DNA of 64,000 nt from NCBI RefSeq assembly GCF_022808865.1, contig NZ_JAKZLB010000001.1, forward strand, positions 806,001 to 870,000. Direction: 5' to 3'. The notes beneath the pieces were generated by a model. The model saw nothing but the letters and a program-made list of their open reading frames with translations. It did not search any database and was not told the DNA's origin. Source of the DNA: Geothrix oryzisoli. Its GTDB lineage: Bacteria; Acidobacteriota; Holophagae; Holophagales; Holophagaceae. Below are positions 1 through 64,000 of this stretch, piece by piece. Position 1 is the first letter of the stretch. Each line of letters begins with the position of its first letter. The position numbers were made by a program, and so were the translations under genes.

Positions 1-307
1 CCAGCCCGATGGTCAGCAGGATCTGGTTCTGGGCCACGGCGTTGAGCACGCGGTTGATGAAGACCTTCTGGAGGAAGCCCCCGAAGAAGAACATCAACGG
101 GAAGCTGATGAGCACGGAGACGAAGGGATCCACCCCCAGCAGCGTGAACAGCAGGTAGGTGAGATACATCCCCACCATCATGATGTCGCCGTGGGCGAAG
201 TTGACGACCCGCATCACGCCGAAGATGAGCGTGAGGCCGATGCCGATGAGCGCATACACGCCACCGATCAGGATCCCACTGATGAGAGATTGCAGGAATA
301 CAGCCAT
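1..307 (-). CDS. livH: branched-chain amino acid ABC transporter permease LivH (5' part)
   Basis: N-terminal 102 codons of an inner-membrane permease; the gene continues past the left window edge. The protein begins MAVFLQSLISG and contains the family-typical GGVYALIGIGLTLIFGVM segment followed by VNFAHGD, the signature of LivH-type permeases of high-affinity branched-chain amino acid (or related amide/urea) importers. At least two hydrophobic segments are visible. It lies 68 nt downstream of a LivJ-type binding-protein gene on the same strand, so the two probably form one uptake operon, with ATPase genes expected outside the window. A hairpin between the two genes could lower permease expression relative to the binding protein. 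Family assignment is sure; the substrate is inferred. Confidence 0.92.
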   Translation of the reverse strand, partial: MAVFLQSLISGILIGGVYALIGIGLTLIFGVMRVVNFAHGDIMMVGMYLTYLLFTLLGVDPFVSVLISFPLMFFFGGFLQKVFINRVLNAVAQNQILLTIGL

Positions 308-335
308 GGGCGTCTGGAACTCCTGGAGGAGGTGG

Positions 336-362
336 AAAAGGGGGGCGCCGCAAGGCGCCCCC
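336..362 (-). terminator. intercistronic hairpin between livJ and livH
   Basis: A 9-bp perfect stem, GGGGGCGCC paired with GGCGCCCCC around a 4-nt loop, is followed on the minus strand by CTTTTCC. The T-tract is short, so this is probably a leaky terminator or mRNA-stabilising hairpin that lets the binding protein be made in excess over the permease, a common arrangement in ABC import operons. Confidence 0.5.
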
Positions 363-375
363 GCTCAGGGAGGAG

Positions 376-1521
376 TCACTTCCACTTGGGGAAGGGGTAC
401 ACAGCCTTCTTGGTGGCGAACTTGGCAGGCAGCACCGTCTCGTAGTTCCCCTGGAGGATCTGCTGCACGAGCATCTGGTGGTTGTTCTGGTTGGTGAAGC
501 CTTCGTAGTCGGCGAACTGCACCTCGCCCATCACGCCATTCCACTTGCCGGACTTCAGCGCATCCCGGGTCTTGGCGCGGTCGCCGCCGGCGTTCTTGGC
601 GGTTTCCGCCATGATCATCATGGAGGCGTAGGCGCAGGCGGCATGATAGGTGGGCTCCTTGCCGAACTTCGCCTTGTAGCGGGCCCCGAACTCCTTCGCA
701 CCGGGCCAGTTCACGTCGTTCGTCCACTGGGTGCAGGAGATGACGTTCTCCGAGATCGCACGCTCTTTGGCGAACTCCGTGGTGGTGAACCCCGCACCGG
801 CACCGAGGAAGGCCTGGGGCTGGAGACCCACTTCCTTCGACTGCCGCATGAGCAGGATGGCGTCAGCCACGTAGGACACCATGAACACAAGATCAGGATT
901 CTTCGACTTCACCTTGGCGAGGGTGGACCGGTAGTCTGCGGCACCCTTGGGATAGGGCTCGTCCGCGACGACCTGCATGCCCTTCTTCGCCACATACTCC
1001 TTGGCGGTCTTGGTGGTGGAGGTGCCGAAATCGGTGTTCTCGTAGATGAAGGCGATGGACCTGGGCTTGCCGAGCGAGGTGGCCGCGTCGATGAGGCTGG
1101 AGGCGTACTTGTCCGCGGGGGCATTCATGCGGAAGACGTACTTGAGGCCCTGACGCGTGATCTCCTCCTTGGCCGCCGCGGGGATGAGCAGGGGCACGCG
1201 ATACTTCTCCGCCAGCTTGGCCACGGCGTTGGAGCAGGCCGAGGTGTAGGGCCCCACGACGCCGACGACGCCGTCGCGCGTGGCCAGCTTCTCCATGGCG
1301 CTCATGGAGATCTGCGGCTTGCCCGTATCGTCCTCCCAGACGAGCTGGAGGTTGATGCCCTTCTTCCGGAGGTCTTCGTCCGCGAGCTTGATGCCGTTGG
1401 TGATGTTCTCCCCGATGGGCGCCTCGGGCCCGCTCATGGAATTGATGACGCCGATCTTCTGCGCCATGAGACACGGAGAGAGGGCGAGTGCGGTGCCCAG
1501 GGCCAAGAGGTGCTTTCGCAT
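376..1521 (-). CDS. LivJ-type ABC transporter substrate-binding protein
   Basis: Periplasmic receptor (381 aa) that captures the substrate for the LivH-type importer encoded just downstream. The start at MRKHLLALGTALAL gives a normal Sec signal peptide (charged n-region, hydrophobic core, cleavage near CLMAQ), so it is preferred to a longer in-frame opening 28 codons upstream. The mature protein begins KIGVINSMSGPEAPIGE, the classic type-1 periplasmic binding fold start (Peripla_BP_6), and contains GVVGPYTSACSNAVA and the AFIYENTDFG segment of this family. Whether the ligand is leucine/isoleucine/valine, an amide, urea or an aromatic compound cannot be told from sequence. The gene follows a porin gene on the same strand, but a strong terminator separates them. 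Confidence 0.92.
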   Translation of the reverse strand: MRKHLLALGTALALSPCLMAQKIGVINSMSGPEAPIGENITNGIKLADEDLRKKGINLQLVWEDDTGKPQISMSAMEKLATRDGVVGVVGPYTSACSNAVAKLAEKYRVPLLIPAAAKEEITRQGLKYVFRMNAPADKYASSLIDAATSLGKPRSIAFIYENTDFGTSTTKTAKEYVAKKGMQVVADEPYPKGAADYRSTLAKVKSKNPDLVFMVSYVADAILLMRQSKEVGLQPQAFLGAGAGFTTTEFAKERAISENVISCTQWTNDVNWPGAKEFGARYKAKFGKEPTYHAACAYASMMIMAETAKNAGGDRAKTRDALKSGKWNGVMGEVQFADYEGFTNQNNHQMLVQQILQGNYETVLPAKFATKKAVYPFPKWK

Positions 1522-1585
1522 GGCAGCTCCAGTGCAAAGGTGATGTGGGTGGAAGGTATGGCCGATTCTACACCCCCTCTGGACC

Positions 1586-1630
1586 AAAAAAACCACGGAA
1601 CCCATGGGTTGTGACCCATGAGTTCCGTGG
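1586..1630 (-). terminator. rho-independent terminator of the porin gene
   Basis: Arms CCACGGAAC plus CATGGGT pair with ACCCATG plus GTTCCGTGG around TGTG, with a single mismatched position, giving a stem of about 16 bp. On the minus strand it is followed at once by seven T residues (A-run at 1586-1592). This is a textbook intrinsic terminator for the porin gene that ends at 1673, and it separates porin from livJ transcription. Confidence 0.9.
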
Positions 1631-1672
1631 CTGCGATGCCGAAAGTGTTCGGCTAGGTAGAACGTGCTCGGA

Positions 1673-2965
1673 TCAGAATCCGACCATCAGGGAAGCGACG
1701 AGGGAATCGCCGCCCTGCTCGCCGGTCTGGCCCGCGCGAGGCAGCAGGAAGTTCTTGCTGCGGTGCACGTAGTCCAGCTTCAGCTTGCCCGCGCCGTACT
1801 TGGCGGGATTGAACACGTAGTTGTAGCCCACGGTGATCTCGGTGTACTTGGGGCTGAGGTCGTTGCCCGTGGGGAGGCCGGTGGCCACGTTCGTGGTGTA
1901 GGGGTTGGTGGCGGTGTACCAGTCGTCCCCGGAGTTGTAGTTCAGCACGTCGTAGCGGGCGGTGAACCAGTGCTGGCCCATCTTGTAGGCGCCATCGATG
2001 GCGAAGCCCTGGAACTTCTGGTCGAGGTGCTCGCGCAGCGGAGTGAGCGTGGTCGAGCCGGCGGCGAAGAGGGTGGGGAAGCGGCGGCCCAGCAGGCCCG
2101 TCGCGAACTCGGCGCTGGCGTGCCAGGTGGCCGTGTCAAAGGCGTAGTAGGCACCCATGAGGGTGGTCTTGTCCTTGTTGTCCTTGATCTGGGTGGCGGA
2201 AGGAGCGCCCACAGTCCAGGTGGCGGGGACGGTGGCATTCAGGAAGGTGGAATCCTTCAGGCCGGTCACGCCTTCGCGGTAGTAGGCGCCGAACTTCTGC
2301 TCGGGGCCGTAGGCGAACTCGAGGCGGGTGGTCCAGTCCTTCTGGGCATTGCCGGAACCGGCCACGGTGTTCTCGTTGTTCTTGCCGCCGCTGCCGTCAT
2401 CGGTGGTGCCGTTGGAGACGGCGAGATTGAACTTGCCGCTGAAGCCCTTGGGATCGCCGAAGGCATAGATGCCCCAGATGGCGCGGTCGCGCTTGTCGCC
2501 GAAGACGCGGTTGATCTGGTTCCGCTCGAAGAACAGGATGTTGGTGGCCGCGACCATGGTGGCTTCATAGGTCGTGGGCATCTTGAACTGGCCGGCCTTG
2601 ACGGAGAAGCCGTTGCCGAGGTTCCAGGTGACGACCAGGTCCTGGAGGACGTTGTTGGGAACCGTGGCCGTGTTGCTGTTGTTGGGATCGAACATCGCGT
2701 TCCAGGTGATGTCGTCGGTGATCTTGCCGTTCAGGTAGATCTCAGCCCGCTTGACGGCGAAGTTGTTCTCCTGGAACCGGGAGTCGAGGCCGTAGTACTT
2801 GGAAGCCCCGGCCGTGGCGGTCGTGTTGTTGCGCAGGTTGTTGTCCAGCATCTGGGTCTGCCAGAACTCGAAGAGGACGCCGGTGAGCTTGATGTCCTGA
2901 GCCTGGGCCTGGGTGACTCCGGCGGCGAGGAGGGCGGCGATGCCGGCAAGGCGGGTGATCTTCAT
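1673..2965 (-). CDS. OprP/OprO-like outer-membrane porin
   Basis: A 430-aa outer-membrane beta-barrel. It has a signal peptide (MKITRLAGIAALLAAG, cleavage near AQAQ) and ends in LVASLMVGF, with the terminal Phe used as the BAM recognition signal. The internal pattern of alternating polar/hydrophobic strands, the KRAEIYLNG segment and the QFKMPTTYE/FFERNQINRVFGDKRDR region match the phosphate/polyphosphate-selective porin family (Porin_O_P). Anion specificity is not shown by sequence. A divergently transcribed paralogue starts at 3427 and shares the QMLD-NL, MFDP, FGDKRDR and SGDDWYTA blocks, so this is an old duplication. It is followed by a strong terminator and then by the LivJ/LivH genes. 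Confidence 0.88.
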   Translation of the reverse strand: MKITRLAGIAALLAAGVTQAQAQDIKLTGVLFEFWQTQMLDNNLRNNTTATAGASKYYGLDSRFQENNFAVKRAEIYLNGKITDDITWNAMFDPNNSNTATVPNNVLQDLVVTWNLGNGFSVKAGQFKMPTTYEATMVAATNILFFERNQINRVFGDKRDRAIWGIYAFGDPKGFSGKFNLAVSNGTTDDGSGGKNNENTVAGSGNAQKDWTTRLEFAYGPEQKFGAYYREGVTGLKDSTFLNATVPATWTVGAPSATQIKDNKDKTTLMGAYYAFDTATWHASAEFATGLLGRRFPTLFAAGSTTLTPLREHLDQKFQGFAIDGAYKMGQHWFTARYDVLNYNSGDDWYTATNPYTTNVATGLPTGNDLSPKYTEITVGYNYVFNPAKYGAGKLKLDYVHRSKNFLLPRAGQTGEQGGDSLVASLMVGF

Positions 2966-3426
2966 GGATGGGCTCCTAGTGAGGGAGGGTTGGGAGGGAT
3001 TGAGGGCCGAGTTCAGGTCAGACCACCTGATGTCCGGGACACCAGTCGTTCCAAATCGATGAGCGGATCAAACGGATTCAAGCTAAACGGGGGAACTCGT
3101 TGCGTCTATCAAAAATGAAGCAAAGGTTCCGACTGTTGTGATGCGAGACACAAAGGTGTGCTGACACCGCCCCTGGAAACGGCTCAGGGAAAGGAAGGGA
3201 GCCTCGCAGGGGGTGACCTCCGATCGGCGTCTTCAAGCGGATGGGCCTTGTCGTCACTGGTCAAATACAGACCTGATCCAAGACCAGCATCTGGGGGGAT
3301 GTTGAGAATTGGACTCATCAACATAAATTCACGAGCCCAGCACAGACCTGGACCAGAGTCTTCGCGCCCCCGTCACAGGCGACCGGGAACCTTTTCCCAC
3401 AGGCCTGACGGCCCCAAGGAGACTCC
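2966..3426. promoter_or_regulatory. divergent promoter region between two porin genes
   Basis: A 461-bp stretch with no convincing reading frame. It must carry the divergent promoters of the two porin genes. It is more AT-rich than its surroundings around 3060-3120 and 3290-3340. Dyads such as CTGGTC...GACCAG (about 3259-3289) are visible, but I cannot assign a factor. No RNA gene or repeat was recognised. Confidence 0.5.
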
Positions 3427-4680
3427 ATGAAGCGCACCCGCAACCTCGGCCTGGCCGCCTTCCTCCTCGCCGCCCTGCCGGCCTCCGCCCAGACGGTCAA
3501 AATCGGCGGCGACATCCAGCTCTGGTACACCCAGATGCTGGACAGCAACCTGCGCACCAACAGCTCGGCGCCCGGCGGGTACTACAACCTGCGCAGCGAA
3601 TTCAAGGAGAACACCTTCTCCATTCGCCGGTCCGAGATCAAGCTCTCCGGCAGCGTGGCCGAAGGCCTGGACTACGAGGTGATGTTCGATCCCTCCATCT
3701 CCACCGGGACGACGAACCCCATCATCCTCCAGGATGCCTTCGTCACCTGGAAGCCCGCCGCCGGCCTTGACCTGAAGGTCGGCCAGTTCAAGAACCTCCA
3801 GACCTACGAAGGCGTGATGAGCTCCACCGAGCTGCTCTTCGCCGAGCGCAGCCAGCTGGGCCGGATGTTCGGGGACAAGCGCGACCGCGGCCTCGCCCTC
3901 GGCTTCTCCTACGGCGATCCCAACGGCTTCGCGGGCAAGGTCACCGCCGCCGTGTTCAATGGCATGAATGATGCGGCTTCGGGCAAGGCCAACGACACCA
4001 ATGCCCAGAAGGATTTCGTCCTGCGCCTGGACTTCAACCTCGGCAAGGCCCACAAGTTCGGTGCCTACACCCTGCAGGGGTCGACGGACGTGGCGGACAA
4101 GGGCAACCCCTCCATCGCCATTGCCGCCAACCCCGGGGGCGCCTGGCCCACCCAGGTGGCGATCTACGACAACAAGGACAAGACCACCAACCTGGGTGCG
4201 TTCTACGCGTACCAAGACGGCACCTGGACGCTCACCACCGAGTACATGACCGGCCTGCTCGGCCGTCGCTTCGCCACCCTGGCCGCCACCGCCCCCACAG
4301 TGAAGCGTGAGCATCTGGACCAGAAGTTCACGAGCTACTACGTCACTGGCGGCTACACCTTCGGCCACCACAGCGTCATGGCCCGCTACGACTTCATGAA
4401 CTTCAACAGCGGGGACGACTGGTACACCGCCTACAACCCCTACACCGAGAGCTCGCCCGGCGTTCCGCTCCTGGCCAACGGCGCCCCCGTGGACTACACG
4501 CCCAAGTACACCGAAGTCACCGTCGGCTATACCTACGCCTGGGTTCCCGAGAAGGTGAAGGCTGCCAACTTCAAGCTGAACTACATCGCCCGCAGCAAGA
4601 ACTTCCTCAAGCCCTTCGGCACCGAGACCGGCGAGCAGGGCGGCAACACCGTCGTGGCGGCCCTCCTGGTCGCCTTCTGA
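3427..4680 (+). CDS. OprP/OprO-like outer-membrane porin (paralogue)
   Basis: A 417-aa porin with signal peptide MKRTRNLGLAAFLLAALPASA and C-terminal VVAALLVAF ending in Phe. It belongs to the same Porin_O_P-type family as the divergent neighbour, sharing QLWYTQMLDSNL, IRRSEIKLSG, MFDPS, FGDKRDRG and FNSGDDWYTAYNPY. It starts at ATG 3427 after GGAGACTCC. The sequence is clearly diverged from its partner in the loops, consistent with a different solute or expression condition. It is followed directly by a strong terminator, so it is monocistronic. The role is inferred as passive uptake of a small anion or organic solute across the outer membrane. Confidence 0.88.
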   Translation: MKRTRNLGLAAFLLAALPASAQTVKIGGDIQLWYTQMLDSNLRTNSSAPGGYYNLRSEFKENTFSIRRSEIKLSGSVAEGLDYEVMFDPSISTGTTNPIILQDAFVTWKPAAGLDLKVGQFKNLQTYEGVMSSTELLFAERSQLGRMFGDKRDRGLALGFSYGDPNGFAGKVTAAVFNGMNDAASGKANDTNAQKDFVLRLDFNLGKAHKFGAYTLQGSTDVADKGNPSIAIAANPGGAWPTQVAIYDNKDKTTNLGAFYAYQDGTWTLTTEYMTGLLGRRFATLAATAPTVKREHLDQKFTSYYVTGGYTFGHHSVMARYDFMNFNSGDDWYTAYNPYTESSPGVPLLANGAPVDYTPKYTEVTVGYTYAWVPEKVKAANFKLNYIARSKNFLKPFGTETGEQGGNTVVAALLVAF

Positions 4681-4702
4681 TCCAGCGCCCCGCGCTGCCG
4701 TG

Positions 4703-4735
4703 AAGGGCCCCTGGTCTCCAGGGGCCCTTCTTCTT
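4703..4735 (+). terminator. rho-independent terminator after porin
   Basis: A perfect 12-bp stem, AAGGGCCCCTGG paired with CCAGGGGCCCTT around TCT, is followed by CTTCTT. It lies 22 nt after the porin stop codon and is a good intrinsic terminator on the plus strand. Confidence 0.85.
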
Positions 4736-4836
4736 GGAGGAGGCAAGAGAGGACGGCCGTTTGGACGGCGGCGGATTTGCCCTCACAATCGCTGCTTACC
4801 GCGCGTGCGCCGCCGCTCCGCAAGAGGCTGGTCGTG

Positions 4837-5205
4837 ATGAAGAAACTGCAATTCCTCTGCCAGATCGCCCTCCTGAGCGGGATCTACTACCTCGGCAACA
4901 AACTCGCACTCCTGATGGGCCTCCCCATACCGGGGAACGTGGTGGGCATCGTCCTGCTCTACGCCCTCCTGAACCTCGGGATCGTTCCCCTCGAATATGT
5001 CCAGGACGCCGCCGACTTCCTGCTCAAGCACCTGGTCTTCTTCTTCATCCCCGTGGCCGTGGACCTCATGAACTGGGGCGGGGTCTTCTACCGGTACGGC
5101 CTGATGCTGGCCCTGGCCATCGTCATCAGCACGGTCCTGACCTTCCTGGGCACCGGCTACCTCGCCCAGTGGCTCCAGAGGGGGGACGCGACATGCCCCG
5201 ACTGA
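4837..5205 (+). CDS. LrgA/CidA family holin-like membrane protein
   Basis: A 122-aa inner-membrane protein with four predicted hydrophobic segments. It carries the family hallmark PGNVVGIVLLYALL (residues about 30-45) and a C-terminal region like GTGYLAQWLQR. The start is set at MKKLQFLCQ because upstream in-frame codons encode no hydrophobic segment and a weak purine-rich site (CAAGAGG) lies upstream. In Staphylococcus and plants the family pairs with LrgB and is linked to murein hydrolase export control or to pyruvate/glycolate transport; which applies here is unknown. Its end overlaps the next gene by 13 bp, so translation is coupled. Confidence 0.85.
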   Translation: MKKLQFLCQIALLSGIYYLGNKLALLMGLPIPGNVVGIVLLYALLNLGIVPLEYVQDAADFLLKHLVFFFIPVAVDLMNWGGVFYRYGLMLALAIVISTVLTFLGTGYLAQWLQRGDATCPD

Positions 5206-5885
5206 TGATCCTGTTCACCATCCTGCTGACGGTGGGCGCCTACCTGCTCTCCAAGGCCCTGTACCTGCGGTATCGCCACCCCTTGCTGAACATCGTGCTG
5301 CTCGGGGCGGCCCTCGTCATCGCGACCCTCCTCGCCTTGAACATCCCGTATCAGGCCTACCTCCCGGGCCGGCGGATCATGACCTCGCTGCTCGGACCCG
5401 CCACCGTCGGGCTGGCGGTGCCCCTCTACCGCCAGCGCAGCCTGGTGCGGCGGCATGCTCCGGCGATCGTGGCGGGCGTCGGCCTCGGTTCGCTCGCCTC
5501 GATGCTCGTCGCCGGCTTGATCGCCCTGATGGCCGGCCTGCCCAGGGAGGTGGTGCTTTCGGTCCTGCCCAAGAGCGTCACCATCCCCTTCGCCGTCGAG
5601 ATCGCCAGGATCCACGGCGGAAGCCCCGGGCTGGCCTCGGCCTTCGTCGTGGCGACGGGCACGCTGGGCTCCGTCTTCGGGGCGACCCTGCTGACCTGGG
5701 CCGGGATCCGGCATCCTGTGGCCCGGGGCCTGGCTCTGGGTACCGGCGCCCACGGCCAGGGGACGGCCATGGCCTTCATGGAAGGCGAACGGGAGGGCTC
5801 CATGGCCGGCCTCGCCATGACCCTCGCCGGCATCACCACCGCCACCCTCGCGCCTCTGATGGTGCGGCTGCTGCTGCGCTCTTGA
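5193..5885 (+). CDS. LrgB/CidB family membrane protein
   Basis: A 230-aa polytopic membrane protein, the usual LrgB length. It has the diagnostic LPKSVTIPFAVEIA motif (about residues 127-140) and GTGAHGQGTAMAF (about 185-197). The start at ATG 5193 inside the LrgA coding end gives the normal N-terminus MPRLMILFTILLTVG. It forms a two-gene operon with the LrgA-like gene. The pair is thought to form a membrane channel or transporter for small carboxylates such as pyruvate or glycolate in several organisms, or to modulate autolysis. The sequence does not show which. No LytSR-type regulator is adjacent, although a LytS/LytT pair occurs about 20 kb away at 25.6-27.4 kb. Confidence 0.87.
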   Translation: MPRLMILFTILLTVGAYLLSKALYLRYRHPLLNIVLLGAALVIATLLALNIPYQAYLPGRRIMTSLLGPATVGLAVPLYRQRSLVRRHAPAIVAGVGLGSLASMLVAGLIALMAGLPREVVLSVLPKSVTIPFAVEIARIHGGSPGLASAFVVATGTLGSVFGATLLTWAGIRHPVARGLALGTGAHGQGTAMAFMEGEREGSMAGLAMTLAGITTATLAPLMVRLLLRS

Positions 5886-5965
5886 TGGCCCTTCTCGGGC
5901 TCGCAGACAAGGTAATTCCCAACTGAGACTGAGCCCTGGGATCATTTCATCCATTGACGCATATT

Positions 5966-5981
5966 GATTGATCGATCAATC
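5966..5981. promoter_or_regulatory. 16-bp perfect palindrome, probable TetR operator
   Basis: GATTGATCGATCAATC is a perfect 16-bp palindrome ending 7 nt before the chosen start codon of the TetR-type regulator. A possible -35 box, TTGACG, lies at 5954-5959, so a bound dimer would block the promoter of the regulator and of the efflux operon that follows. Typical size and place for a TetR-family autoregulatory operator; binding is inferred. Confidence 0.7.
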
Positions 5982-5988
5982 TAAGATC

Positions 5989-6699
5989 ATGACGGCTGAA
6001 TCGATGAGCCCATGCACGGATCGCGGGGCCGCAGCCACCCGGGCCGCCCTGCTGGAAGCCGGCCTGTTCTGCTTCTCCGAACAGGGCTTCGAGGGCACCA
6101 GCCTGCGCCAGCTGGCCGAGCGGGCGGGCCGGCCGAGTTCCCTCATCGCCCACCACTTCGGCAACAAGGAGGGGCTCTACCTCGCGGTGCTCAAGGCCAT
6201 GGTGGCGGAGCGACCGCAGGGGCAGTTCCCCGGCCCCTTCGTGGGCCTGGAGGAACTCCGGGACGACCCCGTCCAGGCCGCGGAGCTGCTGCGGAAGCTC
6301 ATCGTCGGGGTCTTCAAGGGGATGCGCGACACCTTCGAGAGCGGCGATCCCCGGCGGATGGCATCCTTCCGCCTGTGGCAGCGGGCCGTGCGGTCCCCGA
6401 TCCCGGAGCTGGAGCCCCTGCTGCGCGAGCGCCTGGCGCCCCTCCGAACCCAGATCGCCGCCTGCATCCAGGCCCTGCGCCCCGATCTGCCGGTCCGGGA
6501 GATCCCGTTCTGGTGCGCCCTGGTCTACGGCCAGTGCGTGGCGAACACCATGATGCACGACTTCAACCAGCTGGTCTTCGGACCCGACTGCTACCCCGAA
6601 TCCCCGGACCACATGGCCGAGCAGATCGCCGACATCACCCTGCGCGCCATCGGCGCCCCGCCCTCCTCCATGCCGCCCACCCCAGGTTCGCCACGATGA
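5989..6699 (+). CDS. TetR family transcriptional regulator (RND operon)
   Basis: A 236-aa repressor. Its N-terminal helix-turn-helix domain (about residues 15-60) includes FSEQGFEGTSLRQLAERAG and the TetR signature HHFGNKEGLYLAVL. The C-terminal ligand and dimer domain resembles the CecR/DUF1956-type group. ATG 5989 is preferred to a TTG inside the palindrome at 5968; ATG 6004 is also possible, and neither has a strong ribosome site. It precedes an RND efflux operon by 31 nt on the same strand, so it most likely represses its own gene and the pump and is released by a pump substrate. The operator candidate sits directly upstream. Confidence 0.88.
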   Translation: MTAESMSPCTDRGAAATRAALLEAGLFCFSEQGFEGTSLRQLAERAGRPSSLIAHHFGNKEGLYLAVLKAMVAERPQGQFPGPFVGLEELRDDPVQAAELLRKLIVGVFKGMRDTFESGDPRRMASFRLWQRAVRSPIPELEPLLRERLAPLRTQIAACIQALRPDLPVREIPFWCALVYGQCVANTMMHDFNQLVFGPDCYPESPDHMAEQIADITLRAIGAPPSSMPPTPGSPR

Positions 6700-6730
6700 C
6701 CCCCGAACGCCTTCACCCCTTGGAGCACCC

Positions 6731-7876
6731 ATGACACGAGCCTTCTCCGCGACGGGCCGAATCGGGGCCGGAGCCCTCATCCTCCTCAGCCTCGGCGTGG
6801 CTCTCGGCTGCCAGAAGAAGCGCCAGGCGCCGACGCCCGAGGTCTATGTCCTGCCGTCCACCCAGCGGGATGTCCCCGTGGTGATGGAGCTGGTGGGGCA
6901 GACCGCGGGTTCCCTGGATGTGGAGATCCGCGCCCGGGTGGAGGGCTACCTGGAGAGCGTCCACTACACCGAAGGCCAGCCGGTGAAGAAGGGCGACCTG
7001 CTCTTCACCATCGAGTCCAAGACCTTCCAGTCCGTCGTCTCCCAGCGCCGGGCCGATGTGGCCTCCGCCGAGGCCCGCCTGAACCTGGCAGATCTCGAAG
7101 TGAACCGCCTGCGCCCCCTGGCTGAACAGCAGGCCGTGAGCCGCCAGACCTTCGATTCGGCCCTCTCGATGCAGAAGACCTCGCGCGCGGCCGTGGACGC
7201 CGCGAAGGCCGCCCTCGACAAGGCCCTGCTCGACCTCAGCTACACCCGCATCACGGCCCCCACCTCGGGACTGGCGGACTTCGCCAAGGTGAAGCCGGGC
7301 AACCTCGTGGGCCGGGGGGATTCCACGCTGCTCACCACCGTCTCCAACGTGGACCCCATCCATGTGATCGTGGGCATGCAGGAGGGCGACTACCTCAAGC
7401 TTGCCGAACACAGCCGCGGCGGGAACCGGCCCATGGAAGGCAAGGACGCCCCCGGCGCGGAGCTCCTCCTCTCCGACGGCAGCCTGTATCCCCGGAAGGG
7501 GCGCTTCGACGCCGTGCAGAGGGGCATCGACCCCCGCACCGGCACGATCTCCGTGCGCGCCGTGTTCCCCAATCCCGATCACCAGCTCCGCCCCGGCCAG
7601 TTCGTGAAGGTCCGCTTCAACTACGAGACCCTCAAGGACGCCGTGCTGGTGCCCCAGCGGGCCGTCCAGGAGGTCCAGGGCGCCTACCAGGTGGCCGTCG
7701 TCGAAGGGGGCAAGGTCCAGCTCCGCCCCGTGAAGATGGGCCCCCGCCAGGGCGAGGACTGGGTGGTGAGCGAAGGGCTCAAACCCAACGAGATCGTGGT
7801 GGTCGAGGGCCTGCAGCAGATCAAGCAGGGCGCCGCGGTGACCACCAAGCCCTTCGTCAAGGCCGGAAGGAACTGA
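6731..7876 (+). CDS. RND efflux periplasmic adaptor (AcrA/MexA type) lipoprotein
   Basis: A 381-aa membrane fusion protein linking the inner-membrane pump to the outer-membrane channel. The N-terminus has a lipoprotein signal with lipobox ALGC (VALGCQKKRQ), so it is anchored by lipid. The biotinyl-lipoyl-like domain (EIRARVEGYLESVHYTEG and its return strand), an alpha-hairpin (about residues 100-165) and a beta-barrel region ending in RAVQEVQGAYQVAVV follow the usual order for the HlyD_D23/AcrA family. It is the first structural gene of a three-gene operon; the pump starts 3 nt after its stop codon. Confidence 0.93.
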   Translation: MTRAFSATGRIGAGALILLSLGVALGCQKKRQAPTPEVYVLPSTQRDVPVVMELVGQTAGSLDVEIRARVEGYLESVHYTEGQPVKKGDLLFTIESKTFQSVVSQRRADVASAEARLNLADLEVNRLRPLAEQQAVSRQTFDSALSMQKTSRAAVDAAKAALDKALLDLSYTRITAPTSGLADFAKVKPGNLVGRGDSTLLTTVSNVDPIHVIVGMQEGDYLKLAEHSRGGNRPMEGKDAPGAELLLSDGSLYPRKGRFDAVQRGIDPRTGTISVRAVFPNPDHQLRPGQFVKVRFNYETLKDAVLVPQRAVQEVQGAYQVAVVEGGKVQLRPVKMGPRQGEDWVVSEGLKPNEIVVVEGLQQIKQGAAVTTKPFVKAGRN

Positions 7877-7879
7877 GCC

Positions 7880-10800
7880 ATGGGCAACATCTTCATCCGC
7901 CGGCCCATCCTCGCGATGGTCATGGCCATCCTCATGGTGATCGTCGGCCTGGTCGCCCTGAAGGGCCTGCCCATCGCCCAGTACCCGGACATCTCGCCGC
8001 CCAATATCATCGTCTCCACCACCTTCACGGGCGCGGCCGCCCAGGACGTGGAGAGGGCCGTGGCCACGCCCATCGAGCAGCAGCTCAACGGCGTGGACAA
8101 CATGCTCTACCTCAAGTCCACCAACGGCAATGACGGCACCCTCAAGACCGAGGTCACCTTCGAAGTGGGCGCCAACCTCGACACGTCCACCATGCTGGTG
8201 CAGAACCGCGTGGCCCAGGCCAATGCGGCCCTGCCCGCGGCCGTGAAGCAGTACGGCGTCAATACCAAGAAGTCCACCTCCCTGCCGGTGCTGATCATCG
8301 CCCTCACCTCTCCCAAGGGCACCTGGGACAACACCTTCCTCACCAACTACGCCAGCATCAACATCCAGGACCGCCTCACCCGCGTGAACGGCGTGGGCGA
8401 GGTGGGCGTGCTCGGCGGCACGGACTACTCCATGCGCGTCTGGGTGAGGCCCGACCGCCTGATGACCCTGGGCCTCACGGTGAGTGACCTGCTCGCCGCC
8501 ATCTCCGCGCAGAACGACATCACTCCGGCCGGCCAGCTGGGCGGACCGCCCGCGCCCGCGGGCACGGCCTTCACCTACACCGTCAAGACCCAGGGCCGCC
8601 TGGCCACGGCGGACGAGTTCGGCGCGATCATCGTGCGCTCGAACCCGGACGGCAGCCAGGTCCGCCTGCGTGACGTGGCCCGCGTGGAGCTGGGCAGCCT
8701 CAGCTACATGTCCTCCGGCCGCATCAACGGCAAGCCCTCCGCCCTGCTGGCCGTCTACCAGGCCCCGGGCTCCAATGCCCTGGACGTGCGGGACGCCGTC
8801 GAGAAGGCCATGGCCGAGGTGGCCCCCGCTTTCCCGAGGGACATGGAGCAGAAGACGGTGCTGGACACGACCAAGGCCATCAGCGCCGGCATCCACGAGA
8901 TCCTGATCACCCTGTTCGAGGCCGTCCTGCTTGTGATCCTGGTGGTCTTCGTGTTCCTCCAGAACTGGCGGGCCACGCTGATCCCCCTCATCACCGTGCC
9001 GGTGTCCCTCATCGCGACGTTTGCGGTATTCCCCCTCGTGGGCTTCTCCATCAACGTGCTCTCGCTGCTGGGCCTCGTGCTGGCCATCGGCATCGTGGTG
9101 GATGACTCCATCGTGGTGGTGGAAGCGGTCATGCACCACATCGAGCAGGGGATGAGTCCCCGCGAGGCCACGGCCCAGGCCATGAAGGAAGTGACCGGTC
9201 CCGTGGTCGCCATCGCCCTCATCCTCATCTCGGTCTTCGTGCCCGTTGCCTTCATGGGCGGCATCACGGGGCGGCTCTACCAGCAGTTCGCCGTGACCAT
9301 CGCCATCTCCGTGGCCTTCTCCGCCATCAGCGCCCTCACCTTGAGCCCTGCCCTGGCGTCGAAGTTCCTGCGGGCCCGGAAGCCGGATGAGAAGCACGTT
9401 CTCGACCCCTTCTATGCCTGGTTCAACCGGATCTTCGGCATCGGCACCGACCGCTACCTGGCCTTCACCCACGTCCTTATCCGCAAGGGCGCGCGCAGCC
9501 TCCTGGTCGTGGGCGCCCTGGTGCTCGTGGCGGGCGGCCTCCTGAAGTCGGTTCCCTCGGGCTTTCTTCCCAACGAGGACAACGGCTACTTCCTGGTCAA
9601 TGTCCAGCTGCCGGACGCGGCCTCCCTGGAGCGCACCGAGGCCGTGCTCCGCAAGGTGGAGAAGGTCCTGGCGAGCAACCCCGCGATCCAGGACTACACC
9701 GCTTCCTCCGGCCGGAGCGTGCTGACCGGAACCGTCTCACCGAACACCGGCCTCTGCTTCGCGGCGCTGAAGCCGTGGGATGAGCGGGGCGGGGTCAAGG
9801 AGCGGATCGACCAGGTCATGCAGCAGCTGAACCAGGAGTTCTACCAGAAGATCCCGGAGGCGCAGGTCTTCGCCTTCGGGCCGCCGCCCATCCGCGGCCT
9901 GGGGTCCAGCGCCGGCTTCACGTTCATGCTGCAGGACCGCTCGGGCAGCACGCCGGAGGCCCTGGCAGCCCTGGCCGACAAGTTCATCGCGGAGGCCCGG
10001 AAGCGCCCCGAGATCGGGCGCATCGCCACCTTCTTCCGCGCCACCGAACCCCAGATCTATGCGGATATCGACATCGAGAAGGCGCAGAAGCTGGGCGTGC
10101 CCATCCAGGAAGTGAACCGCACCATGGGCGCGCTGCTGGGCAGTTCCTACATCAACGACTTCAACCGGTTCGGCCGCGTCTACCGCGTGTACCTCCAGGC
10201 GGAGCCGGAGTTCAGGACCTCGCCGAAGTCTCTGAGCCAGTTCTTCGTGCGAAGCAACGAGGGCCAGATGATCCCGCTGGATACCCTCGTCACCATGAAG
10301 GACACCCAGGGGCCGAGCTTCACCAACCGGTTCAACCTGTTCCGGGCGGCGGAGATCACCGGCTCCCCCGCCCTCGGCTACAGCTCCGACGACGCCCACC
10401 GGGCGCTGGAGGAGACCGCCGACAAGGTGCTGCCCCAGGGCTGGGGCTACGAGTGGTCCAACCTCTCCTACCAGGAGAAGAAGGCCGCCGGCACCGGCGG
10501 GGTCGTCTTCCTGATGGCCCTCGTCTTCGTGTTCCTGATCCTGGCCGCCCAGTACGAGAGTTGGTCCCTGCCCTTCAGCGTGCTCCTGGGGACGCCCTTC
10601 GCGGTCTTTGGCGCCATGGCGGGCCTGTGGCTGCTTCGCACGCTGCTGCCGCAGGTCTGGGGCGGCAGCTACGTGAACAACGTCTTCGCCCAGATCGGCA
10701 TGATCACCCTGATCGGCCTGGCCGCGAAGAACGCCATCCTCATCGTGGAGTTCGCCAAGATGCGGCGCGAGGCGGGCCTCAGCGTGACCCAGGCCGCCCT

Positions 10801-11071
10801 GGAGGCCGCGAAGCTGCGCTTCCGGCCCATCCTCATGACCGCCTTCGCCTTCATCCTCGGCGTGCTGCCCCTGGTGATGGCCTCGGGCGCCATGGCCGAG
10901 GCCCGGAAAGTCATGGGCCTCACGGTCTGCGTGGGCATGTTCGTGGCCACCGTCTTCGGCGTCTCCTTCATCCCGGCCCTCTACGTGCTCGTGGACCGCT
11001 TCGGGGAGAAGAAGCCGGATCCCGACGAGGCCGACCCTGCGGAATCTCCCACCCCCGAAGGGAGGCCCTGA
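7880..11071 (+). CDS. RND multidrug efflux pump, AcrB/MexB (HAE1) type
   Basis: A 1063-aa inner-membrane proton-driven transporter of the hydrophobe/amphiphile RND family. Twelve membrane segments are expected, with two large periplasmic loops. TM4 carries the proton-relay pair in GIVVDDSIVVVE, and the conserved lysine of TM10 is present in LAAKNAILIVEFAK. The start MGNIFIRRPILAMVMAI and the QYPDISPPNI segment are canonical. Length and motifs indicate an intact pump for lipophilic toxic compounds; actual substrates cannot be predicted. It overlaps the outer-membrane factor gene by one base (TGATG), so the two are translationally coupled. Confidence 0.96.
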   Translation: MGNIFIRRPILAMVMAILMVIVGLVALKGLPIAQYPDISPPNIIVSTTFTGAAAQDVERAVATPIEQQLNGVDNMLYLKSTNGNDGTLKTEVTFEVGANLDTSTMLVQNRVAQANAALPAAVKQYGVNTKKSTSLPVLIIALTSPKGTWDNTFLTNYASINIQDRLTRVNGVGEVGVLGGTDYSMRVWVRPDRLMTLGLTVSDLLAAISAQNDITPAGQLGGPPAPAGTAFTYTVKTQGRLATADEFGAIIVRSNPDGSQVRLRDVARVELGSLSYMSSGRINGKPSALLAVYQAPGSNALDVRDAVEKAMAEVAPAFPRDMEQKTVLDTTKAISAGIHEILITLFEAVLLVILVVFVFLQNWRATLIPLITVPVSLIATFAVFPLVGFSINVLSLLGLVLAIGIVVDDSIVVVEAVMHHIEQGMSPREATAQAMKEVTGPVVAIALILISVFVPVAFMGGITGRLYQQFAVTIAISVAFSAISALTLSPALASKFLRARKPDEKHVLDPFYAWFNRIFGIGTDRYLAFTHVLIRKGARSLLVVGALVLVAGGLLKSVPSGFLPNEDNGYFLVNVQLPDAASLERTEAVLRKVEKVLASNPAIQDYTASSGRSVLTGTVSPNTGLCFAALKPWDERGGVKERIDQVMQQLNQEFYQKIPEAQVFAFGPPPIRGLGSSAGFTFMLQDRSGSTPEALAALADKFIAEARKRPEIGRIATFFRATEPQIYADIDIEKAQKLGVPIQEVNRTMGALLGSSYINDFNRFGRVYRVYLQAEPEFRTSPKSLSQFFVRSNEGQMIPLDTLVTMKDTQGPSFTNRFNLFRAAEITGSPALGYSSDDAHRALEETADKVLPQGWGYEWSNLSYQEKKAAGTGGVVFLMALVFVFLILAAQYESWSLPFSVLLGTPFAVFGAMAGLWLLRTLLPQVWGGSYVNNVFAQIGMITLIGLAAKNAILIVEFAKMRREAGLSVTQAALEAAKLRFRPILMTAFAFILGVLPLVMASGAMAEARKVMGLTVCVGMFVATVFGVSFIPALYVLVDRFGEKKPDPDEADPAESPTPEGRP

Positions 11072-12516
11072 TGCCGAAGCAACCCCGAGCCTGGACCTGG
11101 ACCGCCGGCCTGGCGGGGCTGGCCCTGTCCACCGGCTGCGCCCTGGGCCCGACCTTCCGCCGGCCCGCCCTGGAGATCCCCGCCGCCTATCCGGCCCAGA
11201 CCGCCACGGCCACGGAGGCCCTCTCCGCCGACCTGGGCTGGTGGGAGATCGTCAACGATGATCCGGTGCTGAAGGGGCTCGTCCTCGAGGCCCTGAAGAA
11301 GAACCACGACCTCCAGATCGCCGTCAGCCGCATGGAGGAGGCCCGGGCGCTGGCCGGCATCAACCGGCTGGGACCGGACCTCGACCTCGGCGGGACCGCC
11401 ACGCGCAAGCGGGCCCTCTCTTCCACCGGCGGGACCCAGACGGTCATCAGCGACAATTTCTCCGCAGGCTTCGCCGCCACCTGGGAACTGGACATCTGGG
11501 GGCGGATCCGCCGCACCCAGGAAAGCGCCCTGGCCCAGTATCTGGCTTCCGAGCAGGGTCGCCGGGCCGTGTTCCTCAGCCTGGTCGGGGATGTGGTGGG
11601 CAGCTACTACCAGCTGCAGTCCCTGGACATGAAGCTGGAGACCGCGCGGCGCACCGTGGAAGTGAGGAAGCGCGCCCTCGCCCTGGTGGAGAGCCGCGTC
11701 CTGGGGGGCGTCGGCGACAAGCTGGAGACCAGCCAAGCGGCTTCGGCGCTGGCCCTGGCCGAGGCCGCCGTGCCCCAGCTGGAGCTGGCCGTCCAGACCC
11801 AGGAGAACCAGATCAACCTCCTGCTGGGACGTATGCCGGGGCCGGTGCCACGCGGTGTGGCGCTCCAGGCGGTGCCTCCCAAGGCCATCGCCCCGGGGCT
11901 GCCCTCGGAGCTGCTGGAGCGGCGTCCCGATGTCCGTCAGAAGGAGGAGCTGTTGCGGGCCGCCAACGCGCAGGTCGGCGTGGCCACGGCCAACCTCTTC
12001 CCCAGCCTCACCCTGACCGGGAGCCTCGGCTACCAGAGCGTGGAGCTCGCGGGTCTCACCAGCTCCGGGCAGCAGAGCTGGAGCGCGGGCGGCGGGATCC
12101 TCGCCCCCATCTTCCACGGGGGGGCGTTGCGGTACCAGCGCAAGGCCGCCATCGCCCGATGGGAGCAGGCCAGGGCCTCCTATGAGAGGACCGTCCTGTC
12201 CGCCTTCGGCGATGTCTCCAACGCCCTCACGGGGGTGGCCAAGGCCAAGGAGATCGTCACGGCGCAGGAACAGCTGCTCCGCTCCCTGCGGGAGGCCGAG
12301 CGCATCGCCACCATGCGCTTCGAAGGCGGCGTATCGCCCTACCTCGAAGTCCTGGATGCCCAGCGCCAGCTGTTCTCCGCCGAGCTGTCCTACGCCGAGG
12401 CCCTCTCGGACCAGCAGCGCAGCGTCATCCGCCTCTACCTAGCCCTGGGCGGCGGCTGGAAGCAGCCCGATCGCCCGAAGGAACCGGCCAACCCGGCCGC
12501 CAAATCGTCCAATTAG
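11071..12516 (+). CDS. RND efflux outer-membrane factor (OprM/NodT family lipoprotein)
   Basis: A 481-aa TolC-like channel subunit. The start at ATG 11071 overlaps the pump stop codon and yields a lipoprotein signal ending LSTGC, followed by the family-typical ALGPTFRRP. Two OEP repeats of long helices are visible, with SRMEEARALAG and a second copy near ERIATMRFEGGVSPYLEVLDAQRQLF. Together with the adaptor and pump it would form a complete tripartite exporter spanning both membranes. A much longer in-frame reading frame upstream of 11071 is only antisense-like coding bias inside the pump gene. Confidence 0.94.
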   Translation: MPKQPRAWTWTAGLAGLALSTGCALGPTFRRPALEIPAAYPAQTATATEALSADLGWWEIVNDDPVLKGLVLEALKKNHDLQIAVSRMEEARALAGINRLGPDLDLGGTATRKRALSSTGGTQTVISDNFSAGFAATWELDIWGRIRRTQESALAQYLASEQGRRAVFLSLVGDVVGSYYQLQSLDMKLETARRTVEVRKRALALVESRVLGGVGDKLETSQAASALALAEAAVPQLELAVQTQENQINLLLGRMPGPVPRGVALQAVPPKAIAPGLPSELLERRPDVRQKEELLRAANAQVGVATANLFPSLTLTGSLGYQSVELAGLTSSGQQSWSAGGGILAPIFHGGALRYQRKAAIARWEQARASYERTVLSAFGDVSNALTGVAKAKEIVTAQEQLLRSLREAERIATMRFEGGVSPYLEVLDAQRQLFSAELSYAEALSDQQRSVIRLYLALGGGWKQPDRPKEPANPAAKSSN

Positions 12517-12546
12517 GTCGAGAATCATCCCGACCAGGAGGAAGTC

Positions 12547-12759
12547 ATGTGGGTCCGCACCCAATCCGCCGAGATCATCAACCTGATGTTCGTGCGGACC
12601 ATCCGCATCGAAGACAGCGCCATCGTCGCCCGCAACGCCGATGAGCAGTACACCCTGTTCAAGGGCGACCCCGACACCTGCAAGGCCGCCCTGGCGCACA
12701 TCGTGGACGGCCTCACCACCCACTCGCCCTTCGTGGACATGAAGATCATGCGGCCATGA
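12547..12759 (+). CDS. small conserved-type hypothetical protein (70 aa)
   Basis: A short protein starting MWVRTQSAEIINLMF with a strong ribosome-binding site (AGGAGG about 6 nt before ATG). It is soluble, with an alternating beta-strand start (VRTIRIEDSAIVARN) and a helical end (CKAALAHIVDGL). The layout resembles small MW(V/I)R-starting proteins widespread in bacteria and phages, but I do not recognise a function. It lies 30 nt after the efflux operon, and its stop codon TGA abuts the A-run of the terminator of the opposite-strand tRNA gene. The good ribosome site makes it a likely real gene. Confidence 0.65.
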   Translation: MWVRTQSAEIINLMFVRTIRIEDSAIVARNADEQYTLFKGDPDTCKAALAHIVDGLTTHSPFVDMKIMRP

Positions 12760-12783
12760 AAAAGGCCATCCCTTGGATGGCCT
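12759..12783 (-). terminator. terminator of the tRNA-Arg gene
   Basis: A perfect 9-bp stem, AGGCCATCC with GGATGGCCT around a 3-nt loop, is followed on the minus strand by a T-run (A-run at 12759-12763). It lies 8 nt beyond the 3' end of tRNA-Arg and overlaps the last base of the 70-aa gene on the other strand. It may act in both directions. Confidence 0.82.
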
Positions 12784-12790
12784 AAGTGAG

Positions 12791-12867
12791 TGGTGGTCCC
12801 GGAGCGACTCGAACGCCCGACCCTCAGATTCGTAGTCTGATGCTCTATCCAGCTGAGCTACGGGACC
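12791..12867 (-). tRNA. tRNA-Arg (anticodon ACG)
   Basis: A 77-nt tRNA including an encoded CCA tail. Acceptor arm GGTCCCG pairs with CGGGACC; the D-arm AGCTCAGCTGGATAGAGC is canonical. The anticodon stem CAGA/TCTG closes a 7-nt loop CTACGAA, giving anticodon ACG (read as ICG after deamination, decoding CGU/CGC/CGA). The T-arm contains GTTCGAGTC. The discriminator is A. It is a stand-alone gene with its own terminator downstream. Confidence 0.96.
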
Positions 12868-12883
12868 GCGTGAAGAAATGATT

Positions 12884-14116
12884 CTACCGGATCTGCGCGG
12901 CTTGTCCATCCCAAAGGCGCAGGGGCGCGGTGGTGGAGGCCTCGCAGCGGAGGCCGGTGAGGTCGGTGGCCAGACGGTCCATGAGGGCGCGGGCGGTGGT
13001 GAGCTTGCCGCCCAGCACGAGGGTGAGGTTCGGGAGGCGGGCATGCCGCTCCAGGACGGCCTCGCGGCTCAGGTGGGTGGTGGCGCCGCTGGCGGCTACC
13101 AGGGGCCGCACCCCCAGTTCCTCCGCCCGCACCGGCATCTCGCGCCAGGGAAGGCTGGGCAGGTTGGCTTCGAGGGCGCCGAAGAGCTCCTCCCGTTCGG
13201 CCTCGAGGATGGGCACCCAGCCGTCCTCCACCTCGCGCTCGGTGGTGCCCACCTGGAGCATGCCGTCCCGGGGGATCACGAAGAGGATGCGCCCCTTGGG
13301 CCGCCGGATGGCCCAGGGCCGCTCGCAGCCGGGAACGCCATCGAACCAGAGGTGGATGCCCGAGGACAGCCGCAGGCGCTTGCGAGTCTCGCCGAACCAG
13401 CGCGCCATGGCGCCATCCGTCCAGGGTCCCAGGGCGAAGACCCAGCGCCGCGCCGCGAGCTGACGTGCCGACCCGTCCCGGCGGTCCCGCAGGTGCAGGA
13501 GCTTCAGGCCGCCATCGCCCTGCTCGAAGCCCTCCGGCTCGTGGAATTCCAGGAGCATGGCCTCGCTGGAGGCCGCCAGGTCCCTGGTCAGGTCGCGGTC
13601 CCAGGTCATGAGGTCCGCATAGGCGGTGGCGCCGCGGAACGCACCGAGGACGCCCCGCGGGTCGGCCAGGAAGGCTTCCTTCGACACATGGCCGAGGCTC
13701 AGTTCCGCGGGCCAGCCGGGGCGCTCGGAGCCCCAGAAGTCGTAGAGGCCGATGCCCACCCGGTGTGCCAGGCCCTCGGGCCAGGACCGGTGGGGCATCC
13801 AGAAGGCCTCCCAGTGACAGCGGCGGGGTGCGATGCGGGCCCAGGTGGCGCGTTCCGCCAGACCCTCCCGCATCTGACGGATGTCGCCCGTGAGCATGTA
13901 GCGGATGCCGCCATGCAGGAGCTGGCTGGACCACTGGCTGGTGCCGCCCCCCACCTCGCCCTTGTCCACCAGGGCGCAGGACACGCCGCGCAGGGTGAGT
14001 TCCCGCGCCAGGGCCGCGCCGTGGATGCCGGCGCCCAGGATGGCCACCTCCGCCTCCAAGCGCTCAGGCAGGGTGCAGGCTCCCTGCGGTGGGGCGGGCC
14101 AGGCCACGTCCGACAT
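12884..14116 (-). CDS. FAD-dependent glycerol-3-phosphate dehydrogenase-like oxidoreductase
   Basis: A 410-aa GlpD/DAO-family flavoprotein that probably oxidises glycerol 3-phosphate to dihydroxyacetone phosphate and feeds electrons to quinone. The Rossmann motif is VAILGAGIHGAALARELTLRG (just after residue 20), followed by TSQWSSQLLHGGIRYM, the GlpD hallmark. The start at ATG 14116 (MSDVAWPAP) is chosen because upstream in-frame codons lie inside a repeat element. At 410 aa it is shorter than typical GlpD (about 500+) and stops after the FAD/substrate domain, lacking the C-terminal helical DAO_C region. The substrate is therefore less certain. A MITE-like element ends 11 nt upstream of the start codon. 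Confidence 0.8.
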   Translation of the reverse strand: MSDVAWPAPPQGACTLPERLEAEVAILGAGIHGAALARELTLRGVSCALVDKGEVGGGTSQWSSQLLHGGIRYMLTGDIRQMREGLAERATWARIAPRRCHWEAFWMPHRSWPEGLAHRVGIGLYDFWGSERPGWPAELSLGHVSKEAFLADPRGVLGAFRGATAYADLMTWDRDLTRDLAASSEAMLLEFHEPEGFEQGDGGLKLLHLRDRRDGSARQLAARRWVFALGPWTDGAMARWFGETRKRLRLSSGIHLWFDGVPGCERPWAIRRPKGRILFVIPRDGMLQVGTTEREVEDGWVPILEAEREELFGALEANLPSLPWREMPVRAEELGVRPLVAASGATTHLSREAVLERHARLPNLTLVLGGKLTTARALMDRLATDLTGLRCEASTTAPLRLWDGQAAQIR

Positions 14117-14127
14117 GATCACCTCGC

Positions 14128-14400
14128 TAGGGTCTGGTTTCGAAGTGGGACCGGGCCGCGACGCCGGCCAGCCGCGCCCATGGCGAGGTAGCGGCCGAAG
14201 GGCGATGCGGGACATCGTTCGAGGCCGATAACGAAGCCAGGGGTGCGGCTGGCCTCGTCCCGGAGGGCAAGGGGCGGCGCCCGGCGCGATACCGCGTCGA
14301 ACTCCTCGCCAATAGTGCCGCTATTGCCAGCGTCGCTCTCCTTGTCTCGCTTGGGCGGCGCCCCTTGCGCGACCCCATCCCATTTCGAAACCAGACCCTA
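14128..14400. mobile_element. MITE-like element with 21-bp terminal inverted repeats and TA flanks
   Basis: The segment 14130-14398 is bounded by inverted repeats of 21 bp with one mismatch (left 14130-14150 starting GGGTCTGGTTTCGAA; right 14378-14398 ending TTCGAAACCAGACCC), each flanked by TA. A TA duplication is typical of IS630/Tc1-mariner transposition. The interior holds nested dyads: GCAAGGGGCGGCGCCC at 14267-14282 with its near-complement at 14353-14368, CAATAG(N5)CTATTG at 14310-14326, and GGCCAGCCGC with GCGGCTGGCC in the left half. No transposase is encoded, so it would be non-autonomous. It fills nearly the whole divergent promoter region between the GlpD-like gene and the MFS gene. 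Confidence 0.72.
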
Positions 14401-14438
14401 ACAGTGTGCCGGGTTCTCCCAAGGATTCGTATGGTTCA

Positions 14439-15671
14439 ATGACCCTCATGGCCCAGACTCGACTTCGCGCGATCCTGAACCTCACGGTCCTCGTGGCCGC
14501 GCTGGGGTACTTCGTCGACATGTTCGACCTGCTGCTCTTCCCCATCGTGCGGCAGCCCAGCCTCACGGCCCTGGGCGTCCCGCAGGGCGACGCCCAGGTC
14601 TCGGCCACCTTCCTGCTGCTCAATGCGCAGATGGTCGGCATGCTTCTCGGGGGCATCCTCTGGGGCGTGCTGGGGGACAAGAAGGGCCGCCTGAGCACCC
14701 TGTTCGGAAGCATCGCCCTCTATTCCGTGGCCAACATCGCCAATGCCTTCGTCCACGGCATCCCCGCCTACGCGGTGTGGCGGTTCCTGGCGGGCCTGGG
14801 TCTGGCCGGCGAGCTGGGGGCCGCGGTGACGCTCGTGAGCGAGATCCTCCCCAAGGACCTTCGCGCCTACGGCACGGCCATCGTGGCCGGCGTGGGCATC
14901 TTCGGGACCGTGACCGCCAGCCTTGTGGGCAAGTACCTCCCCTGGCGCGTGGCCTACCTGGCCGGGGGCGGCCTGGGCCTGCTGCTGCTGGCCACCCGCT
15001 TTGGGCTGAGGGAGAGCGGGATGTTCCGGGACCTGGGGCAGCACGAAGTCAAACGCGGAGACTTCTTCAGCCTCTTCACCAACCGGGAGCGCTTCCTGCG
15101 CTACCTGCGCTGCATCCTCATCGGCCTGCCGACCTGGTTCGTGGTGGCCATCCTCATCACCTCCGCGCCGGAGTTCGCCCCCAAGATCGCCGTGCGGGGC
15201 CCGGTGAGCGCCGGCACGGCGGTGGCCTTCTGCTACAGCGGCATCACCCTGGGCAGCCTGGCCTCCGGGGTGCTCAGCCAGCTCTGGGGGAGCCGCAAGA
15301 AGGTGGTGCTGGTCTTCATCCTGGCCGGTCTGGCGGGCGTGGCGGCCTACCTGAGCCTGCGGGGGCTCACCCCGACCATGCTCTACCTCCTGGCGGGGTT
15401 CCTGGGCCTGGCGGTCGGCTACTGGGCGGTCTTCGTGACGATCGCGGCGGAGCAGTTCGGCACCAACCTGCGCTCCACAGTGGCCACCACCGTGCCCAAC
15501 TTCGTCCGGGGCGCCGTGCCGCTCATCACCAGCAGCTTCGTCATGCTGCGCGGCCGCCTGGGCTACATCGGCTCCGCCTGGGTCGTGGGCGGCGTCTGCT
15601 TCGCCCTGGCCCTGGTCTCCCTGTGGGGTATGGCCGAGACCCATGGGCGGGACCTGGATTTCGTCGAGTAG
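14439..15671 (+). CDS. MFS transporter (metabolite:H+ symporter-like)
   Basis: A 410-aa twelve-helix major facilitator protein. The loop 2-3 signature is GVLGDKKGRLSTLFGS (about residues 69-84), and the helix 4-5 region RFLAGLGLAGELGAAVTLVSE matches the sugar-porter/metabolite:H+ symporter subgroups. The start ATG 14439 (MTLMAQTRLRAIL) follows AAGGATT; ATG 14448 is an alternative. The substrate cannot be assigned: carboxylate or glycerol-phosphate transport would fit the divergent GlpD-like neighbour, but this is only context. The gene stands alone, with a MITE-like element immediately upstream. Confidence 0.87.
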   Translation: MTLMAQTRLRAILNLTVLVAALGYFVDMFDLLLFPIVRQPSLTALGVPQGDAQVSATFLLLNAQMVGMLLGGILWGVLGDKKGRLSTLFGSIALYSVANIANAFVHGIPAYAVWRFLAGLGLAGELGAAVTLVSEILPKDLRAYGTAIVAGVGIFGTVTASLVGKYLPWRVAYLAGGGLGLLLLATRFGLRESGMFRDLGQHEVKRGDFFSLFTNRERFLRYLRCILIGLPTWFVVAILITSAPEFAPKIAVRGPVSAGTAVAFCYSGITLGSLASGVLSQLWGSRKKVVLVFILAGLAGVAAYLSLRGLTPTMLYLLAGFLGLAVGYWAVFVTIAAEQFGTNLRSTVATTVPNFVRGAVPLITSSFVMLRGRLGYIGSAWVVGGVCFALALVSLWGMAETHGRDLDFVE

Positions 15672-15682
15672 CTGCGCCGCTC

Positions 15683-15817
15683 AGTAGACCGCGTCGGCAC
15701 CACCGCGAAGCAGAGGCGGGTCGCGAGCGGAGGCTGCGCGGCAGCCTCTCGAGCGGGGCCCCCGCCCTGCTGAGCATCGCCTGACCAGCGGGCCTAGTAG
15801 ACCGCGTCGGCACCACC
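15683..15817. repeat. 22-bp direct repeat flanking a palindromic insert
   Basis: An exact 22-bp sequence beginning AGTAGACCGCGTCGG occurs at 15683-15704 and again at 15796-15817, where it encodes the C-terminal end of the SDR protein (GGADAVY and stop, minus strand). The 91 bp between the copies contain a hairpin, GAGGCTGC-GCG-GCAGCCTC, inside wider complementary arms (GGCGGG with CCCGCC). This looks like a small palindromic unit inserted with duplication of its flank, or a slippage product; it also fills the space between the convergent MFS and SDR genes. Confidence 0.75.
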
Positions 15818-16522
15818 ATCAATCGGGATGACGATCCCTGTCGTCCATCCGCTCTCGCTGCCCAGCAGATGCGCCGCCAGGGCCGCCACTTCGTCCTCGG
15901 AGCCGAGGCGCCTGAGGGGATTCACCGCCGACAGCGCGGCCAGGTCGCCCTCGGGATCCTCGCTGGCGGCGAGGCGGGCCTCCACCATGGCCGTGCGGAC
16001 CGGTCCGGGCGCGATGGCGTTGCAGCGGATCCGCCGGGGCGCCCATTCCAGGGCCAGCACTTTCGCCAGCATGTGGACGCCGGCCTTGGCCACGCTGTAG
16101 GCCGCGCTGTCCGGGATGGCCCGGAGGCCGATGTTGGAGCCCACCAGCACGACACTCCCGCCGTCCTTCATCCGGGCACCCAAGTGGTGGGCCATGAGCC
16201 AGGGTCCCCGCAGGTTCGCGGCGATGGCGGTATCGAAACCGGTGGCCGGGGTCGAGGCCACTGAGCCCAGCACCAGGGCGCCCGCGTTCAGGAACATGCC
16301 GTCCAGCTCGGGGCACTCCCGGGCGAAGGCCGCCACGGCGGCGTCATCCGAATGATCCAGGACCACGTGGACCGCATCCGGCAGGGTTTCGCGCAGGGTG
16401 TCGAGGTGGCGTCCCGCGAGGATCAAGTCGGCACCGCGGTCCCGGAACCACCGCGCCGCCGCCCGGCCGATGCCGCTGCCGGCACCGGTGACGAGGATGC
16501 GCCGGCCTTGCAGGGCGCTCAT
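15794..16522 (-). CDS. short-chain dehydrogenase/reductase
   Basis: A 242-aa classical SDR. The cofactor motif is ILVTGAGSGIGRAAA near the N-terminus; LNAGALV replaces the usual NNAG; the catalytic set is S in VLVGSNIG with YSVAK, and the C-terminal GGADAVY follows IPIDGG. R38 in LAGRHLDTL suggests NADP preference. The start ATG 16522 overlaps the stop of the upstream DUF502 gene by 4 nt (ATGA), placing it third in a pgsA-DUF502-SDR operon. The substrate is unknown; 3-oxoacyl-type reduction is possible. The last 22 bases of the gene are duplicated downstream. Confidence 0.85.
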   Translation of the reverse strand: MSALQGRRILVTGAGSGIGRAAARWFRDRGADLILAGRHLDTLRETLPDAVHVVLDHSDDAAVAAFARECPELDGMFLNAGALVLGSVASTPATGFDTAIAANLRGPWLMAHHLGARMKDGGSVVLVGSNIGLRAIPDSAAYSVAKAGVHMLAKVLALEWAPRRIRCNAIAPGPVRTAMVEARLAASEDPEGDLAALSAVNPLRRLGSEDEVAALAAHLLGSESGWTTGIVIPIDGGADAVY

Positions 16523-17157
16523 GGCTTTTCCGGCATCCGGAAGGAGCCCGTGCCCGTCCGGGCCGGCGTCACCACCCCGCCGCTGATGGCCCAGGTCAGC
16601 GCCTGGTCCGCGCTGAGATCCGCCGGCTTCACCTTCGACGCCTCGACCATGACCACATATCCAGAGGTCGGGTTCGGGGCGGTCGGCACGTAGACGGCGA
16701 CCATGCCCTGGCCTCCGGGGATGGCCCAGGAGCAGTCCCGGCTGGCCACGAAGCCCAAGGTGAAGGAGCCGGGATGGGGCCACTCCACGACCACCACCTC
16801 CTTGAAGCTGCCGCCCTGCCCCGACTGGATGGCGCCCATGAGCTGCCGGGTGGCGCCGTAGACGGTCTTCACCACCGGCAGGGACATCATCAGCTCATCC
16901 AGCCAGGTCAGGAGCTGGCGACCGATGAAGTTGCCCATCAGGGCACCCACCCCCAGCAGCAGCAGAACCGTGGCCAGAGCGGAGAACAGGGCCAACGCCC
17001 AGGTGGGTGGATCCGGCACGTGCACCTGGTGGGCCACCCAGGTCAGCGGCTCCCGGAAGACCCCCACCAGGGCCGTGAAGATGCCCTTCAGGATCCAGAG
17101 CGTCACCACCAGGGGCAGGAGGGTGAACAGGCCTGCGAGGAGATACTTGCGGATCAT
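16519..17157 (-). CDS. DUF502 family membrane protein
   Basis: A 212-aa protein with two N-terminal membrane spans (about residues 8-32 and 56-80) and a soluble domain. Hallmarks are FTLLPLVVTLWI at the start, LPVVKTVYGATRQ (about residue 94) and VAVYVPTAPNPTSGYVVMV, which define the DUF502 family. Function is not established; plant members (LCV/COV) affect vascular development and bacterial ones are uncharacterised. It overlaps pgsA upstream and the SDR gene downstream by 4 nt each, so the three are translationally coupled. Confidence 0.88.
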   Translation of the reverse strand: MIRKYLLAGLFTLLPLVVTLWILKGIFTALVGVFREPLTWVAHQVHVPDPPTWALALFSALATVLLLLGVGALMGNFIGRQLLTWLDELMMSLPVVKTVYGATRQLMGAIQSGQGGSFKEVVVVEWPHPGSFTLGFVASRDCSWAIPGGQGMVAVYVPTAPNPTSGYVVMVEASKVKPADLSADQALTWAISGGVVTPARTGTGSFRMPEKP

Positions 17158-17801
17158 TCAGGGTCCTTGTGGCCGGTGAGGCGGCCGTCTTCGGCCAGGA
17201 TGCTTGGCCCCACCACTTTCCAGAAACCGTGGAAGTAGGAGATGGCGCTCCAGATGGCGAGGATGACGGCGCCCCACAGCAGCAGGACGCCCATGCCCCA
17301 GAAGAAGCTGTAGGGCCGGTTGAGCTGGATGAAGAGGTGGAAGATGTCCTTGTGGGTCCACTCGAAGAGCCAGTAGTCCAGCCGCGGGCCCAGGATGAGG
17401 CAGGAGATGGCCGCCACCTGGAAGCCCATCTTCCACTTGCCGATGGTGCCCGCCGGAATGGTCATGCCCTCCTCGCTGGCGATGCCGCGCAGGCCCGTCA
17501 CCGCGAATTCCCGGGCCAGGATGATGAAGGTCATCCAGGCCGGAGCCAGATTCAGCTCCACCAGGGAGATCAGAGCGCCTGACACCAGCAGCTTGTCCGC
17601 CAGGGGGTCCAGCAGCTTCCCGAGGGTGGTCACCTGTTTCCAGCGGCGGGCGAAGTAGCCGTCCAGGGCATCGGTGATGGACGCGGCCCAGAACACCAGC
17701 ACGCCGATGACCTCGTGATTCGTCACCTTGGTCATGAGCACCACGACCAGGACAGGGACCATGAGGATCCGCGCGAGCGACAGGACGTTGGGCAGGTTCA
17801 T
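17154..17801 (-). CDS. pgsA: CDP-diacylglycerol-glycerol-3-phosphate 3-phosphatidyltransferase
   Basis: A 215-aa inner-membrane enzyme making phosphatidylglycerol phosphate from CDP-diacylglycerol and glycerol 3-phosphate, the committed step to phosphatidylglycerol and cardiolipin. The CDP-alcohol phosphotransferase motif DG-x2-AR-x8-G-x3-D-x3-D is intact (DGYFARRW ... LGKLLDPLADK, about residues 46-72). It begins MNLPNVLSLARILMVPV, the standard PgsA N-terminus, and has about five hydrophobic segments. It is the first gene of the coupled pgsA-DUF502-SDR operon. Confidence 0.93.
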   Translation of the reverse strand: MNLPNVLSLARILMVPVLVVVLMTKVTNHEVIGVLVFWAASITDALDGYFARRWKQVTTLGKLLDPLADKLLVSGALISLVELNLAPAWMTFIILAREFAVTGLRGIASEEGMTIPAGTIGKWKMGFQVAAISCLILGPRLDYWLFEWTHKDIFHLFIQLNRPYSFFWGMGVLLLWGAVILAIWSAISYFHGFWKVVGPSILAEDGRLTGHKDPE

Positions 17802-17917
17802 GACGGGCGTTCGGCTCCGCTTCCAGCCTACCGCCTTTTCCGGGGCCGCCGCGTTCCGGAACCCCGTGACATCGCCCCGGTCCCGGAGCGAGGATGATCC
17901 AGGGAGGTGGCCTGCGC

Positions 17918-18862
17918 GTGTCCGTCGAACCCCTGGACCCCCTGGCGTTCAAGGCCTGGCTGCGATCTGAGGCCCTGGCCGCCGGTTTCGCCCTGGCGGG
18001 GTTTGCCGGCTGCGACCCCTTCCTGCCGGAGGCGGATCGCCTCCGGACCTGGTTCCAGGAGGGCCGCGCGACCCTCCTGCCCTACCTGGAACCAGCCACC
18101 CTGCTGGACCCCAGGGTCCTATGGCCCCAGGCCCGGACGGCCCTGGTCGGGTTCTTCCCCTATGCCCGCCCCGAGGCCGTGCCGGGAGCGGCTCCGGGCA
18201 GCCTGAAGCTGAGCCGGTACCTCTGGGGGCCGGACTACCACATGATCCTGAAGCCCCGCCTCGCCCGGCTGCTGGAGGCGGCCCAGGCCCGCTGGCCGGG
18301 CCTGGAGGGCCGGGTCTGTGTGGACACGGCCCCCCTCCTGGAGCGTCAGCTGGCCGCCCGGGCCGGCCTGGGCTGGCAGGGCAAGCACACCCTCCTCATT
18401 GCCGGGAAGGGCGGCTCCTGGGGCTTCCTCGGGGTCCTGCTGCTGTCGATCGGGCTGCCCCCGGACGAACCGTTCGGAACCCAGCAGTGCGGAACCTGCA
18501 CCGCCTGCCTGGAAGCCTGCCCTTCCGGCGCCCTGGAGCCCTTCCGCCTCGACCCGGCCCGCTGCCTCACCACCTACACCATCGAGACCGAGACCGAACC
18601 GCCTGCCGCCGTCACCGCGGCCCTGGCGGAGAGTCGCTGGGCGGCGGGCTGCGACGCCTGCCAGGAGGCCTGCCCCTGGAACCGGGGTCCGGTCTGGGGC
18701 GATCCGGCCCTCTGGGGCGGCCCCAGCCCCCTCCACACCCGCTCAGCAGGGGATCTGCCCCGGGGCGCCGCCCAGTGGCGGAAGCTCACCCGGCGGACCG
18801 CCCTGAGGCGCGTGAGGGACCGCCACTGGCGGGCCACCCTGGGTCGAATCCTGGGAGAGTGA
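17918..18862 (+). CDS. queG: epoxyqueuosine reductase
   Basis: A cobalamin- and Fe4S4-dependent enzyme (314 aa) that reduces epoxyqueuosine to queuosine in tRNA. Two ferredoxin-type clusters are visible: CGTCTACLEACP and CDACQEACP. The catalytic region VDTAPLLERQLAARAGLGW and KHTLLI is canonical for QueG. The GTG start at 17918 (MSVEPLDPLAF) lies 8 nt after GGGAGGTGG, a strong ribosome site; an ATG at 17894 lies upstream of that site and is less likely. It is divergent from pgsA. It is slightly short, without the C-terminal HEAT-repeat extension of some homologues. Confidence 0.92.
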   Translation: MSVEPLDPLAFKAWLRSEALAAGFALAGFAGCDPFLPEADRLRTWFQEGRATLLPYLEPATLLDPRVLWPQARTALVGFFPYARPEAVPGAAPGSLKLSRYLWGPDYHMILKPRLARLLEAAQARWPGLEGRVCVDTAPLLERQLAARAGLGWQGKHTLLIAGKGGSWGFLGVLLLSIGLPPDEPFGTQQCGTCTACLEACPSGALEPFRLDPARCLTTYTIETETEPPAAVTAALAESRWAAGCDACQEACPWNRGPVWGDPALWGGPSPLHTRSAGDLPRGAAQWRKLTRRTALRRVRDRHWRATLGRILGE

Positions 18863-18869
18863 TTTTTCA

Positions 18870-18899
18870 TTGGAACTATTGGGCTTTTTTCCATATAAA
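18870..18899 (+). promoter_or_regulatory. probable sigma-70-type promoter of speA
   Basis: TTGGAA at 18870-18875 and TATAAA at 18894-18899, spaced 18 bp, lie in an unusually AT-rich stretch (about 18862-18905) just before speA. The speA ribosome site GAGGAGG is at 18934-18940. Assigned by eye from consensus matches. Confidence 0.5.
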
Positions 18900-18948
18900 C
18901 AAACTTCCGGCCAAAGGTGGCCGCCCCGGTTTTGAGGAGGCACCTCGG

Positions 18949-20844
18949 ATGCCCATGAAGCACTGGACGGTCCAGGACGCCGCGACCCTGTACGGCGTGA
19001 AGGAGTGGGGGAATGGCTACTTCGGCATCAATGCCAAGGGCCATCTGGAGATCACGCCCACCAAGGACGAGTCCCTCAGTTGCGACGTCTACGAGATCGT
19101 CCAGCACCTGAAGAAGAAGGGCATCCGCACCCCCGTGAACCTGCGCTTCCCGCAGGTGCTCGACCACCGCGTGGTGGAGGTCAACGAGGCATTCCGCCGC
19201 GCCATCATCGAGTTCGGCTACGAGGGCAGCTACCAGGGCGTCTACCCCGTGAAGACCAACCAGACCAAGGAAGTGGTCGAGGAGATCGTCCGCTCCGGCA
19301 ACAAGTACCACTACGGCCTGGAGGCCGGCTCCAAGCCCGAGCTCATGATCGCCCTGAGCCTCGACCTGCATCCCGAGGCCCTGGTGCTCTGCAACGGCTA
19401 CAAGGACGAGTCCTTCATCCGCATGGCCCTGCTGGCCCGCAAGGCCGGGCGCAAGGTCGTCATCACCGTGGAGAAGATGACGGAACTGCCCCTGATCCTG
19501 AAGGTGGCCAAGGAGCTGAAGGTGGAGCCGCTCATCGGGCTGCGGGCCAAGCTCAATGCCCAGGGCAGCGGCAAGTGGGAGACCAGCGCCGGCGACCACG
19601 CCAAGTTCGGCCTCACCACGCGGGAGATCCTCGACGCCATCGAGGTGCTGGAGAAGCGGGACCTGCTGGATAGCGTCATCGAGCTGCACTTCCACATTGG
19701 CAGCCAGATCACGGACATCCGCAAGATCAAGTCGGCCATGAAGGAGGCCACCCGCATCTACGCCAAGCTCCGCAAGATGGGCGTGCCCATCCGCTACCTC
19801 AACGTGGGCGGCGGCCTCGGCGTGGACTACGACGGCAGCAAGACGACCTTCAGCAGCTCCATGAACTACACCATCGCCGAGTACGCGGCGGACGTGGTCT
19901 ACACCACCAAGGACATCTGCACCCAGGAGCAGGTGCCCATGCCGGACCTCCTGAGCGAGTCCGGCCGCGCCATCGTGGCCTACCACGAGGTGGTGGTGGT
20001 GGACATCATCGGCCTCATCGACACCACCCACACCAAGTACACGGTGACCCTCACCGGCAACGAGCCCCAGATCCTCAAGGAGCTGGCCTACACCCGCGAC
20101 AACATCTCCGTGAAGAACTTCGCCGAGATGTACCACGACGCCATCACCCAGAAGGACGAGCTGCTCACCCTCTTCAACCTGGGCTACCTGGGCCTGGAGG
20201 ACCGCAGCAAGGGCGAGACCCTCTTCTGGGAGGTCTGCCGCAAGCTCTCCCGCATCCTCAGCAGCAAGAGCCTGAAGTATGTCCCCGAGGAGTTCCAGGA
20301 CCTCAACAAGAGCCTGGCGGACAAGCTCATCGCCAACTTCAGCATCTTCCAGACCATGCCGGACCACTGGGCCATCGAGCAGCTCTTCCCGGTGATGCCC
20401 ATCCACCGGCTCAAGGAGAAACCCGGTCTTTCCGCCACGCTCTGCGACATCACCTGCGACAGCGACGGGAAGATGGAGAAGTTCATCGACCTGAAGGATG
20501 TGCGCGACGAGCTTCCCTTCCACGAGCCCCGCGGCGGCGAGTCCTACTACGTGGCCTTCTTCCTGACCGGGGCCTACCAGGACATCCTGGGCATGCGGCA
20601 CAACCTCTTCGGCGCGCCCAACGAGGCCCACATCGTGGTCCACGAGGACGACACCTTCAAGATCCAGCACCTCGTCAAGGGCGACACTGTGGATCATGTG
20701 CTCCGCAGCGTCCACTACGATCCCGATGTGCTCGTCCAGGGCCCCCAGACCAAGCGGAAGACCAGCGCCAAGAGCGATGCCGCCGAGGCCCTGCGCGCCC
20801 TGCTCACGGAAGAGCGGAAGCTGCACACGTATCTGGAAATTTAG
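18949..20844 (+). CDS. speA: biosynthetic arginine decarboxylase
   Basis: A 631-aa PLP enzyme converting arginine to agmatine, the first step of the ADC route to putrescine and spermidine. It begins MPMKHWTVQDAATLYGVKEWGNGYFGINAKG, carries the PLP lysine in YQGVYPVKTNQ, the HFHIGSQ and VGGGLGVDYDGS segments of fold-type III decarboxylases, and the LSESGRAIVAYHE region. Length and all blocks match SpeA of the E. coli type. The start is supported by GAGGAGG 8 nt upstream. Its stop codon is already part of a heptamer tandem repeat, and no agmatinase gene follows. Confidence 0.95.
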   Translation: MPMKHWTVQDAATLYGVKEWGNGYFGINAKGHLEITPTKDESLSCDVYEIVQHLKKKGIRTPVNLRFPQVLDHRVVEVNEAFRRAIIEFGYEGSYQGVYPVKTNQTKEVVEEIVRSGNKYHYGLEAGSKPELMIALSLDLHPEALVLCNGYKDESFIRMALLARKAGRKVVITVEKMTELPLILKVAKELKVEPLIGLRAKLNAQGSGKWETSAGDHAKFGLTTREILDAIEVLEKRDLLDSVIELHFHIGSQITDIRKIKSAMKEATRIYAKLRKMGVPIRYLNVGGGLGVDYDGSKTTFSSSMNYTIAEYAADVVYTTKDICTQEQVPMPDLLSESGRAIVAYHEVVVVDIIGLIDTTHTKYTVTLTGNEPQILKELAYTRDNISVKNFAEMYHDAITQKDELLTLFNLGYLGLEDRSKGETLFWEVCRKLSRILSSKSLKYVPEEFQDLNKSLADKLIANFSIFQTMPDHWAIEQLFPVMPIHRLKEKPGLSATLCDITCDSDGKMEKFIDLKDVRDELPFHEPRGGESYYVAFFLTGAYQDILGMRHNLFGAPNEAHIVVHEDDTFKIQHLVKGDTVDHVLRSVHYDPDVLVQGPQTKRKTSAKSDAAEALRALLTEERKLHTYLEI

Positions 20845-20919
20845 CTATCAGCTATCAGCTATCAGCTATCAGCTATCAGCTGTCAGCTGTCAGCGGTCTG
20901 TTCTCGGCTATCGGCTGTC
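20843..20919. repeat. AGCTATC heptamer tandem repeat between speA and guaD
   Basis: Five perfect AGCTATC units (20843-20877), two AGCTGTC, one AGCGGTC and three decayed units in the same 7-nt register, ending at the stop codon of the convergent guaD gene. The array runs from the speA stop codon to the guaD stop codon and fills the whole intergenic space. A shorter array of the same unit occurs at 50865-50892. Confidence 0.9.
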
Positions 20920-21400
20920 AGTAGGGGATCTTGTCGGTCTTGGCGTCCCAGGCGCGGAAGACCGCCAGGGCTTCGTCGCGCAGCAGCTGGGTCGCCGGCA
21001 GGCTCCGCTCGTCCAGGGGCAGCGCCACTTCGCGATAGAGCCACGCGTCATCGAACTGGATGGCCGCCGCGTCCGCCCGCCCGTTGGCGTACCAGATCCG
21101 GTCCAGCCGGGCCCAGTAGATCGCCGCCAGGCACATGGGGCAGGGTTCGCAGCTCGTGTAGATCTCGCAGCCCCGCAGGTGGAAGGTCCCGAGCTTCGCA
21201 CAGGCCTGCCGGATGGCCACCACCTCCGCGTGGGCCGTGGGGTCGTGGCTGGAGGTGACTCGGTTCCAGCCCTCGCCCAGGATCTCTCCATCCCTGACGA
21301 TCACCGCGCCGAAGGGGCCCCCCTCGCCTGTCTCCATGTGGGCACGCGACAGCTCGATGGCTCGGCGCATGAAGCGCAGGGCATCCGCATCCGTCCCCAT
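20918..21400 (-). CDS. guaD: guanine deaminase (cytidine-deaminase fold)
   Basis: A 160-aa zinc deaminase converting guanine to xanthine. Zinc ligands are in HAE (H57, E59 as proton shuttle) and CEPCPMC (C84, C87). The N-terminal ELSRAHMETGEGGPFGAVIV, SSHDPTAHAEV and CLAAIYWARLDRIWYAN segments and the C-terminal FQ-like FRAWDAKTDKIPY end closely follow Bacillus-type GuaD rather than TadA. The start is set at ATG 21400 (MGTDADALRF). Convergent with speA; the stop lies at the edge of the heptamer repeat. Another nucleoside or base as substrate cannot be excluded. Confidence 0.85.
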   Translation of the reverse strand: MGTDADALRFMRRAIELSRAHMETGEGGPFGAVIVRDGEILGEGWNRVTSSHDPTAHAEVVAIRQACAKLGTFHLRGCEIYTSCEPCPMCLAAIYWARLDRIWYANGRADAAAIQFDDAWLYREVALPLDERSLPATQLLRDEALAVFRAWDAKTDKIPY

Positions 21401-21438
21401 GATCCCCTCCCGTCCGGTCCGCCCCATTCTCCCACTGC

Positions 21439-21921
21439 TCAGAGGTCCCAGCGCCCCTCGGGCCGCTGCTTCCAGAGCCAGAGGATGTAGTCCACGTTCT
21501 TCGGCGCAACCCCGAGAGCCTTGAGACGGGTCATGTTCTGGGCGCGATGGTGCTGGGAGTGCAGACAGACCTGGGTCAGCGCCTCCGCCACGGACACCAG
21601 GCAGGGCGGATCGGGGAACCAGGGCACGCGCACGATACGGGCCAGGGAGGCCGCATCCAGGCCGCGGCCCAGGGCCCGGAAGGCCTCGTGGTTGGTCCGG
21701 CAGTGCGCCTTCAGGGCCTCGAAATCCGGCGTGGGTGGCTCTTCGGGGATCCGAGTTTCCCCCTTGAGGACGCCCAGGAAAGCCTCCTGGACCGCCACGA
21801 GATGGCCCGTCCGGATCCGAAGGTCGGGATCCTCCCGGAAGTCCGACTTGGCCCAGGCGTGGAAGAACATGGCATCGGCCCAGGCCTGGTGGCCGAGCAG
21901 ATCCTTCAGCAGGCCGGTCAT
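21439..21921 (-). CDS. DinB family protein
   Basis: A 160-aa four-helix-bundle protein of the DinB/YfiT-like metalloenzyme group. It begins LLGHQAWADAMFFHAW and contains the metal-ligand block HSQHHRAQ (about residues 120-127), giving the typical three-histidine site. Members act as thiol transferases (bacillithiol, mycothiol) or have unknown roles; nothing here identifies a substrate. It lies 38 nt upstream of guaD on the same strand and may be cotranscribed with it. Confidence 0.82.
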   Translation of the reverse strand: MTGLLKDLLGHQAWADAMFFHAWAKSDFREDPDLRIRTGHLVAVQEAFLGVLKGETRIPEEPPTPDFEALKAHCRTNHEAFRALGRGLDAASLARIVRVPWFPDPPCLVSVAEALTQVCLHSQHHRAQNMTRLKALGVAPKNVDYILWLWKQRPEGRWDL

Positions 21922-22044
21922 GGGCGTCTCCTGGGCAGGGCCGAATCATAGCGGAAGAAACCTACCGCAGGTCATCCTCCCTGGCGGTCCGCAACCGGCG
22001 GAGAATGGGGACCAGACCATCACCATTCCATCAGGGGGCACGCC

Positions 22045-22932
22045 ATGGACATCCAGCGCATCGGCATCGTCGGCTGCGGACTCATGGGCTCGGGCATCGC
22101 GCAGTGCGCCGCCGAGGCCGGCTGCGAAGTCTGGGTGAAAGAGGCGGACGAGTCCCTTCTCGCCAAGGGCCTGGCGCGGATCGATGGGACCTGGGAGCGG
22201 GCCGTGGGCAAGGGAAAGATCACCGAGGACCAGAGGACCGCCTATCGCAGCCGGCTCCACGGCACCCTCGCGTTCACCGCCCTGTCCAGCAGCGATCTGG
22301 TCGTGGAAGCGGTCCCGGAGCGCATGGACCTCAAGCTCGAGACCTTCGCCGAGCTGGACAAGGTCATGGATCCGAGCGCCCTGCTCTGCACCAACACCTC
22401 CAGCCTCACGGTCGCGCATCTGAGTCCGGTCCTGGCGCCGGGCCGCCTGCCCCGCCTGGCGGGCCTGCACTTCTTCAACCCGGTGCCCGCCATGCCCCTG
22501 GTCGAGATCGTCCGCACCCTCGCCACGGATGGCGACACCCTGGACGCCCTGAAGGCCTTCGTCCAGAGGCTGGGCAAGACCGCCGTGCTGGCGCCGGATG
22601 CGCCCGGCTTCGTGGTGAACCGCCTGCTGGTGCCCTACCTCCTGGACGCCCTGCGCTGCGCCGAGCAGAAGCTGGCCACGGTGGAGGACATCGACACGGG
22701 CATGAAGCTGGGCTGCGGCCATCCCATGGGCCCCCTGCACCTCAGCGACTTCATCGGCCTCGACACCATGCAGAGCGTGGCCGAGGTGCTCTTCGAGGCC
22801 TTCGGAGAGCCCCGCTTCAAGGCGCCCTCAGTGCTGCGCCAGCTGGTGGCCGCCGGCCGCCTGGGCCGCAAGTCCGGCGCCGGCTTCTACCGGTGGGAAG
22901 GCGAGAAGCGCATGGAGGCCCTCCCGCTCTGA
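22045..22932 (+). CDS. 3-hydroxybutyryl-CoA dehydrogenase
   Basis: A 295-aa NAD(P)-dependent enzyme interconverting 3-hydroxyacyl-CoA and 3-oxoacyl-CoA (butyrate/crotonate metabolism or beta-oxidation). The Rossmann motif is IGIVGCGLMGSGIAQ. Catalytic His and Glu lie in HFFNPVPAMPLVEIV; NTSSL and GFVVNRLL are conserved; the C-terminal domain contains GCGHPMGPL and DFIGLDT. The length of about 290 aa is that of the stand-alone Hbd/PaaH type, not the fused FadB. No thiolase or hydratase is adjacent. Confidence 0.92.
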   Translation: MDIQRIGIVGCGLMGSGIAQCAAEAGCEVWVKEADESLLAKGLARIDGTWERAVGKGKITEDQRTAYRSRLHGTLAFTALSSSDLVVEAVPERMDLKLETFAELDKVMDPSALLCTNTSSLTVAHLSPVLAPGRLPRLAGLHFFNPVPAMPLVEIVRTLATDGDTLDALKAFVQRLGKTAVLAPDAPGFVVNRLLVPYLLDALRCAEQKLATVEDIDTGMKLGCGHPMGPLHLSDFIGLDTMQSVAEVLFEAFGEPRFKAPSVLRQLVAAGRLGRKSGAGFYRWEGEKRMEALPL

Positions 22933-22956
22933 GCCACCTGTTGTAGTCTGGCAGCC

Positions 22957-23307
22957 ATGCTGGACCTGCTGCTGATCCCCGCCGCGATCCTCCTGGCCCT
23001 GGCCCTGCGCGCGGTCCGGCGGGGCGAGCACCGGCTCCATGGCCACCTCATGATGGCGGCCTTCACCGTGGTCGGCCTGCGCGTCCTCCTGTACCCGAGG
23101 GACCTGGCCCGGCCCCACCTCCTGACCTGGCTCTCCGTCCTGTCCGTGGCCGGCATGACCATGCTGGCGGGGCGGGCCGCCCTGGCCTGGCGGGAGAGCC
23201 GCAGCACCCGGACCGCCGCCCCGCGGATCCACCGGGCCTTCGGGGCCGCGACCCTGATCGGGCTGGCGCTGACCACCCTGATCTGGATGCTGCGCCACCG
23301 GGCCTAG
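22957..23307 (+). CDS. small membrane protein of unknown function
   Basis: A 116-aa protein with about four hydrophobic segments (residues 1-18, 32-46, 56-76, 92-110), with positively charged loops between. The HRLHGHLMMAAFTVVGLRVL segment recalls small heme-environment membrane proteins such as DUF420, but the match is weak and I do not assign it. It starts 24 nt after the 3-hydroxybutyryl-CoA dehydrogenase gene, likely the same transcript. Confidence 0.6.
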   Translation: MLDLLLIPAAILLALALRAVRRGEHRLHGHLMMAAFTVVGLRVLLYPRDLARPHLLTWLSVLSVAGMTMLAGRAALAWRESRSTRTAAPRIHRAFGAATLIGLALTTLIWMLRHRA

Positions 23308-23376
23308 AGCCCCGGAGACCCGGAGCACCTCCACCCTGAGATCTCGGCTGGTGGTCGGAGAGCGGTCACGAGCGGC

Positions 23377-24681
23377 TCACCAGGGATCCTGAACGGTCTT
23401 CCCCGCCTCTGCATGCCGCAGCGCCTTGAGGCCGATGTCGTGCCGCACCTGCATGCCGGACCACTGGACCTGGGCAAGCGCCGCTTCGATGGCGGCCCGG
23501 GCCGCCGACAGGTCCGGCGCGGAGGTGGCCAGGTTCAGGACGCGGCCACCGTTCGTCAGCCACCGCCCATCCTGCTTCCGCGTTCCGGCGTGGATGACGG
23601 TGACGCCGGGTGTCCCGATCTGGATGGGCACCCCCTTCTTTGCCCCTTCCGGGTAGTCCTCGGCCGCCAGCACGACCGTGATGGCCGTGTGGGGTTTGAG
23701 CTTCAGCTCGCGAGGTCCCAGCCGGCCTTCGGCGACTTCCAGCAGCAGGGCCACCAGGTCCTCGTCCAGCAGCTGCATCAGCACCTGGGTCTCGGGATCC
23801 CCGAAGCGCACGTTGTACTCCAGCAGCTTGGGACCCGTCGCGGTCCACATCACGCCCAGGAACAGCACGCCCCGGGCCGACAGGCCATCCTCCCGGAGGC
23901 CCCGCACGGTGGGTTCGACCAACTCGGCGCGCATCCGCTCGATGTCCCCGGGGCGCAGGAAGGGGAGGGGTCCGAAGGCACCCATGCCGCCAGTGTTGGG
24001 GCCGCGGTCCCCTTCGAAGATGCGCTTGTGGTCCTGGCAGGCCGGCAGCAGGGCAAAGGCCGCGTGCCGGGCGTCCACGTCCACCAGCACATGCAGGGAC
24101 AGTTCCATGCCGACCAGGGGTTCCTCGAAGACCACCGTCCGGCTGGCCTCCCCGAACTGGCCCGCCATGAAGGCCCGGAAGGTCTCCAGGGCCTCGGCCT
24201 CGGTCTCAGCCAGCACCACCCCCTTGCCCGCCGCCAATCCATCGGCCTTGAGCACGATGGGGTAACCGTACGACCAGGAGCGGATGAGCGCTTCGCCCTC
24301 CGCCTGATCGGCCACGGTGCGGCTGGCCGCGCAGGGGATGCCGTGCCGCTCCATGAAGGCCTTGGCGACGGCCTTGCTGCCCTCCAGCCGCGCCGTGGCG
24401 GCGCCGTGGCCGAACACGGGGATGCCCAGGGCCCGCACCGCATCCGCCACACCGGCCACCAGGGGCACCTCGGGCCCGACCACCACCAGCTCCGGCCGGT
24501 TCGCGGCGCACCAGGCGCCCACGGCCGCGGGTGCCTCCAGGTCCAGCGCCACACAGGTCCCCAGCTCCCCCAAGGCATCGCTCCCGGGCGCGGAGATGAG
24601 CTCCACGGGGGTGGCCGAAGCCTTGAGCTTCAGCGCCAGTGCATGTTCCCGGCCACCCGAGCCGAGGAGCAGGATCTTCAT
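23377..24681 (-). CDS. purD: phosphoribosylamine-glycine ligase
   Basis: A 434-aa ATP-grasp enzyme for the second step of purine synthesis (phosphoribosylamine + glycine + ATP to GAR). It begins MKILLLGSGGREHALALKL, the GARS N-domain signature, and has VVGPEVPLVAGVAD, the ATP-grasp motifs PIVLKADGLAAGKGVV and FEGDRGPNTGGMGA, and the metal-binding end LEYNVRFGDPETQ. The start is set at ATG 24681; the upstream in-frame extension is Pro/Arg-rich and not family-like. It stands alone. Confidence 0.95.
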   Translation of the reverse strand: MKILLLGSGGREHALALKLKASATPVELISAPGSDALGELGTCVALDLEAPAAVGAWCAANRPELVVVGPEVPLVAGVADAVRALGIPVFGHGAATARLEGSKAVAKAFMERHGIPCAASRTVADQAEGEALIRSWSYGYPIVLKADGLAAGKGVVLAETEAEALETFRAFMAGQFGEASRTVVFEEPLVGMELSLHVLVDVDARHAAFALLPACQDHKRIFEGDRGPNTGGMGAFGPLPFLRPGDIERMRAELVEPTVRGLREDGLSARGVLFLGVMWTATGPKLLEYNVRFGDPETQVLMQLLDEDLVALLLEVAEGRLGPRELKLKPHTAITVVLAAEDYPEGAKKGVPIQIGTPGVTVIHAGTRKQDGRWLTNGGRVLNLATSAPDLSAARAAIEAALAQVQWSGMQVRHDIGLKALRHAEAGKTVQDPW

Positions 24682-24947
24682 GGAACCTCCGGAGACTCCA
24701 GTATCGCCTGGGAGGGCAGGACCGGTGTCGCCGGAGGCGTCCACCCACGCCTGGTTGGGGCCCCGGCCGGTCCACCCCCGGAAGCGGGCCTTTCGCCCAG
24801 CGCAGGTGGGACTGACCCCTGAACCCTGGCCAGGCTTGCGTCTCCGCCTCAAGTTGACCGGCGTTCCCCGCCCGACGGATCGCCGCTCCGGGCTCCCTTC
24901 ACCCGCCGCCGGGGCCCAGCCCCGACTGTTTTCCTATCGGAGGCAAC

Positions 24948-25517
24948 ATGAACCGCATCTCGACCTCCCTCTTCGTGGCCGTGGCGGCCTTCGCCGGCCT
25001 GGCCCTTCAGGCCGAGGACTTCCAGCCGCTGATGAAGACCTCCCTGGCCACCTGGCCGGCGAAGCAGCACCTCGGCGTGATCTGCGACTACAGGGCCAGC
25101 CGCGACGAGGTGATGGCCCTGGCCCGGGCCGCCGGCGAAGGGGCCTTCATCACCGTGGTCGACGTCCGCCGCGTCGAGGAAGCGGCCCTCGCCGCCAACC
25201 TCATCGCCAACCACAAGGCGGACTACCTGGTGCTCCTGCCGGGTGACCGGTTGTTCCGGGACGGCGCTTTCGGCGCCACCCTCGCCATCTCCCACCTCGG
25301 CCAGCGGGGCGTTCCCGCCATCGGAACCACCCCCGTAGCCCTCAAGCAAGGGGCGGTGTTCAGCATGGGTGACGGCACCCGGGGCGAGCTGCTGGTCACG
25401 GACCGCCTCATCGGCACCGTGGACGTGATCCTGCCCAGCTCCGCCATGACCGAGAAGGGTGCACTGGTGCTGCGGGAGGCGGGCATGGCCACCATCGCGG
25501 TACTGCCGGCCGAGTGA
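24948..25517 (+). CDS. predicted periplasmic protein of unknown function
   Basis: A 189-aa secreted protein with signal peptide MNRISTSLFVAVAAFAGLALQA and a ribosome site (CGGAGG). The mature part alternates strands and helices (HLGVICDYRASRDEVMALARA, FITVVDVRRVEEA, KADYLVLLPGDRLF), like half of a Rossmann-type periplasmic binding fold; it could be a short ABC-substrate-binding-like protein. I do not recognise a family. It is convergent with the LytT-type regulator gene, with a terminator hairpin between them. Confidence 0.65.
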   Translation: MNRISTSLFVAVAAFAGLALQAEDFQPLMKTSLATWPAKQHLGVICDYRASRDEVMALARAAGEGAFITVVDVRRVEEAALAANLIANHKADYLVLLPGDRLFRDGAFGATLAISHLGQRGVPAIGTTPVALKQGAVFSMGDGTRGELLVTDRLIGTVDVILPSSAMTEKGALVLREAGMATIAVLPAE

Positions 25518-25530
25518 CCCCAGGAGATCC

Positions 25531-25564
25531 AGGACGAGGCCCGGCAACCGCCGGGCTTCGTCCT
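25531..25564. terminator. bidirectional terminator hairpin
   Basis: AGGACGAGGCCCGGC pairs with GCCGGGCTTCGTCCT around AACC: a 15-bp stem with one G-T wobble. It lies between the convergent periplasmic-protein and LytT-type genes (a 49-nt gap), so it probably ends both transcripts although T-tracts are poor. Confidence 0.7.
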
Positions 25565-25566
25565 GC

Positions 25567-26319
25567 TCAGAGCCATTCCCCGAACTGGTCCCGGTAGGTC
25601 CGGCTGAGGGTGAGCCGGGTGCCATCCCGCATGATCACGAGGTGGTCCCCCCCGGTCCAGGGCTGGAATTCCCGGATGCAGTCGAGGTTGACGATGGCGG
25701 AGCGGTGGATGCGCCGGAACTGGGCCGGATCCAGCCGGGCGAGCAGCCCGGTCATGGTCTGCCGCAGCAGGTGCGAGGTGCCCTCCACGTGAAGCCGGAC
25801 GTAGTTGTCCTCGGCCTCGACCCACTGCAGGGCGTTCGTCCGCACCAGGATGTACCGGTCTCCCTGGCGCACCAGGAGGCGGTCCACCCAGGGCCGGTCC
25901 CGGCGGAGGCTGGTCATGAGGGCTTCCAGGTCCGGTCCATCGCCCGGCGCGTTGCGCTGGCACCAGCGGCGGGCCCGCTCCAGAGCCTGGTGGAAGCGCT
26001 CGGGCGAGAAGGGCTTCAGCAGATAGTCCAGGGCATGCACCTCGAAGGCCTTGAGGGCGTGCTGGTCGTAGGCGGTGACGAAGAGGGTGGGCGGCATGCG
26101 GTCCGCCCCCACGGCCTCCACCACGCCGAAGCCGTCCAGCTCCGGCATCTGGATGTCCAGGAAGACCAGATCCGGCGAAAGTTCCTCAATGGCCTTCACC
26201 GCCTCGAGGCCGTCGGTGCACTCGCCCACCACCTCGATGTCCGTGGACCGGCGCAGCAGGTGGCGGATGCGCTGGCGGGCCAGAGCCTCGTCGTCCACCA
26301 CCAGGGCCCGGAGATTCAT
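25567..26319 (-). CDS. LytTR-family response regulator
   Basis: A 250-aa regulator. The receiver domain (residues 1-120) has acidic pocket DD at 9-10, phospho-acceptor D55 in FLDIQMPELDG, and K in LLKPFSPERF. The C-terminal LytTR DNA-binding domain (about 150-245) has the typical VEAEDNYVRLH and FRRIHRSAIVNLD blocks. It overlaps the sensor kinase gene by 4 nt. Such LytS/LytT-type (YehU/YehT-like) pairs control transport of pyruvate or peptides, envelope or autolysis genes; the target here is unknown, though an LrgA/LrgB pair lies about 20 kb away. Confidence 0.93.
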   Translation of the reverse strand: MNLRALVVDDEALARQRIRHLLRRSTDIEVVGECTDGLEAVKAIEELSPDLVFLDIQMPELDGFGVVEAVGADRMPPTLFVTAYDQHALKAFEVHALDYLLKPFSPERFHQALERARRWCQRNAPGDGPDLEALMTSLRRDRPWVDRLLVRQGDRYILVRTNALQWVEAEDNYVRLHVEGTSHLLRQTMTGLLARLDPAQFRRIHRSAIVNLDCIREFQPWTGGDHLVIMRDGTRLTLSRTYRDQFGEWL

Positions 26320-27398
26320 GGCACCTCCCCGCCCACGGCTTCGAGGGGCAGTCGGAGCACCACGAGGGTACCTCGGCCGGGGACCCCGAGGATGTCCATC
26401 TGATGCCGCCCCTTGTAGATCAGTCCCAGGCGGGCCCGGATGCTGCCCAGGCCCACGCCTTCACGGCCCGGCAGATAGCCCTCTCCGTCATCCTGCACTT
26501 CCAGTGTCAGATACTCCGAATCCCGGGAGGCCCGCACACGAAGATGGCCACCCAGGGAGCGGTCGGAGAGGCCGTGCCTGATGGCATTCTCCACAAGGGG
26601 CTGAAGGATGAAGCTGGGCACCCGCAGGTCCTGCAGCCCGGTGTGGACGTCCAATTCGACCTGCAAGCGCCCCTGGAAGCGCACCTGCTCGATGGCCAGG
26701 TAGGCCTTGATGAAGGCGAGTTCCTTCCGCAAGGGCACTATCTGATCCGGCGGGGCGTCCAGGGTCATCCGGAGGAAGCCCCCCAGGCGGCTGATCATGT
26801 CATCCGCGCCGTCCGGGTTCTCATGGATCAGGGCGGAGATGGAATTGAGCGTGTTGAACAGGAAATGGGGCTGAAGCTGCATGCGCAAGGCAAGGTTCTG
26901 GGCTTCGGCGAAGCGGGCCTCCAGCTGGGCGGCCTCGACCTCGCGGGCCTTGTACTTCCGATAGATCCGGAGGGCGTGGAAGGCCGCCACCACGGCCCAC
27001 ATCAAGAGCAGATTCGTATGGAAGTAGGCCCGGTAGAAGCGGGGCAGGTCCTTGCGGACCCTCGCCAGATCGATCGCCTTCCCCCAGGCCGACTCGAGCA
27101 GAAGCGAAACCAGGTAGGCCAGGAAGAGCCCCAGCGCCGCCACGAGGATGCTCGCCAGGAGGTGCAGGATCCAGGTCCGCCACTGGGACCAGGTGAAGGA
27201 TTCGATGGAATGCCGGTCCGCCAGCCAGATGAGGTAGAGGCCCAGCAGGCCCCAGACGCCGTTCTGCAACAGGTTCAGCAGGAGGAGGCGCAGCACCGGC
27301 GCCGAGGGGTACATGACCATGTCCCAGGTGGCCATGTAGAGCCCCATCAGGCCCCAGATGCCCCAGTACCACCGCCACTTCATCCCCGCGGGCTGCAT
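26316..27398 (-). CDS. LytS/YehU-type sensor histidine kinase
   Basis: A 360-aa membrane kinase. Four N-terminal hydrophobic segments (about 10-30, 37-58, 78-103, 127-146) are followed by a coiled linker and the His_kinase domain with phospho-acceptor H178 in LQPHFLFNTLNS. The HATPase part has LVENAIRHGL (N box) and VQDDGEGYLPG (G1). No separate sensing domain such as GAF or 5TM-LytS is evident, so the signal is probably membrane-derived. The start is ATG 27398; ATG 27383 (MKWRWY) is also possible. It is translationally coupled to the LytTR regulator. Confidence 0.92.
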   Translation of the reverse strand: MQPAGMKWRWYWGIWGLMGLYMATWDMVMYPSAPVLRLLLLNLLQNGVWGLLGLYLIWLADRHSIESFTWSQWRTWILHLLASILVAALGLFLAYLVSLLLESAWGKAIDLARVRKDLPRFYRAYFHTNLLLMWAVVAAFHALRIYRKYKAREVEAAQLEARFAEAQNLALRMQLQPHFLFNTLNSISALIHENPDGADDMISRLGGFLRMTLDAPPDQIVPLRKELAFIKAYLAIEQVRFQGRLQVELDVHTGLQDLRVPSFILQPLVENAIRHGLSDRSLGGHLRVRASRDSEYLTLEVQDDGEGYLPGREGVGLGSIRARLGLIYKGRHQMDILGVPGRGTLVVLRLPLEAVGGEVP

Positions 27399-27554
27399 GC
27401 CACAAGCCTAGTGGCCCGAAGAGGATCCCGCCAGCGGCCTGGGACCAGCCGAGGGATTCCAGGGGTGGCCTCCCGGGAAAGATCATCCATGGATCGGGAA
27501 TGACCGGGTCCACCACCCCGAACGGGAGTAGGATGGGCCCGCCGGGAGGTCACC

Positions 27555-28100
27555 ATGGCCACGATCACCCTGAACGGAGAGCTCCTCCACACCTGCGGCG
27601 AACTGCCCCACGTCGGCTCCGCCACTCCGCCCTTCACGGTCACCCGCACGGATCTCCGGGAAACCACGAGTGTGGACCTAGAAGGCAAGCGCGTCCTGCT
27701 GAGCATCTTCCCCAGCCTGGACACCCCGACCTGCGCGGAGAGCGTGCGGAAGTTCAATGCCCTGACCACGGATCTGAGTGACACGATCCTGCTGTGCGTG
27801 TCCATGGACCTGCCCTTCGCCCAGGAGCGCTTCTGCGGCTCCAAGAACCTGGAGCGCGCCGTCCCCGCCTCCACCTTCCGCCATCCCGAGTTCGGCGCCG
27901 CCTTCGGCCTCACCCTCATCGACGGGCCCATGCGGGGCCTCCTCGCCCGGGCCGTGGTGGCCCTGGACGAGAACGGCACCATCATCCACACGGAGCTGGT
28001 ACCGGAGCTGACGCGGGAACCGGATTACGAATTGGCCGTCCACGCCATCCGGAGCCACCACCACCCATGCCCCGAGGATGCCCTCGAGAGCACAGAGTAG
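27555..28100 (+). CDS. tpx: thiol peroxidase, atypical 2-Cys peroxiredoxin
   Basis: A 181-aa thioredoxin-dependent peroxidase that removes hydrogen and alkyl peroxides. Peroxidatic Cys60 lies in SLDTPTCAESVRKFN and resolving Cys94 in ERFCGSKNLE, the Tpx arrangement. It begins ATITLNGELLHTCGELP, typical for the family. The usual length is about 165-170; this one has a short extra His/Glu-rich tail (SHHHPCPEDALESTE) containing a further Cys. Its stop codon forms part of a terminator stem. Confidence 0.94.
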   Translation: MATITLNGELLHTCGELPHVGSATPPFTVTRTDLRETTSVDLEGKRVLLSIFPSLDTPTCAESVRKFNALTTDLSDTILLCVSMDLPFAQERFCGSKNLERAVPASTFRHPEFGAAFGLTLIDGPMRGLLARAVVALDENGTIIHTELVPELTREPDYELAVHAIRSHHHPCPEDALESTE

Positions 28101-28130
28101 GCGGAATCACGCGAGACACGATTCCGCCTT
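28099..28130. terminator. bidirectional terminator between tpx and the leuD-like gene
   Basis: A 10-bp perfect stem, AGGCGGAATC with GATTCCGCCT and an 11-nt loop, lies between convergent genes. It begins inside the tpx stop codon and ends 11 nt before the stop codon of the leuD-like gene. Confidence 0.7.
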
Positions 28131-28141
28131 GGTGAACGGAT

Positions 28142-28636
28142 TCAGGGCTGCTTCGCCATCAGTCGCGCCCGCGTGTACGGGATCAACCCACCGGCATCCA
28201 TGATCCCCTTGCGGGCGGCCGGCAGCTTGACCTGGTCATAGGTCTTGCCGGTGGTCCTGTTGACCACCTGGTCGGCGGTGATCAGCAAGTCATCACCTTC
28301 GCTGGCCTCGATGGCCGGGCAGATCACGACCTGGAGGCCCAGGTTGATGCTGTTCTGGAGGAAGATGCGGGAGATGCTCCGGGCCACCACCGCCACCTCG
28401 TGGCCCTTCAGCGTGGAGCAGGCCTGCTCGCGGCTGGAGCCGCAGCCGAAGTTCTCGCCGCCCACGATGATGGAGCCGGGCGCGAAGGCCTTGGCCTTGA
28501 GCTGGGCGTTGAACTCCGTGCGGTCGAAGAAGGCGAACTGGGGGGTCTCCGCAGGCAGCACGGTGGCCATGAAGCGGCCGGGATAGATGTCGTCGGTGCT
28601 GATGTCGTTGCCGAGCGAGATGATGACCTTGGCCAT
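28142..28636 (-). CDS. aconitase-superfamily hydro-lyase small subunit (LeuD-type)
   Basis: A 164-aa swivel-domain subunit of an isopropylmalate isomerase/homoaconitase-type enzyme, paired with the LeuC-type subunit 3 nt upstream. It begins VIISLGNDISTDDIYPGRF and has the GGENFGCGSSREQA loop with the catalytic serine. Its length is that of the archaeal-type (LeuD2) small subunits, shorter than E. coli LeuD. The specificity loop after the D-x-x-TDD motif reads FMAT (residues 22-25), not the YLRx seen in many isopropylmalate isomerases and homoaconitases, so the substrate may differ: citramalate/citraconate, dimethylmalate or a related acid. Last gene of the five-gene operon. Confidence 0.88.
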   Translation of the reverse strand: MAKVIISLGNDISTDDIYPGRFMATVLPAETPQFAFFDRTEFNAQLKAKAFAPGSIIVGGENFGCGSSREQACSTLKGHEVAVVARSISRIFLQNSINLGLQVVICPAIEASEGDDLLITADQVVNRTTGKTYDQVKLPAARKGIMDAGGLIPYTRARLMAKQP

Positions 28637-28639
28637 GGC

Positions 28640-29926
28640 TTACCCCTTCCTCGGGTCGGTGATGACGCCAGTGATGGCGGAGGCCGCGGCCACCACCGGG
28701 CTGCAGAGGTAGACCTCGCCCGTGGGGTTGCCCATGCGGCCCTTGAAGTTGCGGTTGGTGGTGCTGAGGGCCTTCTCGTGGTCCCCCAGGGCCCCCTCAT
28801 GGACGCCCAGGCAGGGGCCGCAACCCGAGTTCATCACCACGGCTCCGGCCTTCATCAGGTCGTGGACATAGCCCTTGTCCAGGGCCTGGGCGAAGATCTT
28901 GCTCGAGGCCGGGAACACCAGCATGCGGGTGCCCTGGGCCACCTTCTTGCCCCGCAGGATGTCGGCGGCGGCGGCCAGATCGTCCAGCCGCCCGTTGGTG
29001 CAGCTGCCGATGACGATCTGCTGGATCCGCGTGCCGGCCACATCCCCGATGGGCTTCACGTTGTCCACCATGTGGGGGCAGGCGATCTGCGGCCCGAGCG
29101 TGGAGACGTCGATCTCCACCGTCTGGATGTAGTTGGCCTCCGGATCAGGCGTGACGCAGGGGATGGGATCGGTGACGCCAGCCTCCTCCCGCAGGTACCG
29201 CAGGGTCTCCGCGTCGCCGGGCACGATGCCCGAGGTGGCGCCGGCCTCCACGCTCATGTTGCAGATGGCGATGCGGCCGCTGGTGCTCATCTTCCGGATC
29301 GTCTCGCCATGGAACTCCAGCACCTTGTAGTTGGCGCCCTGGGCCGTGAGCTTCCCGATGAGGTGGAGGATCAGGTCCTTGGGACCCACGAAGGGCGGGA
29401 ACTCCCCCTTGACCACCACCTTGATGGTGGCGGGCACCTCGATGTTCACCGCGATGCCCAGGCTCCACACCGAGGCCATCTCCGTGGCGCCGATGCCGAA
29501 GCTGAAGGCGCCCATGGCCCCGTGGCTCGTGGTGTGGGAGTCGGTGCCCACCACCACGAAGCCCGGTCGCACATAGCCGTACTCCGGCAGGATCTGGTGG
29601 CAGATGCCGCCCACGTCGCCGCGGACATCGTGGAACTTGGCGATGCCATTGGCGGCCACGAATTCGCGGATCTTCTTCTGGTTGGTGGCGGTCTTGGGCG
29701 ATTCCGCCGGCACGCGGTGGTCGAAGATGATGGCGATCCGGGCGGGATCCCACACCTTCGGCTGCAGGCCGGTACCCTGGAACACCTCCAGGTACTGGTT
29801 GATCACCAGCGCCGCGTTCTCGTGGGACATGGCGAGGTCCACCTTGGGCTCCACCACGTCCCCGACCTTCACGGACGGCAGGCCCGCCGCGCGGGCCAGG
29901 ATTTTCTCGACGACCGTCATGCCCAT
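28640..29926 (-). CDS. aconitase-superfamily hydro-lyase large subunit (LeuC-type)
   Basis: A 428-aa Fe4S4 subunit. Cluster cysteines are in IGSCTNGR and NSGCGPCLGVHEG; the conserved GTDSHTTSHGAMGAF loop and DHRVPAESPKT match the LeuC/HacA/DmdA branch. The size is that of archaeal-type LeuC2. The enzyme would move a hydroxyl group between adjacent carbons of a 2- or 3-hydroxydicarboxylate through the alkene. Genes for an acyl-CoA lyase and a CoA-transferase upstream argue against simple leucine synthesis and no leuA or canonical leuB is nearby. Exact substrate inferred only. Confidence 0.9.
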   Translation of the reverse strand: MGMTVVEKILARAAGLPSVKVGDVVEPKVDLAMSHENAALVINQYLEVFQGTGLQPKVWDPARIAIIFDHRVPAESPKTATNQKKIREFVAANGIAKFHDVRGDVGGICHQILPEYGYVRPGFVVVGTDSHTTSHGAMGAFSFGIGATEMASVWSLGIAVNIEVPATIKVVVKGEFPPFVGPKDLILHLIGKLTAQGANYKVLEFHGETIRKMSTSGRIAICNMSVEAGATSGIVPGDAETLRYLREEAGVTDPIPCVTPDPEANYIQTVEIDVSTLGPQIACPHMVDNVKPIGDVAGTRIQQIVIGSCTNGRLDDLAAAADILRGKKVAQGTRMLVFPASSKIFAQALDKGYVHDLMKAGAVVMNSGCGPCLGVHEGALGDHEKALSTTNRNFKGRMGNPTGEVYLCSPVVAAASAITGVITDPRKG

Positions 29927-29936
29927 GGGAACCTCC

Positions 29937-31136
29937 TCAGATGACGCCTTTGGTTTTCAGTTCAGCCAGATCGGACTCGCCCAGCCCCATGTGCCCATAG
30001 ACCTCGGCGTTGTGCTCGCCCAGCAGCGGCGGCGGTGCGTCCACGGAGCCCGGCGTCTTCTCGAACAGCGCCGTCAATCCGAAGACCTCGATCTCGCCTA
30101 CGCCGGCCACCTGCACCTTGCGGAGCACGTCACGGTGCCGGATCTGCGGCTGCCGCAGGGCTTCCTCCAGCCCCAGGATCTCCCCGCTCGGAACATCCTT
30201 CGCGTTCAGTGCCTCCACCCAGAAACTGGTCGGTTTCTGGGCGAGCCGAACCTCAAGCAACGGCGTAAGGGCCTTGCGGTTCTTCTTGCGGGTGTCCCGC
30301 TCCTGGAACCGGGGGTCCGTCTTCAGCTCAGGCACCCCCAGCACCTCGCAGACGGCCTCCCACTGCTCCTGCTTGTTGGCCGCGATGTTGATGTGACCGT
30401 CCTGCGTGCGGAAGGTGCCGCTGGGAGCGGCCGTGAAGTTGTCGTTGCCCATGAGTACGGGCTGCTCGCCGCCGATGAGGAGGTTCGCCGCCACCCAGCC
30501 CATGAGAGGCATGATGCTGTCCAGCAGCGCGATGTCGATGGACTGGCCCTGCCCCGTGCGCTCCCGGTGGAAAAGCGCCGCCATCACCGCGAAGGCCGCG
30601 TTCAGGCCGCCCACGGTGTCGCAGACGGGGAAGCCGGTGCGCAGAGGGCTCAGGCGTTCGTCGCCGTTGACGGCCATCTCGCCCGACAGTCCCTGGATGA
30701 TCTGGTCGTAGGCGGGCTTCAGGGCATCGGGGCCCGTCTGGCCGAAGCCGGAGATGGCGCAGTAGATGAGCCTCGGATTGAGCTCCGCCAGGCTCTTGTA
30801 GCCGAGGCCCAGCCGGTCCATGACACCGGGGCGGAAGTTCTCCACCACCACATCCGCGTCCTTCACCAGCTTCCGGAACAGCTCCTTGCCTTCGGGGGAC
30901 TTGGTGTTCAGGGTGATGGACTTCTTGTTGCAGTTCTGGGCCAGGAAGCTGGTGCCCATGAGCTTCTTGTTCAGTTCGGGAACAATGCCCAGCTTGCGGG
31001 CGAGGTCGCCGTCCTTGGGGTTCTCCACCTTGATGACCTCGGCCCCGAGCAGGGCCATGTGGAGGGTGGTGAACGGACCGGACAGGACATTGGTGAGGTC
31101 CAGGACCTTGATGCCTTCGAGGATCTTCCTGCTCAT
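29937..31136 (-). CDS. class III CoA-transferase (CaiB/BaiF family)
   Basis: A 399-aa enzyme that moves CoA between carboxylic acids. It begins MSRKILEGIKVLDLTNVLSGPF and has the catalytic aspartate D173 in RTGFPVCDTVGG, VENFRPGVMDRLGLGY, and GQGQSIDIALLDS, all canonical for the family. It overlaps the HMG-CoA-lyase-like gene upstream by 4 nt and is followed by the LeuC/LeuD-type genes, so all act in one pathway. A likely job is to load or unload CoA on a hydroxy-dicarboxylate such as citramalate, with succinyl-CoA or acetyl-CoA as partner. The substrate is not deducible from sequence. Confidence 0.92.
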   Translation of the reverse strand: MSRKILEGIKVLDLTNVLSGPFTTLHMALLGAEVIKVENPKDGDLARKLGIVPELNKKLMGTSFLAQNCNKKSITLNTKSPEGKELFRKLVKDADVVVENFRPGVMDRLGLGYKSLAELNPRLIYCAISGFGQTGPDALKPAYDQIIQGLSGEMAVNGDERLSPLRTGFPVCDTVGGLNAAFAVMAALFHRERTGQGQSIDIALLDSIMPLMGWVAANLLIGGEQPVLMGNDNFTAAPSGTFRTQDGHINIAANKQEQWEAVCEVLGVPELKTDPRFQERDTRKKNRKALTPLLEVRLAQKPTSFWVEALNAKDVPSGEILGLEEALRQPQIRHRDVLRKVQVAGVGEIEVFGLTALFEKTPGSVDAPPPLLGEHNAEVYGHMGLGESDLAELKTKGVI

Positions 31137-32041
31137 GCCGTCACCTTCGCAGCGATGGGCCCAGTCTTGTAGACACAGCCGGGGAGTTCGCGACCGAAGT
31201 GCCTGGCCACGTCCCTGGTGGTGCCGATGAGGGCCGCCAGGTCGATGTCCATGCGCTGTCCGGTCCGCTGGAGGCCATGCACCAGGTCCTCCGTGGCCAC
31301 GTTGCCGGCCGCCACCTTGGTGAAGGGGCAGCCGCCGAGGCCGCCGAAGCTGGTCTCGATGGCCGTGGCGCCGGCTTCCATGGCGGCGTAGACGCTGGCC
31401 ATGCCCAGGCCGTAGGTGTTGTGGATGTGGGCCGTGACCTCGGCGGTCGGATCGAGCTCCAGCACCTTATGCACATAGCGTCGGACCTGGTCGGGGTGCG
31501 AGTGCCCGGCCGTGTCCGCGAGGCTGATGGCGGTGAGTCCGGCCTCCAGGTAGGCGGCCACGATGCCCAGCACGCGCTCCTCGGGGATGGGCCCTTCGAA
31601 GCCGCAGCCGAACGCGCTCTGCACGCTCACCTGCACTTTGCGGCCGGCCTGCCTGGCCGCCAGGGCCGTGGCGATGATGCGCCGCTGCGCCTCCTCCGTG
31701 CCCATGCCGGTGTTCTTGCGGCTGTGGGTCTCGGAGGCGGACACGCCCAGGCAGATGAGCGGCACGCCCACCTCCAGGGCCCGGTCCAGCCCCTTCTCGT
31801 TGAGCACCAGGCCCGACAGCAGGGCCCGGTGGGACTCCTTCGCGAGGATGCGGAACAGGTCGTCGGTATCCGCCATCTGGGGCACCTTGTCGCCCCGCAC
31901 GAAGGAACCCACCTGTACGATGTCCACGCCCGAATCCGCCACGCGGCGGATCCAGTCGAGCTTCAGCTCCGTGGGCACCACGGCGGCTTCGACCTGGAGG
32001 CCATCGCGGGGGCCGACTTCGTGGATGAGGATGCGAGCCAT
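31133..32041 (-). CDS. HMG-CoA lyase family enzyme
   Basis: A 302-aa TIM-barrel lyase that cleaves or forms a carbon-carbon bond next to a CoA thioester. Motifs: EVGPRDGLQ (residues 8-16), SFVRGDKVPQMAD in place of the usual SFVSPKWVPQMAD, metal-binding HIHNTYG (205-211, with N where most HMG-CoA lyases have D), and the catalytic cysteine in GLGGCPF. These variations hint at a substrate other than HMG-CoA, for example citramalyl-CoA (to pyruvate + acetyl-CoA). It overlaps the CoA-transferase gene by 4 nt and lies 7 nt after the dehydrogenase gene. Confidence 0.88.
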   Translation of the reverse strand: MARILIHEVGPRDGLQVEAAVVPTELKLDWIRRVADSGVDIVQVGSFVRGDKVPQMADTDDLFRILAKESHRALLSGLVLNEKGLDRALEVGVPLICLGVSASETHSRKNTGMGTEEAQRRIIATALAARQAGRKVQVSVQSAFGCGFEGPIPEERVLGIVAAYLEAGLTAISLADTAGHSHPDQVRRYVHKVLELDPTAEVTAHIHNTYGLGMASVYAAMEAGATAIETSFGGLGGCPFTKVAAGNVATEDLVHGLQRTGQRMDIDLAALIGTTRDVARHFGRELPGCVYKTGPIAAKVTA

Positions 32042-32048
32042 GGCCGCC

Positions 32049-33167
32049 TCAGAGCTTCCGCGCGATCGCCTCGCCCATGTCGAGGGTCGAGGCGCTGCCG
32101 CCCATGTCGTAGGTGCGGACCTTCCCTTCGGCGATGACGGCGGCCACGGCCTTCTCGAGGCGCGTCCCCTTCTCCGTCTCGCCCAGCCAGTCGAGCATCA
32201 TCTTGGCGGCCAGGATGGTCGCGATGGGGTTCACCTTGTACTGGCCGGCGTACTTCGGCGCGCTGCCGTGGCTGGGCTCGAAGACCGCCAGCTTCTCGCC
32301 GATGTTGCCGGAGCAGCCGAAGCCCAGGCCGCCCACCATCTGGGCCGCCAGGTCGCTCACGATGTCCCCGAAGAGGTTCGTCGCCACCATCACGCCGTAG
32401 TTCTTCGGGTTCTTCAGCATCCACATGGTGATGGCGTCGACGTTGGCGTCATCCATGGCGATGCCCGGGTACTCCTTGGCGATGCGCTTGCCGGTCTCCA
32501 GGAACATGCCTTCCGTGGCCCGCACCACGTTGGCCTTGTGGATGACCGTGACCTTGGGGTAGCCGAAGGTCTTCGCGTATTCGAAGGCGGCGCGGATGAT
32601 GCGGTCGCAGCCCTTCTGGGTGTTCACCTTGCAGGTGATGGCGAACTGGTCGCCGGGGAGGTCGGCGAAATGGGCGAAGGGTTTGCTCAGCTTCTTCAGG
32701 GTCGCCTTCAGCTCATCGGGAACGGGGCTGAACTCCACCCCGGAATAGAGGTCCTCGGTGTTCTCGCGGAAGATCACCATGTCGATGTCCTCCTTGTAGT
32801 TCAGGGGATTGCCCGCATAGGCCTTGCAGGGCCGCAGGCAGGTGTAGAGGTCGAACATCTGCCGCATGCGGACGATGGGGCTGCGGTAGACGAGGCCCTT
32901 CCCCTTGAGCTCCGGCACCAGCTCGGCCTCGGCATCCTTCACGGGCTTGGAGGTGATGGCGCCGAACATGGCGGCATGGCTCTGCTTGAGGAGGTCGATG
33001 GTGCGCTGGGGGAAGGACTCCCCTTCCGTGCGCCAGAATTCCCAGCCGATGTCGCCATGGGTGTAGGTGGCGTCGAACTTCAAGGCATCGAGGCAGATCC
33101 GGGCCGCCTCCATGACCTCGACGCCCACGCCGTCGCCGGGCAACCACGCGATGTTGAACTGGCTCAT
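32049..33167 (-). CDS. isocitrate/isopropylmalate dehydrogenase family enzyme, NADP-type
   Basis: A 372-aa beta-decarboxylating dehydrogenase, first gene of the five-gene operon; the start ATG 33167 (MSQFNIAWLPGDGVG) follows AAGGAGCC. Substrate-site residues aligned by eye to E. coli Icd are kept: S in YRSP, R in RMRQ, R in CLRP, R in FRENTEDLY, Y in EDLYSG, K in IHKANVV, D in NLFGDIVSD. The position of E. coli Icd N115 is Ile. The cofactor loop HGSAPKYAGQYKVNP matches the Lys-Tyr pair of NADP-dependent Icd, so NADP is likely. It could be a real isocitrate dehydrogenase, but operon context suggests oxidation of a branched malate to a 2-oxoacid. Confidence 0.87.
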   Translation of the reverse strand: MSQFNIAWLPGDGVGVEVMEAARICLDALKFDATYTHGDIGWEFWRTEGESFPQRTIDLLKQSHAAMFGAITSKPVKDAEAELVPELKGKGLVYRSPIVRMRQMFDLYTCLRPCKAYAGNPLNYKEDIDMVIFRENTEDLYSGVEFSPVPDELKATLKKLSKPFAHFADLPGDQFAITCKVNTQKGCDRIIRAAFEYAKTFGYPKVTVIHKANVVRATEGMFLETGKRIAKEYPGIAMDDANVDAITMWMLKNPKNYGVMVATNLFGDIVSDLAAQMVGGLGFGCSGNIGEKLAVFEPSHGSAPKYAGQYKVNPIATILAAKMMLDWLGETEKGTRLEKAVAAVIAEGKVRTYDMGGSASTLDMGEAIARKL

Positions 33168-33329
33168 GATCAGGCTCCTTCGGGCAGGGGTCTGCGGTTC
33201 GGCGCGACATGCGCCGGAATCGCCCAATCATGACCTCCCCGTTAAGTTTGAGCCCCGATCGCCATCACAATTCCGGCGGAAAAGGTGGGTTTCGATTCTC
33301 CGGACCTACAGATCGTCAAAAATGACCGG

Positions 33330-36128
33330 TCACTTGCAGGCCAGCCAGCTGTCGCCGGTGCGGACCTCCGCCGCCAGCTTCACGCCCAGGGCGCCCAGAT
33401 CATCGGCCCCCTCCATGGCCTCCTTCAGCAGAGCCGAGGCCCGCTCCACCTCCTCCGGCGGCGCCTCCATGAGCAGCTCGTCGTGGACCTGGAGCAGCAG
33501 CCGCGCCTGAAGGCCCGAGGCCTGGAGGCTGCGGTGCAGGCGCACCATGGCCCGGCGCATCAGGTCGGCGGCGGTGCCCTGCACGATGGTGTTCACGGCC
33601 TCGCGCAGCCCCTGGGCCTGGAACTGCTTGTTGGGGCTCTCCAGCTCGGGGATCCGCCGGATGCGGCCCCAGTGCGTGCGCACCAGGCCCTCCGCCAGCG
33701 CCTTCTCCTTGGCACCCTCGATCCAGGCGGCCACCTTGGGCATGCGCTCGAAGTAGCGCTCGATGAAGGCCTTGGCCTCCTTCTGGCTGACACCGATGTT
33801 GGCGGCCAGGGCGAAGGCCCCCTGGCCATAGAGCAGGCCGAAGTTGACGGCCTTGGACGCGCTGCGCTGCTCCGAGGTGACCTGGTCCATGGGGACATTG
33901 AAGACTTCCGAGGCCGTGCGCCGATGGATGTCCTCCCCGGCGGCGAAGGCGCCCAGCAGCACCGGATCCTCGGCCAGGGCCGCCACCACCCGCAGCTCGA
34001 TCTGGCTGTAGTCGGCGTCCAGCAGGACCCAGCCGGGCTCGGGCACGAAGGCGCCCCGGATGGCGCGGCCCTCCTCGGTGCGGATGGGGATGTTCTGGAG
34101 GTTGGGATCGCTGGAGGCCAGGCGACCCGACGCCACCGCCGCCTGGTGCAGGCGCGTGTGCACGCGGCCCGTGACCGGGTTCACCATCTGCGGCAACGCC
34201 TCCACGTAGGTGCCCAGCAGCTTCACCATCTGCCGATGGCGCAGCAGTTCGCTGGCGATCTCGGCACCCTGCTTCTCGGCCAGCTCCTGGAGAACGTCCT
34301 CGTCCGTGCTGGGCGCCTTGGTCTTGCCAGTGTACTTCACGGGCTTGTAGCCCAGCTTCCCGAAGAGGATGGCCCCCAGCTGCGTGGGACTGTTCAGGTT
34401 GAAGGGCTCGCCAGCGAGCTCGAGGACGCGGGCCTCGGCGCGCTTGCGTTCGCCGTGCATGCGCACGGCGAGTTGGGAGAGGACCTCCAGGTCCAGCCGC
34501 ACGCCATGGCCTTCGAGAGCCGCCAGGGCATCCACGAGCGGAAGATCCACCTCTTCGTAGAGCCGCTTCAGCCGGTCATCCGCGAGCATGACCCGCAGCT
34601 TGTCGCAGAGCTGGAGCGCGAGATCGGCGTCCTCCGCGGCGTACTGCACGGCGTGCTCGAATTCGGCCTCGTCGAACCGCTTCTGCGCCTTGCCCTTCCC
34701 CACCACTTCCTCGAAGGCGATGGGCTTCACGTCCAGCAGGCGCACGGACAGGTCGTCCAGGTTGTGGCGGACCCCGCTTTCCAGGAGGAAGCTCAGCACC
34801 ATGCTGTCATCGGCCAGCCCCGCCACGGGCATCCCATGGCGGGCCAGCACCTGGAGGTCGTACTTGAGGTTCTGGCCGCACTTGCCCACCGCCGGATCGG
34901 CGAACAGCGGCGCCAGGACCCGCCGGGCCGCCGCAAAGGGGACATTGCGCGGATCGAGGTGCGACGCCAGCTCGGCGAAGAAGGTGGCCGCCTCGCCCCG
35001 CAGGTCCAGCAGGGACTCGGGCAGACCCGAATCCGGCAACAGCCCGGGCAGGGAACCTTCGGTATCGGCCGTGGCCGGCTTCAGATGGGCCAGCGGGACA
35101 TAGAGGCCCTCATTGGCCGCCCAGGCCAGGCTCAGGCCCACGATATGGCCCCGAGTGGGGTCGATGCTGGTGGTTTCCGTGTCGAGGCCGAAGCGGCCCG
35201 CGGCGCGGCAGGCGGCGACGGCGGCCTCCAGATCCGCCACGGTGGCCGCGGAGCGGTACTTCCGCTCGCTGCCGGCCTCCCGGGCGCTCTGCGTGAACTC
35301 CTTGGTGAGAGTCTGGAAGCCCAGGGCCTTGAAGGTCTCCCGGGCCTTCGCCTCGTCCACGCCGGGGTAGACGAGATCCTTCGGATGCAGGGGCAGCGTC
35401 AGGTCCGTCACCACGGTGACCAGGCGCCTAGTGAGGTCCAGCCATTCAGCGGCGGCCTCCAGCCCTTCGCGCTGTTTCGGCTTCAGGTCGGCCCTGGCGG
35501 CGATGACGCCATCCAGGCTGCCGTGCTTCTCCAGCAGCAGGGCCGCCCCCTTCTCGCCGATGCCGGGGACGCCCTTCACATTGTCGGAGGCGTCGCCCAC
35601 CAGGCTGAGGAAGTCCACCACCTGCTCGGGCCACACGCCCATGCGGGTCTTCACGCCCTCACGGTCGTGCCAGATCTCGCCGTCCTTGGTGTTCAGCACC
35701 TGGATCTTCAGGCCGTCGTCCACCAGCTGCAGCAGGTCCTTGTCGGGGCTGACGATGACCGCGGGCAGGCCGTGGGCGGCGGATTCGCGGGCCAGCGTGC
35801 CCATGACGTCGTCCGCCTCGTAGCCCGACAGCTCCACGATGGGGATGTTCAGGGCCTCCACCAGCTGCCGGATCATGGGGATCTGCGGGCGCAGGTCCTC
35901 CGGCATCTCCGCCCGGTTGGCCTTGTACTCCGGATAGAGCTCGTGCCGGAAGGTGGGCCCCGGCATGTCGAACACGCAGGCGATGTGCGTGGGCTGGTGC
36001 TTCTCCAGCAGCTGGAGCACCAGCCGCGTGAAGGTGTAGGCCGCGCCGTTCTTCAGCCGTGGATTGGCGAAGTAGGCCCGAAAAATGAAGGCGAAGGTGT
36101 CGATGAGGTACAGGCGGTCTTCAGACAT
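33330..36128 (-). CDS. polA: DNA polymerase I
   Basis: A 932-aa full-length enzyme with 5'-3' exonuclease, 3'-5' exonuclease and polymerase domains. The N-terminal nuclease begins LYLIDTFAFIFRAYFA. The proofreading domain looks active: DTETTS (DxE) at its start and YAAEDADLAL (YxxxD) at its end. Polymerase motif A is DADYSQIELRV, motif B RSASKAVNFGLLYGQG, motif C LQVHDELLMEAP. It acts in Okazaki fragment processing and repair. The gene lies upstream of the five-gene CoA/dehydratase operon with a 162-bp gap and no obvious terminator, so some read-through is possible. Confidence 0.97.
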   Translation of the reverse strand: MSEDRLYLIDTFAFIFRAYFANPRLKNGAAYTFTRLVLQLLEKHQPTHIACVFDMPGPTFRHELYPEYKANRAEMPEDLRPQIPMIRQLVEALNIPIVELSGYEADDVMGTLARESAAHGLPAVIVSPDKDLLQLVDDGLKIQVLNTKDGEIWHDREGVKTRMGVWPEQVVDFLSLVGDASDNVKGVPGIGEKGAALLLEKHGSLDGVIAARADLKPKQREGLEAAAEWLDLTRRLVTVVTDLTLPLHPKDLVYPGVDEAKARETFKALGFQTLTKEFTQSAREAGSERKYRSAATVADLEAAVAACRAAGRFGLDTETTSIDPTRGHIVGLSLAWAANEGLYVPLAHLKPATADTEGSLPGLLPDSGLPESLLDLRGEAATFFAELASHLDPRNVPFAAARRVLAPLFADPAVGKCGQNLKYDLQVLARHGMPVAGLADDSMVLSFLLESGVRHNLDDLSVRLLDVKPIAFEEVVGKGKAQKRFDEAEFEHAVQYAAEDADLALQLCDKLRVMLADDRLKRLYEEVDLPLVDALAALEGHGVRLDLEVLSQLAVRMHGERKRAEARVLELAGEPFNLNSPTQLGAILFGKLGYKPVKYTGKTKAPSTDEDVLQELAEKQGAEIASELLRHRQMVKLLGTYVEALPQMVNPVTGRVHTRLHQAAVASGRLASSDPNLQNIPIRTEEGRAIRGAFVPEPGWVLLDADYSQIELRVVAALAEDPVLLGAFAAGEDIHRRTASEVFNVPMDQVTSEQRSASKAVNFGLLYGQGAFALAANIGVSQKEAKAFIERYFERMPKVAAWIEGAKEKALAEGLVRTHWGRIRRIPELESPNKQFQAQGLREAVNTIVQGTAADLMRRAMVRLHRSLQASGLQARLLLQVHDELLMEAPPEEVERASALLKEAMEGADDLGALGVKLAAEVRTGDSWLACK

Positions 36129-36158
36129 GCCCTCAGTCTGGCAGGACTCGCCCCAGGG

Positions 36159-36983
36159 TCACCTCAGTCCGTAGGCGCGGCGCAGGATCGCCTCCCACCA
36201 GGACGCAGGCAGAAGCGCCTTCAGCTTGCCGGCCCAGAAGGCATCCCGACCGATGACCACGCGCCGCGGCGGGTGCTCAGCCACCAGGGCCTTCAGGAGC
36301 TTCCGGGCGCAGCGCTGGGCATCCATGGCGAAGCGCTCGCCCTGCTGCTTCCGCACCGCCAAGTAGCGGGCGAGGATGGCCTCGTAGCGCGTGCCGCGGG
36401 CCCGCTCGGGCAGGTCGCCCCAGGCCTTCGTCAGCGTCTCCCGGAATTCCGTGCGGATGGCACCGGGCTCCACCAGCACCACCGCCACCTCCCGGCCGAC
36501 CTCCAGGCGCAGGCTTTCCGCCAGGGCCACCACCGCGTGCTTGGAGGCGTTGTAGGGGCCCGCCAGGGGGATGGACAGGCGCCCCAGCATGGAGGCCACC
36601 TGGAGGATCCGCGCGCCGGGTTCCCGTCGCAGCAGGGGCAGGAAGGCGCTCGTCACCTGGTGGAGGCCGATGACATTCGTTTCGAACTGCGCGCGGAGTT
36701 CCTCCGCGCGGAGGAGTTCAAGGGGCCCTACCTGGCCGTAGCCGGCGTTGTTCACGAGGGCTTTGAGGGGCAGATCCTCACAGGCGTTGACCGCGGCGGC
36801 GATGCTGGCCGCCTCGGTCACATCCAGCGCCAGCACGCGCAGGTCCTCGCCCGGAGGCAGATCCGCCAGCGTCTCCACCCGCCGCGCCGTGGCCACCACG
36901 CCCCATCCCGCCGCGCGGCAGAGCGGCACCAGGGCCCGCCCGATACCCGTCGAACACCCTGTGATGAGGACCCAGTGACGCAT
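36159..36983 (-). CDS. short-chain dehydrogenase/reductase
   Basis: A 274-aa classical SDR with LITGCSTGIGRALVP (cofactor), NNAGYG, catalytic S in QVASMLGRLS and Y/K in YNASKHAV. The sequence TARRVETL after the second strand suggests NADP use. The C-terminal extension (AFWAGKLKALLPASWWEAILRRAYGL) is amphipathic and resembles membrane-associated SDRs acting on lipids or sterol/retinol-like substrates. It lies 30 nt upstream of polA on the same strand, so the two are probably cotranscribed. Confidence 0.85.
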   Translation of the reverse strand: MRHWVLITGCSTGIGRALVPLCRAAGWGVVATARRVETLADLPPGEDLRVLALDVTEAASIAAAVNACEDLPLKALVNNAGYGQVGPLELLRAEELRAQFETNVIGLHQVTSAFLPLLRREPGARILQVASMLGRLSIPLAGPYNASKHAVVALAESLRLEVGREVAVVLVEPGAIRTEFRETLTKAWGDLPERARGTRYEAILARYLAVRKQQGERFAMDAQRCARKLLKALVAEHPPRRVVIGRDAFWAGKLKALLPASWWEAILRRAYGLR

Positions 36984-37000
36984 CTATTCATCTTTTCACA

Positions 37001-37056
37001 TACCTGCAAAACGGGGCGCCGTCGGCGCCCCGTTTTGCAGGTACCGCCTTCGGCGG
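37001..37056. terminator. long perfect hairpin plus small hairpin between two minus-strand genes
   Basis: Positions 37001-37020 pair perfectly with 37024-37043 (20-bp stem, 3-nt loop; inner part ACGGGGCGCC with GGCGCCCCGT). A second small hairpin CCGCC-TTC-GGCGG follows at 37044-37056. The structure lies just after the stop codon of the small secreted-protein gene (minus strand) and about 20 nt upstream of the SDR start. Best read as its transcription terminator. Confidence 0.8.
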
Positions 37057-37058
37057 AA

Positions 37059-37346
37059 CTACTTCTTCTTCGCGGGGGCCTTGGCGGCGGCCTTCGACTC
37101 GATCTTGGTGGCCACCTGCTTGTAGGTGACGGTCACCTTGTCGCCGACCTTGAGCGCATCCTTCCCGGCGGTGCCGGCGTCGGTGTAGAAGCGCCAGGCT
37201 TCCTTGCCGAGGTCCAGGGTGAAGCTGTCCGGAGCCACTTCCTTCACGGTGCCGGTCTTCTGATAGCTGGCGGCCGCGGCGGCCCAGCCGAGGGCGGCGC
37301 CGAGGATGGCCGTGGCCGAAAGAACGGCGAGAGGCTTCATGCGCAT
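37059..37346 (-). CDS. small secreted protein of unknown function
   Basis: A 95-aa protein with signal peptide MRMKPLAVLSATAILGAALGWAAAA. The mature part is a small beta-domain (TGTVKEVAPDSFTLDL, VGDKVTVTYKQVATKIE) like the OB-type or DUF5666-like modules that often follow lipoprotein or secretion signals, and ends in a basic Ala/Lys tail (KAAAKAPAKKK). The start at 37346 is supported by AAGGAGAG. It lies 57 nt downstream of the ispH-ubiA fusion gene on the same strand. Function unknown. Confidence 0.75.
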   Translation of the reverse strand: MRMKPLAVLSATAILGAALGWAAAAASYQKTGTVKEVAPDSFTLDLGKEAWRFYTDAGTAGKDALKVGDKVTVTYKQVATKIESKAAAKAPAKKK

Positions 37347-37403
37347 GGGGCTCTCCTTGAAAAGGTGCCCCAAGGCTAGCAGTCCCCCATGAAAGGGCAA
37401 GAA

Positions 37404-39125
37404 CTACACGATGGCCAGCAGCCCCACCAGCCAGAAACTCAGATCCACGCTCAACTCGAAGCGATGCCTGCCGGCGGTGAACCGCTCGTGGAACAGCCAG
37501 AGGTACAGCATCGGGTAGGCGGCGCAGACGACCAGGACCAGGGCCACGGCCAGGGGGTGCCCATGCTGGCGGTTGTCGAAGGTGAGCCAGAGGGTGCCGG
37601 CCAGCAGGGTTCCCAGGAGCCCCACCAGCACCGCCTTGGTGGCCGACTTGCCCATGAGGATCGGCAGGGTCTCCTTCCCGACGATCTGGTCGTTCTGCAT
37701 GTCCCGGATCTCGTAGATCACCGTGCGGACGAAGGCCAGGACACCCACCAGGAAGACGGCTGCGAAGGCGCGGAGATCCCAGCCCCGGCCCTCCTGCCAG
37801 ACCGGCATGATGACGGCCACGGTGGCCAGCGCCAGGGATACCACCACATCCTTGGAACCCGGGATGTTCCGCAGGCTGAAGGTCCGGCCGCCCAGCGGGA
37901 AGCGCCGCTTGTAGCCCGCGCCCACCACGGAAGCGGCCAGGGCCACGGCCAGAGCCTTCCCGCCCAGGCTGGCGGCCAGCCCGAGGGTGATTGCCAGGGC
38001 CGTTCCCCCCGCCGACAGCAGGATGCGGCGGTTGCGCTCCAGGAAGCGCGCCCGGGCGGGCCCCTTGGCACCGAGGCCCAGGGGATCCAGGAAGGGGGTC
38101 AGCAGGTACATGGCCAGCACGTAGGTTCCCGCCAGCAGCGGGTAGCGCCAACCCAGGGGCAGGCCCAGCCACTTGTGCACACCGAGGGTCATGAAGGCGG
38201 CGCCCATGGCCAGCAGCGAGGAGCTGCCGAAGGCCGCCTGCAGAAAATTGCGCCAGCGGCTTGGACCGTCGCCCAGCTGCTCCAGGACGTCCACCACCTC
38301 ATCCACCAGCCAGGTGGGCGTGGAGGCGCCGGCCAGCACGCCCACGGTCTCGCGGCCGGTGAAGGCCCCGAGGTCCAGCTCCGCGGCGGTTTCCACATAC
38401 TGGACGGGCTTGCCGTAGTGGTGGGCCAGCTCGGCCAGGTGCTTGGTGTTGCTGGAGGCCTTGCCGCCCACGACGATGACGGTGTCCACGGTGCGGGCCA
38501 GGGATTTGGCCTCGTCCTGGCGCATCCAGGTGTCCTCGCAGATGGTGTTCTCGAAGACGGCATCCCCGGCGCGGGTGCGGATGTAGTCGGTGATGGCGTG
38601 GTAGTCCTTCACGGTGAAGGTGGTCTGCGCCACCACCAGCACCTTCTTGAGCTGCTCGTCCGTCAGGGCCTCGGCCTCGGCCATGTTCGCGACGATGGCC
38701 GAGCCGCTGTCCGCGAAGCTGCGGTGCGCCACGCTCTCCGCATGGCCGTGGCTGCCCAGGATCACGGTGAAGTAGCCCTTGGGGCTCCATTTCTTGATCT
38801 TGTGGTGGACCTTCGCCACCTCGGGACAGGTGGCGTTGACGATCTTCACCTCGCCCCGGGCCTGCCGCTCCTTGAGGCCGCGCAGATCCTGGATGGGGAT
38901 GCCATGGGCCCGGATGACCACCGTGCCGTTCTGCACCTGGTCCGGTGCCGCCGCCACGGCCACGCCCCGCTTGCCGATGAGCTCGAGCGCTTGAGGATTG
39001 TGGATGAGCGGTCCCAGCGTCTGCACGGTGCGGCCATCGTTGCGCACCGAGGCCTCCAGCACCGCGTCCATGGCGCGCTTGACGCCCCAGCAGAAGCCCG
39101 CGGTCTTGGCGACGATCACTTTCAT
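37404..39125 (-). CDS. ispH: IspH (HMBPP reductase) fused to a UbiA-like membrane domain
   Basis: A 573-aa protein of two parts. Residues 1-285 are a complete IspH: cluster cysteines C12 (GFCWG), C100 (NATCPE), C196 (NTICEDT), HGIP, AQTTF, SSNTKHL and GASTPTW; it makes IPP and DMAPP from HMBPP. Residues about 300-573 are a polytopic domain with roughly eight hydrophobic segments resembling UbiA prenyltransferases: YKRRFPL..., NIPGSKDVVV and the second Asp motif EIRDMQNDQIVGKETLP (D475, D479). The first NDxxD motif is not clear (LTPFLDPLGLG at that place). No stop or frameshift separates the parts; the reading frame is continuous, so this seems a true fusion. Confidence 0.85.
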   Translation of the reverse strand: MKVIVAKTAGFCWGVKRAMDAVLEASVRNDGRTVQTLGPLIHNPQALELIGKRGVAVAAAPDQVQNGTVVIRAHGIPIQDLRGLKERQARGEVKIVNATCPEVAKVHHKIKKWSPKGYFTVILGSHGHAESVAHRSFADSGSAIVANMAEAEALTDEQLKKVLVVAQTTFTVKDYHAITDYIRTRAGDAVFENTICEDTWMRQDEAKSLARTVDTVIVVGGKASSNTKHLAELAHHYGKPVQYVETAAELDLGAFTGRETVGVLAGASTPTWLVDEVVDVLEQLGDGPSRWRNFLQAAFGSSSLLAMGAAFMTLGVHKWLGLPLGWRYPLLAGTYVLAMYLLTPFLDPLGLGAKGPARARFLERNRRILLSAGGTALAITLGLAASLGGKALAVALAASVVGAGYKRRFPLGGRTFSLRNIPGSKDVVVSLALATVAVIMPVWQEGRGWDLRAFAAVFLVGVLAFVRTVIYEIRDMQNDQIVGKETLPILMGKSATKAVLVGLLGTLLAGTLWLTFDNRQHGHPLAVALVLVVCAAYPMLYLWLFHERFTAGRHRFELSVDLSFWLVGLLAIV

Positions 39126-39273
39126 GGGCGCTCCACAATTCTGACTGGTTTAGTCGGATTACCTATCATAGCGCCCGGGCCACGCCTACGCACCGTTCGA
39201 GATGAGGAAAGAGACCGATCGGGTACCCTGGCTTCCACCACGCCACCTTCACCTTCTCCTGGGACCCTTCCCC

Positions 39274-42024
39274 ATGGATTTCGCCCCCTCCGACAAGGAT
39301 CGGCCTCTGAAGGAGGACATCCGGCTCCTCGGGCGCCTGCTCGGAGACACGGTCCGGGAGCAGGAGGGTGAGGAGACCTTCCAACTCATCGAACGGATCC
39401 GGCAGAGCGGGGTGAGGTTCCGCCGCACCGCGGATGCCGCGGCGGGCGATGAGCTCAAGGCGACCCTGCGGGACCTCAGCCCCGGCCTCGCCATCCGGGT
39501 GGTCCGGGCCTTCAGCTACTTCTCCCAGCTGGCCAACCTGGCGGAGGACCAGCACCACCTGCGCCGCTCCCGGGCGCACCGCATGGAGGACACCAAGCCC
39601 CGGCCCAGCTCCCTGGACCACGCCCTGGACCGCGCCGCCGAGGCGGGACTCGACACCGGCGCCTTGCGCGCCTTCTTCGCCGGCGCCCAGGTCCGTCCGG
39701 TCCTCACCGCCCACCCCACCGAGGTGCAGCGCAAGAGCATCCTCAATGCCCAGATGGGGATCGCCCGGCTGCTGGACGAGCGGGACCGCCATGCGGCGAC
39801 GCCAAGGGAGGCGGCCCTCCGGGACGAGCAGCTGCAGCGGCAGGTGCAGCTGCTGTGGCAGACCCGGATGCTGCGCCCCCAGCAGCCCGCAGTCGCCGAC
39901 GAGGTGGCCAGCGCCCTCGCCACCTTCGACCGCACCTTTCTCCGGGAGGTCCCGGCCCTCTACGCGGACCTGGAGGACCGCCTGGGCGAAGATCCCGCCT
40001 GGGGCGACCAGGAGTTACCGCCCTTCCTCCAGATCGGCAGCTGGATCGGCGGGGACCGCGATGGCAATCCCTTCGTCACCGCCGAGGTGCTCCAGCAGAC
40101 CCTGCGGACCCAGTCGCGCACCATCCTCGGCCACCTGCTGCGGGAGACCCGCACCCTCGCGGAGGAACTCTCCCTCAGCCTGCAGGTGTCCCGGGCCTCC
40201 CAGGAGGTGCTCGAGCTGGCGGAGCGCTCCCCGGACCAGGCCGTCCGGCATGCGGACGAGGCCTACCGGCGGGCCCTCTCGCTGATCTTCGACCGGCTGT
40301 CGGCCACGCAGCAGCAGGCGCTGGCCTCCGACGGCGGACCGCTGCCCGGCTCCGCCCCGCCCTACGCGTCCCCCGCCGAACTCCAGGCGGACCTGGACCT
40401 CCTGGATCGTTCCCTGCGGACCCACGGCGGGCGGTTGCTGGCGCGGGGGCGCCTGCGGGAGCTGCGGCGGGCGGTGTCGGTGTTCGGCTTCCACCTCGCG
40501 CCCCTGGACCTGCGGCAGAGTTCCGACGCCCATGAGCGGGTGGTGGCCGAGCTGCTGGAGGCCGTGCGGCCCGGGACCAGGTACCTGGGCCTGGCCGAAG
40601 CGGAACGGGTGACCCTGCTGATGGCCGAGCTGGAGAGCCCCCGTCCCCTCGCCTCGCCCTACCTGGCCTACAGCGAGGCGGCCCAGGGCGAGCTGACCCT
40701 GTTCCGCGCCGCCGCCGAAGCCCAGCAGCGCCTGGGGCCCGAGGCGCTCCCCAGCTGCATCGTCAGCCACACCGAAGGCGTCTCCGACCTGCTGGAGGCC
40801 GCCGTGATGCTGCGGGAGGCCGGCCTCCTGCGACCAGCCGAGGACCGCCTCGACCTCAACCTCATCCCCCTCTTCGAGACCATCGAGGACCTCCAGCGCT
40901 GCGGCGAGATCCTGGATGGCCTGCTCGCCCTGCCCCTCTACCGCCGCCTGCTGGATGGCCGGGGCGGCGTGCAGGAGGTGATGCTGGGGTATTCGGACAG
41001 CAACAAGGACGGCGGCTTCCTGACCTCGCGCTGGGAGCTCTACAAGGCAGAGACCCGCCTGGTGGCAGTGGCGGCGCGCCACGGCATCCGCCTGCGGCTC
41101 TTCCACGGCCGGGGTGGGTCCGTGGGCCGCGGCGGCGGCCCCAGCTACGAGGCCATCCTGGCCCAGCCCCCCGGCGCCGTGCAGGGCCAGATCCGCCTCA
41201 CCGAGCAGGGCGAAGTGATCGCCGCCAAGTACGGCCATCCAGCCGTGGGCCGCCGCAACCTCGAGGTGCTGGTGGCGGCCACCCTGGAGGCCAGCCTCCC
41301 GGACGCGGACGGCGCGAGCCTGGATCCGCGCTTCCCGGAAGCCATGGACGCCCTGTCCGAAGCGGCCTGCCGGGCCTACCGCGACCTCGTCTACGGCACG
41401 GAGGGCTTCGAGCGGTTCTTCTGGGAATCCACCCCCATCGCCGAGATCGCCCAGCTCAACATCGGCTCCCGGCCCGCCAGCCGGAAGGCGAGCCGGGCCA
41501 TCGCCGACCTCCGTGCCATCCCCTGGGTCTTCAGCTGGAGCCAGTGCCGGCTGATGCTGCCGGGCTGGTACGGCTTCGGCTCCGCGGTGGCCGCCTTCGA
41601 GCGCGCCCGCGGCGAGGCCGGTCTGGCGCTCCTGAGGGAGATGCACGCCCGCTGGCCCACCTTCCGCAGCCTGCTGTCCAGCATGGACATGGTCCTGGCC
41701 AAGGTGGACCTGGGGATCGCCTCCCGCTATGCGGACCTGGTGGAGGACGCGGTCCTGCGGGACCGGATCTTCGAGCGCCTCCGGGCCGAGTGCGAAGCCA
41801 CCCTCCATGCCCTGAAGGCCATCACCGGGCAGCGCGAGCTGCTGGAGGACAATCCCGCCCTGAGGCGCTCCATCCAGCACCGCTTCCCCTACCTCGACCC
41901 TCTGAACCACCTCCAGGTGGAGCTGCTGCGCCGCTACCGCGCCAGCGACAGCGACGACCTCACCGTGCGCAGCATCCTCCTCACCATCAACGGCATCGCC
42001 GCGGGCCTGCGGAACAGCGGCTGA
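39274..42024 (+). CDS. ppc: phosphoenolpyruvate carboxylase
   Basis: A 916-aa enzyme fixing bicarbonate onto PEP to give oxaloacetate, an anaplerotic step. The start ATG 39274 (MDFAPSDKDRPLKED) gives the normal N-terminus. Catalytic blocks are present: LTAHPTEVQRKS (His), SWIGGDRDGNPFV, GYSDSNKDGG, FHGRGGSVGRGGGP and LTEQGEVIAAKYGHP. The C-terminus reads GLRNSG, where most bacterial enzymes end RNTG. Divergent from the ispH fusion gene, monocistronic. Confidence 0.95.
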   Translation: MDFAPSDKDRPLKEDIRLLGRLLGDTVREQEGEETFQLIERIRQSGVRFRRTADAAAGDELKATLRDLSPGLAIRVVRAFSYFSQLANLAEDQHHLRRSRAHRMEDTKPRPSSLDHALDRAAEAGLDTGALRAFFAGAQVRPVLTAHPTEVQRKSILNAQMGIARLLDERDRHAATPREAALRDEQLQRQVQLLWQTRMLRPQQPAVADEVASALATFDRTFLREVPALYADLEDRLGEDPAWGDQELPPFLQIGSWIGGDRDGNPFVTAEVLQQTLRTQSRTILGHLLRETRTLAEELSLSLQVSRASQEVLELAERSPDQAVRHADEAYRRALSLIFDRLSATQQQALASDGGPLPGSAPPYASPAELQADLDLLDRSLRTHGGRLLARGRLRELRRAVSVFGFHLAPLDLRQSSDAHERVVAELLEAVRPGTRYLGLAEAERVTLLMAELESPRPLASPYLAYSEAAQGELTLFRAAAEAQQRLGPEALPSCIVSHTEGVSDLLEAAVMLREAGLLRPAEDRLDLNLIPLFETIEDLQRCGEILDGLLALPLYRRLLDGRGGVQEVMLGYSDSNKDGGFLTSRWELYKAETRLVAVAARHGIRLRLFHGRGGSVGRGGGPSYEAILAQPPGAVQGQIRLTEQGEVIAAKYGHPAVGRRNLEVLVAATLEASLPDADGASLDPRFPEAMDALSEAACRAYRDLVYGTEGFERFFWESTPIAEIAQLNIGSRPASRKASRAIADLRAIPWVFSWSQCRLMLPGWYGFGSAVAAFERARGEAGLALLREMHARWPTFRSLLSSMDMVLAKVDLGIASRYADLVEDAVLRDRIFERLRAECEATLHALKAITGQRELLEDNPALRRSIQHRFPYLDPLNHLQVELLRRYRASDSDDLTVRSILLTINGIAAGLRNSG

Positions 42025-42074
42025 GCCCGGGCCCCGGAGCGGCGGGGCCCAGGCTCACAAAGCCTTGGAGGGGT

Positions 42075-43268
42075 TCAGAACCCTCCGGTCCCCTGGGGCG
42101 AACCCACGCCCGTGACGTAGTCCCATCCCACCAGGCACGGGAAGCCGTTGCTTCCGGAGGTGATGTCGCGGAAGACCGGGGTGGCCGGAGGATTCAGGTA
42201 GTTGGCGTAGATCGCCGTGAGCAGCTGGGTGGTGTTCGTGAAGGTCCCGCCGCCCAGGTTCACCATGCCGGCCATGCAGGGGGAGGAGACGCTCGTGCCG
42301 CCCACCACCCACCAGCCGGACCGCCCGTGGTAGCTCGTGGTGTCGTACACCGCCACCCCCGTGTTCGGATCCGCATCGGAGGAGATGTCCGGCACACCCC
42401 GGCCGGAACCCGTCATGGACACGGCCACCTGCCAGCTGGGCTTCGCCTCGTAGGGGCTGTTGCCGCCGCCCCCGGAGCTCCAGCCGGTCTCGCCCGTGAA
42501 AGCGCCGTTGGCATCCGTGGCCACGCTGGTGCCCCCCACGGCGACGACATACGGCGAGGTGGAGGGGTAGATGGTCTTGCCGCCCGTATCCCCGCTGGCC
42601 GCGAAGAAGGTGGGCCCGTTCACGTTGAAGTGCGTGTCGTTGGCGGTCTCCCCCGAGGATTCACTGCCACCCCAGCTCATGGACACCTGCTTCACCCCCG
42701 CGAGGGACACCGCCAGGTCCACCGCGGCGTAGAGGTTGGCGTTGCTGTTGGACTGGGCCTCCACGAGGATGATCTTCGCGTTGGGCGCCATGGCGTGGGC
42801 CCACTCGATGTCGAGCGCCGCCTCCAGGGCCCACCCGGAATTGGTCCGGGGCTGCTTCCCGCCCTGGTAGACGACCTGGAAGACCGTGTTGGTGGAGGCC
42901 GTGGGGCTGGTGGAAGTCTCCTGGGGCAGCCCGAACGAAGCGGAGAAGGTGTTGAAGTCGCTCAAAGCCGTCGGGTAGTGATAGGCATCGATGATGGCGA
43001 TGACATCGTGGCCCCCGGTGGCGGGAAGGTTGTAGAAGTCGCGGAGCTGCGTCGGGGACATGCCGCCCCCAGGTCCCAGGCCCCCGGCCGGACGGAGCAG
43101 GATCAGATGGTTCGTGTGGGATCTGAGGCCGACATCCTCCCGGGCCTCAAGGCTGGTATCGGGAATCAGGATGTCCCCGTGGATCACGGGGGGAGCCTCC
43201 TGCCCGGCGAGGCTGGCCAGAACCAGCCCGGATCCGAGGACCACCGCAAGTGCCTTCGTCCACCTCAT
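42075..43268 (-). CDS. secreted sedolisin-like (S53) serine-carboxyl peptidase without the long prodomain
   Basis: A 397-aa exported peptidase; start ATG 43268 (MRWTKALAVVLGSGLVLASLAG) after GGGAGGG. The S53 catalytic set is visible: E149 and D153 (WALEAALDIEWAH), D227 (ASGDTGG), S326 (GGTSVSS). The calcium site is formed by DITSG (369) and GWDYVTGVGSP (383). Sedolisins usually have a prodomain near 180 residues; here only about 70 residues separate the signal peptide from the catalytic core (SPTQLRDFYNLP), so the activation domain is missing or strongly reduced. It is a secreted, probably acid-active, scavenging protease; an inactive precursor route is unclear. Confidence 0.87.
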   Translation of the reverse strand: MRWTKALAVVLGSGLVLASLAGQEAPPVIHGDILIPDTSLEAREDVGLRSHTNHLILLRPAGGLGPGGGMSPTQLRDFYNLPATGGHDVIAIIDAYHYPTALSDFNTFSASFGLPQETSTSPTASTNTVFQVVYQGGKQPRTNSGWALEAALDIEWAHAMAPNAKIILVEAQSNSNANLYAAVDLAVSLAGVKQVSMSWGGSESSGETANDTHFNVNGPTFFAASGDTGGKTIYPSTSPYVVAVGGTSVATDANGAFTGETGWSSGGGGNSPYEAKPSWQVAVSMTGSGRGVPDISSDADPNTGVAVYDTTSYHGRSGWWVVGGTSVSSPCMAGMVNLGGGTFTNTTQLLTAIYANYLNPPATPVFRDITSGSNGFPCLVGWDYVTGVGSPQGTGGF

Positions 43269-43431
43269 GCCGCCCTCCCGTGATGCCGTCCGGGGCATCC
43301 GGACGCGATTCAGGACCGAATGGTATTTGATACCGTGTCTCATGATTATGAAACGGCACGGAAATCTACATTCACCATCCAGCGGCGTCAATGCATCGTG
43401 ATGGGATAGGCAATCAGCGGATGATCTCGGC

Positions 43432-44343
43432 CTATTTCCGGGCCGGCACCTGGATCATGGGGGTGGCGCCGCCCATGGGCGTGATGATGAGGTTGCCCTT
43501 GGCGCCGATGTCCCGGAGGGCCTGGATGCGCTGGTACTCGATGATCTGGGGCGTCAGGCTCTGGCTCACGATCTGCTGGGCCTTGGCCTGGCCTTCGGCC
43601 TCGATGCGCTTCCGCTCGGCCTCCTGCTTCTCCTTCTGGAGCACGAAGGCCATCTTCTGGGCGTCCTGGTCCGCGCTGATCTTGTCATTGATGGACTTCG
43701 TGATCTGGTCCGGCAGGATGACGTTGCGGAGCAGCATCTGCTCGAGGGTGATGCCCCGGGCTTCGAAGGCCGCCCGGAGGGTCTTGGAGACCTGGTCCAC
43801 GAAGGCCTGGCGCTTGGAGGTGTAGAGCTCCGTGGCGGAGAGGGCGGCGGCGGCGTCCCGCAGGCTGGCGCGGATCTCGCTGCGGACGATGCGCTCCTCC
43901 ACGTCCGGGCCGATGGTGCGGTAGATCTCCGGCAGGCGGGCCTGCTGCAGCGAGTAGAAGATGGTGGCGTCCAGCTTCACGGTGAGTCCGTCGCTGCTGA
44001 TGACCGAAATGGAATCGTCACCCCGCTTCTGGCCCTCGTCCCCCACGGTCGACATGGTGTAGTTCCGGGTGCGGACCTCCATCTCCACCACCTGGGTGAA
44101 GGGGTTGATGAAGTGCAGGCCCGAGGGCAGCGGCTCCGCGCTCACCTTGCCGAAGAGCACCTGGACACCGGCCTGGCCCGGGGGCACCACCACCGCCATG
44201 GAGGCCAGGAACACGATCGCGCCCAACCCCAGGCCCACCCACTGCAGGATGGCCAGCCGGGCCGAGAGGGGATAGCCCACCCGCGTCTTCCATCGCCAAG
44301 CCAGAGCACCGACCACGAACAGCAGCAGGGCGAAAAGAACCAT
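43432..44343 (-). CDS. SPFH/prohibitin family membrane protein
   Basis: A 303-aa protein with two N-terminal hydrophobic segments (residues 2-20 and 31-50), then an SPFH domain (VPPGQAGVQVLFGKV, LPSGLHFINPF) and a long coiled-coil (KINDKISADQDAQKMAFVLQKEKQEAERKRIEAEGQAKAQQI is split by the typical heptads), ending VPARK. It resembles HflC/prohibitin-type scaffolds that organise membrane proteases such as FtsH or lipid domains. It stands alone between the peptidase and the NO reductase gene. Partner not shown by sequence. Confidence 0.87.
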   Translation of the reverse strand: MVLFALLLFVVGALAWRWKTRVGYPLSARLAILQWVGLGLGAIVFLASMAVVVPPGQAGVQVLFGKVSAEPLPSGLHFINPFTQVVEMEVRTRNYTMSTVGDEGQKRGDDSISVISSDGLTVKLDATIFYSLQQARLPEIYRTIGPDVEERIVRSEIRASLRDAAAALSATELYTSKRQAFVDQVSKTLRAAFEARGITLEQMLLRNVILPDQITKSINDKISADQDAQKMAFVLQKEKQEAERKRIEAEGQAKAQQIVSQSLTPQIIEYQRIQALRDIGAKGNLIITPMGGATPMIQVPARK

Positions 44344-44399
44344 GGGACACCTCCAGGGGCGGGTCAGGTTAACAGGCCAGCTGACGGCCGCCTGGACAG

Positions 44400-44433
44400 G
44401 CCGGGGCCCCCGCCTTGCGACGGGGGCCCCGGC
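44400..44433 (-). terminator. GC-rich hairpin after the NO reductase gene
   Basis: A 13-bp perfect stem, GCCGGGGCCCCCG with CGGGGGCCCCGGC around an 8-nt loop, lies 12 nt past the qNOR stop codon on the minus strand. The T-tract is poor, so it may terminate weakly or protect the mRNA end. Confidence 0.6.
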
Positions 44434-44445
44434 TTCCTCGTGACT

Positions 44446-46677
44446 TCAATCCTCGTTCAGGGCGAAGGCGGGGGCGCCGTCCACCTCTTCACGGGCGGGC
44501 TTGGTCTCCTCGGCGGTCCTCCAGCCCCAGGCACCGATGACGGCCTTGAAGGTGAAGATGATCACGGCGAGGGCGCCGAGGCCGAAGAGGGTGTCGCCGG
44601 GCATGCGCAGCCAGGTGAAGGTGCGCATCAGGGGCGACTGCACCACCTCGGCGCTGCGGGCATACCAGGTGCCGTGGTTCAGGCTCTGGGCCACCTGATA
44701 GAACCCGCTGGGGATCAGGGACAGCGCCAGCATCAGGACCAGCCCCAGGTTCAGGCCCCAGAAGCCCCACTTCAGCCACTTCTCGTCCCAGGCCCTGTCG
44801 GGCGTCATGCCGCGCAGCGCGAAGAGCATGAGGGAGATCGCCAGGAAGCCGTAGACCCCGAAGAGCGCGGCGTGACTGTGGATGGGCGTGGTGTTGAGGC
44901 CCTGGCCGAAGTAGAGCACGGAGGGCGGGTTGATGAGCATGCCGAAGACGCCGGCGCCCAGCAGGTTCCAGAAGCAGACCGCCGCGAAGTACTTGAACGG
45001 CCACTCGTAGCCGCTGCCGAGGGCGCGGCCGGCCTTGAGGCTCATGGCGATCTCGAAGCCCACGATGGTGAGGGGCACGATCTCCAGGGCACTGAACACG
45101 GAGCCCAGGGCCGAGATGGAGGCCGGGGAGCCGGTGTAGTAGAGATGGTGGAAGGTGCCGATGACGCCGCTGCCCAGGAAGAGGCCCATAGAGAGGCTCA
45201 CGGCGCGCAGCGCGGTGCTCTCGCGCAGCAGGCCCATGCGGGTGGAGAGCAGCGCGATGGCGACGGTGGCGAAGACCTCGAAGAAGCCCTCGACCCAGAG
45301 GTGGACCACCCACCAGCGCCAGTATTCGGCGAGGGCGATGTGGGTCTCGCGGGTGTACATGAAGCCTGCGGAGTAGAAGAGCGGGATGGCGATGGCGGAC
45401 AGCACGAAGAGCTTGAGCAGACCCAAGCGGCCTTTCTCGCCCTTCAGGGCCGGGAGCAGCGCGCGCAGCACCAGCACCAGCCAGATGACCATGCCCACGG
45501 TCAGCAGGATCTGCCAGAGGCGGCCCAGCTCGACGTATTCATAGCCCTGGTGCCCCAGCATGAAGGAGCCGGACAGCTTGCCCACGATGGCCTGGTGTGC
45601 GCCCACGAGGGCGCCGACCACCACCACCACGAGGGCGGCGAGCAGGCCCGCCACGCCCAGCCATTGGCCCTTGGGCTCCTTGGCGCTGAGCTTGGGGCCC
45701 AGGTAGAGGCCAGTGGCCAGCCAGCAGGTGGCGATCCAGAAGACGGCCAGCTGGAGGTGCCAGGTGCGGGAGGCCGCATAGGGCAGGATGTGCGACAGGT
45801 CGAGGCCATAGAGGCCGTTGCCCTCCACCGCGTCATGGGCCGTCAGGACGCCCATGCCGACCTGCACCAAGAACAGGGCCATGGCCACGGCGAAGTAGAT
45901 GGCGGACCAGCGCTGGCTGGGCGTCGCGGGCGCCGGGGGAATGGGCTTGGGATCCGGGAACTCCTCGGCGGGCTGGTTGGCGTGGTGCCAGACCATGAGT
46001 CCCACGCCCAGGATCAGCAGGATGATCGACAGGATGCTCCAGAGGTGGCTGATGGGCGTGATGCTGTTGCCCACCAGGGGCTCCTGGGGCCAGTTCTGGG
46101 TGTAGCTGTGATCGGCGCCGGGGCGGCGGGCCGCGGCAGTCCAGGCGGTCCAGAGCCAGAAGTCGGCCACGCGCTCGCCTTCCTGCATCGTGGGAATCCA
46201 GCGGGCCGGGATGGCCGCGCCCTTGTCGCCTTCCACGGCCACCTTCGCCAGCTCGGTCCGGGTCGCCAGGTAGGCGGCGGCCTGGGCGGCCGTCAGCTTC
46301 AGGGTACCGGTGGCTAATTCATACTGATTGCTCTGAAATATAGACAAAGTGGTGGCCTTGGCATCCGCATTGGACACACCGGTGGCCTTCACGCCGTCCA
46401 GGGTGTGAGCCGCCCACTGGTGCAGGGCCTTGGCGGTCCAGTCCGGCGCCAGGTAGGCGCCGTGGCCCCAGATGGAACCGATGTGCTGGCCACCATGGCC
46501 CAGGTAGCTGACCTGGCCCTCCAGGATCTGGCCGGGGCCCACCAGCTGGGTGCCATCTTCCGCCACCACCCGCTGCGGGATGGGGGGCGCATTCTGGGCA
46601 ATCTGCCGCCCACCCAGTCCCAGCACGCCAAAGCCCGCGAGGAGCACCAGCAACACCAGCCACCACCTTGCCTTCAT
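44446..46677 (-). CDS. norZ: quinol-dependent nitric oxide reductase (qNOR, NorZ type)
   Basis: A 743-aa membrane enzyme reducing NO to N2O with electrons from quinol. The start ATG 46677 (MKARWWLVLLV) follows GGAGGTTTCC. The N-terminal extension with a periplasmic domain (about residues 35-200, GHGAYLAPDWTA) fused to a NorB-like 12-helix core is diagnostic for qNOR rather than the two-subunit cNOR. Heme and non-heme iron ligands appear as SHLWSIL, HLWVEGFFEVFATV (with the glutamate), HHLYYTG and HSHAALFGVYGF. It serves NO detoxification or respiration. No NorC, nitrite reductase or regulator gene is adjacent. Confidence 0.93.
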   Translation of the reverse strand: MKARWWLVLLVLLAGFGVLGLGGRQIAQNAPPIPQRVVAEDGTQLVGPGQILEGQVSYLGHGGQHIGSIWGHGAYLAPDWTAKALHQWAAHTLDGVKATGVSNADAKATTLSIFQSNQYELATGTLKLTAAQAAAYLATRTELAKVAVEGDKGAAIPARWIPTMQEGERVADFWLWTAWTAAARRPGADHSYTQNWPQEPLVGNSITPISHLWSILSIILLILGVGLMVWHHANQPAEEFPDPKPIPPAPATPSQRWSAIYFAVAMALFLVQVGMGVLTAHDAVEGNGLYGLDLSHILPYAASRTWHLQLAVFWIATCWLATGLYLGPKLSAKEPKGQWLGVAGLLAALVVVVVGALVGAHQAIVGKLSGSFMLGHQGYEYVELGRLWQILLTVGMVIWLVLVLRALLPALKGEKGRLGLLKLFVLSAIAIPLFYSAGFMYTRETHIALAEYWRWWVVHLWVEGFFEVFATVAIALLSTRMGLLRESTALRAVSLSMGLFLGSGVIGTFHHLYYTGSPASISALGSVFSALEIVPLTIVGFEIAMSLKAGRALGSGYEWPFKYFAAVCFWNLLGAGVFGMLINPPSVLYFGQGLNTTPIHSHAALFGVYGFLAISLMLFALRGMTPDRAWDEKWLKWGFWGLNLGLVLMLALSLIPSGFYQVAQSLNHGTWYARSAEVVQSPLMRTFTWLRMPGDTLFGLGALAVIIFTFKAVIGAWGWRTAEETKPAREEVDGAPAFALNED

Positions 46678-46735
46678 GGAAACCTCCTTCATGCCCGCAC
46701 CGGGCGCCGGGAAGCAGTGTTCCACAATTCTCCAT

Positions 46736-46755
46736 ATTTAGGACCATTAATTCTT
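46736..46755. promoter_or_regulatory. AT-rich motif upstream of norZ, shared with the DUF438 gene
   Basis: ATTTAGGA-N6-ATTCTT in an unusually AT-rich stretch (46720-46765) of the 212-bp divergent region between norZ and the RsbW-like gene. The same pair of boxes with N7 occurs at 52111-52131 upstream of the DUF438/PAS gene. The stretch is also flanked by CACAATT and AATTGTG. Possibly a common site for an NO-responsive factor; only two copies support this. Confidence 0.35.
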
Positions 46756-46889
46756 AATTGTGACCTTTGCCACGCCGCCCGCCCGACCCGGATGCCTTGT
46801 GCTCCAAGGCAAAACCTCTGGCCCCGGAAGGCGGATTCCAAGTAACTTGGCCTTGGCACTCTGGATCTCTGAAAGGGAATTCCCCTCCT

Positions 46890-47330
46890 ATGGCTCATCC
46901 CGCCCTTCTGCCCGTCGTCCTCACCTGCAACACGGACCTGCGCTTCATCGACCTCATCCAGGTGGTGGGCGCGGAATTCCTGAAGCACCTGAGTTTCACC
47001 CAGGAAGATGGCGAGCGGCTGTGGCTGGCGATCCAGGAGGGCATTGCCAATGCCATGCGCCACGGCAACAAGCTCGACCGGGACAAGCCCGTGAAGGTCA
47101 CCTTCACCCCCAAGACCGACCGCTTCGAGATCCGCATCGAAGACCGCGGCCCCGGCGTGGATCTGGAGGCCCTGCCCGATCCGAACCTGCCCGAGAACCT
47201 GCTGAAGCCTGGCGGCCGCGGGGTGTTCTTCATGCGGCAGGTCATGGACGAGGTCCACATGGAACGCCACCCCCAGGGTTCCACCCTCGTGCTCGTGAAG
47301 GCGCGGAAGGTGCGGGAACCCCACGCATGA
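46890..47330 (+). CDS. RsbW/SpoIIAB-like serine kinase (anti-sigma factor type)
   Basis: A 146-aa GHKL ATPase-fold protein. The start ATG 46890 (MAHPALLPVVLTCNTD) is chosen because upstream in-frame codons do not look like protein. The N box is EGIANAMRHGNK, the G1 box EDRGPGVDLEAL, and the G2 region GGRGVFFMRQVMDEV, the standard layout of HATPase_c_2 kinases that phosphorylate anti-anti-sigma factors. No sigma factor, STAS or PP2C partner is adjacent, so its network lies elsewhere. It overlaps the downstream CDF-like gene by 4 nt, an unexpected coupling of signalling and transport. Confidence 0.87.
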   Translation: MAHPALLPVVLTCNTDLRFIDLIQVVGAEFLKHLSFTQEDGERLWLAIQEGIANAMRHGNKLDRDKPVKVTFTPKTDRFEIRIEDRGPGVDLEALPDPNLPENLLKPGGRGVFFMRQVMDEVHMERHPQGSTLVLVKARKVREPHA

Positions 47331-47950
47331 GCGGTCCCGACTGGCGCCGCCGGGCGCTCTGGCTGGCGGGCTTCACGATCGCCTACAACCTGCTGGAAGG
47401 CCTGGTCTCCATGGCCTTCGGCTGGGCGGACGACTCGATCGCCCTCTTCGGCTTCGGCGCCGACAGCTTCATCGAAGTGGCCTCGGCCCTGCTGGTGCTC
47501 TGGAAGCTGCTGGACCACGGCAACCTCGGGCGGGAGAGAAAGGCCACCCTCGGCATCGGCCGGCTGTTCCTGGGCCTGGCCCTGGGCATCGCCGGCGGGG
47601 CCGTCCTCCAGCTCACCGCCCGCACCCACCCGCCCACCACGGTGCCCGGGCTCGTCATCTCGGTGCTCTCCCTGACCTTCATGGTGTTCCTCTGGCGCGC
47701 CAAGCTCCGGGCGGCCCAGGCCCTGGACAGCGCCACCGTGGCCGCCGATGCGGCCTGCAGCCGGGCCTGCATCCAGCTCTCCGTGGTGCTCTTCGCGGGC
47801 AGCCTGCTCTTCGTGCTCGCCCCCGCCCTCTGGTGGGTGGATGCGGTGGCCGCCCTGATCCTGGCGATCCTCATCGGCAAGGAGGGCCTCGGCATGGTCC
47901 GCGCGGCGAAGAGCGAACGCTTCACCGGCGGATGCGGCTGCGGGCACTAG
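47327..47950 (+). CDS. cation diffusion facilitator-like membrane transporter
   Basis: A 207-aa protein with about six hydrophobic segments. SIALFGFGADSFIEVASALLVLW (helix 2) and DAACSRACIQLSVVL (helix 5) sit where CDF/ZnT proteins carry their metal-binding acidic residues, although the classical HxxxD pattern is altered. It has no large C-terminal cytoplasmic domain, but ends in FTGGCGCGH, a likely metal-binding tail. It resembles the short CDF/TMEM163-like cation transporters. Metal unknown (zinc, cobalt or similar). Translationally coupled to the RsbW-like gene upstream. Confidence 0.78.
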   Translation: MSGPDWRRRALWLAGFTIAYNLLEGLVSMAFGWADDSIALFGFGADSFIEVASALLVLWKLLDHGNLGRERKATLGIGRLFLGLALGIAGGAVLQLTARTHPPTTVPGLVISVLSLTFMVFLWRAKLRAAQALDSATVAADAACSRACIQLSVVLFAGSLLFVLAPALWWVDAVAALILAILIGKEGLGMVRAAKSERFTGGCGCGH

Positions 47951-47953
47951 GCC

Positions 47954-48283
47954 CTAGGAACGTACACGCTCGTTGATGAAGCCGCACTCGGCGGGGATGC
48001 GGATGTAGAACATGGACTGGCCTTCGTGCTCGATGAAGGCGATCAGCCGCTCCGCCTCCTCTTCCGTAGCCATGAAAGTCACTTCCACCGGCAGGTCTCC
48101 CGCCAGTTCGATGAAGTGGTCCGCGTGGATGAGGCCGTGGCGGCCGAACCCGGCGACGGCCTTGAAGGCGGTGCCGCCCTTGAGACCGAGCCTGCGGGCT
48201 TCCTTCAGCAGCCACTCGTAGACCAGGATCCCGTGATGGGTCCGGTCCTCCTGGACGAAGAAGGTCAGGTAGATCCCCTTCAT
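47954..48283 (-). CDS. DUF190 family PII-like protein
   Basis: A 109-aa protein with the family pattern MKGIYLTFFVQEDRTHHGILVYEWLLKEARRLGLKGGTAFKAVAGFGRHGLIH broken by the conserved GFG, then VEVTFMATEEEAERLI. DUF190 proteins have a PII/GlnB-like ferredoxin fold and very often sit beside crcB. It lies 9 nt downstream of crcB on the same strand under the fluoride riboswitch, so it most likely takes part in fluoride resistance, perhaps regulating the exporter. Mechanism not established. Confidence 0.9.
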   Translation of the reverse strand: MKGIYLTFFVQEDRTHHGILVYEWLLKEARRLGLKGGTAFKAVAGFGRHGLIHADHFIELAGDLPVEVTFMATEEEAERLIAFIEHEGQSMFYIRIPAECGFINERVRS

Positions 48284-48292
48284 GGTTCCTCC

Positions 48293-48679
48293 TCAGGCCT
48301 TCACGAACACCTTCACCGTCAGCATGCCCAGCACGGTCATGGAAAGGGACCCCGCCAGATGGACGGCCATGTGGCCGGCGGCCCAGGCGTATTCTCCGCG
48401 GGTCAGCAGGTGGACCGCCTCCGCCGAGAAGGTCGAGAAGGTGGTGAGTCCACCCAGGAAGCCCGTGATGATGAGGAGCCTCGCTTCAGGCGCCAGGCCC
48501 GGGTGCTGGGTGAACACGGCGACGGCCACGCCCACAAGGTAGCCCCCCAGCAGGTTCGCCGCCAGGGTCCCGAGCGGAAGCGCCGGCAGCATCGGATTCA
48601 ACAAGGCGCCCAGGCCCCAGCGCAGCCACGCGCCCAGGGCCGCACCGACGCCCACCGCCAGAAACGAATAGAAAGCCAT
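48293..48679 (-). CDS. crcB: fluoride ion channel/exporter
   Basis: A 128-aa four-helix Fluc/CrcB protein that works as a dual-topology dimer to expel fluoride. Hallmarks: [28 protein letters not shown] (conserved Asn), [15 protein letters not shown] (the TTFSTF Phe-box that lines the fluoride path). Full length. It is preceded by a fluoride riboswitch and followed by a DUF190 gene, forming a complete fluoride response operon. Confidence 0.96.
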
Positions 48680-48697
48680 GCCTGTGTCCTCCAGGAT

Positions 48698-48750
48698 CCA
48701 CAGGCGTCATCAGCCATCCAGGCGGTTATGGGGCGGACGCCATCGCCGGG
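48698..48750 (-). ncRNA. fluoride riboswitch (crcB motif)
   Basis: Reading the minus strand from about 48750: GGCGATGGCGTCCGCC, then ATAACCGCC, then GGCTGATGACGCC, which matches the crcB RNA consensus (GG-GAUGG, C-CC, AAC-GCC, GCUGAUGAC-CC). Fluoride binds with three Mg ions and turns on crcB. Just after the aptamer, GCCTGTG pairs with CACAGGC right before the crcB ATG, enclosing the ribosome site GGAGG. The GCC is shared with the aptamer core helix, so control is probably at translation initiation. Confidence 0.93.
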
Positions 48751-48759
48751 GACAGCGTA

Positions 48760-49674
48760 TCACTTCGCCAGGTCACCCGCCTTCACGAAGCGCACCAGCC
48801 CCTTGCTGCGGGGCACCAGCTTCTCCAGGGCCTCCACGGTCTCGGGGTAGATGTGCCCAATGATGAGCACCGAACCATCCTTCTCCGCGAGCTTGAGGGC
48901 GCGGTCCCACTGCTTCTCCATCTCGGGGAAGGCCTTGTCGTCGTCCAGGAAGACCTTCCGCTGCACGGCCGGGATGCCGAGCTGTTCTGCGACGTCATAG
49001 GCCACGCTGTCCTTCTCCGTCCGGCTGTCCACGAAGAAGAGCTTGCGGGCCTTGAGCTCCTGGAGCACCCACCCCATGCGCAGGCGGTCGGGGGTGATGC
49101 GGCTGCCCATGTGGTTGTTCACCCCCACGCGGTGGGGGATGCCGTCCAGGGCCATCCGCACGCGGCGGCGAACCTCGGGCTCCGGCAGGTTGTAGAGGAT
49201 GGCGTTGGGGCCCGGATCACGACCCGGCCCCGGGTAGCCGATGGGCTCCATGGGCAGGTGCAGCATGACCTCCTTGCCCAGACGGTACGCGATGTCCGCG
49301 CTGTCCCGCGTGAACTCCTGGTAGGGCAGCACCGCCACGCTGAAGGGCACGGGCAGGCTGCACAGGCGTGTCACCAGCTCCGGCTGCATGTAGCCGAGGT
49401 CGTCGATGACCAGGGCGAGTCGGGGCAGCGGGCGCACCGGTTCTTCGCTCTGAGGCTTGGCAACCTCAGAGCCTGGCTTCGCCTTCGGCTCCGCGGACTT
49501 CTTCTCGGGTTTTCGGGGTTCGGGGCTGGGCGCCTCCCGCTTGGCGGGGGCCTGGCGCCGGTCGCAGCCCTGCTGGCCCAGCATCAGGCCGGCGCCCAGC
49601 CCCAGGAGGAGGGTGAAGGTGGCCCAGCCCAGCAGGGCCAGGGTGGAGGTGCGTTTACCCTTGCCTCGGGCCAA
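48760..49674 (-). CDS. divergent polysaccharide deacetylase (YibQ/DUF610 type)
   Basis: A 304-aa protein with one N-terminal membrane anchor (residues 13-33), a Pro/Lys/Glu-rich linker (about 40-80) and a deacetylase-like domain: LALVIDDLGYM, HLPMEP, NNHMGSRIT, and IGHIYPETVEAL. These are the hallmarks of the Polysacc_deac_2 family, distantly related to NodB enzymes. It probably acts in the periplasm on peptidoglycan or another envelope glycan; activity unproven in the family. It begins 1 nt after the S41-like gene, the common ctpA-YibQ operon arrangement of many Gram-negatives. Confidence 0.9.
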   Translation of the reverse strand: MARGKGKRTSTLALLGWATFTLLLGLGAGLMLGQQGCDRRQAPAKREAPSPEPRKPEKKSAEPKAKPGSEVAKPQSEEPVRPLPRLALVIDDLGYMQPELVTRLCSLPVPFSVAVLPYQEFTRDSADIAYRLGKEVMLHLPMEPIGYPGPGRDPGPNAILYNLPEPEVRRRVRMALDGIPHRVGVNNHMGSRITPDRLRMGWVLQELKARKLFFVDSRTEKDSVAYDVAEQLGIPAVQRKVFLDDDKAFPEMEKQWDRALKLAEKDGSVLIIGHIYPETVEALEKLVPRSKGLVRFVKAGDLAK

Positions 49675-49675
49675 G

Positions 49676-50842
49676 CTAGGAGGCCTTCTGCACGGGGGCC
49701 GGCGCGGGCGCGGGTGTCTGGAGGGCCGTCAGCACCTTGGCCAGGACATCGTCCGAGTCCGCCAGCTTCAGCACCTGGTCCGGCGCCACGCCCTGACGGT
49801 CGAGTTTCTCGCCGCCGAGGCCCATCCAGCGGCGGGACACCAGCTCCACGGCCCCGCCCTGCTTCAGGAGGAACCGGCTCCGCTCCACACCCAGGCCCGG
49901 GGTCTTCTCGCCCAGGGTCCGGGCGCCGCCCTTCTTCAGGCAGGAGGCCAGCACTTCGGGAAGGCCCAGGGTCGAATGTCCCACCAGGAGCGCCAGGCGG
50001 GCGAAGGGCGTGCCCGTGCCGGCCACGGCGATGTCCCGATCGGGTTTCCCGGCTTCCTGCAGGGTGCCGAGGGAGCCCTTGGCACCCAGCAATCCCGCCA
50101 CGGCGGCGGCCTCCTCGGCGGCGCCCTTCACGCACTGGCGCAGGTCCAGCACCAGGGTCTGGCCGTGGTCCACCGCAGCCAGCGCCTTCTTCAGCTCCTC
50201 GGCGCGCCCGGGGTTCAAGTCCGGCAGGGACACCAGCAGGGCGCCCGCACCCGGCTTGACGGTCACGGGGGCCTTCGGCAGCCGCTGCAGCTGCAGGCTG
50301 GTCTTGGTGAGGTCCCCCGTGGCGTTGTAGCGATAGAGGTCCAGCGTCGCTCCTTCAGGTCCGCGGAGGCGGCGTTCCAGAGCCCAGGAACTGAGCAGGC
50401 CGACCGAATCCCCGTCCACTTTGCGGATCACGTCGCCCGGCTGGATGCCCGCCTTGGCGGCAGGGCCACCGGGCGTCACCGCCAGCACCGTGGCGTAGAG
50501 GCTGCCCCGCTTCACCACCACCAGGCCGGCCTCGGCGGGCCCGGGGTCCGGCAGCCGCAGATCCTCCGCCGACAGGTAGGCGTTCATGGGATGGGAGCGC
50601 TCCAGCACGGCCTGGACGCCGCCGGACACGACCTTCTCCATGTCGGGGGGATCCACATAGTTCTGCTGCACCAGGGCCAGCACATCCTGGATGTCGGAAA
50701 GGCCGGCCAGGGGATCCTGGGGCGGAGTCTTGACGCCCGGTTTGGGCTGGGCCTTGGCCTGCTCGCCCTGCTGGATCACCGGCAGGGTGAAGGCAGCGAC
50801 GAGAGGGAAGGAGAACACCGAGAGCCAGGTACGGGCGTGCAT
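49676..50842 (-). CDS. S41 (CtpA-like) C-terminal processing peptidase homologue, possibly inactive
   Basis: A 388-aa exported protein: signal peptide MHARTWLSVFSFPLVAAFT, helical N-domain (LALVQQNYVDP), PDZ domain (about residues 110-185, TPGGPAAKAGIQPGDVIRKVDG), then an S41 core. The lysine of the Ser-Lys dyad is kept (LGEKTPGLG), but the segment that normally reads GSASASE is HSTLGLPE, so the nucleophile position is altered or shifted. It may be a pseudo-protease or scaffold. Operon: ddl upstream, YibQ-type deacetylase downstream. Confidence 0.82.
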   Translation of the reverse strand: MHARTWLSVFSFPLVAAFTLPVIQQGEQAKAQPKPGVKTPPQDPLAGLSDIQDVLALVQQNYVDPPDMEKVVSGGVQAVLERSHPMNAYLSAEDLRLPDPGPAEAGLVVVKRGSLYATVLAVTPGGPAAKAGIQPGDVIRKVDGDSVGLLSSWALERRLRGPEGATLDLYRYNATGDLTKTSLQLQRLPKAPVTVKPGAGALLVSLPDLNPGRAEELKKALAAVDHGQTLVLDLRQCVKGAAEEAAAVAGLLGAKGSLGTLQEAGKPDRDIAVAGTGTPFARLALLVGHSTLGLPEVLASCLKKGGARTLGEKTPGLGVERSRFLLKQGGAVELVSRRWMGLGGEKLDRQGVAPDQVLKLADSDDVLAKVLTALQTPAPAPAPVQKAS

Positions 50843-50864
50843 GGGGACAGTCTACGTGGAAATG

Positions 50865-50892
50865 AGCTGTCAGCTGTCAGCTATCAGCCATC
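50865..50892. repeat. short AGCTGTC/AGCTATC heptamer array
   Basis: Four units in register: AGCTGTC, AGCTGTC, AGCTATC, AGCCATC. It is the same unit and orientation (plus-strand reading) as the longer array after speA, 30 kb away. It sits in the 88-bp gap between the starts of the S41-like gene and the end of ddl. Confidence 0.8.
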
Positions 50893-50930
50893 GACGGAGG
50901 CGCGGTCGGCCCCGGCCCCCGGGGGCGACC

Positions 50931-52040
50931 CTACCCCTGGGCGCCGCGGAACCAGTCGGTACCGGACTGGAAGCCCTTCTGCTTGGCGGCGGTCTGGGCA
51001 TGCCGGGCCAGGGCCAGGTCGATGAGCCGGGTCAGCAGCTCGGCATAGGGGATCCCGCTGGCGACCATCATCTTGGGATACATGGAAATGCTGGTGAAGC
51101 CGGGGATGAAGTTCAGCTCATTGAGGAACACCCGCCCCGTGAGCCGCTCCAGGAAGAAATCCACCCGGGCCATGCCGTAGCCATCCGAAGCCGCGAAAGC
51201 CTTGGCGGCGAGCTTGCGCACCAAGTCGGCCAGCTCCTCGGGGATGTTCGCGGGGATCTCCGTGCGGCTCTTGCCGTGGAGGTACTTGTCCTCGAAGGTG
51301 TAGAACTCGTCAGCCACGATGACTTCACCCGGCTTCGACACCAGGGGCTCGTCACCACCCAGCACCGCCACCTCGATCTCGCGGACATCCAGCCCTTGCT
51401 CCACCAGCACCCGCCGGTCGAAGGTGAAGGCCCGCTCCAGGGCCGCAGGCAGATCCTCGGCCCGCTTCACCTTCTCCACGCCGATGCTGCTGCCCAGGTT
51501 CGCCGGCTTCACGAAGAGGGGCCGGCCCAGCTTGGCGCATTCCGCCAGGCAGACAGGCTGCTCGCGACGCCAGCGTTCCTCGGTCAGGCCCACATAGGGC
51601 ACCACGGGGAGGCCCTCGGATTCCCAAAGGCGCTTGGTGATCCACTTGTCCATGCCGGCGGCCATGGCCAGCAGTCCCGCGCCCGTGTAGGGTCGGTGCA
51701 GCATCTCGAGATAGCCCTGGATCTGGCCGTCCTCGCCGCCGGCCCCGTGCAGGGCGTTGAAGAAGAGGTCCGGCAGCGGGGTGTCCTCGGCCCCCTTCTC
51801 CAGAGGCAGGAAGGGATGGTCGCTGCGCTCCGGCAGCTCGCCGGCGGCCAGGCGGGCCAGGGGGTCGCCGACCGGGGTGGTGAGAAGGACCCACACGCCG
51901 TTCCGGGCGATGCCCATGGGCTGCACCTGGAAGCGCTCCGGATCCAGGTGCTCGGCGATGGCCCGCGCCGTGACGATGGAGACTTCGTGCTCGGGAGATT
52001 CCCCACCGAAGAGAAGGCCGACGCTCAGTTTGTCGCTCAT
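50931..52040 (-). CDS. ddl: D-alanine-D-alanine ligase
   Basis: A 369-aa ATP-grasp ligase making the D-Ala-D-Ala dipeptide of peptidoglycan. It begins LSVGLLFGGESPEHEVSI; HGAGGEDGQIQG, YTGAGLLA, FVKPANLGSSIGV and NELNFIPGFTSISMYPKM are the four family blocks. The omega loop DEFYTFEDKYLHGKS is of the ordinary Ddl (Tyr) type rather than VanA type. It is followed by the S41-like and deacetylase genes on the same strand, an envelope-related group. Confidence 0.94.
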   Translation of the reverse strand: MSDKLSVGLLFGGESPEHEVSIVTARAIAEHLDPERFQVQPMGIARNGVWVLLTTPVGDPLARLAAGELPERSDHPFLPLEKGAEDTPLPDLFFNALHGAGGEDGQIQGYLEMLHRPYTGAGLLAMAAGMDKWITKRLWESEGLPVVPYVGLTEERWRREQPVCLAECAKLGRPLFVKPANLGSSIGVEKVKRAEDLPAALERAFTFDRRVLVEQGLDVREIEVAVLGGDEPLVSKPGEVIVADEFYTFEDKYLHGKSRTEIPANIPEELADLVRKLAAKAFAASDGYGMARVDFFLERLTGRVFLNELNFIPGFTSISMYPKMMVASGIPYAELLTRLIDLALARHAQTAAKQKGFQSGTDWFRGAQG

Positions 52041-52110
52041 ATCCCTACTCTAGCACCCGGGGCCGGGGCCCCTCCGGCCTGGAACCCGCGCCGGGAGCGA
52101 CGGAGATCAC

Positions 52111-52131
52111 ATTTAGGAATAGTTGATTCTT
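52111..52131 (+). promoter_or_regulatory. AT-rich motif upstream of DUF438 gene
   Basis: ATTTAGGA-N7-ATTCTT, about 36 nt before the start codon, inside a locally AT-rich stretch (52108-52148). It matches the pair of boxes upstream of norZ (46736-46755). Also visible is ATAGT-N10-ACTAT at about 52119-52138. It is a candidate promoter/operator only. Confidence 0.35.
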
Positions 52132-52166
52132 TTACTATGATAATTTCCCCTCCGGAGATGGAACCC

Positions 52167-53405
52167 ATGAGCGAACTCCTCAACAACCGGGACCACCGGA
52201 TCGCCACCCTCAAGGAGGTCATCCTGCACCTGCACCGGGGCGAGGCCCCCGAGCAGGTGCGGGGCCGGCTGGCCCAGCTGGTGGGCGAGGTGGACGCCAC
52301 CGAGATCGCGGCCATGGAGCAGTCGCTCATGGCGGATGGCATGACTCCGGAAGAGGTGAAGTCCATGTGCGACCTCCACGCGGAGGTGCTCCAGGACACC
52401 GTGGCCCAGCCCAAGGCCCGGGAGCTGCCCGCCGGCCATCCCGTAGACACCTTCCGTCGGGAGAACCGGGCCCTGGAAGCCGCCATCGGCACCGCCCGGG
52501 AGCGGGTGGAGACCCTGGAGTCCGTCCCGGACCAGTCCTATCCCGCCGATGAGCGCCTGGCCGTGCTGGGGGCCTTCAACGCCCTCATGGACGTGGACAA
52601 GCACTACCAGCGCAAGGAGCACCTGGTGTTCTCCATCCTGGAGCGCCACGGCAACACGGGACCCTCCAAGGTCATGTGGGCCAAGGACGATGAGGTGCGC
52701 GAGCTGCTCAAGGGGGCCATCGAGGTGCTGCGGGAGGAGAGCCTCAGTGGCGCCGAGCTGAAGATCCTCGTCCCCACGGTGCTGCGCCCGGCCCTGGCGG
52801 CGCTGGAGTCCATGGTCTACAAGGAGGAGACCATCCTCCTGCCCATGTGCCTGGGTCTGTTCACCGAGGAGGAGTGGGGCGAGGTCTGGCGGGACAGCCC
52901 GCGCTATGGCTGGTGCCTGGTGGAGCCCGCCGCGGGTTACGCGCCCCCCGTGGCCGCCCTGCCCGAGGATCCCGTCCGCCTGCCCGATGCCTCGGCCGTG
53001 GCCTTCCCCAGCGGCGCCCTCAGCGTCCGGCAGCTCATCGGCATCTTCTCCTCGCTGCCCGTGGACATCACCTTCGTGGACGCGGACGACCGCGTGGCCT
53101 TCTTCAGCGAGGGCCCCGACCGGGTCTTCGCCCGGAGCCGCACCATCCTGGGCCGGGAGGTGAAGCACTGCCACCCGCCCAAGAGCGTGGACGTGGTGGA
53201 GCGCATCCTCAACGACTTCAAGTCCGGCCGCCAGACCGTGGCGGAGTTCTGGATCCAGATGCAGGGGAAGTTCGTCCACATCCGCTACTTCGCCGTGCGC
53301 GACGAGGCCGGTGCCTACCTGGGCACCCTGGAGGTCACCCAGGACCTCACCCGCCTCCGCGCCCTCGAAGGTGACCGCCGCCTGCTCCAGTACGACGAAG
53401 CCTGA
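52167..53405 (+). CDS. DUF438 / hemerythrin-like / PAS domain protein
   Basis: A 412-aa cytoplasmic protein with three parts: DUF438 N-domain (residues 1-75, ATLKEVILHLHRGEAPEQV ... DGMTPEEVKSMCDLH), a hemerythrin-like helical bundle (about 95-260, HPVDTFRRENRALEAA, DKHYQRKEHLVFSILERHG, YKEETILLPM) and a C-terminal PAS domain (about 290-400, DITFVDADDRVAFFSEGPDRVF, RTILGREVKHCHPPKS). The ligand histidines and glutamates for a di-iron site are present in part. Proteins of this build occur in anaerobic/NO-stress settings beside DUF1858/DUF2249 genes and are thought to sense or repair. Start ATG 52167 or 52158. Confidence 0.87.
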   Translation: MSELLNNRDHRIATLKEVILHLHRGEAPEQVRGRLAQLVGEVDATEIAAMEQSLMADGMTPEEVKSMCDLHAEVLQDTVAQPKARELPAGHPVDTFRRENRALEAAIGTARERVETLESVPDQSYPADERLAVLGAFNALMDVDKHYQRKEHLVFSILERHGNTGPSKVMWAKDDEVRELLKGAIEVLREESLSGAELKILVPTVLRPALAALESMVYKEETILLPMCLGLFTEEEWGEVWRDSPRYGWCLVEPAAGYAPPVAALPEDPVRLPDASAVAFPSGALSVRQLIGIFSSLPVDITFVDADDRVAFFSEGPDRVFARSRTILGREVKHCHPPKSVDVVERILNDFKSGRQTVAEFWIQMQGKFVHIRYFAVRDEAGAYLGTLEVTQDLTRLRALEGDRRLLQYDEA

Positions 53406-53412
53406 GGCGCCC

Positions 53413-53925
53413 ATGGCCATCACCCCCGAAACCAAGATCGGCGACTTCCTGGCGGCCCACCCGGACCAGCAGGAGGCCCTCATCGCCCGCGTTCCCGAAT
53501 TCGCCAGGCTCCGCAACCCCATCCTCCGCCGCACGGTCGCGAAGCTGGCCACGGTGGAGCACGCGGCTCGCATGGCGGGCCTCCCCACGGCGGAGCTGGT
53601 GCGCTTCCTCCGCGAACTCGCGGGCGAGGCGGGGGAGGTCCCCACCGCCCCCGGGCCTGCTCCGGTGGCCGGGCCCCGACCGGACTGGGCGCGGCCCAGC
53701 TCGGTGCGGTCCACCCTGGATGCGGATGCCCTCCTGGCGACCGGAGACCATCCCCTGGCCCGCGTCCGCCGCGTCCTGGCGACCCTGGCCCCCGGCGAGG
53801 CCCTTCAGCTCCTGAGTCCCTTCCGCCCCGAGCCCCTGCTGGACCAGTTCCGCCAGGAGGGCACCCCCTGCTGGTGCGAAGCCGAAGGGACGGGCCGGTT
53901 CCGGACCTGGATCCTCAAACCCTGA
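53413..53925 (+). CDS. DUF1858 - DUF2249 two-domain protein
   Basis: A 170-aa protein. Residues 1-70 form a DUF1858 module (TKIGDFLAAHPDQQEALIARVPEFARLRNPILRRTVAKLATVEHAA broken across helices; a PxxxxLRNPxLRRTxA pattern is diagnostic). Residues about 100-170 form a DUF2249 module (LDADALLATGDHPLARVRRVLATLAPGEALQLLSPFRPEPLL in outline) ending with a WCE/W pair. Both are small domains found with hemerythrin-like and DUF438 proteins in NO and redox stress clusters. It starts 7 nt after the DUF438 gene, clearly the same operon. Confidence 0.85.
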   Translation: MAITPETKIGDFLAAHPDQQEALIARVPEFARLRNPILRRTVAKLATVEHAARMAGLPTAELVRFLRELAGEAGEVPTAPGPAPVAGPRPDWARPSSVRSTLDADALLATGDHPLARVRRVLATLAPGEALQLLSPFRPEPLLDQFRQEGTPCWCEAEGTGRFRTWILKP

Positions 53926-53997
53926 GAATCGGAGACACCTTTGACCCGGAAGCCGGCAGGGTTGCGCTAGGCTGTTTCACCATCCTTCGGAGTGCCC

Positions 53998-54477
53998 GTG
54001 CGGTCGGCCATCTATCCCGGCTCATTCGATCCTGTGACCCTCGGGCACTGGGACCTCATCCAGCGGGCCTCCAAGCTCGTGGACCGGCTCGTGGTGGCCG
54101 TCCTCCACAACCCGACGAAGACCCCCGCCTTCAGCGTGGACGAGCGCGTGGCCATGCTCAAGGAGCTGACCGCCTCCCTGCCCCAGGTGGAGGTGACCAC
54201 CTTCCATGGGCTCCTGGTGGACTTCGCCAAGGCGCAGAATGCGCAGTTCATCATCCGGGGCGTGCGGGCCTTCAGCGACTTCGAGTACGAGTTCCAGATG
54301 GCCCTCATGAACCGCAAGCTGGCTCCGGAGCTGGAGACGGTCTTCCTCATGCCCAAGGAGAAGTACAGCGCCGTCAGCAGCCGCTTCGTCCGTGAGATCG
54401 GCAGCATGGGCGGCAACCTCGCGGACCTGGTGCCCGAGGTGCTGCGGGCCCGCATCTCCCAGCACCTGATGAGATAG
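53998..54477 (+). CDS. coaD: phosphopantetheine adenylyltransferase
   Basis: A 159-aa enzyme for the fourth step of coenzyme A synthesis (4'-phosphopantetheine + ATP to dephospho-CoA). It has AIYPGSFDPVTLGHWDLIQRA (nucleotidyltransferase HxGH-type motif, here LGHWD), RGVRAFSDFEYEFQMALMNR and the ISSxxVR-type motif as VSSRFVREI. GTG 53998 is chosen: GGAG lies 6 nt before it, whereas the alternative GTG at 53992 overlaps that site. Hexameric in other bacteria. Confidence 0.95.
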   Translation: MRSAIYPGSFDPVTLGHWDLIQRASKLVDRLVVAVLHNPTKTPAFSVDERVAMLKELTASLPQVEVTTFHGLLVDFAKAQNAQFIIRGVRAFSDFEYEFQMALMNRKLAPELETVFLMPKEKYSAVSSRFVREIGSMGGNLADLVPEVLRARISQHLMR

Positions 54478-54584
54478 GCCCGGGTAGCCCGAACCTCCAC
54501 CCGGATCGGGCCGGAGATTGAGCGCAGGGCGCCCCGGCTCATGTGGACGGGTCGGCCGTACCGGATCTGGCTGAGGCCGGACGG

Positions 54585-56669
54585 TCAGCTCACGTCCGCC
54601 AGCTTCAGCCTCACCTGCTCGCGCTTCAGCCAGGCGGCCTGGGCCTCGCTGAGGCCATGGGCCAGGGCGCGATCCGCGGCCTCACGGCAGCGGGCCAGGA
54701 GGCGGCGGTCGCGCACCAGATCGGCCACCTGGAACTGGGGCAGGCCAGCCTGCCGCACACCGAAGAATTCCCCAGGGCCGCGCAACTCCAGGTCCCGCTG
54801 GGCGATGCGGAAGCCATCCTGGGTGTCGACCAGCGTCTGCAGACGCTCCGTCTCGGAGCCGCTGATCATGAGGAAGTGGCTGCGGTGCGCGCCACGCCCC
54901 ACGCGCCCCCGCAGCTGGTGGAGCTGGCTGAGGCCGAACCGCTCTGCGTGGTCCACCACCATCACCGTGGCGTTGGGTACGTCCACGCCCACCTCGATGA
55001 CCGTGGTGGCCAGCAGGATGCGCGCCTCCCCCGACACGAAGCGCCCCATGCGGGCGGCCAGCTCGTCGGCCTTGAGGCGGCCGTGGACCACCTCGATGCC
55101 CTCGTCCGGGAAGATCCCCCGCAGCAGCGCCTCCATGGCCTGGATGTCCCGGAGCTGCACCTTGCCTTCGTCCGACGGATCGATGCTGGGGCTCACCACG
55201 AAGGCCTGGCGGCCCTCGGCCAGCTCCCGGCGCATCTGCTCCCAGGCCCGTTCCGCGAACTCCGGCTTGTGCAGCTTCGTGGTGATGGGCTGCCGCCCAG
55301 GGGGGAGTTCATCCAGCACACTCTGGTCGAGGTCGCCGAAGACCGCCAGGGCCAGTGAGCGCGGGATGGGAGTGGCGCTCATCACCAGCCAGTGGGGATC
55401 GCCGCCCTTCTCCTTCAGCGCCTCGCGCTGCTTCACCCCAAAGCGGTGCTGCTCGTCCACCACCACCAGCCGGAGCTGGTGGAATGCGACCGATTCCTGG
55501 AACAGCGCGTGGGTGCCCACCACATAGCGGGCCTCACCGCTGGCGATGCGGGCGAGGGCCGCCCGCTTCTCCGCGGCCTTCATCCCGCCCAGCAGCAGCT
55601 GCATGCCCTCGGCGTGCTCCCCCAGGTAGCGGCGGAAGCTGGCGGCATGCTGGCGGGCCAGCACCTCCGTGGGCACCAGCAGGGCCCCCTGCCCGCCCGT
55701 CTCCGCCACCATGGCCAGGGCGAGCAGGGCGACGAGCGTCTTGCCGCTCCCCACATCGCCCTGGAGCAGGCGGTTCATCACGCGGCCCGAGGTGAGGTCG
55801 CCCACGATGTCCTTGAAGGCGCGGCGCTGGGCGCCCGTCAGGTGGAAGGGCAGGAACGACCTCAGACGTTCGCGCAGCTCCGGCGAGGTGGGCACCACCA
55901 GGCCCCGGCGCTTCAGGCGCCCGGCCCGCCGCAGGGCGACTCCGAGGGAGAACGCGAACAGTTCCTCCGCCGCCAGCCGCTGGTGCGCGGGCGAGGTTCC
56001 CGCCTCCAGCAGGGCCGGGTCGCTGTCGTCGGGCGGGTCATGCAGCAACCGGAAGGCCGTCAGGGTGTCCGGCAGATCCTTCCCCAGGTCCAGGGGCAGC
56101 CACTCCTCCCCCACATGGACCCGGCCCAGGGCCTCCTGCACCAGCTTCTGTCGCACCCGGCCGGTGAGGGGGCCCAGCTTGCGGTAGAGAGGGAGGAAGC
56201 GACGGACCCAGCCGATATCCTCGCCGCGGCCCATCACCTCGACCTGCGGCCCCCGCATCTCCAGCCCGTGCCGGCCCACGGACAGGTTGCCGAACACGAG
56301 CAGGCGGTCGCCCACCTTGAGGGCGCGGGCCAGGTAGGGCTGGTTGAACCAGATGAGGCGCAAGGTGCCCGTGCCGTCCTCCAGGAGGGCCTCCGTGAGC
56401 GCCATCCGCTGCACGCGGGTGGTGCTCTGCCGCAGGTCGCGCAGGGTGCCCAGCACCGTCACGAGGCCGGAGTCGACCGGCTCGAACCCCCGCAGATCGA
56501 GGCTGCCCAGGGACCGCAGGCTGCCGCGGTCCACGAAGCGATAGGGCAGGCTCCACAGCAGATCGCGCAGACTGTCGATACCGGCCTCCTGCAAGGCGGA
56601 GGCCCGCGCGGGGCCCAGGCCCCGGAGGACCGTCACCTTGGAGGAGAGGGGGAGGGGCGCAAGGGTCAT
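54585..56669 (-). CDS. recG: ATP-dependent DNA helicase RecG
   Basis: A 694-aa branch-migration helicase that reverses stalled replication forks. Wedge (OB) domain in the N-terminal 190 residues with LLWSLPYRFVDR; Walker A LLQGDVGSGKTLVAL; Walker B VVVDEQHRFGVKQREAL; helicase motifs MSATPIPRSLAL, HGRLKADE, ATTVIEVGVDVPNATVMV and LRGRVGRG. The C-terminal RecG-typical LRGPGEFFGVRQAGLP is present. Full length. It follows the DUF1835-like gene by 10 nt. Confidence 0.97.
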   Translation of the reverse strand: MTLAPLPLSSKVTVLRGLGPARASALQEAGIDSLRDLLWSLPYRFVDRGSLRSLGSLDLRGFEPVDSGLVTVLGTLRDLRQSTTRVQRMALTEALLEDGTGTLRLIWFNQPYLARALKVGDRLLVFGNLSVGRHGLEMRGPQVEVMGRGEDIGWVRRFLPLYRKLGPLTGRVRQKLVQEALGRVHVGEEWLPLDLGKDLPDTLTAFRLLHDPPDDSDPALLEAGTSPAHQRLAAEELFAFSLGVALRRAGRLKRRGLVVPTSPELRERLRSFLPFHLTGAQRRAFKDIVGDLTSGRVMNRLLQGDVGSGKTLVALLALAMVAETGGQGALLVPTEVLARQHAASFRRYLGEHAEGMQLLLGGMKAAEKRAALARIASGEARYVVGTHALFQESVAFHQLRLVVVDEQHRFGVKQREALKEKGGDPHWLVMSATPIPRSLALAVFGDLDQSVLDELPPGRQPITTKLHKPEFAERAWEQMRRELAEGRQAFVVSPSIDPSDEGKVQLRDIQAMEALLRGIFPDEGIEVVHGRLKADELAARMGRFVSGEARILLATTVIEVGVDVPNATVMVVDHAERFGLSQLHQLRGRVGRGAHRSHFLMISGSETERLQTLVDTQDGFRIAQRDLELRGPGEFFGVRQAGLPQFQVADLVRDRRLLARCREAADRALAHGLSEAQAAWLKREQVRLKLADVS

Positions 56670-56679
56670 GGCTGCTGTT

Positions 56680-57390
56680 TCAGCCTAGCCGCGCCTCCAT
56701 CGACTCCACCATCTTCGTCACGAAGCGGTCGCCGTACCAGACCCCGTGACGGGGATCCTCCAGCCTCCGGAGCGCCTCCATGAGGGCCGGCAGCCCATGC
56801 ACGCCCTGTTCGACCAGCCCCCGGATCTGCCTGTGCGTCCGGCCGGGCCCATCCACCGGATGGTCCTCGGCGAGCCTGGCCAGGGCCCGGGCCAGCCACG
56901 GCAAGGCCGGAATGCCGCAGCCCGCCAGGGGGCGCCAGCCCCCCTCGAGGAAGCCCCCCCAAAGGCTCCGGGCCTGCGCCAGGGTGTCCTCCTCCAGCAG
57001 GATGCGCCCGGCGAAGAGGCTCGGCAGGGTGGCGGGCGCGAGCTGCGCCACGCTGTGGTCCAGCGGCACCAGGTCGGAAAGGGTCCCCTCCGGCAGGGCC
57101 GCCAGGATCCAGAGGAGGCAGGCCTGCTCCCAGGGATCCGGCCCGAACCACAGGACGGGCTCCGCGACCCCGCCCAGGTCCTCCAGGACCAGCGGCGCCG
57201 GGGCCTCCTCCACCGGCAGGCCCCACCAGGCCGCCCTCAGGCCCGGGAGCTGGGAGGCATCCGGCGTCCACGGACCCACGGCCGGGGAATCCCGGCAGAC
57301 ACGCACCGAACCGGGCAGGCCCGAGCGCCGGTGCACCACCGCGGAAGCGTCACCGCAGTGGAGATGGATCAGGCTGTCGTGCGAAGCCAT
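56680..57390 (-). CDS. DUF1835-like hypothetical protein
   Basis: A 236-aa protein. The start at ATG 57390 (MASHDSLIHLHCGDASAV) follows GGAG. The opening IHLHCGDASAV, CRDSPAVGPW, and LWFGPDPWEQACLLWILAAL segments resemble DUF1835 proteins (GDs, RDxLxxGP, LWxGPxxxDQLxLL), a family of unknown function with a nucleotide-binding-like fold. The C-terminal half is helical and ends near GVWYGDRFVTKMVE. It lies just upstream of recG on the same strand. The family call is by eye. Confidence 0.7.
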   Translation of the reverse strand: MASHDSLIHLHCGDASAVVHRRSGLPGSVRVCRDSPAVGPWTPDASQLPGLRAAWWGLPVEEAPAPLVLEDLGGVAEPVLWFGPDPWEQACLLWILAALPEGTLSDLVPLDHSVAQLAPATLPSLFAGRILLEEDTLAQARSLWGGFLEGGWRPLAGCGIPALPWLARALARLAEDHPVDGPGRTHRQIRGLVEQGVHGLPALMEALRRLEDPRHGVWYGDRFVTKMVESMEARLG

Positions 57391-57459
57391 GGATCGCTCC
57401 GAGGTGGGGACACCCCAGCATACGACCCTGGTCAATCCGCTCCCTGTGGGCCTGCGCGG

Positions 57460-58674
57460 TCAGTGGGCGGAGCCCACGGCCTGGCGCGCCATGGCCTTGG
57501 CCAGGGCCTGCTCGAGATCCGCCCACAGATCCTCAGGGCTCTCCAGGCCCACGGACAGCCGCATGAGGGACTGGGAGATGCCGGAGTGCTCCCGGGCCTC
57601 GGCCTCCACCACGCGGTGGGTGAGGGCCGCCGGATGCTGGATGAGCGTATCCACGCTGCCGAGCGAGACGGCCGGCGTCATGAGCTTCACCTCGGCCATG
57701 ACCACGGCGGCGGCCTCGAAACCGCCCTTCAGCTCGAAGGCCATGAGGGAGCCGGGGCCCTTCATCTGACGGCCCAGGAGGCCCTTGGGGTCCTGACCGG
57801 GCAGGCCCGGGAAGTGGACGGCGGAGACGGCGGGATGCTTGGCCAGGCGCTCGGCGATGACCTGGGCGCCCGCCTGCTGGGCCCGCACGCGCAGAGGCAG
57901 CGTGGGCAGACCGCGATGCAGCAGGTAGGCCGCCAGGGGATGCAGCACGTTGCCGGTGATGACGCGGACCTTGCGCAGCTCCGTGGCCCAGTCGTCGTTG
58001 GTGGCCACGATGCCCGCCAGCACGTCGCCGTGCCCACCCAGGAACTTGGTGGCGCTGTGGAGGACCAGGGTCACGCCCTGACGGATGGGGTTCTGGAGGA
58101 TGGGCGTGGCGAAGGTGTTGTCCACCAGCACGGGCACCTTGCCGGCCTGGCGCACCACCTCATCCAGGTCCACCATCGCCAGGGTCGGATTGGCGGGTGT
58201 CTCCACGATGACCATGGCCGTATCGGGACGGAGGGCGGCGGCGATGCCGTCGGCCTCGGCCCAGGTCACCTCGAGGCCCAGCATCCCGGAGGCCAGCAGG
58301 TGGTCCGTGCCGCCGTAGAGGGGACGCACGGCCACCACATGGCCGCCGCGCTGCTTGGCCGCCATGAGGCAGGCGGTCACCGCCGCCATGCCGGAACCGA
58401 AGGCGACCGCCTCCTCGGCGCCTTCCAACTGGGCCAAGGCCTGCTCATAGCGGGCGGTGGTCGGATTGTAGAGGCGGGAATAGACCGGGCTCCCGATGGG
58501 CAGCCCGCCCATGGCCATGGCCTCCAGGCTGCGCCCGCCCTCGTCCAGGTCGTGCAGGGGATAGGTGCTGCTCAGGTCGATGGGCATGGCATGGATGCCC
58601 TGTTCGTGCAGCACCTCGCGACCCGCGTGGACGGCCTGGGTTTCGATCGACGTGGAGGGGAGGGGCTTGGACAT
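57460..58674 (-). CDS. Cys/Met metabolism PLP enzyme (cystathionine gamma-lyase/synthase or methionine gamma-lyase family)
   Basis: A 404-aa fold-type I PLP enzyme. Start ATG 58674 (MSKPLPSTSIETQAVHAG). PLP Lys lies in HSATKFLGGHGDVLAG; IDLSSTYPL, YSRLYNPT, GSGMAAVTA, VETPANPTL and DNTFATPILQNP are the standard blocks. The position of the catalytic Cys of methionine gamma-lyases (YGC) reads LYGGTDHLL here, which argues for cystathionine gamma-lyase/synthase or O-acyl-homoserine use, although the SATKFLGGHGDV block is more MGL-like. A divergent Lrp/AsnC regulator 69 nt away probably controls it, as in amino-acid-induced catabolic pairs. Confidence 0.85.
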   Translation of the reverse strand: MSKPLPSTSIETQAVHAGREVLHEQGIHAMPIDLSSTYPLHDLDEGGRSLEAMAMGGLPIGSPVYSRLYNPTTARYEQALAQLEGAEEAVAFGSGMAAVTACLMAAKQRGGHVVAVRPLYGGTDHLLASGMLGLEVTWAEADGIAAALRPDTAMVIVETPANPTLAMVDLDEVVRQAGKVPVLVDNTFATPILQNPIRQGVTLVLHSATKFLGGHGDVLAGIVATNDDWATELRKVRVITGNVLHPLAAYLLHRGLPTLPLRVRAQQAGAQVIAERLAKHPAVSAVHFPGLPGQDPKGLLGRQMKGPGSLMAFELKGGFEAAAVVMAEVKLMTPAVSLGSVDTLIQHPAALTHRVVEAEAREHSGISQSLMRLSVGLESPEDLWADLEQALAKAMARQAVGSAH

Positions 58675-58706
58675 GGGGATGCTCCTGTCTCCAATGTAGG
58701 TTTCAA

Positions 58707-58729
58707 AAATTCGTCGATCCCCCGAATTT
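58707..58729. promoter_or_regulatory. inverted repeat between the PLP-enzyme gene and lrp-type gene
   Basis: AAATTCG (58707-58713) and CGAATTT (58723-58729) form a 7-bp dyad spaced by 9 bp in the 68-bp divergent intergenic region. A second smaller dyad, TTTC-GT-GAAA, follows at 58731-58740. The position fits an Lrp-family operator controlling both genes; binding is inferred. Confidence 0.5.
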
Positions 58730-58742
58730 ATTTCGTGAAACA

Positions 58743-59216
58743 ATGACATTCATGGATCTTGACCGAATTGATTGCGACATTTTGAACCTTTTGCAGAAGG
58801 ATGCACGGCTATCCAACAAGGAACTCGCCGCCGCCGTGGGTCTGGCGCCGTCCTCCTGCCTGGCACGTGTGCAGCGGCTGCGTTCCGAGGGCGTGCTGCG
58901 GGGGGCCCATGCGGAAGTGGACCCCCAGGCCCTGGGCGTGGGCCTCCAAGCGCTCATCGCCGTCCAGCTGCGCCAGCATAGCCGCGCCCAGGTGAAGGCC
59001 TTCTGGAAGCACGCCCTGGGGCTGCCCGAGGTGCTGTCGGTCTTCCACGTCGCGGGCACCCATGATTTCCAGGTGCATGTGGCCGTGCGGGACGCGCATC
59101 ACCTGCGCGACCTGGCCCTGGACGCCTTCACCACCCGGACGGAAGTGGCCCACATCCAGACCAGCCTCATCTTCGAATGGGCCAAGGGCGCCGTGATGCC
59201 GAACTACCGGGCCTGA
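58743..59216 (+). CDS. Lrp/AsnC family transcriptional regulator
   Basis: A 157-aa regulator. The N-terminal helix-turn-helix (DRIDCDILNLLQKDARLSNKELAAAVGLAPSSCLARVQRL region, residues 5-50) is followed by the RAM/AsnC ligand domain with the GTHDFQVHVAVRD strand. ATG 58743 is used; ATG 58752 (MDLDRIDCDI) matches the usual family start and may be the real one. Divergent to the Cys/Met PLP enzyme gene, so likely its methionine/cysteine-responsive activator. Its 3' end overlaps the convergent HxlR gene by 13 bp. Confidence 0.9.
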   Translation: MTFMDLDRIDCDILNLLQKDARLSNKELAAAVGLAPSSCLARVQRLRSEGVLRGAHAEVDPQALGVGLQALIAVQLRQHSRAQVKAFWKHALGLPEVLSVFHVAGTHDFQVHVAVRDAHHLRDLALDAFTTRTEVAHIQTSLIFEWAKGAVMPNYRA

Positions 59217-59551
59217 GCCTCAGGGTCTGCGAGCTGGGTCCCCCACTGGGTGACGGCCTCCACCACCTGGCGGAAGCCCTGCCCCTTGCAGGTGAGCTCG
59301 TACTCCACCCGCACGGGCGTGGTGGGCAGGACGCGGCGCACCAGCAGGCCCTGGCACTCCAGCTCCTTCAAGCGGGCGGAAAGGACCTTCTCGCCGATGC
59401 CCTGGACCCTGGTGGCCAGTTCGTTGAACCGCAGGGGGCCCTCCTGGAGGATCCACAGGATCTGGCCGGTCCAGGGCTTGCCCAGCAGGTCGATGGCCAT
59501 GCGGAAGCAGCGGCAGCTCGGTGATTCAGGGAGGTTCATGGGGCGGTCCAT
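59204..59551 (-). CDS. HxlR/MarR-like winged-helix regulator
   Basis: A 115-aa HxlR-family DNA-binding protein: CRCFRMAIDLLGKPWTGQIL, then LQEGPLRFNELATRV, LSARLKELECQGLL and RVEYELTCKGQGF. The leading cysteines (SCRCF) could serve as a redox or thiol sensor as in HypR/YodB-type members. ATG 59551 is used (59539, MNLPESPS, also possible). It faces a DUF3187 outer-membrane protein gene across a 205-bp region with a prominent dyad, so it may control that gene and itself. Confidence 0.88.
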   Translation of the reverse strand: MDRPMNLPESPSCRCFRMAIDLLGKPWTGQILWILQEGPLRFNELATRVQGIGEKVLSARLKELECQGLLVRRVLPTTPVRVEYELTCKGQGFRQVVEAVTQWGTQLADPEAQAR

Positions 59552-59623
59552 GGGCCCGAGGGGGCCCTTTAAAACTATCTCCAAGAAAGCTGCTTGACAA
59601 GGGGAAGCTAAAATCTCAATATT

Positions 59624-59658
59624 GCTTTCGTAGGGAAATAGGCTTCCCTAAAGAAAGC
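59624..59658. promoter_or_regulatory. 35-bp dyad in the hxlR-DUF3187 divergent region
   Basis: TAGGGAA-ATAGGC-TTCCCTA (59631-59650) is a perfect 7-bp dyad, extended by outer arms GCTTTC (59624-59629) and GAAAGC (59653-59658). A further GAAAGC occurs at about 59585-59590. A candidate -35 box TTGACA is at 59594-59599. Could be the HxlR operator or a transcript hairpin in the 5' leader of the downstream gene. Confidence 0.55.
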
Positions 59659-59756
59659 ACGGCCCGGACGACTCCGGCCCCCCACCACCCATCGCCAGCG
59701 GCACCCCCGCCGGGCGGGAAAGGGTCATCGACCCGCCTTCACCAAGGAGCACCCCC

Positions 59757-60827
59757 ATGCGCGCCATCCTCGCGCTGGCCCTTGGCCTGTCCCTCCAGGC
59801 CCAGGACGAGCCCTACCCGGAGCTGGGCCCCCTGCCCACCCGGAACATGTTCACCCTGCTCCAGGCCCCCATGACCTACCAGCCCCAGGCGCCCCGCCCC
59901 ATCGGCGAGGGGCGGTGGCAGGTCTCCCTCACCCACGTCCGGGCCAACGTCTTCGAGTTCTCCGACCTCATCAAGGATCATCCGCCCGCCTGGTTCCAGG
60001 GGCGGCACCGCATGGACCGCGCCTCGCTGGAGGCCCTGGCCGCCGAGTACCCCACCGCCCCCTTCGTCTTCTACTTCGACGAGGAGATCGCCCGGACCAC
60101 CCTCCAGGTGCGCCGCGGCCTCACGGACCGCACGGACGTCTGGGTGGAGCTGCCCGTGGAGCGCCATGGCGGCGGCGACCTGGACGCCCCCATCGAAGCC
60201 TTCCACAAGACCTTCGGCTTTGAACAGTGGGGCCGCACCGAGGTGGCCCGCAACCAGGCCGTGGTGGCCACCATCCGGTACGGACAGCTGGATTTCGTGC
60301 GGGTCGGCGCCCAGCCCACCCGCGTCCAGGACCCCCTGTTCGGCGTGGTCCACCTCATCCACCAGAACGCGTCCACGGGCCTCAGCGCCACCTTCACCGT
60401 GAAGCCGCCCCTGGCCCGCACCTACAACTCGTTCCAGTCGGGCTGGGACGTCGAAGGCGGGCTCAGCGGCTGGTGGCAGGCGACGCCTACCCAGGTGATC
60501 TACGCCGGGGCCGCCTACACCCACCGGGGCCGCGGCAACGCCGCCTACAACCAGCTGGACTACACCTCGGACCTGGGGGCCCACCTGACCTGGCAGGGCC
60601 GCCGGAACCGACGGGTCCAGCCCTTCGTGCAGCTCTACTTCCTGAGCGGCTTCAGCACGCCCCAGCCCTTCGCCAAGCTGCATGACAACAGCCTGCAGCA
60701 CGACCTGGGCGTCCACGTCTACCTGAGCGCCCGCACCACGGTGACCTTCCGCTACGTGAACAACATCACCCACCACGAGAACACCGACGACGCCTCGTTC
60801 GCGGCGGGCCTCACCTGGCGGTTCTGA
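59757..60827 (+). CDS. DUF3187 family outer-membrane protein
   Basis: A 356-aa exported beta-barrel-like protein. Short signal peptide (MRAILALALGLSLQA), then PYPELGPLPTRNMFTLLQ with the TRN motif at the start of DUF3187, alternating amphipathic strands, and a C-terminus AAGLTWRF with terminal Phe typical for outer-membrane barrels. The family is of unknown function. It may form a barrel for lipid or small molecule binding. A long 5' leader contains a 35-bp dyad, and an HxlR regulator is divergent. Confidence 0.78.
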   Translation: MRAILALALGLSLQAQDEPYPELGPLPTRNMFTLLQAPMTYQPQAPRPIGEGRWQVSLTHVRANVFEFSDLIKDHPPAWFQGRHRMDRASLEALAAEYPTAPFVFYFDEEIARTTLQVRRGLTDRTDVWVELPVERHGGGDLDAPIEAFHKTFGFEQWGRTEVARNQAVVATIRYGQLDFVRVGAQPTRVQDPLFGVVHLIHQNASTGLSATFTVKPPLARTYNSFQSGWDVEGGLSGWWQATPTQVIYAGAAYTHRGRGNAAYNQLDYTSDLGAHLTWQGRRNRRVQPFVQLYFLSGFSTPQPFAKLHDNSLQHDLGVHVYLSARTTVTFRYVNNITHHENTDDASFAAGLTWRF

Positions 60828-60845
60828 GCCGGGTTCCGCGTCCCT

Positions 60846-61451
<606 letters not shown>

Positions 61452-61497
61452 GCGTGACCTCGGATCCGCGATTGTTCCATGGCCCGGGGCCGATGGG

Positions 61498-62040
61498 TCA
61501 AGCCTTCAGGTGCTTTGCCGCCAGCCGCTGCAAGGTGCTGAAGCCGCGGATCGTGCCCCGCACGCCGAGGGCCCGCTCGAAGACGGCATTGGAGAAGGTG
61601 GATTCGCTCTGCTTCACCTGACAGAGCCACCACACCTCGCGACCGGTCGTTCGAAAGGCGTCCACCGCCGTGGTGAGGGCCTGGAGCTTCATTTCCTGGG
61701 CCTCTGTGAGCGGCGCGGCGAGAAAGACCACGTTCAAGGCCTTGGCGGCGGACACCTCGACCTCGCGGAAGGGGCACCCCGCCACCAAGGCAGCCAATTC
61801 CGCCTCTCCGCGGAGCAGGACCGCCACCTCGTAGCCCAGAGCCGCCTTCAAACCCGCTTCGATGCGGCTGGAAAGGACCGCCTCGGTCTCCCGGCCCGTT
61901 TCGAAGATGAGGTTCCCACTCGCGATGAACGATTCCACACCCCGCAGCCCGAAGCCCGCGAACAGCTCCCGCAGCCGTTCCATGGTGACCGTATGGCCAC
62001 CGACATTGATGGCGCGGAGGAAGGCAAAGGTCCGGCTCAT
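61498..62040 (-). CDS. DUF1697 family protein
   Basis: A 180-aa cytoplasmic protein with the family opening TFAFLRAINVGGHTVTMERLRELFAGFGLRGVESFIASGNLIFE (in outline: LRxINVGG, M-L-LR--FxxxGxxxVxxYIxSGNxxF) and NVVFLAAPL further on. Function unknown; an alpha/beta ferredoxin-like double domain is expected. Start ATG 62040 overlaps the stop of the upstream helical-protein gene by 4 nt, so it is the last gene of an operon running in from the right. Confidence 0.9.
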   Translation of the reverse strand: MSRTFAFLRAINVGGHTVTMERLRELFAGFGLRGVESFIASGNLIFETGRETEAVLSSRIEAGLKAALGYEVAVLLRGEAELAALVAGCPFREVEVSAAKALNVVFLAAPLTEAQEMKLQALTTAVDAFRTTGREVWWLCQVKQSESTFSNAVFERALGVRGTIRGFSTLQRLAAKHLKA

Positions 62041-63341
62041 GGCCGAGCCGCGGCCAGCGCCCGGTCCGCCAGCCGTCCCAGGTCCCCGCTGCCCTGGCTG
62101 TTGGCCAGGCTCTTGGCCAGGGCCACCAGCATGGCCTCCTGCACCGGAGGCGGCAGGTCGGGCGACAGGTCCGCGGCCGCCGCCACGGCGAACAGCTGGT
62201 GGGCGTGGTTGAAGGTGGGGTCGTCCTGGGCCGCGGCCTCGGCCAGGGCAGCCAGGGCGGCCTCCGCGCGGCCGCACCTCGCCAGCCCGCCGGCATGGGC
62301 CATGGCCAAGGCCGGCTCCACATCCAGCACCGCCTCCGTCAGGGCCGTGGCGTCTGGCGCACCGATCCTGGCGGCCTGCACCCGCTCCTCGGGCTCGTCC
62401 GTGGGGAAGAGGTTCACCAGGGCCGCGGCCTGGCACCAGATGCGGGGGTCTGCGGCGCGGGCGCGGGCCACACTAGCCAGGTAGACGAAGGTCCAGGCGG
62501 TCTTGCCCTCCAGGTCCCGGCGGGCATCCAGCTGCTTCTCGGAGGCGGCCAGCACCAGGGTCGCCAGCAGGTCCCCGCTCCCCTGGCCCGCCTTCAGCCG
62601 GGTAGTGAACCCGTCCAGGACGGCCACCAGGCCCAGGTCGCAGATCTCCCGCACCTGGGGCTCCCAGGCCGAGTGGTCGAGCCCCGCCGGGGTCCAAGGC
62701 ACGGTTTCCCCCGTCTCTCCCAGCCGCTTGGCGGCCCGGCGGGCCCAGAAGGTGTCCTCGGGCGAAGCCGCCACCCAGGCCGCCAGGCCGAAGAGCTTCC
62801 GCCCCGTGGCCTTGGGCCGTTCCAACCGCTCGTGCAGGTCAGCGAGGTGGTCGCACACCACCGCCTTGTGCCCGACCGTGGCCATGTCGAGCTCCGTGAG
62901 CCTGCGAAGACGCTGGAAATCCACTGCTCCGGGCAGGTCGAACCCCTGGGCTTCGGCGTAGGCCAAACCAGGCCGCCGGGACTCGACGAAGGCCTCCAGG
63001 TTCCGCCACTGGCCGCTGCCCTTCGCCGCCACCACCTGGGCCAGGACCTGCGGCGAGCGGCGCCCTTCATGGGCGGCCATGTGCACCTGGGTGGCCAGGG
63101 CGCGATGGAAGCCCGCCTCGCTCAGCAGGGGCTGCAGGCGCAGCACCGCGCGCAGGCCGAGGATGCCGTGCGGCACATGAGGCAGGTAGGCCTCCCAGTC
63201 GATGCGGGGGACCAGCGTCTTCACCGCCTCGCGGAGCCCGTCACGCAGCCCGTCCGGCTCCGCCAGCTGGCTTGCGAAGGCCGCGAAGAACTGCTCCGTG
63301 GGCGCTTCCAGCTCCTGCAGCCAGCGGGGATCGACGGTCAT
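62037..63341 (-). CDS. unrecognised all-helical protein (434 aa)
   Basis: A soluble, Ala/Leu-rich protein with only helices predicted. Start ATG 63341 (MTVDPRWLQELEAPTEQFF) overlaps the stop of the preceding gene by 4 nt. It has no signal peptide or membrane span. Segments such as RKLFGLAAWVAASPEDTFW, YLASVARARAADPRIWCQAAALVN and LARCGRAEAALAALAEAA suggest a helical-repeat (TPR- or HEAT-like) solenoid in the C-terminal half. I do not recognise a family. Context: coupled to a 207-aa protein before it and DUF1697 after it. Confidence 0.72.
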   Translation of the reverse strand: MTVDPRWLQELEAPTEQFFAAFASQLAEPDGLRDGLREAVKTLVPRIDWEAYLPHVPHGILGLRAVLRLQPLLSEAGFHRALATQVHMAAHEGRRSPQVLAQVVAAKGSGQWRNLEAFVESRRPGLAYAEAQGFDLPGAVDFQRLRRLTELDMATVGHKAVVCDHLADLHERLERPKATGRKLFGLAAWVAASPEDTFWARRAAKRLGETGETVPWTPAGLDHSAWEPQVREICDLGLVAVLDGFTTRLKAGQGSGDLLATLVLAASEKQLDARRDLEGKTAWTFVYLASVARARAADPRIWCQAAALVNLFPTDEPEERVQAARIGAPDATALTEAVLDVEPALAMAHAGGLARCGRAEAALAALAEAAAQDDPTFNHAHQLFAVAAAADLSPDLPPPVQEAMLVALAKSLANSQGSGDLGRLADRALAAARP

Positions 63342-63961
63342 GCGCCCTCCAGCGGCAGATTCCAGGCGGCGGCCACGAGCCGGGCCCAGTGGTGGTTCCA
63401 GGCTCGCTTCCACACGAGGCTCCCCTCCTTCATCTCGGAGGCTTCGAGCCGCTGGCGGAGGTCGGACTTCAGGGCCTCCACGGCCGAGCCCAGGGCAGCC
63501 TCGGCCAGGCCCAACAAGGCGGCGCGGGCCTCCCGCTCCCCGTCGTGATGCGCGAGGTAGCCCGCGGCTTCCGGCGAGGGCGCCGTGGCCCGCAGCCGCT
63601 GCCACGCTTCGAAGGCGGCCTTCGCGGCCGGATCGTCCTTCAGGGGCGCCTTCACCTGGGCCCAGCCCTTGCCGGCATCCAGCTCGGGGCCGGCCCGGAC
63701 CACGGCCTCGCGCAGCTTCACGGCCTTGGCCACATCGCGATCCAGGTGCTTGAGGGCCACGAAGGTGCGCGGCTTCTCCCGCTTCTCGCGGCGATCGAAG
63801 AAGGCGTTGAGGGCCGCCACCACCAGGTCCATGGGGATGCCCCCGGCCTCCCAGGCCAGGACCTGCCGGTAGTCGTCGGTGCTGAGCAGGCCGGCGCGAC
63901 CCCAGGCCCGGAAGGCCCACTCGCGCTCCAGCCAGTCCTTCTCCTCGCGGGTGTAGGGCAT
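63338..63961 (-). CDS. unrecognised helical protein (207 aa)
   Basis: A charged, helix-rich protein beginning MPYTREEKDWLEREWAFRAWG with segments YRQVLAWEAGGIPMDLVVAALNAFF (a DnaD-like or similar helical module is possible) and LVWKRAWNHHWARLVAAAW at the end. Its start codon overlaps the stop of the upstream gene by one base (TGATG), so this gene, the upstream one, the 434-aa gene and DUF1697 are all translationally coupled. No family recognised. No membrane or export signals. Confidence 0.72.
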   Translation of the reverse strand: MPYTREEKDWLEREWAFRAWGRAGLLSTDDYRQVLAWEAGGIPMDLVVAALNAFFDRREKREKPRTFVALKHLDRDVAKAVKLREAVVRAGPELDAGKGWAQVKAPLKDDPAAKAAFEAWQRLRATAPSPEAAGYLAHHDGEREARAALLGLAEAALGSAVEALKSDLRQRLEASEMKEGSLVWKRAWNHHWARLVAAAWNLPLEGA

Positions 63962-64000
63962 CAGGGCTTTTCCGGAACCAGCCAGGTGCCGTCCTTCAGA
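63961..64000 (-). CDS. 3' end of an upstream gene in the terminal operon
   Basis: The last 12 codons of a minus-strand gene that starts outside the window, ending LKDGTWLVPEKP and stop TGA. The stop overlaps the ATG of the 207-aa gene (TGATG), so the frame is very likely real. Too short to assign. Confidence 0.6.
   Translation of the reverse strand, partial: LKDGTWLVPEKP

Follow-up and report, generated by a model that had tools for sequence, protein, structure and literature searches.

The window, a stretch of 64,000 nucleotides from the genome of the soil/sediment bacterium Geothrix oryzisoli (3.23 Mb, 98% complete), carries on its minus strand a fusion gene of 573 codons, with the ATG at 39125 and the stop codon at 37404-37406. 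The protein was encoded in a single frame of 573 amino acids, in which an IspH domain (residues 1-284) was followed by a nine-helix domain of the UbiA fold (residues ~288-573). An open frame on the plus strand across the same bases was rejected as a high-GC shadow. The features of the locus are listed in Table 1.

Table 1. Position and basis of the features at the fusion locus (window coordinates)
Feature	Position	Strand	Basis or remark
Palindrome CCGACT-AAACC-AGTCAG	39141..39157	-	Between a TATGAT box (39165-39170, -10-like) and the ATG
IspH (LytB, HMBPP reductase) domain, residues 1-284	38274..39125	-	[4Fe-4S] ligands Cys12, Cys100, Cys196
UbiA-fold membrane domain, residues ~288-573, nine predicted helices	37407..38264	-	PF01040, AlphaFold, Z 18.4
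Degenerate first Asp motif T343-P-F-L-D347, end of TM2	38085..38099	-	Motif table of 68 fused proteins and secondary structure
IPGSKD loop, residues 421-426, between helices 4 and 5	37848..37865	-	Near-invariant in the fused family
Second Asp motif RDMQNDQIVGKETLP, residues 474-488, D475-x-x-x-D479	37662..37706	-	Aligns with MqnP-like and solved UbiAs

The genes around the fusion were a PEP-carboxylase-like gene, a gene for a small DUF5666-like protein, an SDR gene and a DNA polymerase I-like gene, none of which was informative. The DUF5666-like protein (37059-37400, minus strand; under the Pfam cut-off) begins a few bases past the fusion stop and is possibly co-transcribed with it. No Rfam match was obtained near the fusion gene.

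The frame and the IspH half

The long frame might be the product of a sequencing or assembly error that merged two neighbouring genes, but the probability of this was negligible. The frame was without internal stops in the 32 fusion loci read codon by codon, and the intact fusion was also found in about 100 open frames from isolates and MAGs of two phyla. The same single frame recurred across the surveyed loci, and an artefact was rejected. The preliminary description had considered that a stop codon might have been lost through a sequencing error, and no such frame error was found in the related genomes. The closest named relatives were Geothrix species, with 86-94% identity across the entire fusion protein.

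The Pfam family LYTB (PF02401) matched residues 3-281 with an E value of 3.3e-78 and 263.1 bits (cut-off 24.5), and TIGR00216 gave 249.7 bits (cut-off 187.85). All the IspH cysteines and substrate residues had been placed in residues 1-285 from the sequence, and this was borne out by the 68 fused proteins, in which C12, C100, C196, H42, H74, H128, E130, T169, S224, N226 and S268 were invariant. Furthermore, the top Foldseek matches of the full-length model were crystal structures of IspH, namely 3dnf (E 4.4e-19) and also 3t0g. No second ispH was detected in the G. oryzisoli genome, and the fusion was the sole ispH in the five Nitrospinota genomes tested as well. The intact motifs and the absence of another ispH suggest that the N-terminal half is the only HMBPP reductase of the cell. 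Since the fusion is the only ispH, it must supply IPP and DMAPP if the MEP pathway is their sole source.

The palindrome upstream of the gene was kept in most Holophagaceae loci, with TATGATGAATAACCTGACCAACCCGGTCAGGATT as its typical form, and was not seen upstream of the Nitrospinota fusions. The pattern YGACTN5AGTCR occurred once in the window, where 0.18 occurrences were expected. Genome-wide, its 21 matches were about equal to the 18 of the reversed control, and no clear copy was found before the Rrf2 genes of the genome. We take the palindrome to resemble the IscR/Rrf2 type-1 operator. It is possibly an operator of this type, which would suit an Fe-S enzyme.

Fold and motifs of the UbiA half

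The Pfam family UbiA (PF01040) matched residues 370-545 with 44.1 bits, compared with a gathering cut-off of 34.2. The match began at profile position 70, and the N-terminal third of the domain lay outside it. The same family was matched by 53 of 54 fused relatives (E up to 0.01). AlphaFold models of the fusion with its 68 fused relatives (pLDDT 86, pTM 0.76) and of the membrane domain alone (pLDDT 87, pTM 0.87) both showed the all-helical UbiA fold with nine transmembrane helices. The membrane-domain model aligned with Aeropyrum pernix UbiA (4od5) over 250 residues, with a Z score of 18.4 and an rmsd of 3.3. For AfUbiA (4tq3) the Z score was 16.3, and the Foldseek E value of the full model was 6e-5. 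The soluble prenyl synthases, which have the superfold in common, reached Z scores of 15.7 and below, lower than that for 4od5. The remains of the first motif closed helix 2 and the second motif closed helix 6, as in UbiA.

These results supported the preliminary description, in which a membrane-anchored IspH was joined to a polytopic UbiA-like domain carrying the second UbiA Asp motif. Both Pfam domains exceeded their cut-offs, the models matched IspH and UbiA crystal structures, and the nine helices and the second motif were located. An unrelated membrane fold had also been envisaged there, but the model matched UbiA structures instead.

The canonical first motif N-D-x-x-D-x-x-x-D was replaced by TPFLDPLGL, in which the Asn had become Thr and only D347 remained. 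The earlier statement that there was no clear first NDxxD motif was therefore right as to the canonical motif; however, the degenerate TPFLD was present, and relatives had N-x-x-x-D at the same gap-free columns. The equivalence of this segment to motif I of canonical UbiA is one of position at the end of TM2 and of gap-free family columns, not of a residue-level structural alignment. In a profile-profile comparison with the MqnP alignment, motif II was aligned and motif I was not. The second motif conformed to DxxxD as D475-MQN-D479. Compared with ApUbiA (4od5) and AfUbiA (4tq3), the window protein had the same fold, the same motif positions after helices 2 and 6 and an intact second motif, but their NDxxDxxxD first motif was reduced to TPFLD.

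The motif residues varied widely over the fused family. The members with all four residues (N-x-x-x-D and D-x-x-x-D) were one Nitrospinota group, L037, L048, L092 and L093. In nearly all Holophagaceae, the Asn of motif I was Thr, Ser or Ala. D347 was Ser in one relative of the class and Arg or Asn in a second Nitrospinota clade. With the motif columns excluded from tree building, 21 of 37 representatives kept N343, which had changed at least 4 times, and 24 of 37 kept D347, which had changed at least 5 times. The minimum number of changes was 3 for D475 and 1 for D479, and all four metal residues were retained in 12 of 37. In two Acidobacteriota loci (L089 and L090, from genomes G035 and G022), motif II read FDIWIIQSNGLVGKEALP; both Asp residues were gone and IspH was intact. 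These two appear to be the clearest cases of a pseudo-prenyltransferase. As a control, N60, D64, D68, D184 and D188 of the stand-alone MqnP-like UbiA were retained in all 13 aligned class members. A second, divergent IspH-UbiA copy was present in a genome of the genus Geothrix (L099:1154-2701; genome G276, contig 73). It had lost nearly all the motif residues and might be a paralogue or contamination.

Thr or Ser can ligate Mg2+ in some cases. By motif position, N102 of UBIAD1, whose motifs are N102TYYDFSKG and D236MESD, corresponds to N343 of the fused family, where the window protein and relatives have Thr or Ser. The N102S substitution lowered the affinity for GGpp and blunted the activity (PMC9314443). 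Given the loss of the Asn and this effect of N102S, catalysis is expected to be weakened, which does not prove it absent. The Asp at +8 of motif I is also missing from the active UBIAD1, so its absence here is uninformative.

Distribution, selection and gene neighbourhood

The UbiA-domain profile was found in 38 of 297 Acidobacteriota genomes. These comprised all 27 Holophagaceae, all five members of another family in this class, four genomes spread over three families, and two genomes of yet another Acidobacteriota family, whose matches were weak and partial and may not belong to a fusion. The single genome sampled from a third family of the class had a stand-alone ispH and no match to the profile. 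In the Nitrospinota, 19 of 24 genomes had the profile. The survey of the architecture, which the preliminary description had proposed, thus recovered the fusion throughout the Holophagaceae and the profile in most Nitrospinota. In the tree of IspH domains, 32 fused sequences lay on one side of a branch and ten stand-alone ones on the other (SH-aLRT 82, with a sparse outgroup), which is consistent with one origin of the fusion and is not proof of it.

Fusions of this kind have been reported previously. Rao, O'Dowd, Li, Wang and Oldfield (Chem Sci 2015) described 47 IspH-UbiA "Rosetta stone" fusions, mainly from Desulfobacterales, whose UbiA part was filed as PT_UbiA_5 with two DXXXD repeats (PMC4746011). 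They proposed either that the UbiA part receives its substrate from IspH or that it serves to localise IspH; the full protein could not be expressed (PMC4746011). Hence the architecture and the idea of coupling, both published in 2015 (PMC4746011), are not new, and the fusion by itself is no news. No later functional work on IspH-UbiA was found in the open-access literature. Like these hybrids, the window protein is a single polypeptide with a UbiA-like domain attached to the C terminus of IspH. The order of IspH then UbiA, the nine-helix domain and a separate UbiA/MenA elsewhere in the genome were also the same. However, the hosts there were sulfate reducers only, whereas here they were Acidobacteriota (Holophagaceae) and Nitrospinota. 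Moreover, the two DXXXD repeats are a description of the hybrids and no strict criterion, and the window protein has only the second, with T-P-F-L-D as the first. IspH is also the N-terminal half of a long fusion in the IspH-RPS1 proteins of Clostridium and others (PMC4746011), but there the partner is the soluble ribosomal protein S1, which is unrelated to the C-terminal half studied here. What is new here is that the fusion occurs in every Holophagaceae genome surveyed and in Nitrospinota, and that the UbiA active site has decayed repeatedly although the domain stays under selection. New in addition is the O-methyltransferase neighbour of the fusion in Nitrospinota, present only with intact motifs (see below).

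IspH had a mean identity of 89.0% over 21 shared genomes; the fused UbiA had 75.6% and the MqnP-like protein 81.6%. The dN/dS values of the fused UbiA were about 0.09-0.33 in pairs of the window genome with others of its genus. In the same genomes, the IspH half had values of 0.05-0.19 and the MqnP-like UbiA values of 0.05-0.22. The fused domain is under purifying selection and is constrained somewhat less than MqnP. Among 54 members, the near-invariant residues (domain numbering) were G115, Y118, L131, I134, P135, S137, K138, P154, D188, D192, E198, P201, G205 and Y250, mostly located in the IPGSKD loop and motif II and facing the opening of the UbiA cavity. This pattern suggests a retained ligand site.

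The UbiA half might be a membrane anchor or folding partner only, with the remaining motif as an evolutionary leftover. The fused domain was retained in L089 and L090, which have lost motif II, and in L099, which has lost most of both motifs, and the UbiA half had a mean dN about 2.5-fold higher than the IspH half, as would suit an anchor. However, within Holophagaceae D479 was invariant, D475 nearly so and the IPGSKD residues likewise, none of which a simple anchor would need, and dN/dS was well below 1. The retention of motif II and the IPGSKD loop under purifying selection argues against a mere anchor, and we considered this explanation unlikely.

An O-methyltransferase gene (Methyltransf_2; nearest NCBIfam of the BchU/CrtF type) was found directly downstream of the fusion in six of ten Nitrospinota loci with intact motifs, namely L056 (6774-7787), L057 (6767-7753), L058, L108, L109 and L111. 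It was not found beside the fusion in the intact-motif loci L054, L055, L107 and L110, nor in any of the eight Nitrospinota loci without motif I, each with at least 1.4 kb downstream. The association is one contrast between two clades and does not represent independent events. Where the UbiA motifs are intact, it suggests a prenylation step with methylation after it.

This neighbour, together with the UbiA fold, the intact motif II, the purifying selection and the published view of the fusion as a functional Rosetta stone (PMC4746011), would be in agreement with a working bifunctional enzyme, in which IspH makes IPP and DMAPP and the UbiA half prenylates a lipid acceptor, as Rao et al. proposed. 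However, the Geothrix genome had no match to the Nitrospinota methyltransferase, the Asn of motif I was missing in nearly all Holophagaceae, and motif residues had repeatedly gone elsewhere while the domain stayed. The loss of this Asn and the repeated losses in relatives argue against an ordinary prenyltransferase. For Geothrix, the bifunctional enzyme was judged rather unlikely, and was placed ahead of the mere anchor. If the UbiA domain is a working enzyme, there is a new prenylated lipid to discover in Geothrix and Nitrospinota.

Possible role of the fused UbiA half

The preliminary description had offered coupling to prenylation and mere anchoring as the two possibilities. Neither extreme was supported, with motif II and the IPGSKD loop retained on one side and the Asn of motif I lost on the other. 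We tentatively favour a membrane-tethered IspH in Geothrix whose UbiA half binds a ligand and is catalytically weak, and we rank this reading first. The IspH half, with its [4Fe-4S] cluster, would make IPP and DMAPP and be kept on the cytoplasmic side of the membrane by the UbiA-fold half. For Geothrix, motif II (D475 and D479), D347 and the IPGSKD loop of the UbiA half probably still serve to bind a prenyl diphosphate, and its transfer chemistry is probably weak, altered or lost because the Asn of motif I is gone. The main use of such a protein would be to place precursor production beside the synthesis of membrane prenyl lipids; possibly IspH also responds to prenyl-diphosphate levels through the UbiA half. 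In the Nitrospinota with intact motifs, the UbiA half and the adjoining O-methyltransferase probably act together, the former as a working prenyltransferase. Against the favoured reading, motif II hardly varies among Holophagaceae, as it also might if catalysis were retained.

A further possibility, which we regard as doubtful, is that the UbiA domain might be a built-in prenyl-diphosphate sensor, which would use its remaining motif to bind pathway end products and would feed back on IspH, the final enzyme of the MEP pathway. By analogy, and with as little confidence, such a protein might be a bacterial covalent counterpart of UBIAD1-HMGCR, descended from a prenyltransferase that lost motif I. 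In vertebrates, the GGpp sensor UBIAD1 is bound to the rate-limiting enzyme of the mevalonate pathway (PMC9314443), and in both systems a UbiA-fold protein is tied to an enzyme of isoprenoid-precursor synthesis. However, the fusion is covalent and belongs to the MEP pathway, and any regulation of IspH by the UbiA half is hypothetical. Moreover, the membrane-domain model matched UBIAD1 (8djk_B) with a Z score of 14.4, no higher than the soluble prenyl synthases, and the likeness is an analogy only. If the UbiA half is a binding or anchoring domain, the family offers a natural series, from an intact to an empty active site, of a prenyltransferase that has come to partner its own substrate-supplying enzyme, and membrane-level feedback on the MEP pathway would then be open to direct test.

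Five further UbiA-family matches were found in the genome, including MqnP-like and heme O synthase-like proteins. A role of the fusion as the sole quinone prenyltransferase was rejected as unlikely, since the MqnP-like UbiA and four more matches of the family are present. In addition, about 3.4 kb past the window end (L004:301-2340; genome C1:873360-874121), a Flavodoxin_2/NQO-like quinone-reductase domain and a MenA-like UbiA were encoded in one frame.
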